From a virus: 29,009 nucleotides of DNA. Position 1 is the stretch's first letter; every line of letters begins with the position of its first letter. Shown one piece after another: positions 1-29,009 of this stretch. Position numbers and translations under genes: made by a program. The DNA lies in the IMG/VR virus record IMGVR_UViG_3300047316_000111, positions 1 through 29,009 of that record; one strand, written 5' to 3'. A model generated the notes under the pieces. It made no database searches and had not been told where the DNA came from. It saw nothing but the letters and a program-made list of their open reading frames with translations.

Positions 1-71
1 TTGACCGGGCCGGTGATGTCCGAGCACGCGGTGAAGAGGAGCACGAGCCAGAGCGTGGCGAGCGCCTTCAT
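1..71 (-). CDS. Lipoprotein, N-terminal part, cut by window edge
   Basis: The first 23 residues are visible: a Met-Lys start, a hydrophobic run rich in Leu/Val/Ala, then a lipobox-like Leu-Phe-Thr-Ala-Cys with the Cys at residue 16. This is a textbook bacterial lipoprotein signal, so the product should be lipidated and held at a membrane. The ATG overlaps the stop of the preceding gene as ATGA, and GGAGCGG lies upstream, so translation is probably coupled. The rest of the gene lies beyond the left edge. An outer-membrane spanin (Rz1 type) or a surface-exclusion lipoprotein are options, but the mature sequence is not available and the lysis genes are 10 kb away. Confidence 0.65.
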   Translation of the reverse strand, partial: MKALATLWLVLLFTACSDITGPV

Positions 72-211
72 CGGGCCGCTCCGGCGATCTGGCGACGAGC
101 GAGCCGGACCTTGTCCATGCAGACCGTCCAGTCCTGCCGAGCGCCGCGGCGGCGGTCCATCGTCGCACGGGCGAGCCAATAGTGCGCGGTGTCGATCCAG
201 TCCTGGCGCAT
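68..211 (-). CDS. Small 47-aa hypothetical protein
   Basis: A short basic protein starting Met-Arg-Gln-Asp-Trp-Ile-Asp, with many Arg and a repeated Gln-Asp-Trp motif (residues 3-5 and again mid-protein). No family is recognised. The support is architectural: its ATG shares one base with the upstream stop (TGATG) and its own TGA overlaps the lipoprotein start (ATGA), so it fits exactly between two neighbours in a translationally coupled chain. It has no predicted membrane segment and may bind nucleic acid or a protein partner, but that is only a guess from charge. Confidence 0.55.
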   Translation of the reverse strand: MRQDWIDTAHYWLARATMDRRRGARQDWTVCMDKVRLARRQIAGAAR

Positions 212-450
212 CACGTCACCCGCAACGGCTGCGCGAACTTTCCCTCGCGGTAAGCGCGGAGGATCAGCGCGGACGGGTTCTCGTTCGGCTGCGCCACGGC
301 TTGGAGCCGCTGGACGATCTTCTCCGAGACGGTCACCAGGAAGAGGCCGTCGACGCCCGCGACCGGCTTGACGGCCCACCGGTCCTGCCGGATCTCCTCC
401 AGCACCGCGAGCGCGCCACGGGTGAGCGACAGGCTCATGTGTTTTTGCAT
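211..450 (-). CDS. Hypothetical 79-aa phage protein
   Basis: A small soluble protein of unknown function. The N-terminal half is helix-prone (LTRGALAVLEEIRQDRW) and the rest is mixed alpha/beta with no cysteines or membrane segments. The start at 450 is preceded by a good GGAGG eight bases upstream. A second in-frame ATG at 438 overlaps the stop of the upstream 41-aa gene as ATGA, so either start or both may be used. It ends with a one-base overlap with the next gene. It belongs to the terminal tiny-gene cascade of the early region. Confidence 0.6.
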   Translation of the reverse strand: MQKHMSLSLTRGALAVLEEIRQDRWAVKPVAGVDGLFLVTVSEKIVQRLQAVAQPNENPSALILRAYREGKFAQPLRVT

Positions 451-560
451 CGAACCGCCCTCCGTTCATGCCGTAAACGGTTGACCCAGGTGAGATATAC
501 GACGATCGCTTTGAAGTTGTCGAGCGGCTCGAACTTGGGGGTGTAGTCAGGGTAGCGCAT
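435..560 (-). CDS. Tiny 41-aa hypothetical protein
   Basis: A 41-residue protein beginning Met-Arg-Tyr-Pro-Asp-Tyr-Thr, not matching any family I know. It has an AGGAG ribosome site eight to nine bases ahead of the ATG and starts four bases after the stop of the 122-aa gene. Its 3' end overlaps the following gene by 16 bases, and its TGA forms an ATGA with that gene's internal ATG at 438. The good Shine-Dalgarno and tight packing make it more likely real than not. There are no domains, and the C-terminus is Arg-rich. Confidence 0.5.
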   Translation of the reverse strand: MRYPDYTPKFEPLDNFKAIVVYLTWVNRLRHERRAVRCKNT

Positions 561-563
561 GGT

Positions 564-932
564 TCAGCGCTCCTGCGGGTAGGTGCCGAGCCGGGCATCC
601 GCGGCGCGCAGCCACGTGATGAGGAGCCACAGCGACGGGACCGACTTGTGGACCCATGCGGTCAGCGCCTCGGGGCCGAGCTCCGAGAGGTCGTTCGCCT
701 GAGCGTCGAAGGTGTCGTACCCGGTATAGAGAGCGGTGCCGACCAGGTTTTGGAGGCTCTGGATCTTGTCGAGCCGCTCGCGGGGAGTGCCGACCGTGGT
801 GCGGGCGAGCGTCGTCATCATGTGCGAGCATTCCGCCAGGATCGGCGCCTGGAGGTTGGCGCGCTCGAGGTGGAGCGCTTCGCGGTTCTCGTACCAGTTG
901 GTGACGGCGCGGCGGTGTGCTTGGGTCGTCAT
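564..932 (-). CDS. Hypothetical 122-aa helical protein
   Basis: A mostly helical soluble protein with no recognised domain. A segment rich in aromatic and hydrophobic residues near residues 90-110 (PSLWLLITWLRAADARL) could be an amphipathic helix or a protein interface. It begins two bases after the stop of the 52-aa gene with GGGGGAG upstream and ends four bases before the next start, as expected in a compact phage operon. The function is unknown. Its position downstream of the replication gene suggests an early or host-interaction role, which is inference only. Confidence 0.65.
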   Translation of the reverse strand: MTTQAHRRAVTNWYENREALHLERANLQAPILAECSHMMTTLARTTVGTPRERLDKIQSLQNLVGTALYTGYDTFDAQANDLSELGPEALTAWVHKSVPSLWLLITWLRAADARLGTYPQER

Positions 933-933
933 G

Positions 934-1092
934 TTAGCGCTCCCCCGGCTGGCGGAAGCGACTCACGCCGGGGATCGTCATCCATTGCCCAGCGAAATAG
1001 TACACCTCGACGTAGCCGGTCAGCTTGCCATCGCCGCGGCGAATCGGTGACCATTGCGTCTTGGGAGGTCCAGCGTGCGTGGTGGTGTTCAT
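934..1092 (-). CDS. Small 52-aa hypothetical protein
   Basis: A short protein with a beta-strand-like core (KLTGYVEVYYFAGQWMTIPG) that could be a small SH3-like or antiparallel fold. I do not recognise it. An upstream in-frame ATG at 1128 exists, but the start at 1092 is chosen because AGAGGA lies seven to eight bases before it. It is the first gene after the replication gene and the palindromic TTGTAA-N5-TTACAA site at 1140-1157, so it probably heads its own transcript, followed by the tiny-gene cascade to the left edge. Confidence 0.6.
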   Translation of the reverse strand: MNTTTHAGPPKTQWSPIRRGDGKLTGYVEVYYFAGQWMTIPGVSRFRQPGER

Positions 1093-1139
1093 GTGGGTGT
1101 TCCTCTTGAAATGTTCGCGGCCTGTCAACCGCGTCCTGC

Positions 1140-1157
1140 TTGTAAGTAAATTACAAC
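1140..1157. promoter_or_regulatory. Palindromic operator candidate, copy 1
   Basis: TTGTAA-GTAAA-TTACAAC, a perfect 6-bp inverted repeat with a 5-bp spacer; the minus strand reads GTTGTAATTTACTTACAA. It lies directly after the replication-gene stop and 48 bases before the next gene start. The same element occurs at three other intergenic places in the window. No T-tract follows, so it is not a terminator. A dimeric regulator site or phage promoter element is the likely role. Confidence 0.65.
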
Positions 1158-1158
1158 T

Positions 1159-2100
1159 TTAGCCGGTGAGCGCAAGTCCTAATTCTGAGATTTTTTGCAG
1201 CCCTGGCTTCTCGCGTCCAGGGACCAGAACCCCGCGCTCGGCCAGGATGGCGCGCCAGTCGACCGGGATCCCGTCCCGCTCCGAGACCAGCGGCGCGGCG
1301 ACCGCGTGGCGCTCAGGGGCAGCCAGGGCGGTTTCCGCCACGGTTTCGGGGGTCTTGGCTGGCGGCGCTGCGGCGATCGGGTGGAGCAGCCGCATTTCGG
1401 TCTGGTGGCGGGCTTCCCACGCTTCCACCACCCCGCGCTGGCAGAACCCGAGCGTCACGGGGATCCGCCGCACGACCATCGTTTGACGGCGGACCTCCAC
1501 CACGCACCAGTCAGGATCGAGACCGGCGGCGAGCCATGCCGTCGCCGCGGTCACGCTGCGGCGCTGGTCGCTCCGGATCGGGAGGTAGTCCCCGCCGAAC
1601 CTGAACGCGCCGACCTCGTTCATCGCGGCGATACACCGAGCGGCGAGCGGGGCCGCTGTTCCCGTTCCTGAGTTGTCCACATTCAACCCTAGGGTTGTTT
1701 CCCTAGGTAGTTCCCTAGGGTTAATAGGTAGTGCGGCCATCGGTGCCACGGTGGCGCCACGGTCTTGCCATGGTTTCGCCACGGTCTCGCCACGCGCCAG
1801 ACTGTCGCAAAACGAGACAGTTGTCCCGTCCCGTGTGGATATTATGTGGATAAGTCCAAGGCGCTGGAGGTGAAGCAGGAAGCGCCGAACGCGTTGATGG
1901 GTCCAGCCCCATCGGGCGGACCAGCTGCGGTCAGTCCCCGCCGGTTGCGCGAGAAGGTCCGCGAACGCCGCCGCACGATGCGGGGCCAGGAGATACGGGT
2001 GCGGTGTCAGGGGTGGACGTGCAAAGTCCCGATGGCGGCTCTGGACAGCCCACCGTGCGGGAACACCCCGAAAGGAGATCGCACGATGGCAGAGCCACAC
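1159..2100 (-). CDS. Phage replication protein with winged-helix domain and internal origin
   Basis: 313 residues from the only usable in-frame start, a GTG at 2100 (an in-frame stop lies just upstream); no strong ribosome site is seen, so the exact start is uncertain. Residues about 42-98 look like the winged-helix DNA-binding domain of phage replication initiators, with the phrase WSARWGWTHQRVRRFLLHL followed by a short strand. A Pro/Ala-rich linker leads to a C-terminal part I do not recognise. The DNA encoding about residues 80-145 carries the iterons, CCCTAGG repeats and DnaA boxes described separately, an arrangement like lambda O, where the initiator gene contains its own origin. No helicase or loader gene is present in the window. 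A transcription-factor role is the main alternative. Confidence 0.65.
   Translation of the reverse strand: MWLCHRAISFRGVPARWAVQSRHRDFARPPLTPHPYLLAPHRAAAFADLLAQPAGTDRSWSARWGWTHQRVRRFLLHLQRLGLIHIISTRDGTTVSFCDSLARGETVAKPWQDRGATVAPMAALPINPRELPRETTLGLNVDNSGTGTAAPLAARCIAAMNEVGAFRFGGDYLPIRSDQRRSVTAATAWLAAGLDPDWCVVEVRRQTMVVRRIPVTLGFCQRGVVEAWEARHQTEMRLLHPIAAAPPAKTPETVAETALAAPERHAVAAPLVSERDGIPVDWRAILAERGVLVPGREKPGLQKISELGLALTG
1673..1681 (+). other. DnaA-box-like site 1
   Basis: TTGTCCACA differs at one base from the DnaA consensus TTATCCACA. It lies at the left side of the repeat cluster inside the replication gene. On its own it could be chance; its weight comes from the two further boxes at the other side of the iterons. 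Confidence 0.4.
1685..1721. repeat. Three CCCTAGG repeats
   Basis: CCCTAGG occurs at 1687, 1701 and 1713, each flanked by short AT-rich spacers. The first lies inside a perfect 12-bp palindrome, AACCCTAGGGTT (1685-1696). In the minus-strand reading frame this forces CCT-AGG, CTA and GGG-TTG codons, unusual for a gene otherwise full of GC-ending codons, which suggests selection on the DNA itself. It probably forms part of the replication origin, perhaps the region that binds or is melted by the initiator. Confidence 0.6.
1745..1796 (+). repeat. Five origin iterons with 11-bp period
   Basis: GCCACGGT recurs at 1745, 1756, 1767 (as GCCATGGT), 1778 and 1789 (as GCCACGCG), each exactly 11 bp after the last. 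Eleven is not a multiple of three, so the repetition cannot come from a repeated peptide; it places each copy one helical turn apart, as in iterons bound by a replication initiator. It lies inside the replication gene, next to CCCTAGG repeats and DnaA boxes. Confidence 0.75.
1834..1853 (-). other. Two tandem DnaA boxes
   Basis: On the minus strand, TTATCCACA (1845-1853) is an exact DnaA box and ATATCCACA (1834-1842) differs at one base; both have the same orientation and lie two bases apart. They flank the iteron array on its right. An inverted repeat ACTGTC/GACAGT (1801-1806, 1816-1821) separates them from the iterons. This suggests that host DnaA helps open the phage origin. Confidence 0.6.
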
Positions 2101-2182
2101 ACCGGGACAGTCTTGCGGGAATCATCGCCCGGCTGTCGACGGGAGGGACCAATCTACCCGTAACGTGCCGATCGGCAACCCC

Positions 2183-2413
2183 TCAGTATCGCCGCTTTTG
2201 GATGGTGACGATCTCCATCTTCCCAGGTCCACAGAGCGCCGCGTGCTTGCGGCCTTGGCGGGTGACGCGGGTCGAGCCGTCGCCCCCTCCCCCGCTGTCT
2301 TTCACTTTCTGTGCCGGTGACTCAGCCGACCAGCCGCACGCGCAGCGGGCGGTCGTTTGGACGGTCGCGTGGAGGCACGGCGCGTTTTTCTTGATCTCTT
2401 CCTGCCGGTACAC
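2183..2413 (-). CDS. Small 76-aa Cys/His protein, possible zinc finger
   Basis: A basic protein with Cys13, His15, Cys24, Cys26, His57 and Cys61, which could coordinate a metal, joined by a glycine-rich linker (residues 41-44). I do not recognise the family. The GTG start lies two bases after the stop of the upstream gene, and the frame closes 82 bases before the replication gene, so it fits the operon. The gap from 2101 to 2182 on the minus strand holds no further gene that I can support. It might equally be a poorly conserved filler gene. Confidence 0.5.
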   Translation of the reverse strand: MYRQEEIKKNAPCLHATVQTTARCACGWSAESPAQKVKDSGGGGDGSTRVTRQGRKHAALCGPGKMEIVTIQKRRY

Positions 2414-2415
2414 GG

Positions 2416-2739
2416 CTAGGGCAGTTTGGGCGCGAGTTTGAGACTATCCCGACAGAACGCCACGAGCCGGATGTTCACACCGATCGGGAGGAACTGCGTC
2501 GAGTCGAGCTTCATCCGTTCCGCGCTGCCGTGCATCGGGATGTACTCGATCGACTTGCCGCCGACGATCACGGCCTTGGTCGAATCGACCGCCTCAGTAA
2601 TGACGAGCGCGGAGTCGTGCGTCTGACAGCTGCCGGGCCATCGGACCGGCAACCGGGAGGGGCGGGACACGTAGATCCCGCCCCCCACGAGCGCCACCAG
2701 CGCGGCCAGCGCTGCCGCTAACCGCTGACTGGTGGTCAC
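2416..2739 (-). CDS. Small membrane-anchored protein, 107 aa
   Basis: Residues about 7-25 form one hydrophobic helix of the signal-anchor type (Ala/Leu/Val/Gly-rich), followed by a basic patch and an 80-residue soluble domain with two cysteines (about 38 and 96) that could pair outside the cytoplasm. It starts at a GTG three bases after the stop of the Ig-domain protein and ends just before the next GTG. The soluble part looks beta-rich (ALVITEAVDSTKAVIVGG). The function is unknown; the shared membrane topology with its upstream neighbour suggests that the two act together at the envelope. Confidence 0.6.
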   Translation of the reverse strand: MTTSQRLAAALAALVALVGGGIYVSRPSRLPVRWPGSCQTHDSALVITEAVDSTKAVIVGGKSIEYIPMHGSAERMKLDSTQFLPIGVNIRLVAFCRDSLKLAPKLP

Positions 2740-2742
2740 GAA

Positions 2743-3300
2743 CTAGGCCGTGACGGTCACGGACGCGCTCGCCGAACTGCCATCGCTGGCGGTGGCGATC
2801 ACGGCGCCGGTACCCGCGGCGGCTCCTGCGACGAACGCGCCGGTCTGGTCGACGGTCCCCAGGTCGGTCGGCGACACGCTGTACGTCGGCGCGCTGCCAT
2901 CGCTCACGGTCGCGCTGAACGACTGACTCCCGCCCACTGGGACGGTCGCGCTGGTCGGCGAGATCGAGACAGTCAACGCGGGCTTCGCGCCCGCTTCCAG
3001 CTGATCGGCGGCGCTCTTGATCTGATCGCCAGCCGCGGCGAGCGTGGTGTTCACGCTGTTGATCCCGTCCAACACCGGCTGCAAGTCCGCGGGCTGGATC
3101 CCGTTCGGCTGGTTCTTGATGTCGGTGAGGAGCCGCGTGATCTCGGTGAGATCGTTCGCGGTGGTGGTGGTCAACGCGTCGACCGCGTCGAGGAGTTGCT
3201 GCTTGGTCGGCATGGTGCGGAGTCTCCGGTAGATGATAATTTGCCCGACCTCGATAGCAACCAGAAACAGAACGATGATCGCGCAGAGGGTCGGTGTCAT
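2743..3300 (-). CDS. Membrane-anchored protein with bacterial Ig-like domain
   Basis: 185 residues in three parts: an N-terminal hydrophobic segment (about 4-24), a helical region (about 31-105, probably coiled), and a C-terminal Big_2-type Ig-like domain starting near LTVSISPTSATVPVGGSQSF and ending in repeated Ser/Ala/Val strands. Big_2 domains occur in phage structural proteins and bacterial adhesins. The start at 3300 has GGAGG close to the ATG; a second ATG at residue 30 also has a GGAGA, so a form without the membrane segment is possible. It lies in the early region, not with the tail genes, directly behind an operator-like palindrome. A role in envelope modification or exclusion is inference. 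Confidence 0.65.
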   Translation of the reverse strand: MTPTLCAIIVLFLVAIEVGQIIIYRRLRTMPTKQQLLDAVDALTTTTANDLTEITRLLTDIKNQPNGIQPADLQPVLDGINSVNTTLAAAGDQIKSAADQLEAGAKPALTVSISPTSATVPVGGSQSFSATVSDGSAPTYSVSPTDLGTVDQTGAFVAGAAAGTGAVIATASDGSSASASVTVTA

Positions 3301-3344
3301 GACCCTCCAAACATATCAGCGCCGGACGATCGCACCAGGGGCTA

Positions 3345-3362
3345 GTTGTAACGAGCTTACGA
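3345..3362. promoter_or_regulatory. Palindromic operator candidate, copy 4 (degenerate)
   Basis: GTTGTAA-CGAGC-TTACGA, one mismatch from the perfect inverted repeat seen at 1140 and 9537. It lies in the 63-base gap between the nuclease gene and the Ig-domain gene, 45 bases before the start of the latter. The left half-site is complete. Confidence 0.5.
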
Positions 3363-3363
3363 A

Positions 3364-3933
3364 CTACCGGCGCGCCTTGGTGCCGTAGTAACTGAGGAGC
3401 TCGGCGCGCATGGCTTCCCATCCCTCGACCGCGCACGTGTAGAGGCCGCACCGCTCGTACCAGTGGCTCCATTCCATCTGCCGCGGCGACAGCTGCCCGG
3501 CGCCGACGCGTTTCAACTCGCCGCGGAATCCGGTGTAGCGGCCCCGCGGCACGTCCCACCCGATGTCGGCGTAGCCGATGCGGACGCCCTCGGCTTTCAT
3601 CATGGCCGCGGTGGCAATGCTCCGGTACCCGCCGTTGGGGACCGCGTAGATCCACGCGAAGTCGGGATGCTTGAACGCATAGCCGGTCTCGGGCTCGCCC
3701 TTCTTGCCGTCGATCCACGTGAAGAGCGCCCGCTGCTCCTGGTGCTCAGTTGGCGATTTCAGGTGGCGCCCCTTCTCGCTCTTCCGCGGCGCGGGAGTCC
3801 CGATCGGGTCGACGGTGAGGTGACCGCGGAGAACACGCGGCGACGTCATCTGGCGCACCGTCTCTTCCGCTTTTTCACGTGGAACGCCCTGCTCGATCAT
3901 CGAGCGGACCATCGCCTCAGCGCTCAGGGACAC
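3364..3933 (-). CDS. VRR-NUC family nuclease
   Basis: The sequence matches the VRR-NUC (PD-(D/E)xK) fold: Glu63 in a helix (SPTEHQEQRAL), a VPNGG turn at 98-102, Asp123 in the IGYADI strand, Glu139-Leu-Lys141, and Gln residues at 147 and 152 in the following helix. These nucleases cut branched or structured DNA, and phage copies are thought to process recombination or replication intermediates, which fits the RecT/YqaJ module upstream. An N-terminal helical extension of about 55 residues precedes the nuclease domain. The GTG at 3933 overlaps the upstream gene by 17 bases; an ATG at 3912 (residue 8) is an equally good start. Confidence 0.8.
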   Translation of the reverse strand: MSLSAEAMVRSMIEQGVPREKAEETVRQMTSPRVLRGHLTVDPIGTPAPRKSEKGRHLKSPTEHQEQRALFTWIDGKKGEPETGYAFKHPDFAWIYAVPNGGYRSIATAAMMKAEGVRIGYADIGWDVPRGRYTGFRGELKRVGAGQLSPRQMEWSHWYERCGLYTCAVEGWEAMRAELLSYYGTKARR

Positions 3934-4237
3934 GATGACCAGGCGGGAGGTTGAAGTCGAGGAAGAAATGCGTCACCCGACCGCTGGACGTTCCGAAATA
4001 TGCCTGGAGCGCGTCGAACACCTCCTGGCGCCCCACCAGACCGAGACCCGGCAACCCGAACAGGTCGTACAGCGTCATTTGGCAGAGATCGTCGACGGTG
4101 CGCCGTTCCGCGATATCGTGTCTCTTACGATGGTAAAACTCGGATCCGCCAGTGTAGACGATCGCGTTTTTCGTGCGGGTGCTGAGGTTCAGCGCGTCGA
4201 TCTGATCGGTGAGCGGGTGATTTTTGAGCCGTGTCAT
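3917..4237 (-). CDS. RNA polymerase alpha-CTD-like protein
   Basis: A 106-aa protein whose middle aligns without gaps, over its main blocks, to the C-terminal domain of bacterial RNA polymerase alpha: IDALNLSTRTKN corresponds to the VDDLELTVRSAN helix, then a TVDDL block, and PGLG (63-66) matches PNLG of the helix-hairpin-helix. Arg21, Asn24 and Glu72 sit where E. coli Arg265, Asn268 and Glu302 contact DNA, but the Lys298/Ser299 positions are Val and Gly. The first loop has several extra residues. With no alpha-NTD it cannot assemble into polymerase as alpha does; it may bind DNA or transcription factors. ATGA overlap with the gene before it. Confidence 0.7.
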   Translation of the reverse strand: MTRLKNHPLTDQIDALNLSTRTKNAIVYTGGSEFYHRKRHDIAERRTVDDLCQMTLYDLFGLPGLGLVGRQEVFDALQAYFGTSSGRVTHFFLDFNLPPGHRVPER

Positions 4238-4566
4238 GGCGTGCGGGGTTTGAGTTTCCACACCATGATCCGCCGGGCGTGGCCCTCGGGGTGCGAGGTT
4301 TTCACGGTCTGGCCGGTCGCCTCGATGATGTGAGAGCGCGCTGCAGCGTTGATCGCCGCCCCCAGGGAATTCGGGCGCATCTGCAGCTGACTTAGCACGG
4401 ACGGCCCGAGCTCGCGCCGCACGTCCTCGCTCGTGAAGGTGGCCGCCCGGGTGGCACAGAGCACGATGGCCGTGTGAATCGCCCCCCGGGCGAAATTCGA
4501 CAGCGCCCCCTCGATGCCGCGGTCCCGCTGTACTGCTCCAAAGTCGATCACGATCTGCGCTGTCAT
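4234..4566 (-). CDS. Hypothetical 110-aa protein, winged-helix-like
   Basis: A helical N-terminal half followed by a pattern resembling a small winged helix: a helix pair around FTSEDVRRELGPSVLSQLQ, a recognition-like helix (SLGAAINAAARS) and a strand-turn-strand ending in RRIMVWKLK. This is the kind of layout seen in small phage DNA-binding proteins, but I cannot name a family. GGAGGG stands six bases before the ATG, and its stop overlaps the alpha-CTD-like gene as ATGA, suggesting that the two are made together. A regulatory or replication-accessory role is plausible but not shown. Confidence 0.6.
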   Translation of the reverse strand: MTAQIVIDFGAVQRDRGIEGALSNFARGAIHTAIVLCATRAATFTSEDVRRELGPSVLSQLQMRPNSLGAAINAAARSHIIEATGQTVKTSHPEGHARRIMVWKLKPRTP

Positions 4567-4588
4567 GCAGACCCTCCAAAGGTTCAGG

Positions 4589-5053
4589 TTAAAACCGGGC
4601 GAGCGGGAGCCGTCCGGGGACAATAATGCGCGAGGGTTTCACCTCCTCGCCGGTTTCGGGGTCGGTGCGCGTGATGGTGACGATCTGCTCGAGCGTCGAC
4701 TCGTCGTGCGCCGATGTGAGTTTCGCCCCGTGCGTGGCGGCGAGCTCCTCCGGCGTGATCCGTACTTCGCCACCGTAGCGGAGCACGAGCGCGGTGTTCA
4801 GGTTGACGAGCGCCTGGGCCTGAGCGTCGACGGCGACGATCTTTTGCGCGGCGACGGTGAGGTGCTCGAGGAGCTTCTCGTGCGAGAGGAAGAGGGACGC
4901 CAGGTCGACCACGGCGATCGTGAGGGACGCCGCCTGGTTGTCGTGCGCTTCCTCCAGGAGCAGGTTGAGCCGCTCCAGCATCGACTCGAACGCCGCGGCG
5001 CTGGCCTCCGCCGCGGCGCGTTCATCTTCCGTGAATTGGACGCTGTCCGTCAT
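4589..5053 (-). CDS. Hypothetical 154-aa protein
   Basis: The first 90 residues are predicted to be long alpha-helices (Glu/Ala/Leu-rich, FESMLERLNLLLEEAHDNQ), suggesting a coiled-coil or helical bundle; the remainder is shorter and polar, with a turn DPETGEEV typical of a beta-hairpin. No catalytic motif is visible. It is tied to the Acb2-like gene by an ATGA overlap, so it is translated straight after it. A 22-base gap separates it from the next gene. The family is unknown to me. Confidence 0.65.
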   Translation of the reverse strand: MTDSVQFTEDERAAAEASAAAFESMLERLNLLLEEAHDNQAASLTIAVVDLASLFLSHEKLLEHLTVAAQKIVAVDAQAQALVNLNTALVLRYGGEVRITPEELAATHGAKLTSAHDESTLEQIVTITRTDPETGEEVKPSRIIVPGRLPLARF

Positions 5054-5280
5054 TCGTTTCTGGCGATCGCAGCGTTGGCCCACATGACGACCTCTTCCAA
5101 CTTGGTCAGCGCTACGCTTTGCTCGCGGCTCGGCGGTGTCTGGCGGATGATCGTGATCGCCAGCGCCTTCGCTTCGCTGCGGATGTCGTTGTAGCGGTCG
5201 GGCTGGTCCGCCTTGGGCGGGGTGTAGGTGAACCGCTTGGCGATCTCCGCCTTTTGGCTTTCGGTCATTTCGTATTGCAT
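5050..5280 (-). CDS. acb2: Acb2/Tad1-type cyclic-nucleotide sponge (anti-CBASS)
   Basis: A 76-aa protein that fits my memory of the Acb2/Tad1 hairpin family: RFTYTPPKADQPDRY at residues 16-30, a helix with IRSEAKALA, a Ser-Arg-Glu at 51-53, and a C-terminal helix ending VVMWANAAIARNE. Acb2 proteins are small hexamers that sequester cyclic di- and trinucleotides, blocking CBASS (and some type III CRISPR or Thoeris) signalling in the host cytoplasm. The length matches the family and both helices of the hairpin are complete. It lies in the recombination operon, three bases after the Zn protein, and overlaps the next gene as ATGA. Which nucleotide it binds cannot be read here. Confidence 0.72.
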   Translation of the reverse strand: MQYEMTESQKAEIAKRFTYTPPKADQPDRYNDIRSEAKALAITIIRQTPPSREQSVALTKLEEVVMWANAAIARNE

Positions 5281-5282
5281 AG

Positions 5283-5528
5283 TTAAAAATCGCTCGCGTT
5301 GGGACAGGTGCGGAAGTGCGTGACGCCGCGGCCCTGTTCGGTGGATGTGGGGACAAAGGCGCCGTCGACCTCACAGTCGACCGGCACCTTTACGTCCTCG
5401 TTGCCGCGGCCCTTGGCGCGGCTCTTGGTGGTGATCCAATAGACCACCGCCTTGCATTTCTTACACTGGCTCGGGTTCGTGGCCGCGGGAACGTCGTACC
5501 ACGAGAAATGCGGGAACGTCTCAGGCAT
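5283..5528 (-). CDS. Small zinc-binding protein, 81 aa
   Basis: Cys22-x-x-Cys25 near the N-terminus and His71-x3-Cys75 at the C-terminus (GVTHFRTCPNA) suggest one zinc site joining the ends; Cys52 could also take part. Short phage proteins of this layout occur often beside recombination genes, but the function is not established. The ATG at 5528 overlaps the end of the ATPase gene by eight bases. A Lys/Arg-rich loop (residues 35-43) might contact nucleic acid. Confidence 0.65.
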   Translation of the reverse strand: MPETFPHFSWYDVPAATNPSQCKKCKAVVYWITTKSRAKGRGNEDVKVPVDCEVDGAFVPTSTEQGRGVTHFRTCPNASDF

Positions 5529-6798
5529 CGGCCCCGACCGTCTCACGGACCGCGCCGTCCTCCATGATGATCCCGATCGGGCGCTCCGTGGCGACTCGCT
5601 CGATCCAGAACTGGTAGTCATGCTCGCGGGCCATTTCGGCGACGATCGCCATCCCCTGAGCGTCGAGCAGCGACCCGTCTTTGATGCGGAGCACGCGCAG
5701 CTTGGGGTTTCCTGCCATGGCAATCGCCATCGACACGCGCAGCTGCTCGGCACCGCTCGCCTGGTCGAACGGGACGCCGTTGAAGAGCACCTCGCCGTCG
5801 TCGTCGAACGTGAGCCCGGCGATCGGCATGGTCGCCCGCTCCATCGACGCCCGGATCTCGGCCTTGCGGTCCTCCATGGCTTTCGTGAGCGCCTCGGCCT
5901 CGGCTTTCAGGATCGCGGCCCGCTCCTCCTGGAGCACCCGCTGGCGCCGTTTCTCGATCGCGTCGTTCACCATCTTCGCGTCGGCGACCTCGGTGCGGAA
6001 CGTGGTCAGGTCGACCGGCTCCGGGACGGGCGGCATCTTCGCCATGCTCGTCTCGGCATCGTTGGCGCTCTGCTCGAGATCGTCCGCCTCGGCCATCATC
6101 CGCGCCGCGTGGTCGCGCTTGTACTGCACGGTCTCGCGCAGCTGCGCCACCTTGGCCTTATGGTCCCGCCGTTCGGCCAGCTGCCGGTCGACGGCGATGT
6201 TGTGCTTGGATCCTTCCTCCATCCGCCGGAGGATCGCCTCCGTGTCGATCGGCTCGTCCGGTAAGTCGGGGGACGGCGGGAGCATCGATGCCACCGCGCC
6301 CTGCACCTCTTTGTGGCGCCGGTTCAGGTCGCGCCGGTTCTCGAAGTCGGCGTTGTTCTGCGCCTGGAGGGTGTCGACGTCGATGTCGAGCGGCACCAGC
6401 CGCCGGAGCTCGCGGGACCGCTCGGCGGGCGCCATACGCGTGAACGCCAGCGGGTCGAATGTGAGCGAGCCGACCAGCGAGTCGAGCATCTTCTGCGGCG
6501 ACGGATAGCGCGCCCCGTCCGTCGCCTCCACCGTCAGGGTCGTCTTGCCCCCCTCGGTGAACTTGCGCGTGATCACGATGTCGCCCAGGTCGAGCCGGAT
6601 CCGCGCCGACTCCTCGCCCTTGTGGATCGGCTGCTTGGGGAGGTCGCCCGCTCCGGCGACCGCGGCGTAGATGGCGTCCAGGACCGACGTTTTCCCGCTG
6701 CCGTTGGCGCCCGTGATCTGTACCACGTCGCCGGTCGGGACGATCTCGACCGCGGAGATCCGCTTGAAATGCTCCGCGGTCAGCTTGACGATCTTCAT
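5521..6798 (-). CDS. SMC/RecF-like AAA ATPase
   Basis: 425 residues with the RecF/SbcC/SMC head layout: Walker A GANGSGKTS at 30-38, a beta-rich N-lobe, a long coiled-coil middle (about 150-315), and a C-lobe with SGAEQLRVSMAIAM near 348-361 as the ABC signature. The Walker B region reads RVLRIKDGSLLD, without the usual Asp-Glu pair, so hydrolysis may be weak or use other residues. Such ATPases occur next to phage exonuclease and annealase genes and probably help process DNA ends, although no Mre11-like partner nuclease is visible; YqaJ or VRR-NUC could be partners. Its ATG overlaps the preceding stop (ATGA). Confidence 0.8.
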   Translation of the reverse strand: MKIVKLTAEHFKRISAVEIVPTGDVVQITGANGSGKTSVLDAIYAAVAGAGDLPKQPIHKGEESARIRLDLGDIVITRKFTEGGKTTLTVEATDGARYPSPQKMLDSLVGSLTFDPLAFTRMAPAERSRELRRLVPLDIDVDTLQAQNNADFENRRDLNRRHKEVQGAVASMLPPSPDLPDEPIDTEAILRRMEEGSKHNIAVDRQLAERRDHKAKVAQLRETVQYKRDHAARMMAEADDLEQSANDAETSMAKMPPVPEPVDLTTFRTEVADAKMVNDAIEKRRQRVLQEERAAILKAEAEALTKAMEDRKAEIRASMERATMPIAGLTFDDDGEVLFNGVPFDQASGAEQLRVSMAIAMAGNPKLRVLRIKDGSLLDAQGMAIVAEMAREHDYQFWIERVATERPIGIIMEDGAVRETVGADA

Positions 6799-7388
6799 AG
6801 GGTGTCGTCCTCGTCGTCGTCCTTATCCCCGGCGGCCAGCTTGCGGAAGTCGGTCGGCTCACCGCCCTCGTCCCCCTCGTCCTCGTCGTGCTCCTCCTCG
6901 CCCTCGATCTCGAGCACCAGCTGCTCGCCGATCTTCTTGGCGATGGCTTTCACGATCCGCTCGCGCTCGACGATGTCGTGGTTGGCGATCAGCTTTTTCT
7001 CGTGCTGCTTTCTGAGCCGCATGATCCCGCGGAGGTCGTACGAGAGCGCGTCCCCGAGCGCCTGGCGGAGCGGCGGCGCGAGTTGGACCTGGCCGTTCGG
7101 GTTGGTGCGCGTGAGCTCGTCGATCACGAGCCCGATCCGCGACATCACCGTGTCGACGCCCATGGTGTCGATGTTCAGTTGTTTCGCCTGGCGCTTGTGA
7201 TTTTTCGCCAGGGTTTGGTACCCCTTGGCCGCCAGGTCGACGATCGCCCGGTGCGCGGGGATGAAGGTGAACCGGTCGTCGCCGTCCGGCGTCTCGCCGC
7301 GCTGCGGCTTGGGTTTCGGGGTGCGGCGGTCCTTGGGGAAGTTGAACCCCCCCTGCTTGAACCCGCGCCCGCTCTTACGTGCTGCCAT
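6795..7388 (-). CDS. Hypothetical 197-aa protein with acidic tail
   Basis: A strongly basic first 40 residues (Lys/Arg/Pro-rich), a central helical region (about 45-150), and a tail from about 160 dominated by Asp/Glu (EGEEEHDEDEGDEGGE). The acidic tail recalls single-stranded DNA-binding proteins or DNA mimics, but no OB-fold signature is visible. It sits between RecT and the ATPase, so it may be an accessory recombination factor. GGAGC stands nine bases before the ATG, and the stop overlaps the ATPase start as ATGA. Confidence 0.65.
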   Translation of the reverse strand: MAARKSGRGFKQGGFNFPKDRRTPKPKPQRGETPDGDDRFTFIPAHRAIVDLAAKGYQTLAKNHKRQAKQLNIDTMGVDTVMSRIGLVIDELTRTNPNGQVQLAPPLRQALGDALSYDLRGIMRLRKQHEKKLIANHDIVERERIVKAIAKKIGEQLVLEIEGEEEHDEDEGDEGGEPTDFRKLAAGDKDDDEDDTL

Positions 7389-7426
7389 GTTGGTGCTCCG
7401 TGTTGATGTGAACGATCAGAGCGCGG

Positions 7427-8284
7427 TCACTCGCCCGCGCCGTGCTGCCCCGCTTCCTCGCGGTCCAAGCGGTCCCACTCGTCCTCGAGCGCGGCTTGCT
7501 GCTCCGGCGTCATCGGTACCGCATCGCCTGGGATTGGCTCCTGCGTGACCGCTGGCGGCTCCGGCACCTCTTCTTGCGGTGGTTGTGCCACCGTCTCGAC
7601 CGGTGCCGCTGGCGGGGCCGCGGCGGGCTCCAGCCGCTCTTTTAATCGGGCCATGGCACCACGCCCCCGCGACTCAGGGGCGGGCGGTCCAGCGATCGGG
7701 CCAGGCTCGTCGTCGTACGCGTGGATGTCCTCATCCGGGTCGTACGCTCCGGCGGTCACCTCGAACCCGACCGATTTCAGCCCCGCGGTGATGACGCGGG
7801 AGCGCATCATCGCCAGCGGGTACTTTTTCCAGTTGTCTTTCCCGAGCACGCCCGCGGCGTTTGCCATGGCCCGCGTCCACTCCTCGACGTGCTCGTCGCC
7901 GTTCGGGTGGCGGAGGTAGAGCACCGCCTTTTCGGTGGTCAGCGTCTCGAATGATGCCCGCCCTCCGGCGCGCTTGAAGAGCGCCAGCTGCGCGTCGGCG
8001 GCGAGCACGATCTTCCCCTCCACCAGTGAGAGCGAGCGGAGCGACAACATCGGCGGCAGCCCCATTTCGGCCCCCGCGACGATGATGGCGAACGCTTGCT
8101 CCGCGCTCTTGATCTTGCTGCCGAGGAGTTGCGAGACGTACAGGGTTTTGGCGAGCCGCGCCGTGTCGCCGAAATTGAGCGCGGTCCCAGGGATCATCAT
8201 TTCGACCCGGGAGGATGCCGCCGGGGAGGGAACCCCGGCGACCTGTTCTAGTGCGGTGGACGTGCTGGATGTGCTGTCGGACAT
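7427..8284 (-). CDS. recT: RecT-family single-strand annealing protein
   Basis: The core (about residues 30-205) matches phage RecT-type annealases: a helix with the phrase AFAIIVAGAEMGLPPMLSLRSL, then a strand LVEGKIVLAADAQLALFKRAG, and later KYPLAMMRSRVITAGLKSV. RecT binds single-stranded DNA left by its partner exonuclease and anneals it to homologous sequence; the YqaJ gene immediately upstream supplies that partner. The last 70 residues are Pro/Glu/Ala-rich and probably disordered. The start at 8284 is set by AGGAG seven bases before it. Confidence 0.85.
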   Translation of the reverse strand: MSDSTSSTSTALEQVAGVPSPAASSRVEMMIPGTALNFGDTARLAKTLYVSQLLGSKIKSAEQAFAIIVAGAEMGLPPMLSLRSLSLVEGKIVLAADAQLALFKRAGGRASFETLTTEKAVLYLRHPNGDEHVEEWTRAMANAAGVLGKDNWKKYPLAMMRSRVITAGLKSVGFEVTAGAYDPDEDIHAYDDEPGPIAGPPAPESRGRGAMARLKERLEPAAAPPAAPVETVAQPPQEEVPEPPAVTQEPIPGDAVPMTPEQQAALEDEWDRLDREEAGQHGAGE

Positions 8285-8295
8285 CGTCGCTCCTG

Positions 8296-9279
8296 TTATT
8301 CCTTGCTGGTGAAGAGAAACCGCCGGGATCCCGGTCGGGTGGTCGTGTGCTTGGTGAGCACCTGGTCGCGCTCGCTGTCGTTCACGTCCAGAGCACGACA
8401 CAATGCGCTGAACGCGGCCTTATAGTCAACCGATTCGCTATCCTTGGCGGTCGACCAGGTCGCCTTCCACGTGGAGCCGACGAGCGACCGCGCCTCGCCG
8501 ATCGCCAGTTTCAAGAGGTTCTGCTGGCGGTCCTTCTCCATTTCCAACTCGTCGAGCTTGCCCTTCACGTCGACGAGCGCCAGCGCGATCGCGTGGTGCT
8601 CAGGACCGGCGGCGAGGATCTGCTCGCTCTGTTGTTTGAGCCGCTGCCCGATCCACGCGGAGTAGGAGGCGCTCCCGTCGACCGGCGGCGGGGTCTCGGT
8701 GGTGATGTACTGATCCCAAAACGCCAGGCACCGCTCGACGATGTCCTGCTCCGTCTCGTGGTCGCGGTACAGCCGGTAGACGGCGAGCCGGTGGCCGGTG
8801 AAACAGACCGCGAAGTCGACGAACGGCGCGTCCTGGACGTGCATCTGGAGGATGCCCTGGGTCGCATAGTAGAGCGGCACCTGGTCGGTGCCTGGATCGC
8901 CCCACTCGGCGCTCGGGTACCCGATGTTCTTCACCTCGATCGGGGGCTGCGGCATCTGATCGCAGCGGAACCCGTCGAACGTGGCACCGATCCGACTATG
9001 CAACGCGGAGCGGATCAGCTTGTGCGAGTCGGCGGGGATCACCGCCACGCCCTCGCGGTCGGCATACCAGGCCAGGATCGTCGGTTCGAAGCGTTTGCCC
9101 GCTTCCATCTGTTCGGTGACCGGTCTCGGTTGGGCGAGCCCGAGCTTGTCGAGGTACACGTCGATCGGCGAGCCGAACGGGGAGATCCCGATCACCTTGG
9201 CGGCGTCGGTGCCGCTGATCACGGTACGGCGGTCGGCCAGCCATGCTTCGCGCTGGTCGTCGAGGGTTGCAGCTGTCAT
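8296..9279 (-). CDS. YqaJ-family phage exonuclease
   Basis: 327 residues with the lambda-exonuclease-like YqaJ domain: SGTDAAKVIGISPFGSPIDVY (22-42), GKRFEP with Glu65, ATFDGF with Asp102, and IEVKN with Glu115 and Lys117, which form the PD-(D/E)xK metal site. It degrades one strand of double-stranded DNA ends, feeding RecT. A Glu/Lys-rich helix near 245-275 may be a C-terminal coiled coil. It follows the XRE-like regulator with an ATGA overlap and is 11 bases before recT, the usual exonuclease-annealase pairing. Confidence 0.88.
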   Translation of the reverse strand: MTAATLDDQREAWLADRRTVISGTDAAKVIGISPFGSPIDVYLDKLGLAQPRPVTEQMEAGKRFEPTILAWYADREGVAVIPADSHKLIRSALHSRIGATFDGFRCDQMPQPPIEVKNIGYPSAEWGDPGTDQVPLYYATQGILQMHVQDAPFVDFAVCFTGHRLAVYRLYRDHETEQDIVERCLAFWDQYITTETPPPVDGSASYSAWIGQRLKQQSEQILAAGPEHHAIALALVDVKGKLDELEMEKDRQQNLLKLAIGEARSLVGSTWKATWSTAKDSESVDYKAAFSALCRALDVNDSERDQVLTKHTTTRPGSRRFLFTSKE

Positions 9280-9527
9280 GCGTTTTTTTGGTTGGGGTAG
9301 ATGTCGCTGGCTTTGAGGTGGCCCTTCGCCAGTTGAAGGATCGCCGCCATCCGTTGGGGGCGAGGAACCGCTCCCCCGTTCTGGCCGAGCGCGCCACGGC
9401 GCCAGGCTTGGACGGTCCACGGCGAGACGCCGAGGTCTTTGGCGAGTTTCTCCATCCCGTAGCCCTTCATCCATTGGACGAAGCGCGGAACCTCGGGGGG
9501 AGCGGTGCCATCGGAAGGTTTGGTCAT
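9276..9527 (-). CDS. XRE/Cro-like DNA-binding regulator
   Basis: 83 residues with a helix-turn-helix at about 25-45 (MEKLAKDLGVSPWTVQAWRRG) followed by a third and fourth helix, typical of small Cro/XRE proteins. The ATG at 9527 has no clear ribosome site and lies only 10 bases from the palindrome at 9537-9554; a TTG at 9536 would extend it by three residues. It heads the recombination operon and is divergent from the plus-strand pair, a layout expected of a repressor or switch protein that controls both directions and itself. That it binds the GTTGTAA sites is inference from position. Confidence 0.75.
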   Translation of the reverse strand: MTKPSDGTAPPEVPRFVQWMKGYGMEKLAKDLGVSPWTVQAWRRGALGQNGGAVPRPQRMAAILQLAKGHLKASDIYPNQKNA

Positions 9528-9536
9528 GGCGCACAA

Positions 9537-9554
9537 GTTGTAATAGAATTACAA
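9537..9554. promoter_or_regulatory. Palindromic operator candidate, copy 2
   Basis: GTTGTAA-TAGAA-TTACAA, a perfect 6-bp inverted repeat in the divergent gap between the XRE-like regulator (minus) and the plus-strand membrane protein gene. At 10 bases from the regulator ATG it must overlap that gene's transcription start or promoter; it is 37 bases before the plus-strand ATG. Confidence 0.7.
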
Positions 9555-9591
9555 TTAACGCAACCCCTCCCTTCACTTTCCGAGGTCGTTC

Positions 9592-9801
9592 ATGTCCACG
9601 CTCCGCGACTGGCTGCTCGTCGCCTGGTTCCTACTCCGTCCCGTCCTGGAGCTCGCCCTCCTGGTGGCGATCCTGGTGGCCGGTGGCATCTTCTACCTTA
9701 CCGCCCGCGATCGGCGCTGCACCGCCTGTTTCCGCCCTTGGGCGGTCTACCGCGGCCCGCGGTGCCGCCGCTGTAAGCTCCCTAAAGGAGTCCAGCGATG
9801 A
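9592..9801 (+). CDS. Membrane-anchored zinc-ribbon protein A, 69 aa
   Basis: The first of two plus-strand genes. Residues about 7-37 are hydrophobic and long enough for one helix or a tight hairpin, followed by a basic region with Cys43-x2-Cys46 and Cys58-x2-Cys61, a compact zinc-ribbon pattern with many Arg, which by the positive-inside rule should face the cytoplasm. GAGG precedes the ATG by seven bases. Its stop overlaps the start of a second gene with the same layout. I do not recognise the family. Expression opposite to the lytic operons, from the regulator's divergent promoter, would suit a lysogenic-conversion or exclusion function. Confidence 0.65.
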   Translation: MSTLRDWLLVAWFLLRPVLELALLVAILVAGGIFYLTARDRRCTACFRPWAVYRGPRCRRCKLPKGVQR

Positions 9802-9968
9802 CCCGGCTCGTGCTCTGGTGTTGTGGCTACGCCGCGGTGGTGGTTGGGATGTTTACCGCGTGGCTCTGGCTCTGCCGGTGCGACCGGTGCGGGCGGAATT
9901 GGGCGCTCCATAAGATCGACGAGGACCGCCAGTTGTGCGGCGCGTGTGCTACACGTCGTCGCGGGTAA
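9798..9968 (+). CDS. Membrane-anchored zinc-ribbon protein B, 56 aa
   Basis: Starts inside the stop of gene A (ATGA) with AAAGGAG seven bases upstream. Residues about 4-25 form one transmembrane helix, then Cys28-x2-Cys31 and Cys47-x2-Cys50 make a zinc ribbon. The repeat of the same topology in two coupled genes suggests duplication and divergence or a hetero-oligomer. Both cysteine pairs are intact, so it does not look decayed. The function is unknown. Confidence 0.65.
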   Translation: MTRLVLWCCGYAAVVVGMFTAWLWLCRCDRCGRNWALHKIDEDRQLCGACATRRRG

Positions 9969-9983
9969 CCCACACCGCGACCG

Positions 9984-9999
9984 TGTGGCACGTGAAAAA
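9984..9999. other. Degenerate parS-like site
   Basis: A CACGTG core with flanks matching 13 of 16 positions of the parS consensus, 100 bases from the exact site at 10097 and in the same convergent gap. Too weak to stand alone. Confidence 0.25.
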
Positions 10000-10096
10000 G
10001 CCCGGCGGGGTGAAATCGGCTAACCGAGTTTGGCCTCGGTATCGAGTCTGAGAGGAGCACAGTAGGGAGGCCCGCCAACAGGCCGCTCCGTCCGGG

Positions 10097-10112
10097 TGTT
10101 CCACGTGAAACA
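10097..10112. other. parS-type ParB-binding site
   Basis: TGTTCCACGTGAAACA, the 16-bp near-palindrome I know as the chromosomal parS bound by Spo0J/ParB in Bacillus subtilis and very widely conserved in bacteria. It lies in the non-coding gap between convergent genes and directly against the terminator of the late operon. No parA or parB gene is in the window, so host ParB would be the binding protein. Confidence 0.7.
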
Positions 10113-10149
10113 AAAGAGCGCCCGGCGGCCACTTCGGCGCCGGGCGCTT
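10112..10149 (-). terminator. Terminator of late/lysis operon
   Basis: A perfect 10-bp GC-rich stem (10118-10127 with 10138-10147, GCGCCCGGCG/CGCCGGGCGC) with a 10-base loop, followed on the minus strand by CTCTTTTG. It stands 16 bases after the last late gene. On the plus strand the tail is only TTCTTCG, so stopping of rightward transcription would be weaker. The gap from 9969 to 10165 holds this terminator and the parS sites but no gene that I can support. Confidence 0.75.
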
Positions 10150-10165
10150 CTTCGCTCCGCTCCTC

Positions 10166-10354
10166 CTACTTACTCGGCGCGGCTGGTGCGGCTATCTGTG
10201 CGACGGCGTCACGCGCCCCGACTAGTGTCGTAAGGGCGCCGAGCCCCTGAACGACTGTCGAAAAGTCGATATGTGGCTGGTTGAGGAGCCAGCCGCCGAG
10301 CGTGATCACACCGCCCCAAAAGGTTTTCGATTTGAACAGGTTGAACGACAGCAT
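10166..10354 (-). CDS. Small membrane protein of lysis cassette, 62 aa
   Basis: One hydrophobic segment at about residues 12-26 (FWGGVITLGGWLL), a second moderately hydrophobic stretch at 33-46, and an Ala/Pro-rich end. Small proteins of this kind occur next to endolysins and may be a second holin, an antiholin or a packaging-independent membrane protein. GGAGG stands five bases before the ATG. It is the last gene before the late terminator. Not enough sequence pattern is present to choose between these roles. Confidence 0.6.
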   Translation of the reverse strand: MLSFNLFKSKTFWGGVITLGGWLLNQPHIDFSTVVQGLGALTTLVGARDAVAQIAAPAAPSK

Positions 10355-10372
10355 CCGGTCCTCCGTGAAGAG

Positions 10373-10885
10373 TTAAGCAGCCGCCAGGAGTGCGGGCCGC
10401 GGGTACGCCACGAACGCGAGCGAGCCGCCCCGTGGTGCTGCGATCGCGTGCTCTGCCACCCGATCACCGTTGACGCTGGTGCCATCTTCCGAGGTGTTCC
10501 CGGCGATGCCATGCAGCGGGTCGGGCTCGGTCACAATCCCGACGTGGTGCGCGTGGCCGTGCTCGTCCAGGTACAAATATAGGTCGCCACGTTTCGGGGT
10601 CGTGGTGAGCCATCCGTTGGCTTTCGCCTCGCCGTGGATCTCCTCACAGACCGCGGTGGTGACGACCGGCGACTGCGACTTGCCGCGGAATGCGATCGCC
10701 AGGATCATCGACACGAACGAAGCGCACCACGAGTCGCCGGGGGCGTTGGCGGTGAAGCGCTGAATCCATTCGACCCAAAACCCGCGGTTAGGTCCGCCGA
10801 CCTCGCGCACAAACGACCAGCGGCGCGCTTGCCAGACGACCATGTCATCGAATGACGCGAACGGGGCGACAGCGACGGCGGTCAT
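10373..10885 (-). CDS. Endolysin, CHAP/NlpC-type peptidase
   Basis: 170 residues with a papain-like amidase/endopeptidase pattern: Cys54 in GDSWCASFV at a helix start, His114 in HAHHVGIV on a strand, and Asn130 in GIAGNTS as the probable third residue; the phrase KRGDLYLYLDEHGHAHHVG is typical of CHAP domains. Such enzymes cut peptide cross-links in peptidoglycan. There is no signal peptide or wall-binding domain, so export would depend on the holin upstream, whose stop overlaps this start as ATGA. A structural lysin is less likely given the neighbours. Confidence 0.75.
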   Translation of the reverse strand: MTAVAVAPFASFDDMVVWQARRWSFVREVGGPNRGFWVEWIQRFTANAPGDSWCASFVSMILAIAFRGKSQSPVVTTAVCEEIHGEAKANGWLTTTPKRGDLYLYLDEHGHAHHVGIVTEPDPLHGIAGNTSEDGTSVNGDRVAEHAIAAPRGGSLAFVAYPRPALLAAA

Positions 10886-11439
10886 GCTTTCGGCGCTCCG
10901 GGGAACTTCGCCTCGAGGATGTCACGCACGACGCCCAACCCCTTGCTCACCACCGGGATCGGGGTCGCGCCGAATGTCTCGCGGTGGTGCGAAATCGACT
11001 GGAGGTCGACCAGGATCAGACTTACCCCGATCGAGGTGGCGAGCGCGCCGTGGGTGTTGATCAGTCCCTCGGTGAACACCAGGTGCTCCATAAGGCGCAT
11101 GATGAGGAGCAGCAAGATCCCGGTGATTTTCCCCATCGCCCCCGCGTGCGCCATCTTGGGATCGTACACCCCGAGGAACCGCGCCGCCTTCACGCCGCAC
11201 CAGTAGTCGACGATCCCCGAGAACAGGACCATCGCCAGCGCGCCGCCGAACGTGTCGTGCTCGACGAACTGCGCCACGCCGCCGAGGAGCGCGAGCAGCT
11301 GCGCCCACGCTGGCATGTCTAGGAGCCGGTCGACGGGCGCGGCGACAGCCTGGAGGAACTGCTCCCCGGCGCGCAAGTCGAACGTCTCGAAAAGTCGCAT
11401 CCGGCGGCGCTCCTGGGGGGTGAAAATTGGCATCGTCAT
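10882..11439 (-). CDS. Holin-like membrane protein (phage holin 4_1 type)
   Basis: 185 residues with about four hydrophobic segments (roughly 45-60, 63-80, 103-121, 128-150). The stretch DYWCGVKAARFLGVYDPKMAHAGAMGKITGILLLLI resembles the core of the toxin-secretion/phage-lysis holin family (Phage_holin_4_1), where a Gly/Lys/Ala helix precedes a conserved Gly-x2-Gly-Lys turn. A helical 40-residue N-terminal extension is present. The start at 11439 lies eight bases after the previous stop without a strong ribosome site; an ATG two codons later is possible. Directly upstream of and coupled to the endolysin. Confidence 0.7.
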   Translation of the reverse strand: MTMPIFTPQERRRMRLFETFDLRAGEQFLQAVAAPVDRLLDMPAWAQLLALLGGVAQFVEHDTFGGALAMVLFSGIVDYWCGVKAARFLGVYDPKMAHAGAMGKITGILLLLIMRLMEHLVFTEGLINTHGALATSIGVSLILVDLQSISHHRETFGATPIPVVSKGLGVVRDILEAKFPGAPKA

Positions 11440-11447
11440 GCGTGCCA

Positions 11448-11846
11448 CTATTCTACCCCTGCCTCGATCGCCGGACCAGGTGTTGCGGTCGTTGCTGGCG
11501 GACGGGAAGATTCGACCAGCCGCCGGAGCGTGTCGGTGTCCTCCCCGATGATCCGATCCCACTGTTTCAGCGCCTCGCCGATCTGGTCACCAATGGCGAG
11601 AAATTGCGGGATCAGCGTGTCGAGCGGCTTTAACTGGTTCTTGAGCCGCTCGAGCTTGCTGTCGAGGCTCGGATCGTGCGGCGCCAGCTGCGCGTCGAGC
11701 AGGAGCTCGTGATAGACGGCCATCTGCCGCCGGAGCGCGGCGCCGACTTTCATAATCGGTCGCAGCTGGTCGTGGACGTCGCGCTTGCACGCGTGCGTCG
11801 GCTTGGTGCCCTCGTCGTAGAGCGCTTGAATTTCGGCGGCGATCAT
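11448..11846 (-). CDS. Hypothetical 132-aa helical protein between tail tip and holin
   Basis: A soluble, mostly helical protein (residues about 1-110, with heptad-like Leu spacing around LDSKLERLKNQLKPLDTLI) and a Pro/Thr-rich end. GAGGA precedes the ATG by about five bases. The position between the tail-tip gene and the holin is where phages often keep tail-fibre chaperones or lysis regulators. No family is recognised, so either role is open. Confidence 0.6.
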   Translation of the reverse strand: MIAAEIQALYDEGTKPTHACKRDVHDQLRPIMKVGAALRRQMAVYHELLLDAQLAPHDPSLDSKLERLKNQLKPLDTLIPQFLAIGDQIGEALKQWDRIIGEDTDTLRRLVESSRPPATTATPGPAIEAGVE

Positions 11847-11860
11847 GGAGTCCTCGCGGG

Positions 11861-14608
11861 TTAGAAGTTGATCAGCGGGTCGGTGGTCGTGTACGTCACG
11901 TAGAACCCGCCGAGCGCCGCGTCCGCATCGACCGGCGTGACACCAGCAAAGCCGAGGATCCCCTGGACGAAATACTGCTCGCCCGTGTTGGTGATGTTCG
12001 GCGTGTCGGCGAGCGTTTGCCAGTCGAGCGCGCTAGTGGTGACACCGCTCCCGATGATGGCATAGCCGCCCGGTCCAAAGATCCGGCCCATGATGAACGC
12101 GACGGAATGCGCGCCGGTCGTCGTGTGGAGATACACCTCGTGCGCGACATTGGTGACCACCGCGCCCACCGGGATCGTGACCAGCGATTCGAACCCGTAG
12201 TTGGTATTCGTGACCGCGCCGACGACGTTCAGCTGCGTGCTTCCCGCGTTGAAGTTGAAATTCGACAGCGGGCGATAGCTGCCGACCGAGTAGTGCGCGG
12301 TGATCGTGTTCGTGTAATTCTGGTACGCAACCCGGATGTGGATGCTCGGCCCGGTGATCCCGTTGGCGCCCGCGGCGGTGTACGGGACGACGGTCATGTA
12401 GAGCGTCTGGCCGAACGTGAGCGTCCCACCGGCCACCACGCTGAACGTGCGGCCATTGACCACGGTCCCGGTTGAGATCGTGCTGGAGTCGCTCGGGTAC
12501 GCGCTGGTGCTCGTGAGGTACTTGGCGGACGTGTAGCTCGGCGGGAGGTCCGCCGTCGCCGACCAGCTGCCGTTCGCGTCGACCGCGCCGGTCCCCTGCG
12601 GAATGCCGGACTGGAACGGGACGGGGTTGCTGCCGATCGTATAGCTCACGCTGGAGATTGAGGACAAGTCCTGGGTGGCGCCCCCGTACACGTTGAACGC
12701 GGGGAACTTGAAATATACGGTTTGGCCCGCGGTGCCCTGGGGGAACGGGATCCGGGCGATCGCGTCGTCGATGAACACGAACCGCACGCCGCCGGAATGG
12801 CTCGCCGGGATGGTGGAGTTGTACAGCCCGCGGTAGAGCGTGGTGAGGTTGTAGAGGCCGGTCCCGGTGAGCGTGGCCGTCTCGTATGCGACGAACTCCT
12901 GATCCACGAGACAGAGCGGGGTGAGCGCGGCGAAGTCCGCCGCGGAGAACGTCGACAGCGTCCGGCCCGAGGCGCTGATATCGACCGCGAGCGTGTGCGT
13001 GCTATCGGTCGACGGCCACGCGGCGTTCGTGGCGAGCGAGGCCGTGGTGGTGCCGTATGCGGCCTTGCCGACGATCGTCCCGACTTTGGTGAACGTGGTG
13101 TTGTCGGTGGAGATCCACACGTCGCAGCCGCCCCAATTCGCGCCGCCGGTCGCGCCGATCATAATGTCGAGCGGCGACTTCGCCAGCGGCGTCGGCGCCT
13201 CGAAGATGACCGGCGTCGACGTGTTGCCCGGGTCGACGTTCGTGGCGGGCATCGAGCCGCTCGCGCTGCCGGTGGTGTAGAGCGCCGCGGTGGCGGTCCC
13301 GAGCGGCCAGTCCTCCGCCACCACCTCGAACCCCTGCTCGCTGTCGAGCTCGGTCACCGAGACGATCCGCACCGGCGTCTGACTGAGCCCGAGCCCCGCG
13401 TCGGTCAGCGTGACCAGGTCCATCGGCTCCAGGAGCGAGTATTTCCACCCGATGATAAACGTGTAGGTGTTCCGCACCGACTGTTCGCGCTGGCCGCGGA
13501 TCGTGGCGACCTGTTGGGCCACCGCGGACGACTTGATCGAGTGCAGCTGGAGCGTGGACAGCGGGAGCGGGCCGTACGCGATGGCCGCGGCCTGGGCGGT
13601 GTAGGTATACGTGCTGGTGTTGTAATCGTAATTCCGGTCCTCATATTCGACCGGGATCTGGTTGTACGCTTTCGCCGGATCCGTGCGCGCCACCAGGATC
13701 GGGTCGAGGTCGCCGTCGTGCGCCTGGTCGCCGCTGGTGGCCGCCAGGTCCGACGCGCTGTTCCGCATGAAGTCGCCGTCGCCCAGGTTGTAGAGCGGCG
13801 TCGTGTTCGGGGTGAACGTGTGGCCGTTCCCCGAGAGCGCGGTGTCGCCGTACGGGACGAATTTGAGCGCACCATCGGACCAGACCGCGGCGGTGTTGCT
13901 GATCTCGAGGAGCTCGTTCAGCTGGTCCCGCGCCGGTACCTGAGACGAGAACACGGGGCTGGCGAAGAGTCCCGCCGCGGCGCAATAGTCGGTCATCGGC
14001 GTCATCGACGCGAGCAGCGACGACGGGAAGTTGGCGCCGTACTGTGCGTTCGTGAGGTAGTCCGAAATGATGGCCGCGGGGTTGGCGTCCAGGATGCCAC
14101 CGCCGAACGGGAGGAACCCCTGCACCTCCCACGCGTACTGCGACAGCTGCGCGTTCGGCATGGTGACCGCCGGGTTGGCGACGTACGCTGTGAACTGATA
14201 CGGGACCGCCTCCGCCGGGTAGTTGCTCGACAGGTACGACCAGGGCGACTGTGACGACGTGCCGGTGAAGAGCGACCAGCCGTTCGTCGCGTAGTAGGTG
14301 GCGAAGTCGACCTTCTGGTCCTTGTCGTGCCAGACCCATCCGATCCCGCCGATCGGCCCTTCACAGAGCCCGAGCGCGATCGGGGCGACGTAGTCCTGGC
14401 CGCCCGACTTGCCGGAGCCCTTCCCGGATCCCTTGCCGCCGCTCTTCACCGGCACCGGCTGTTTCGGCATGTGGATCAGGTTGGCGGCGATGCGCGCCCA
14501 CCCGTACACGATCGGGATCGGCAGCCCGTACACGGACGACTGAACAGAAAACCCGGCGATCTTTGGTTTCTTGACCTTGATCCCGAGCACGTGCATGAGG
14601 CTAGACAT
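11861..14608 (-). CDS. Tail-tip / host-specificity protein (gpJ-like)
   Basis: 915 residues. The N-terminus has the YG-x-PIP-x-VYG phrase of tail-tip proteins, followed by a Gly/Ser/Lys linker (about 52-67). A middle part with ARDQLNELLEISNTAAVWSDG resembles the Phage-tail_3 / GTA tail domain, and later EPMDLVTLTDAG and LCLVDQEFVAYETA match strands of gpJ-like baseplate hubs. The last 250 residues are beta-rich and FN3-like and are expected to face the receptor. It caps the distal tail and determines host range. The start at 14608 has GGAG nine bases upstream and overlaps the peptidase gene by eight bases; a longer upstream reading frame is not used. Confidence 0.8.
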   Translation of the reverse strand: MSSLMHVLGIKVKKPKIAGFSVQSSVYGLPIPIVYGWARIAANLIHMPKQPVPVKSGGKGSGKGSGKSGGQDYVAPIALGLCEGPIGGIGWVWHDKDQKVDFATYYATNGWSLFTGTSSQSPWSYLSSNYPAEAVPYQFTAYVANPAVTMPNAQLSQYAWEVQGFLPFGGGILDANPAAIISDYLTNAQYGANFPSSLLASMTPMTDYCAAAGLFASPVFSSQVPARDQLNELLEISNTAAVWSDGALKFVPYGDTALSGNGHTFTPNTTPLYNLGDGDFMRNSASDLAATSGDQAHDGDLDPILVARTDPAKAYNQIPVEYEDRNYDYNTSTYTYTAQAAAIAYGPLPLSTLQLHSIKSSAVAQQVATIRGQREQSVRNTYTFIIGWKYSLLEPMDLVTLTDAGLGLSQTPVRIVSVTELDSEQGFEVVAEDWPLGTATAALYTTGSASGSMPATNVDPGNTSTPVIFEAPTPLAKSPLDIMIGATGGANWGGCDVWISTDNTTFTKVGTIVGKAAYGTTTASLATNAAWPSTDSTHTLAVDISASGRTLSTFSAADFAALTPLCLVDQEFVAYETATLTGTGLYNLTTLYRGLYNSTIPASHSGGVRFVFIDDAIARIPFPQGTAGQTVYFKFPAFNVYGGATQDLSSISSVSYTIGSNPVPFQSGIPQGTGAVDANGSWSATADLPPSYTSAKYLTSTSAYPSDSSTISTGTVVNGRTFSVVAGGTLTFGQTLYMTVVPYTAAGANGITGPSIHIRVAYQNYTNTITAHYSVGSYRPLSNFNFNAGSTQLNVVGAVTNTNYGFESLVTIPVGAVVTNVAHEVYLHTTTGAHSVAFIMGRIFGPGGYAIIGSGVTTSALDWQTLADTPNITNTGEQYFVQGILGFAGVTPVDADAALGGFYVTYTTTDPLINF

Positions 14609-15056
14609 TCGCCATCTCCGCCCACCGTTTGAGAGTCCACGCCCCGGCCCATCGGCTCGTGATGGCGTCGTTCGGCGCGCACCGGTCCTCGACGACGCGC
14701 CCGACCGTCCGCTCCGCGTGGATAATGTGCGGGAAGTCCTGCACGATCGCCGCGTGTGAGATCGCCCGGCCAAAGCGGAACACCGCGATGTCGCCCGGAC
14801 CAGGGCGCCCGATGACGGGGACGCAATGGTCGGCGAGGATCTCGAGCAGCCGCTCGGCCCGCTCGTGGAGGAACCAGTCCGCCGCGTAGTGCGTGATCAT
14901 CGGCGGATGCACGAGACCGGCGGCGCTGTAGACGGCCACGAGGAGGTGCGCGCAATCGACGCCGACGCCGCGGAGCGCCTGAGCATGGTGGAACGGCGTC
15001 CCGATCCAGGTGCGCGCCTCGTCGACCACCCGGATCCGCTCGATGTATTGCGTCAC
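14601..15056 (-). CDS. Tail-associated NlpC/P60 peptidase
   Basis: 151 residues from a GTG that overlaps the upstream stop as GTGA; a longer in-frame ATG at 15128 would overlap the upstream gene by 75 bases and is rejected. Cys35 in GVDCAHLL, His101 in ISHAAIV and His113 in IIHA form the NlpC/P60 triad, with RPGDI-like spacing (GRPGPGDIAVF). This is the TIGR02219-type phage cell-wall peptidase always found between DUF2163 and the tail tip, like lambda gpK. It probably helps tail-tip assembly and opens peptidoglycan during DNA entry. Confidence 0.85.
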   Translation of the reverse strand: MTQYIERIRVVDEARTWIGTPFHHAQALRGVGVDCAHLLVAVYSAAGLVHPPMITHYAADWFLHERAERLLEILADHCVPVIGRPGPGDIAVFRFGRAISHAAIVQDFPHIIHAERTVGRVVEDRCAPNDAITSRWAGAWTLKRWAEMANV

Positions 15057-15955
15057 GCGGCGGTCTCGGGGACCGGGATATAGGGATAGCCGCGGAAGTG
15101 CGCCAGGTTGGCGAACTTCGCCGAGCACGTCCCCTGCGACTTGTCACAGCCCGGGTAGATGCTGAACGTGTCACCGACGCCCGGTACCGCGGGGAACGGC
15201 GGCGCGACTGAGACGGCGCCGTTCGTGTGCGAGTAGGAGGTCACCGGTCGGCTCAGGCCGTTATTCACCCCGGAGGTGAACGTGATCACCCCCTGGTCGT
15301 AGTATGCGCTGGCGGCGGCCAGGGTGCTCTTGACGAGGCTGGCCGTGCTCCCCGCGATCGCTGCGTTGGTGACGGTGAACGTCGCCTGGAGGAGCGTACA
15401 GCCCGCGTCGTACAGCGTGTGGATACATCCGGGCTGGTAGGTGTTCCGCGGCATCGGGTTCGACAGGACGTTGATGTTGCTCTTCACCGTCACGGCGATC
15501 TGCGAGCGCGTGCATTGGATCGGCCCGACCGTCCCCGCGAAGAGGATCAGCGTGCCCGCGCTGGTGTCGTTCCACGTCGGCATGAAAGCGCGCTCGAGCA
15601 CGATGCGCGCCCCGTCCAGCGCGCCGTTGCGTGCCGCTGCGGGCCAGGGGATCCCGCCGAGCGTGTCACGCGTCGGACTGGTGAGGAGCGTCAACGCCAG
15701 GTCGTCGACTTGCAGCCCGACGATGATCTTGGTGAGGCCGCGGGTGAAGGTCACGCCGCCGCTCGTGAACGTGTACACGGTCGGATCGCTCGGCCCCGCG
15801 GCCTGGCTGGTGGAGTTGATGTTCGTCGGCGCGCTGGTGAACCGGTACGTCGTGCCACCGGCCAGGATGATCGTGAGGAGGTCCGCGATCAGCGGTTGGG
15901 ATGTGGGGCCGAGGCCGTTTAAGAATGTGATCAGCCCCGCGGACGCGTGCCGCAT
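15053..15955 (-). CDS. Distal tail protein, DUF2163 / BR0599
   Basis: 300 residues with the DUF2163 N-terminal domain and the C-terminal BR0599 domain, recognisable from GCIHTLYDAGC, PVTSYSHTNGA, and PGCDKSQGTCSAKFANLAHFRGYPYIP; the four cysteines in this end are characteristic and may form a metal or iron-sulfur site, as seen in GTA particles. The protein forms part of the distal tail/hub. Its ATG overlaps the previous stop as TAATG and its stop overlaps the peptidase start. An apparent longer frame to 16342 is antisense-like filler inside the neighbouring gene. Confidence 0.85.
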   Translation of the reverse strand: MRHASAGLITFLNGLGPTSQPLIADLLTIILAGGTTYRFTSAPTNINSTSQAAGPSDPTVYTFTSGGVTFTRGLTKIIVGLQVDDLALTLLTSPTRDTLGGIPWPAAARNGALDGARIVLERAFMPTWNDTSAGTLILFAGTVGPIQCTRSQIAVTVKSNINVLSNPMPRNTYQPGCIHTLYDAGCTLLQATFTVTNAAIAGSTASLVKSTLAAASAYYDQGVITFTSGVNNGLSRPVTSYSHTNGAVSVAPPFPAVPGVGDTFSIYPGCDKSQGTCSAKFANLAHFRGYPYIPVPETAA

Positions 15956-16569
15956 TAGCCCCCCAGGACCGAGAGGAACGACAGCTGCTTGGCTTGCCAG
16001 AAATGCTGCGCGAACATCCCGAACTCGGTGGCGTCGGTTTCCATCCGGCAGCGCCAGTAGAAATCGCCGGTCCACGTGATCGGGAGCGCTCCCGCGGGCG
16101 CGCTCGTGAACGTCACCAGCGCCGTCGCGCTGATATTGTAATCGACGCCCGAGGTCTGGAGCACGCCGTTCTTGTAAATCTTCACCGTTTGCGCGGACGT
16201 GTCGGTGTTGTAGATCGGCTCGAAGAGATAGCCGCCGAGCGTGCGCCCGAGTTGGAACGTCGTCAGGCTGCCGGTGCCGGTGCCGATCAGCTGCGCGGTG
16301 ACGGTGAAATCTTCCGGGTCGTGATACAGGAACGTATCCCACCCGCCCAGGAGGCTATTGAAAAACCCGGCGAGCGTCTGCCATTCCGTGAACGCGCTGT
16401 ACGTGCGGAGGAACTCGAACTCTAGCTGCCAGCGCCATATCGGGTACGGCTGGAACGCCGCGGCGATCGTCTGGCCCCCGACCGCTTGCTGGAGCTTGGT
16501 GGCGAACTTTGGGGCGCGGGTAATGTTCCACGTGATGCCCGGGAGGACGGGGAAGACCTGGTTGCTCAT
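15955..16569 (-). CDS. Distal tail protein, DUF2460 (TIGR02217)
   Basis: 204 residues matching the DUF2460 family: FPVLPGITWNITRAPKF near the N-terminus, an RWQLEFEFLR strand, FFNSLLGGWDTFLYHDPED in the middle, and a C-terminal DFYWRCRMETDATEF block. In gene transfer agents and related siphophages this protein is the distal tail (Dit-like) ring that joins tube to hub. It starts inside the tape-measure stop (ATGA) and ends at the DUF2163 start (TAATG). Length is normal for the family. Confidence 0.87.
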   Translation of the reverse strand: MSNQVFPVLPGITWNITRAPKFATKLQQAVGGQTIAAAFQPYPIWRWQLEFEFLRTYSAFTEWQTLAGFFNSLLGGWDTFLYHDPEDFTVTAQLIGTGTGSLTTFQLGRTLGGYLFEPIYNTDTSAQTVKIYKNGVLQTSGVDYNISATALVTFTSAPAGALPITWTGDFYWRCRMETDATEFGMFAQHFWQAKQLSFLSVLGG

Positions 16570-18617
16570 CCGCGGCGCCCTGGCTGTTCCCGGAACCCGA
16601 GGCCGTTGTCCGCGGCGGAATGCGCGGCGCTGGCGACGGCGTCTCTGTGCTTCATCATAAATTGCCGTACCCCGGCAGCGTCGACCGTGTGAACGTGGAG
16701 GTGCGTGTCGCCGCGGGCGCCCTGGCCCCCGGCCAGTCCGCGGATCACGTTGGCGTACTGTTTCGGCAGCACCATTTCCTGCGCGTGTAGTTGCGTGATC
16801 GGGTTGAGCCCCGCCGGTACGTCGAACCCGCCCGCGGCGGAATGAATCGACCCGGCCAGCGCGAGGACACCGGCCAGCGCCGCGGCAGCGGCAGCCGGAG
16901 CGAGGAACGGCCCGACGTACGGGATCCCGCTGATCGCCGCCCACGCGCCCGCGGCGGCCTCCGCGGCTTTCATGGCGACCACTTTGATCGCGCCCCACGC
17001 GTTCAGCGCCACCGTCTCGAGCACGCCCTGGGCGGTGATCCCTTTTTGTGCGAGCCACGACGCGGCGTGCGCCTCCAGGATCTTGACCTGGCTGTCCGCG
17101 AACGCCATGGCGATGTTCTGGAATACCCCGCGCATGAAGTCGCGGAACGTCCCGCCGGTCTGCCTCAGCTGGTCGATCGTTTTGGTGAACGAGCCGCTGA
17201 TCCCGTCGAACACCTTTTGCCACGTTTTCTCGGTGTCTTTCGTGAGGTTGGCCTGGGCCTCCGCCAGCCGGAGCTTCGCGGATGCGTACTCTTTCGAGAG
17301 CTCGCCGAACCGGTTGCGGACGATCAGGAGCTCCGACTCGGCGAGTTGCACCTGCAGCGCGAGGTTGTCCTTGTTCGCCACGCCCTGAATTTTGAGGTCA
17401 TTGACCGCCAGCTGCACGTCCATGTTCAACGACCGCTGGTACGCCTCGGTGTACTTCTTGTAGATGTCGAGCGCCTCGGCGCTCCCCGCCTTGGCGAGTT
17501 TCAGTTTGGAGAACCAGAAATCGGCCTCGTCGCGGGCGCTCAACTCCTGCTGGCCTTTCTGGTTGTTCCTCAGCACGTCGAGCTCGTGCTCGAGTTGTTG
17601 CATGAGGGAGATCGTCGCCTTCATGTGCGTCGGGATGTCCGCGCCGAGGCCGCCCGCGCCTGGCGCCGCTTCGCCGACCGTCGAGATCGCGGTCCACGAA
17701 TCTTTCAGCCGCTCCAGCACCCCGTGCGCGTTCTCGACCGACGACTTGAAGTCGCCCACCAGGAAGTTGCCGACCATTTTGATCGTGTCGCCGAGCGCTT
17801 TCAAGATGTCGATGATCGCGGTGAGGAACCGAGCGAACCCGTCCAGCACCGGCATGACCAGCGTGGTGAGCGAGATCACGAGCCCGCCCCAGGCGTTTTT
17901 CAGCTGGAGCACCGCGTGGTGGTACTCGTTGATCGCCTCGACGTTGTCCTCGGTCAGCGTCACGCCGAGCCGCCGCGCCTCCTCCTCGAGCCGCTGGATC
18001 CCGTCGCGCCCCTGGTTCAGCATCGGGATAAGGTTGGCCCCCGAGCGCCCGAATATGTCGATCGCCAGCGCGGTCTTCTTGGCGCCGTCGTCCATCCCGT
18101 GGAACCGGTCGGCCACCGCGAGCAGGACGTCCTCCATCGGGCGGAGCTTCCCGTTCGAATCGGCGACCGCGATCCCTAAGTCTTTGAACGCCTGCGTGGC
18201 CGGTCCGGCGCCACCGCGGGCGGCTTGCTCCATGTTGCGGGCGAGCCGTTGCAACGCGATCCCGAGTTGGTCGAATGAGACGTGCGACAACTCCGCGGCG
18301 TACTTCATGGCCGAGAGGGTCTCGGTCGCAATCCCGGTTTTCTGGTGCAGCACCTCGAGGGTGACGGCGAGCTCGGTGGTGTTCTCGATCGCCTCGTGGA
18401 AGATGTGGAGCCCCTCGATCGCCGCGGTGAACAGGAGCAGCGGCGCGAGCGCGGCGGAGATCACGGTCCCGAGCCCCTCGAACGCGCCCTCCATTTCTTT
18501 CGTGCCCGCGTTCACCGACTCGGCGCTTTCCTTCATCCCGGAGAGCAACCCCTGGATCGCCGCCGTGATCTGGACGACGATGCCGTCCCCTTCCGCTACG
18601 CCGCCACTGATCCCCAT
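16566..18617 (-). CDS. Tail tape measure protein
   Basis: 683 residues, mostly helical with repeated coiled-coil segments, hydrophobic patches near 50-75 and 565-620 (Ala/Gly-rich, AAAAAALAGVLALAG), and the typical C-terminus with GGFDVPAG, a QEMVLP motif and a His-rich HLHVHTV strand. The protein spans the tail lumen and sets its length; at about 1.5 angstrom per residue this predicts a tail near 100 nm, inferred from the general rule. GGGGGG precedes the ATG. It follows the frameshifted chaperone gene, as is standard. Confidence 0.85.
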   Translation of the reverse strand: MGISGGVAEGDGIVVQITAAIQGLLSGMKESAESVNAGTKEMEGAFEGLGTVISAALAPLLLFTAAIEGLHIFHEAIENTTELAVTLEVLHQKTGIATETLSAMKYAAELSHVSFDQLGIALQRLARNMEQAARGGAGPATQAFKDLGIAVADSNGKLRPMEDVLLAVADRFHGMDDGAKKTALAIDIFGRSGANLIPMLNQGRDGIQRLEEEARRLGVTLTEDNVEAINEYHHAVLQLKNAWGGLVISLTTLVMPVLDGFARFLTAIIDILKALGDTIKMVGNFLVGDFKSSVENAHGVLERLKDSWTAISTVGEAAPGAGGLGADIPTHMKATISLMQQLEHELDVLRNNQKGQQELSARDEADFWFSKLKLAKAGSAEALDIYKKYTEAYQRSLNMDVQLAVNDLKIQGVANKDNLALQVQLAESELLIVRNRFGELSKEYASAKLRLAEAQANLTKDTEKTWQKVFDGISGSFTKTIDQLRQTGGTFRDFMRGVFQNIAMAFADSQVKILEAHAASWLAQKGITAQGVLETVALNAWGAIKVVAMKAAEAAAGAWAAISGIPYVGPFLAPAAAAAALAGVLALAGSIHSAAGGFDVPAGLNPITQLHAQEMVLPKQYANVIRGLAGGQGARGDTHLHVHTVDAAGVRQFMMKHRDAVASAAHSAADNGLGFREQPGRRG

Positions 18618-18619
18618 CG

Positions 18620-19224
18620 CTATTTCCCCCCGAATGAATTAACCAGCGCCTCGATTTCCTCCGGCGTCGATGGCTTGAATGTTGTCCCCTCCGGCGTCCG
18701 TCCGCTCAGACCAGCGAGAATCCCGCCGAGCAGCTGGTGCAGCGGCGGGTTTGTCGTCCAGTACACGAGCAACTCCTCGACCTCGGGAAGATAGAGCGCG
18801 TCGACCTCCGGGTATGTCCACCCGGTTGCGGTGATGATCTGCCCGTAGAGCGCCGCAAGGTTTAGCTCTGCGAGCCGGGAGCTTCCCCCGGTGCCGCATC
18901 CCCCGGTTTCTTGACCAGGCCGGTCATGTTCAGCACGGGCGGGATGGCCTCCGCGATCGCCATCACCCCGTCCAAGAACGGGAGCGCGTCGAACCCTTCC
19001 GCGCAGAACTGGTCGAACGTGAGCTCGGGCTCCGCGACCGTCGCCGACGCGTGCAGGATCCGCAACATCGCTTCGATCTCCTCCGCGGTTGGCACCGCTG
19101 CTTTGATCGCCGACGCCACCTTGAAGTCGTCGAGCAGCCGGTACCGCCGCATGAGTCCTAACGTGATCGGGGAGAAGGTGAACACCCTCCCCCCGATCGT
19201 GACCTGCTTGCCGTTGTCGGGCAT
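18620..19224 (-). CDS. Tail assembly chaperone fusion (G-T) by -1 frameshift
   Basis: After the G-type gene, the -1 frame stays open to a TAG at 18620 and codes for a T-type domain of about 85 residues: ELNLAALYGQIITATGWTYP, then VDALYLPEVEELLVYW, ending in EEIEALVNSFGGK. That frame has no ATG, GTG or TTG near its beginning, so it can only be reached by slipping from the G gene. If the slip occurs at 18883-18889 the fusion is about 201 residues. G and G-T chaperones bind and coat the tape measure during tail assembly, as in lambda; the tape-measure gene starts three bases after the TAG. Confidence 0.75.
18862..19224 (-). CDS. Tail assembly chaperone (G-type)
   Basis: 120 residues: an N-terminal beta-hairpin (KQVTIGGRVFTFSPIT) and a helical body with LTFDQFCAEGFDALPFLDGVMAIAEAIPP, which fits the small chaperone that precedes frameshifting in siphophages. 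It lies between tail tube and tape measure. The last 15 codons contain two G-runs where ribosomes may shift to make the longer product. The start has weak ribosome-site support, and it begins seven bases after the tube gene stop. Confidence 0.75.
   Translation of the reverse strand: MPDNGKQVTIGGRVFTFSPITLGLMRRYRLLDDFKVASAIKAAVPTAEEIEAMLRILHASATVAEPELTFDQFCAEGFDALPFLDGVMAIAEAIPPVLNMTGLVKKPGDAAPGEAPGSQS
18883..18904 (-). promoter_or_regulatory. Candidate -1 ribosomal frameshift site
   Basis: Two heptamers in the right phase for -1 slipping: G-GGG-GAT at 18898-18904 and G-GGG-GAA at 18883-18889 (minus strand). In both, the P-site GGG re-pairs with GGG; A-site re-pairing is imperfect. Which one is used cannot be told from sequence; the second is closer to the G stop at 18862. 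Confidence 0.5.
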
Positions 19225-19231
19225 CGCGCTC

Positions 19232-19960
19232 TTACTCCGTGGTGTAGTGTTCGATCACGCGCTGAGTCGCGTCGGCTCGGGCTGTAAAGTCGAGCGCGGG
19301 CATCGTGTAATCGGTGTTCTTCATCGCGTACGAGAACTTCGGGAACACGGTGGCGAAGAGCTTGATCCCGAACTGCTTGCCCGCGTACGTGTTGAACAGC
19401 GTGCAGGTGAAGGTCGTCGCGGCACCCATTAGCTGGTTGTTGTAAACGACCGTCTTGCCGCCCGCGGTGGTGTAGCTGTAGCTGATCCACACCACGTGCG
19501 CGGTGTCCGCGGCGGCGAACGTATAGACGCCCGCGGTGACCGCATACTGACCGGTCGCGGGAGCGGACGCCACGCGGATCATGCGGAGCCCGGTGTTCGC
19601 GTCGACGACGCCGAGATCCTCGACGAACGTGGCCGATTGTGCGACCGTGACGGTGTACGGACCGGAGCCGGGAATGGTGCCGACCTCGTTGATCCCCGCC
19701 GCGGTGCTGCCACTGTTCAGCGAGGAGCCCGAGAGCACCTGGTTGACGATCGCCCCGTAGATGATCCCGAACTTCGCCTTGCCGCTGATCTTCCCGTCCG
19801 CGAGCGCGGTGTCGACCGGGAATTTGTACTGACCGTAGAGGTCTTTCATCGTCTGGTCGATGTCGACCGACACTTCCTGGAGCACGCCACACTGGAGCGG
19901 CGTCGGATTCGCGCCCGCGGGGGTGAACTCGAGGAGGCCGGTGCCGAAATTGTATTGCAT
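19232..19960 (-). CDS. Major tail tube protein
   Basis: 242 residues, beta-rich. It starts with a short strand, then VSVDIDQTMKDLYGQYKFPVDTALADGKISGKAKFG, a pattern of tube proteins in GTA-like tails, and continues with Thr/Ser/Gly-rich strands that could be an Ig-like insert (about 95-165) before the C-terminal FGIKLFATVFPKFS strand. The protein assembles into stacked hexameric rings. It lies directly before the chaperone genes. AGGAG stands nine bases before the ATG. Confidence 0.75.
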   Translation of the reverse strand: MQYNFGTGLLEFTPAGANPTPLQCGVLQEVSVDIDQTMKDLYGQYKFPVDTALADGKISGKAKFGIIYGAIVNQVLSGSSLNSGSTAAGINEVGTIPGSGPYTVTVAQSATFVEDLGVVDANTGLRMIRVASAPATGQYAVTAGVYTFAAADTAHVVWISYSYTTAGGKTVVYNNQLMGAATTFTCTLFNTYAGKQFGIKLFATVFPKFSYAMKNTDYTMPALDFTARADATQRVIEHYTTE

Positions 19961-19972
19961 CGGGTCGATCTC

Positions 19973-20182
19973 CTACCGCAACGCGGTGGCGAGCTGGGTC
20001 CGTAGATTCGCGTGAGCAACGCCGAGCGCGTTGTACGCCTGAGTTGTGACGAGCGGGCCGAGGGTCTCGACCGTCGAGCTCCACCAGGCAGCGATCACCG
20101 CTTCCACGTGGTCGGGCAACTCTGGAACCTTGGCCGCGGCGGGCGCGCCGTCGACCTGGTCGTTCTGTTCGTCTGCTGGCAT
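19973..20182 (-). CDS. Small 69-aa hypothetical protein in tail cluster
   Basis: An acidic, Ala/Pro-rich first 20 residues and a helical remainder (HVEAVIAAWWSSTVETLG and an Arg/Ala-rich end). No family is recognised. GGAGG lies six bases before the ATG and the gene fits between the tail terminator and tube genes. It could be an assembly cofactor or simply a small phage-specific protein. Confidence 0.6.
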   Translation of the reverse strand: MPADEQNDQVDGAPAAAKVPELPDHVEAVIAAWWSSTVETLGPLVTTQAYNALGVAHANLRTQLATALR

Positions 20183-20195
20183 ACGATCCTCCGCG

Positions 20196-20678
20196 CTAGG
20201 CGCTGATTAAAATGTCGATTTTCACCACGGCTTGGGCATCGCTGCCGATGATGCCCTCAAATATCATGACCTCGCCCTGCCGCTGACAGGTGTAACACAA
20301 CCCGCCGAGTGACGTCCCCCACGTGCCGGGGGGATTGTTCAGGAAGTTGGCCCCGGCGACTGGTCCCTCTTCCGGCGTGCGCTTGATCGCGGCGTCGATG
20401 CCATCGAGCAAGTCGTTCAGCTGCGTGCTTGGCGGGACGAGCCGCCCCTCGTCGTTCCGGGCGTACATGACCACCCGAGCGGTGAGGACGAACAGCGGCG
20501 GCATTCCCTGCGCCGCGGCCACCGTGCGCTCGAAGTCCTTGACCATGAACATCGCCGGGCATTGCGGCGGCATCGTATCGTCCCAGGACTGGAACACCCG
20601 CGAGGTGAACTTGAACCCCGGCACGGCCTGGAGCCGCTGGAACAGCGCGGCGAAGCACGCCTCGCGGTTGATCGGCAT
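20196..20678 (-). CDS. Tail terminator / tail completion protein
   Basis: 160 residues starting with a helix containing CFAALFQRLQAVPGF and then beta-strands through TSRVFQSWDD and RVVMYARND, the usual layout of siphophage tail-terminator proteins (lambda gpU type); gene order (connector, gp10-like, this, tube) supports the call. The protein caps the tail tube and joins it to the head. Its ATG follows the previous TAG immediately. The assignment rests mainly on position. Confidence 0.55.
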   Translation of the reverse strand: MPINREACFAALFQRLQAVPGFKFTSRVFQSWDDTMPPQCPAMFMVKDFERTVAAAQGMPPLFVLTARVVMYARNDEGRLVPPSTQLNDLLDGIDAAIKRTPEEGPVAGANFLNNPPGTWGTSLGGLCYTCQRQGEVMIFEGIIGSDAQAVVKIDILISA

Positions 20679-21158
20679 CTACAGCCCCCGCATGGCAGCG
20701 GCGAGCGTCTCTTTGATGACGGGCCGCATGGCGTTGAGCGGCGGGCGGAGCCACGGCTTGGCCGCCTGGTCCCGCGCTGGCTGGTGGACGTGCCGCACCG
20801 GATGCGATGCACCCGGCCAGAATAGGGCGCCCGCTTTCACGGGGTAAATGTCTCGCTCCGGTACATGAAAGCCCAACTCCCAGGCACGCCCGTAGACGAG
20901 CGCCGAACCGGTCAGCGAGCGGAAAACGTCGCCCTCTTCGATGAATCGTGTGTTGACGCTGCGCGCCAGTCGACCCGACCGGCGGTTCAGCACCCCGCCG
21001 TTCAGCGTCCCGCCGACGACGGCGCTCTGGAGCGTGTAGCCGAGCCCGCGGATGGCAGCGCGCACGCGCACGCGGACCTCCTGCGGCGCGACGGTGAGGA
21101 ACTTCCGCTCGACGGCCTCGCCGCCGATCACCCGCCCTTGGATCAGGCCGCCAGCCAT
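20679..21158 (-). CDS. HK97 gp10-like head-tail joining protein
   Basis: 159 residues with the gp10/minor-capsid pattern: a helix with VRAAIRGLGYTLQSAV, LNRRSGRLARSVNTRF, and the GSALVYGRAWELGF strand-turn, with PWLRPPLNAMRPVIKE at the C-terminal helix. These proteins sit at the head-tail interface. The start overlaps the previous stop as TAATG. Confidence 0.75.
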   Translation of the reverse strand: MAGGLIQGRVIGGEAVERKFLTVAPQEVRVRVRAAIRGLGYTLQSAVVGGTLNGGVLNRRSGRLARSVNTRFIEEGDVFRSLTGSALVYGRAWELGFHVPERDIYPVKAGALFWPGASHPVRHVHQPARDQAAKPWLRPPLNAMRPVIKETLAAAMRGL

Positions 21159-21721
21159 TAGACGGGCACCACCTGGCGGTACTGGTTGAGGACGTTCTGC
21201 ACGTCCTTCGTGTACTGGCCCGTCTCGAACTGCACCGTCTCCTGGCCCATGTTCTTGCTGTTCTGGCCGAGCCGGGTCAGCTGGCGGTACCGATAGGCGA
21301 CCGTCTTGGACGCCGCGAGCACGAGGTCGGCGGGCATCGTGGCGAACCCTGCCGAGTAGGTGAGGATCACGTTGCCGACACCCGGCGCGAAGATCCCCGA
21401 CCGGAGCTTGACCGCCGTGCGCGTCCAGACGTAGTCGGTGGTCGCCAGCGTTTTCATGAGTTGCGGCCCCGGTCCCACCTGCACGCTCGCCACCGCGGTC
21501 ACGGGGTAATTCTGGAACGTGAGCATGTTGGTCCCGCTCCCGTCCCGCGTCTCGACGTAGTCGGCGAGGTTCAGGTCTCGGTTGAGCACCGACCGGAACT
21601 CCTCACAGACGCCAGTGACGAGCGTCTGGAGGAGCGCCTGGTCCTCGGTGATGTTCGCGCCCGGCTGGAGCAGGAGCAGCGGGCGCACCTGAGCAACGCT
21701 GGTGAAGTCGCTGCCGGGCAT
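21158..21721 (-). CDS. Head-tail connector (gp6-like adaptor)
   Basis: 187 residues in the gp6/gp15 adaptor layout: helices around QALLQTLVTGVCEEFRSVLNRDLN, then a beta-hairpin with TFQNYPVTAVASVQVG, and a late helix DLVLAASKTVAYRYRQLTR. The NYPV phrase is characteristic of these connectors. It forms the first ring below the portal. It starts three bases after the previous stop and overlaps the next gene by one base. Confidence 0.8.
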   Translation of the reverse strand: MPGSDFTSVAQVRPLLLLQPGANITEDQALLQTLVTGVCEEFRSVLNRDLNLADYVETRDGSGTNMLTFQNYPVTAVASVQVGPGPQLMKTLATTDYVWTRTAVKLRSGIFAPGVGNVILTYSAGFATMPADLVLAASKTVAYRYRQLTRLGQNSKNMGQETVQFETGQYTKDVQNVLNQYRQVVPV

Positions 21722-21724
21722 CGG

Positions 21725-22138
21725 TTACCCCTCGGACCCGTACGCGAGCTCGCGGGCCTCAGCGTCGGACAACCCGGACGCCAGCCCCTCGAGGTAGTCC
21801 TCGGTCTGGTGATCGACCCGGGCGGCGGTGTTCGCGTGCTCGACCGCGAGACCGAGGCCGACCAGCGCATCGCGCAGCCGGAAATGGTCGCCACGCGGCA
21901 CCAGGACCGGACCGGCCATAACGACCGCGGCGGACGGTTTCGCGGGCTCCTGGGGCACGCTGGACGCTGCGGCGGTAGCATTATGCTCACCCTCGGGCGG
22001 CGGCGAGTCGCTGAACCCGAGCGCCCGCACCTGAGCGGCGAACTTCACCGGCACCGTGATCTGGCCGTTGTCCGCATGATACGCCGCCTGGTCGCCGTGG
22101 ATAGTGACCGCGCCCTTCCCGTAGAGAGTAACCAGCAT
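21725..22138 (-). CDS. Hypothetical 137-aa protein after capsid
   Basis: A short beta-rich N-terminus (LVTLYGKGAVTIHGDQ) and FAAQVRALGF, then a Pro/Ala/Ser linker (about 45-75) and a helical C-terminus rich in Asp/Glu/Ala. The N-terminal part resembles the small head-completion proteins found between capsid and connector genes, but I cannot name a family. It lies just beyond the strong terminator that follows the capsid gene, so it is probably made at a lower level than capsid. Confidence 0.6.
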   Translation of the reverse strand: MLVTLYGKGAVTIHGDQAAYHADNGQITVPVKFAAQVRALGFSDSPPPEGEHNATAAASSVPQEPAKPSAAVVMAGPVLVPRGDHFRLRDALVGLGLAVEHANTAARVDHQTEDYLEGLASGLSDAEARELAYGSEG

Positions 22139-22162
22139 CGCCCGAGCCCCGTGTGAGAAATG

Positions 22163-22197
22163 AAAAGCGGGGCGGGCGTTCTGGCTGCCCGCCCCGC
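22163..22197 (-). terminator. Strong terminator after capsid gene
   Basis: A perfect 11-bp GC stem (22167-22177 with 22187-22197) with a 9-base loop, followed on the minus strand by TTTTCATTT. It starts 38 bases after the capsid stop. Probably partial, since the connector and tail genes lie beyond it and no other promoter is evident; it would keep capsid more abundant than the downstream genes. Confidence 0.8.
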
Positions 22198-22202
22198 GGA
22201 TA

Positions 22203-22216
22203 GACCCCGAGGGGTC
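22203..22216 (-). other. Short palindrome beside capsid stop
   Basis: GACCCC-GA-GGGGTC, a perfect 6-bp stem with a 2-base loop, between the capsid stop and the terminator. It has no T-tract. A transcript stability element or pausing site is possible. Confidence 0.35.
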
Positions 22217-22234
22217 GGCCTACTGTCCCGCGCC

Positions 22235-23749
22235 TTACGCTGGCGCGATGTTCGTGATCGCTCCGAACGCCGGGAGGAAGTACCCGATCAGCACCTCGTC
22301 GGCGTACACCCCGAACTCGCGCTTACGAGTGCGGAGCGGCCAGATGGTCTGGTAGTAGTCCTGGCGGTACCGGATCTCTAGCACGTTCCCGAGCCCGCTC
22401 ATCGGATAGGCTGCGCCGATGTCCTTGCTCGTGAACATGATCGTGCCGGGTGGAACCCAGGGATGCACGCGGACGCGCACCGACTGGTTGGTGTACTTGT
22501 TCATCAGCGAGCCGACGACCACGCCGCCCGTGATGTCGTAGTTGGCCGTCGACGCGTCGGCGTTGAACCGGAACAGCGGCGCACCGCCGCCCGCGATCAC
22601 GATCTTGTTGATCGATCCCGCTTCCTGGCTGTTCACCCAAATGGTGTCGGGCGAGAGCCGGTAGTTGTCCCAAAACGACTTGAACGCGGTGTTGATCTCG
22701 ACCACACCGCCCGCGCTGTCCGTGGTCAACGGCGTGCCGACGCCGTCTGTTCCTGTCGCCAGCGTGGCGAGGTACGCACCCGTCCCCGCGAACGCGGAGG
22801 TGTACAGGATGCCGTCGAACGTGTACGACGTGCCGCCCACCACGTTCTTGCTGTTGTCCGTGGCCGCGAGGGTTTGGAAGTCCTGGCGCGCAGCGGTGAT
22901 CAGCGCGGTGTTGAAATTCACCGAGTTGATCGTGGTGATCTGCTGGATGTACTGGTGCGTGTTGCTGCTCCCTAGGTACCAGGCGTACGCGATCGCGCCG
23001 GTTACCGGTACCACGTGCGCGGTGACGCGCTGCACCGCGGTTCCGGCGTTGAGCGTGACACCCGCCGAGAGGACCGATGGCGCCGCGGTCCCACCGTACA
23101 ACGTGTCGGTCGACCCGTCCGCGTTCGTGCGGGAGATCGTCTGCACGACTCCGGCGGTCACGGTGGCGTTCAGCCAGCCGTCGTGCGTCAGCGCGACACA
23201 CCCGACGTAGTACGTCCCGTCCGAGAGCGCGCCAGCGGTGGCGGCTCCGGCGGCGGTCGGCGTCGGCGTGGTGCCGAGCGCGATCGACTGGTTGCCGCCG
23301 ACGATCATCTGCTCCTCAGAGATCATCAGCGAGCGGAGCGCGGCCTGGACAGCGCGAGCGTCCGCGTCGTCGTACCCTTCCGCGGCGTACTCGGCTTCGA
23401 ACGACGCGTAGTTTTCGAACCCGATGCCGATGTAGGACGAGGTCCGCGTGACGACGGTCTGCGAGATGTACGCGTTCCGGTTCCCTTCCGACACACCAGC
23501 CGGGATCCGGGTGGTGTTGATGCCGGTGATGGCGCGCCAGTTGGTGGCCGTGCCGCCGTCACCCTTCACCCGCGGGATCTCGTTGCGGAGCGGCGTGACG
23601 ACCTTCCCCCACGGCGTCAGGAACAGCGCCGGACGCTGGAGGTCATAGTTGATCAGGCCGGTGGCCTGGGTGATCCCGCCAGCTTTGGCGATGTCGACCG
23701 GAGTCATCATCGCCTTGCGGATGGCGTCGAGCGTTTCAGCGGTGGTCAT
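22235..23749 (-). CDS. Major capsid protein (HK97 fold) with Ig/FN3-like insertion
   Basis: 504 residues, longer than the roughly 300-400 common for the fold. Residues 1-150 and about 290-504 look like HK97 capsid (N-arm, TPLRNEIPRV, an acidic FEAEYAAEGYDDADAR helix, and a C-terminal VEINTAFKSFWDNY to VRVRVHPWVPPG block). Between about 155 and 285 is a beta-rich segment with DGTYYVGCVALTHDGW and VTGAIAYAWYLGSS, like an FN3 or Ig domain that would project from the shell. GGAGA lies nine bases before the ATG. Confidence 0.82.
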   Translation of the reverse strand: MTTAETLDAIRKAMMTPVDIAKAGGITQATGLINYDLQRPALFLTPWGKVVTPLRNEIPRVKGDGGTATNWRAITGINTTRIPAGVSEGNRNAYISQTVVTRTSSYIGIGFENYASFEAEYAAEGYDDADARAVQAALRSLMISEEQMIVGGNQSIALGTTPTPTAAGAATAGALSDGTYYVGCVALTHDGWLNATVTAGVVQTISRTNADGSTDTLYGGTAAPSVLSAGVTLNAGTAVQRVTAHVVPVTGAIAYAWYLGSSNTHQYIQQITTINSVNFNTALITAARQDFQTLAATDNSKNVVGGTSYTFDGILYTSAFAGTGAYLATLATGTDGVGTPLTTDSAGGVVEINTAFKSFWDNYRLSPDTIWVNSQEAGSINKIVIAGGGAPLFRFNADASTANYDITGGVVVGSLMNKYTNQSVRVRVHPWVPPGTIMFTSKDIGAAYPMSGLGNVLEIRYRQDYYQTIWPLRTRKREFGVYADEVLIGYFLPAFGAITNIAPA

Positions 23750-23776
23750 GGAATCGACTCTCCTTTGGCGCGGCGG

Positions 23777-25294
23777 TTAGCCGACTTTCCGGTTGAGGGT
23801 GATCGGCCCGGCCTTCATGGACTTCTTGAACGCGGACTCGAAGTCCTCGTCCTTCTCGTCCACACCGTCGGCGCCCTTGCCGATGGTGTCGGCTTCCTTC
23901 GGGACGGCGCGGATGGCGCCCTTCGCCTTGATGAAATCGACCATCTTGGCCGACTCCTCGATCAGCTGGTCACGCTCGGTGGTTACTGCGCCCAGGTCGG
24001 TCTGCGCCTTGGTCAGCGCCTCTTTGGTGCTGGTGAGCTCGCCGGTCATCTTCTCGATCGAGCCTTCCGCTTTTTCGAGCCGCTCGGTAAGCGCGGTGAT
24101 GCTCTTGGCGAGATCATCGCTCCCGGCTGCCTTCTTCGCGTCGTCTGCCATGTCATCTCCCTCGTTATCGTCGGTGGAATCGTAACCGAGTTTTCCGAAC
24201 CCGGTCTCCATGTCCTTGCACATTTTGTGGAGCTCACCGATCGCCTCAGCGGTCGATTTCGAGAATCGGCGTCCGGCCTTGCAGAGATCGCCAGCGGCGA
24301 TCGCCTTGGCGGCGCTGTCGAGCAGGTCGTCATCGTCGAGCGTCCCGAGACCGAGCAACTCCGCGGTCTCTTCCTCGACCATGTCACGCAACGAGCGAGC
24401 GATCATGATGCAACCTTCGCGGAGTTGGCCGGGGACGCTTGACCCGTCGCCCTCCATGTCCGCTTCTAGTCTGGAGCTATTATAGCACCAGAAAAGTCCC
24501 TGGAGTAGATCAGCCAGCCGGGACACGTCATACAGCCCCTTGTGTAAGTCCTCGCCCGCCATGGCTTTCTCCGTGGTTTTGGCCGCGCTTGGCGGACCGT
24601 CTTTGTCGATCTTCGCTTTCCACGCGGCGATGATCCGCCGCTTGATGGCCGCCGCATCTTTCGCGCTGTACTTGCCCGAGTTTTTCGGCTTGTTGATGTA
24701 ATTCCACGCGGCGCGGATATGCTCGACCGTGTCGATCGGGTACTTCTTATTGGTTGGGTCGGCGAACGTCACGTCGCCGTACTTCCCCTCGCCCTCGCTG
24801 GCGCTCGTGTCGCTCCGCTCGGCGACCTTGTCGACGATCTGGAGCGCGCCGCTCTTGTCGGCTTTGGCGAGCGTGATCCGTGCGTCGGGGTTCGCCGGTC
24901 GATCGACCAGGCTGATCTCGGTGAGGGTGATCCCCTCGACCACCGACTTGTCGGTCTTGCTCCGCTTGGTGACTTTGCCGCCGAGGCTAAACCCTTTCAG
25001 GACACCGGTTTGCACCTTCTTGACGCTGCCCGGGTCGACGATATGCGCGCCGAAGTTGGTGATCCCGTCCGCGTCGACGCTCGCCTCGAGCGCCACACCC
25101 GCGGCGATCGGCTGGTGCATTTCCCGCACGTTCCCGTATTCGAGATAGTCGGGCAAGGCGCGGCGCACGGCCTCGGCCTTGATGATCTCTCCGTCAGAAT
25201 CTCGTGACTCGCTGGACGCTACGCCGAACACTTTCAGCGTGCCGTCGTCTTGCTCCTCAACTTTGGAAAATGGCGCCCAAAGTAGGTGCGGCAT
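23777..25294 (-). CDS. Prohead protease fused to scaffold
   Basis: 505 residues in three parts. Residues 1-145 match the XkdF/S78-like serine protease: His60 in VREMHQPI, Ser103 in LKGFSLGGKV, and the following TEISLVDRPANP motif. Residues about 170-232 resemble DUF6582 (KKYPIDTVEHIRAAWNYINKP and AAIKRRIIAAWKAKI). The remaining part is acidic and helical, with a coiled coil at about 390-450 and a basic end, the features of a scaffold. The protease would cut the scaffold and capsid precursor during maturation. GGAG lies seven bases before the ATG. Confidence 0.8.
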   Translation of the reverse strand: MPHLLWAPFSKVEEQDDGTLKVFGVASSESRDSDGEIIKAEAVRRALPDYLEYGNVREMHQPIAAGVALEASVDADGITNFGAHIVDPGSVKKVQTGVLKGFSLGGKVTKRSKTDKSVVEGITLTEISLVDRPANPDARITLAKADKSGALQIVDKVAERSDTSASEGEGKYGDVTFADPTNKKYPIDTVEHIRAAWNYINKPKNSGKYSAKDAAAIKRRIIAAWKAKIDKDGPPSAAKTTEKAMAGEDLHKGLYDVSRLADLLQGLFWCYNSSRLEADMEGDGSSVPGQLREGCIMIARSLRDMVEEETAELLGLGTLDDDDLLDSAAKAIAAGDLCKAGRRFSKSTAEAIGELHKMCKDMETGFGKLGYDSTDDNEGDDMADDAKKAAGSDDLAKSITALTERLEKAEGSIEKMTGELTSTKEALTKAQTDLGAVTTERDQLIEESAKMVDFIKAKGAIRAVPKEADTIGKGADGVDEKDEDFESAFKKSMKAGPITLNRKVG

Positions 25295-25330
25295 TCAGGC
25301 TCCGGGTAACCAGGGGAACAGGGGACGCGT

Positions 25331-25357
25331 AAGGAAAATACATCTGGCGGTGCCAGA
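25331..25357 (-). terminator. Weak terminator candidate between portal and protease
   Basis: A perfect 6-bp stem TCTGGC/GCCAGA (25343-25348 and 25352-25357) with a 3-base loop, followed on the minus strand by TGTATTTTCC. The stem is short and the T-run interrupted, so it may be an attenuator or RNA-processing site. Confidence 0.35.
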
Positions 25358-25365
25358 CACAAGAA

Positions 25366-27729
25366 CTAACCCTCGCCGCCGTCCTCAGCCGCGGGCACGT
25401 CGGCGACCAGCGAATCGTCGACGACCGGGAGCACGCTGCATTCGCAGTTGGGGTGCGCGGGCGGTGCATCGTCGCCGGAGGGGAACACGTCATCGAGCGC
25501 GATCACCCCCTCGTCGGCGTTGGCCTGGCATTCCGGGCACGGGTCGTCGTCGGGATCCCAACTCTTGCCGGTCACCACGCCGGAGGCGCGGAACCCGATC
25601 ATGGTCCCCGCCACGTCGGCGTTGGCCGTCTCGGTGCGGGCGATCATCTGCGCTCGGGCATCGGAGAACCCGAACCCGTCCGCCATCTGTTGCGCGAGCT
25701 CGTCGTTCGTGAGCCCGTCGCGGATGGCCGCGGCGGTGAGCTCGTTCACGGCGTCCCGCGTGGTGTCGCTGACTTCCGTGATCAGGTTACCGATCCGCGC
25801 TTCCGCCCAGGCGATCGCCTCGTCGTTGGCTTGCTCCAGGAGCGCCGCGAACGCGTCGTCGGTGCCGGGGACATAGTCGCCCACGTGGTCGAGTGCGGCC
25901 TGGGCGCGTTCCGTGGCGAGCGCCTCGAGGAGTGCGCGTAGCCGCTCGCGGGCGTCATCATCCCAGGGCGTGTCCTCCAGCGCCCGGAGCGCCTGGTTGA
26001 TGTCATCTTCCGACACCTTGGCGAGTTTCTGAGCGCGGTCGCGGATCATCGCCACCACCGCTTTCCGTTGGGCGCGCAGCACGCGCCCCGCTGCAGCCCC
26101 TACTCCCCGCTGGACGCGAGCCGTGAGTTTGCGATTCGTTGGGACCGCGGGAAGTGACCTCCCGGCAGCGCTGCGCGCCGCCTTGGCGACGTCGCCTTTC
26201 GGTTTCGTCCCGGCTGGAGGTTGCGGTGCACCAGGCTTGGGTTTCCCTGGGGGCGCACCCTTTGCCGGCGGCTGTTTGCCTGTCGATGCAGGTACAGCGC
26301 CCGGTGCACCAGCGGGTAACATCGGCGGCGGTTCCGGCTCGGGCGGCTGGAGCTCGTCCAGCTGCTCGGGGGTGGCTGGCGGGAGCCCGGCCATTTCGCG
26401 GGCCTCGCCGAGCGTCAGGATCGGCTTGCTCGCGCCGGTCGTACCGCCGAAATACGAGACGATCACCTTGGCTTTCACCTCCGCGTCGACGATCTCCTCG
26501 TCGTCCCACGCGGCGCGCAAGTCAGGACGCCCGACGCGGAGCAGGAGGTCGTCGATCACGTCCTGGACGTACCCCTTGGTCGCCTCCAGCCCTTCCTCCG
26601 CCGCGGTTTCCTTGGCCGTCTCGGCGGTGGCGCGGTTGGTCTCTTTCACGAGCCCCTGGACCGGCAGCGAAAAGCAGTAGCAAATGACGCGGGCCAGCCA
26701 TTCGTCGAACTCGTTTTTGAGCACCTCCGTCTTGGTCTCGAACGGCTTCATCTGCCCGGGATAGAACCGGGCCTTGCGCCGCTCGGCGAGGTTGCCAGAC
26801 AGGAGCGAGTCCCACCATTCCTGCGCCTGGCGGATCTGGTCGGGGTTCCACGTGTCCGGGACGCCGATCATCATGTCGGGGACGGTGCCGCTCGTGTAGT
26901 AGTTGAGCACCGACAGCTGGCGGTTCAGCGCGATCGTGACGATCCCGACGACCTGCTCCACCCGCGAGAATCCGTACATGCGATTCGATCGCGGGTTGTC
27001 CATGTAATACGCGAGGTCTTCCGTCGTGTATTCGACGGACGGGATCCCCTTCAACACTTGCTGATAGGCCGGGAGCGGCGGGACTGGCGTGCGCCCCTGG
27101 TTGTCGATTAACAGCTTGATCAGCGCGGGGTCGATCGTCTCGAATAGCACGCCGCTTCCGCTCGGGCGGATGTACACCGCGTTCGCGTCGATGACGTAGT
27201 GATCCTCGAGGAGCTTCCCGATCCAGTTGCGCCACGTGCTGATCCCGTCCGGCTTGCGGAATATCTGCTCGAGCACCCGCGCCCCTGGGCCGCCGTCGTC
27301 GTCCTTCTCGCGCCCGACGATCTTCCACCGGAGCGCCTTCATCTGGTCCTTGCGCGTCTCGATGGCGAGCCGGAGGAGGTCGAGACCCCCCGCCGCCGGT
27401 TCCGCCAGCCGCCGGAGCATTTCAAACGAGATCGTGTTTTCGCCGGGCTCCTGCCGCGGCTGGTACGCGATGTTGACGCCGTACGGATAGTCGAACGCCC
27501 GCCCGCGGGTGCTATCTGGTGCCTGGGGAGTGAACGGCTCGAGCGGCGGGAACCATGGCCCGTCGAACCCCGAGCGCACGCCGGAGCGATTCAGCGCGAT
27601 CGCATCGAGCGCCGCGGGGTTGATCGGCTTGACGGTTCCCTCCGCGCCACGGGCCTCCCCCCTCGTGCCGGTTGGCATGTTGGGGGGGTTCCCGATCCGA
27701 GCGACACCGCCCGTTTTTGCTTGCGCCAT
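25366..27729 (-). CDS. Portal protein fused to MuF-like head protein
   Basis: 787 residues. The first 430 form a portal: EMLRRLAEPAAGGLDLLRLAIETRKDQM, the DHYVIDANAVYIRPSG wing strand, the ALNRQLSVLNYYTSGTVPD helix and LARVICYCFSLPVQ. A Pro/Gly/Lys-rich linker (about 440-510) leads to a SPP1 gp7/MuF domain with GLTNDELAQQMADGF, ARTETANADV and Cys731-x2-Cys734 with HPNCEC at 759-764, a probable metal site. Portal is the DNA channel at the vertex; MuF proteins ride inside the head. These are usually separate genes. Confidence 0.82.
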   Translation of the reverse strand: MAQAKTGGVARIGNPPNMPTGTRGEARGAEGTVKPINPAALDAIALNRSGVRSGFDGPWFPPLEPFTPQAPDSTRGRAFDYPYGVNIAYQPRQEPGENTISFEMLRRLAEPAAGGLDLLRLAIETRKDQMKALRWKIVGREKDDDGGPGARVLEQIFRKPDGISTWRNWIGKLLEDHYVIDANAVYIRPSGSGVLFETIDPALIKLLIDNQGRTPVPPLPAYQQVLKGIPSVEYTTEDLAYYMDNPRSNRMYGFSRVEQVVGIVTIALNRQLSVLNYYTSGTVPDMMIGVPDTWNPDQIRQAQEWWDSLLSGNLAERRKARFYPGQMKPFETKTEVLKNEFDEWLARVICYCFSLPVQGLVKETNRATAETAKETAAEEGLEATKGYVQDVIDDLLLRVGRPDLRAAWDDEEIVDAEVKAKVIVSYFGGTTGASKPILTLGEAREMAGLPPATPEQLDELQPPEPEPPPMLPAGAPGAVPASTGKQPPAKGAPPGKPKPGAPQPPAGTKPKGDVAKAARSAAGRSLPAVPTNRKLTARVQRGVGAAAGRVLRAQRKAVVAMIRDRAQKLAKVSEDDINQALRALEDTPWDDDARERLRALLEALATERAQAALDHVGDYVPGTDDAFAALLEQANDEAIAWAEARIGNLITEVSDTTRDAVNELTAAAIRDGLTNDELAQQMADGFGFSDARAQMIARTETANADVAGTMIGFRASGVVTGKSWDPDDDPCPECQANADEGVIALDDVFPSGDDAPPAHPNCECSVLPVVDDSLVADVPAAEDGGEG

Positions 27730-27745
27730 CGCTCAGGCGCCGGTG

Positions 27746-28396
27746 CTAGTACGCCAGACCGGCGTCGTAATAATTGGTCACGCTGGCGGGGTTGCCGCCG
27801 GTTCCCGTGGCGAGTGCGTCCGTCGCGTCGACGAACGGCTGGCCGGTGGCCGTTTTGAGCGTCATATACCCGAGCGCGGCGCTCGCGGCGGGGGTGGCGG
27901 GGAGTGCGGCGATCGCCGCGGCCTCGCTGGCGTAGCCGGTGGTGAAGTTGGCGGCGCCGGGGGTGATCGCCTTGGTGTCGGACGCGTTCACCGAGAGCAG
28001 GTAGATCGCCCACTGGTCGGCGGGGACCGTCCCGGCGGGCAGCGCGGTACCGGCGGCGACCGCGGCGGCGGCCTTGTACGTGTTCACGCCCGCGGCGGCG
28101 GCGCCGATCTGGAACCCGACCGCAATGTTGGCGAGCCGGGTGTTCGTGGAGCCCATCACGAGCCCCGCTTTCCCGAGCACGCGATCACTGAGCATCTTGG
28201 CGATCTGCGAGAACAAGATCCCGGCGGTCGCCGAGAATGACGTGCCGGTCATCTGCCAGCCGCCCGCGATCAGCGGGAGCGCGTTCGTGGCGTCGACCGA
28301 GACGTTGCCGCTGGCGTCGACCGTGGTGGTCGAGCCGTCGCGGAGAATGACCGTGCTCCCTTGGGAGATCCCGGTCGGTGCGTGTAGGGTGATCAT
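27746..28396 (-). CDS. Hypothetical structural-type protein, 216 aa
   Basis: Rich in Ala, Gly, Thr and Ser with short beta-strands; the N-terminus (ISQGSTVILRDGSTTTVDASG) looks like a small beta-domain, and the rest contains repeats of Ala/Thr-rich turns like phage decoration or fibre proteins. There is no signal peptide. It lies between terminase and portal, has its own promoter candidate and an operator-like palindrome upstream, and is 16 bases before the portal gene. A capsid decoration or spike role is a guess. Confidence 0.6.
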   Translation of the reverse strand: MITLHAPTGISQGSTVILRDGSTTTVDASGNVSVDATNALPLIAGGWQMTGTSFSATAGILFSQIAKMLSDRVLGKAGLVMGSTNTRLANIAVGFQIGAAAAGVNTYKAAAAVAAGTALPAGTVPADQWAIYLLSVNASDTKAITPGAANFTTGYASEAAAIAALPATPAASAALGYMTLKTATGQPFVDATDALATGTGGNPASVTNYYDAGLAY

Positions 28397-28470
28397 ATCG
28401 AGAACCTCGCAAGGGGTGAGTTGACAACCTGCGGACCCGCCGAGCGATCCGGTCTGACCATGTCGGGAGA

Positions 28471-28499
28471 ATAATATCGCCCGCGAGGCTCGCCGTCAC
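28471..28499 (-). promoter_or_regulatory. Sigma70-like promoter candidate for structural operon
   Basis: Minus strand: GTGACG (28494-28499, 4 of 6 to TTGACA), a 17-base spacer, and TATTAT (28471-28476, 5 of 6 to TATAAT). It stands about 75 bases before the 216-aa gene and just downstream of the palindrome at 28512-28529, so it could be repressed or activated from there. Confidence 0.4.
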
Positions 28500-28511
28500 G
28501 CGTGCGTTTTC

Positions 28512-28529
28512 TTGTGATCGAATTACAAC
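28512..28529. promoter_or_regulatory. Palindromic operator candidate, copy 3
   Basis: TTGTGA-TCGAA-TTACAAC, one mismatch from the perfect repeat, with the GTTGTAA half complete on the minus strand. A further GTTGTAA half-site is at 28538-28544. Both lie in the 154-base gap between terminase and the next gene, otherwise without coding sequence that I can support. Confidence 0.6.
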
Positions 28530-28550
28530 CGGCCCGAGTTGTAAGGAGAG

Positions 28551-29009
28551 CTACGCCGTTGGGCGCTCCGCTTTCGCCGCGTCGGCCTGGCGCCGCATCC
28601 ATTCCCACATACCCATCCCGCCCCCGCCCGTGATGATGTACCCGAGCGCGAGCCGGAACGCGTCCGGCACGTCGTCGTGCAGCCCGGCGGGGAACGTACA
28701 GAGCCAGTCGATGAAGTCGCTCGACCACGGCTGATCGTCGGGGACGTAGACGGTGAGCGCCTCCACCGTTGGCGCGACCACGTTCATCGCGGCGACCTTG
28801 TCGATCGACGGCGTGACCTCGATCACGGGGAGCGTCGTCTCGCGGCGGAACTCCTGCACGATCGCTTTGCCACTGTGCGCGCTGCCGCCCTCGATGACGA
28901 CCGCGGTGGCCGCCCACTTGGCCTGGAGCATGGCGACGTCCCGTTTCGCCACCGGCGCTTCGACCTTCTCGGCGTACACGTCCAGGATGTAATAGCGCGA
29001 CGGCGCCAC
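28551..29009 (-). CDS. terL: Large terminase subunit, C-terminal part
   Basis: The last 152 residues of a large terminase, cut by the right edge, so the visible Val/Met start at 29009 is not the true start. The RNase H-like nuclease domain is recognisable: a strand with YYILDVYAEKV carrying a catalytic Asp, the VVIEGG strand, and FPAGLHDDVPDAFRLAL, the conserved Asp-Asp-x3-Asp-Ala motif of terminase nucleases. This domain cuts concatemeric DNA during packaging. The gene ends with TAG at 28551. Confidence 0.82.
   Translation of the reverse strand: MAPSRYYILDVYAEKVEAPVAKRDVAMLQAKWAATAVVIEGGSAHSGKAIVQEFRRETTLPVIEVTPSIDKVAAMNVVAPTVEALTVYVPDDQPWSSDFIDWLCTFPAGLHDDVPDAFRLALGYIITGGGGMGMWEWMRRQADAAKAERPTA

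Follow-up and report, generated by a model that had tools for sequence, protein, structure and literature searches.

A probable replication origin inside a phage initiator gene: 11-bp iterons next to a predicted winged-helix domain and exchanged together with it

Main finding

The replication gene of the phage contig studied here very probably contains its own origin in the manner of lambda O, composed of helically phased sites for the winged helix-turn-helix (wHTH) domain of the encoded initiator and of boxes for the host DnaA protein. An origin of lambda O design within the initiator gene had been proposed in an earlier note on this DNA, and the proposal is now supported by the wHTH fold, by the joint exchange of wHTH domain and repeats between the phage and a close relative, by an 11-bp rule across a class of initiator genes, and by a covariation of helix residue and iteron base. 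On the best reading the locus belongs, as a variant with DnaA boxes, to a broad class that has been little described. A wider proposition has roughly even chances of being right: a widespread wHTH class would read in-gene 11-bp iterons (CGNNNCA plus four bases) by a simple code, reader and sites would form a single exchangeable cassette exchanged once here in the DnaA-box variant, and origin-targeting rivals could select for such exchanges.

The initiator gene and its protein

The window, meaning the whole stretch analysed, is the entire 29,009-nucleotide IMG/VR contig IMGVR_UViG_3300047316_000111, which is incomplete. The features of the locus are as follows.

1159 to 2010, minus strand: gene of the replication initiator, 283 amino acids from the proposed CTG at 2010
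2100 to 1159, minus strand: mechanical open reading frame of this gene, GTG start at 2100, 313 amino acids
1810 to 1983, minus strand: predicted wHTH domain, residues 10 to 67
1858 to 1899, minus strand: predicted recognition helix, residues 38 to 51, W-THQR-V-R-RFL region
1845 to 1853, minus strand: DnaA box 1, exact TTATCCACA, kept in the relative despite the replaced surrounding cassette
1834 to 1842, minus strand: DnaA box 2, ATATCCACA, one mismatch, 11 bp from box 1 in the same orientation
1740 to 1794, minus strand: five 11-bp iterons with the core CGTGGC (GCCACG on the plus strand)
1685 to 1734, no strand assigned: CCCTAGGG repeat block, locally low in GC, candidate unwinding element
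1673 to 1681, plus strand: DnaA-like box 3, TTGTCCACA, one mismatch, opposite orientation, same in the relative
1387 to 1656, minus strand: C-terminal domain, residues about 119 to 208, nearly identical in the relative
1731 to 2014, minus strand: exchanged cassette of wHTH domain and iterons, 284 bp, not aligned with the relative

The gene thus runs from the wHTH domain through the iterons and the low-GC repeat block to a conserved C-terminal half. All iterons, DnaA boxes and the low-GC block lie within 1159 to 2010, and in reading direction the tandem DnaA boxes come first, followed by the five 11-bp units, the CCCTAGG block and the DnaA-like box.

IMG/VR yielded a single close relative, a contig of 38 kb that is mostly 97 to 99% identical in the aligned parts. 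The DNA upstream of 2014 is nearly identical in this relative yet stands in a different reading frame there, so that it is probably non-coding. From this comparison the true start of the gene probably lies near 2010, with ATG in the relative and an unusual CTG in the window. The gap from 2015 to 2183 upstream of the gene is almost identical in both contigs and contains a short plus-strand reading frame (2086 to 2163, 25 codons) behind AAAGGAG; neither this frame nor the rest of the window gave a match in Rfam. An unsystematic reading of the open reading frame lists of both contigs brought up no helicase, primase or polymerase gene, hence use of the host machinery is likely; in this reading no P-like gene was noticed near the initiator gene either.

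Elsewhere in the contig the palindrome TTGTAAN5TTACAA occurs at 1140-1156, 3346-3362, 9538-9554 and 28512-28528, two copies being exact and two having one mismatch, where 0.06 are expected. The copies are situated mostly between genes and are probably repressor operators of the phage. Capsid and portal (22235-23749 and 25366-27729) are about 40% identical to those of the Brevundimonas phages Polewnik and Strzyga. The replication genes of Polewnik are a different set, its own polymerase and helicase among them, and an initiator gene of the window type is absent from the annotations of these structural relatives.

By computation the N-terminal part of the initiator is shown to adopt a wHTH fold, as modelled by AlphaFold2 for residues 1 to 70 with helices at 10-21, 27-34 and 38-51 and a two-stranded wing (pLDDT 77). 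Alignment with hhalign to the wHTH domains of 19 viral initiators yielded 97.7% and an E value of 1.6e-12. The full-length model was confident in the N-terminal part only and poor beyond residue 57 (mean pLDDT 40), so no claim is made on the fold of the C-terminal part; a Foldseek search of the PDB with this model gave winged-helix proteins with probability 1.00, the best E value being only 4.6e-3. For the C-terminal domain a role as the replisome-recruiting part is proposed. Pfam contained no family for the protein at E values up to 1 and PHROGs returned only weak matches, to a tail protein (0.017) and, over the wHTH domain, to a DnaD-like loader (E value 0.47). No similarity to O was seen in either collection, in agreement with the previous statement that the protein is unlike O in sequence. 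When viral contigs were scanned with the entire protein, with its C-terminal half and with an alignment of two rows, the one relative was the sole hit; the two-row alignment gave no hits in a scan of genomes.

The iteron array

Five iterons of one type had been reported at 1745, 1756, 1767, 1778 and 1789. These coordinates and the spacing of exactly 11 bp are right; the uniformity holds for the units at 1745, 1756 and 1778, which are exact copies of GCCACGGT, while the unit at 1767 (GCCATGGT) has one mismatch and that at 1789 (GCCACGCG) is partial, with only GCCACG in common with the others. On the coding (minus) strand the units read CGTGGCGAGAC / CGTGGCGAAAC / CATGGCAAGAC / CGTGGCGCCAC / CGTGGCACCGA. 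They are direct 11-bp units without clear internal symmetry, and Tandem Repeats Finder detects the array without guidance (1745-1794, period 11, 4.5 copies). A sixth iteron-like site, AACCGTGGCGGAAA, at 1332-1345 in the C-terminal linker has a different core in the relative and is within the range of chance.

For the null distributions the protein was kept constant and synonymous codons were either shuffled or resampled from the codon usage. The period-11 signal of the array, taken as the best 40-position autocorrelation, is 31. This value was reached by 21 of 2000 shuffles and 4 of 2000 resamplings, and by any period from 7 to 24 not divisible by three in 1 of 300 under each null. Taken alone, the window array exceeds the synonymous null only moderately. 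The 11-bp period is independent of the protein sequence, as claimed before: it is out of codon phase, and synonymous codons seldom reproduce it.

DnaA boxes and the low-GC block

A DnaA-box variant at 1673 and two tandem boxes at 1834-1853, one of them exact, had been noticed and were found again. The whole 29 kb contains seven DnaA boxes with at most one mismatch compared with 1.4 expected, three of the seven falling within the 181 bp of the proposed origin. The codons forming the tandem boxes have a probability of about 5e-5 under phage codon usage and include rare ones (CTT 1.6% of leucine, ACA 2.4% of threonine, GGA 8% of glycine codons). At residues conserved between window and relative, identical codons are used in 6 of 7 cases within the tandem boxes and in 10 of 23 elsewhere. 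The counterpart of box 2 in the relative is ATTTCCACA, with unchanged spacing.

A scan of viral contigs for tandem DnaA boxes gave more than 100 loci; as candidate relatives these were rejected, being other repeats apart from the close relative, which is the only one to read the boxes in the LIH..IST frame of a long open reading frame with a wHTH sequence upstream. Tandem repeats resembling TTATCCACAGG occur commonly in many viral contigs that are unrelated to one another, for the most part away from long genes.

Three CCCTAGG repeats are present as described, at 1687, 1701 and 1713 within 1722-1685. Of the bracketing of the iterons put forward previously, the part concerning the DnaA boxes stands, as these flank the array, while the CCCTAGG repeats are confined to one of its sides. 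The CCCTAGGG block has a GC content of 48% against 66%, placing it in the lowest 0.5% of 50-mers; it is AT-rich only in relative terms. An inverted repeat at 1685-1694/1713-1722 could form a hairpin, and single-strand DNA folding of the block gave a z value of -2.8. No GC-skew switch was seen at the proposed origin, the skew of this incomplete contig being uninformative.

An autoregulatory operator, at which the wHTH protein would repress its own gene while the origin lies elsewhere, is improbable, although phages often autoregulate their initiators and the wHTH folds matched in the PDB are mostly MarR/ArsR repressors. The coding region begins 216 bp before the array, which has DnaA boxes and the low-GC block next to it, the protein continues past its DNA-binding domain with a large C-terminal part, and the probable repressor operators of the phage are the other palindromes, TTGTAAN5TTACAA, mostly located in intergenic gaps.

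Joint exchange of wHTH domain and iterons in the close relative

Judged by the alignment, window and relative differ by a joint replacement of DNA-binding domain and repeats as one block. The exchanged patch extends from the gene start to just before the CCCTAGG block, and across it the flanks and the tandem DnaA boxes are kept. Further patches, at 934-1083, 3796-4233 and 11488-12269, likewise fail to align with the relative and point to additional gene exchanges or indels. The wHTH domain of the relative is 43% identical to that of the window, and at the same place it carries five units spaced by exactly 11 bp, CCGGTCAAACC CCGGACGACCC CCGGACACTCG CCGGACACTTA CCGGACACCAT. Domain and iterons have thus changed together with retention of the C-terminus, in one pair of contigs and as a single event. 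Loss of the repeats in relatives keeping the protein had been named in the earlier note as evidence against its reading: the relative has indeed lost the window's repeats, but along with them the DNA-binding domain, and it carries a different pair instead, another wHTH domain with another array.

The relative's array also scores 31, which none of 2000 synonymous shuffles reached. This bears on the explanation of the repeats as a by-product of a repetitive linker peptide lacking any function in the DNA, which would accord with the about 1% of codon shuffles matching or exceeding the window array. Such an origin of the repeats is very unlikely in view of the relative's array, of the spacing of 11 bp out of codon phase, and of the recurrence of the same period with other sequences across phyla.

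A class of wHTH initiators with in-gene 11-bp iterons

Viral contigs were scanned for three SGGACA at 11-bp spacing, the core of the relative's array, giving at least 130 matches in at least 120 stretches. Of the matches listed, 20 fall within an open reading frame that has the same wHTH motif just upstream of them; the array is always on the coding strand and in most cases follows the motif at a distance of 37 residues. Bacterial genomes were searched by the wHTH peptide alone, which yielded 63 loci, mostly from Alphaproteobacteria and Bacteroidota. The best period beside the wHTH sequence was 11 bp in 31 of these 63 loci and in 1 of 50 control regions; at a threshold of 22 matches out of 30, period 11 occurred in 28 loci and periods 7, 10, 13, 14, 16, 17, 19 and 20 in none or one each. 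The cores vary within the class (CGGGACA, CCGGACA, CGAGACA, CGATACA, CGACGCA and others), and the CGTGGC(G/A) of the window fits the shared form CGNNNC(A/G), the core CGTGGC itself being found nowhere else in the assembled set.

The window protein shares with this class a homologous wHTH domain, as seen in the above hhalign result, and an 11-bp array just past it on the coding strand. The CNYxKYQ motif following the wing is absent and VSFCDSLARGE stands in its place; this motif had been used to find the set and is a search criterion, not a proven requirement. DnaA boxes nearby are not a class feature, with 1 in 55 genome loci and 0 in 19 viral loci. The stretch past the iterons is low in GC in the class (36% versus 55%). 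In the literature searched, no description of 11-bp in-gene iterons in phage initiators was found.

In many prophage initiator genes the iterons are followed, 70 to 130 bp past the wHTH match, by purine-rich repeats, often of about 9 bp, and next by a short perfect hairpin, often with the loop TAAC (stem of at least 6 in 31 of 54 versus 33 of 108 controls). These are possibly a melting element and a priming hairpin. Opposite-strand SGGACA-type 11-bp arrays were seen at six loci in genes with other N-terminal sequences, and the 11-bp rule may extend beyond the wHTH family.

Another reading takes the array for a partition site (centromere) to which a wHTH adaptor like AspA or TubR binds; both adaptors coat tandem repeats, tandem phased sites suit a coating protein, and AspA-DNA was among the fold matches. 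This too is very unlikely. An unsystematic look through the open reading frame lists of both contigs brought up no ParA or TubZ partner, DnaA boxes are present, and the wHTH relatives sit in initiator-like genes of phages and prophages, one annotated as 'replication initiation O-like' (Bacteroides phage BS-TP2, a weak wHTH match).

Within the class the residue x following the valine of the recognition helix (W....V-x-RFL) covaries with iteron base 5. With arginine at x, base 5 is G in 7 of 11 cases, without arginine in 0 of 43 (p 2e-6, window left out), figures which are approximate as the iteron register was assigned automatically and some arginine cases lacking G look misregistered. After clustering p was 3e-5 at 70% and 0.001 at 60%; at 50%, with 13 sequences, it was 0.13 and not significant. 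Window (arginine, Arg42 of the protein, and G) and relative (alanine and A) both fit. As the pair was spotted by eye before the test and some other column-base pairs ranked above it in a scan over all helix columns, the covariation should be taken as a lead, short of a proven contact.

For the preferred reading, an origin in the initiator gene, these data would offer a rule, open to testing, by which origins could be located in many phages and prophages, namely an 11-bp period just past a wHTH domain, and a candidate protein-DNA recognition code.

Proposed mechanism

The N-terminal wHTH domain would bind the 11-bp iterons with one subunit per helical turn, all on the same face of the DNA. Binding as a contiguous filament on one face had been suggested previously; the one-face arrangement at 11-bp spacing is supported as a property of the class, and a continuous protein filament on the iterons is putative. 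Host DnaA would occupy the flanking boxes, and DnaA and the wHTH subunits together may put strain on the neighbouring low-GC CCCTAGGG block, the putative melting site, until it opens, whereupon the C-terminal half could bring in the host helicase and the origin become active. Since the reader adjoins the site that it reads, a single recombination event can exchange both and thereby alter replicon specificity, and an exchange of this kind lies between this phage and its close relative.

Comparison with known systems

The origin of lambda is located in the middle of gene O and contains four iterons, each an inverted repeat (PMC7466680). The window resembles it in the position of the origin amid the initiator gene, in several iterons beside a low-GC region, and in a protein with an N-terminal DNA-binding part and a C-terminal half, and differs from it by 11-bp direct units in place of inverted repeats, by DnaA boxes and by a protein without sequence similarity to O in Pfam or PHROGs.

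With the wHTH class the window has in common the wHTH domain, the downstream in-gene 11-bp iterons, the low-GC stretch after them and the same covariation, whereas the class is without nearby DnaA boxes and has the CNYxKYQ motif. The iteron plasmids P1, F, RK2 and pSC101 combine iterons, DnaA boxes and a low-GC block, as does the window. They have Rep_3 or TrfA initiators and longer iterons, which mostly lie elsewhere than in the gene; in the window protein no Pfam domain was found, Rep_3 included.

In RepA of the PLE satellites the N-terminal domain covaries with the origin while the C-terminus is conserved, only cognate pairs replicate, and an origin-cutting nuclease has been proposed as the selective force behind the exchange of RepA and ori; this ori is intergenic with three semi-palindromic iterons of about 30 bp (PMC8263062). 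If the present reading is true, selection by origin-targeting rivals, as for PLE versus Odn, could likewise drive wHTH-iteron exchanges. Both systems exchange DNA-binding domain and origin between close relatives and conserve the C-terminus; cognate specificity is experimentally proven for PLE, while the window pair is known from sequence. The window has the predicted reader and its sites side by side within a single gene, and between the two contigs they differ as one cassette of 284 bp. The pair is thus a clear case from nature in which replicon specificity has apparently been exchanged as a single unit.
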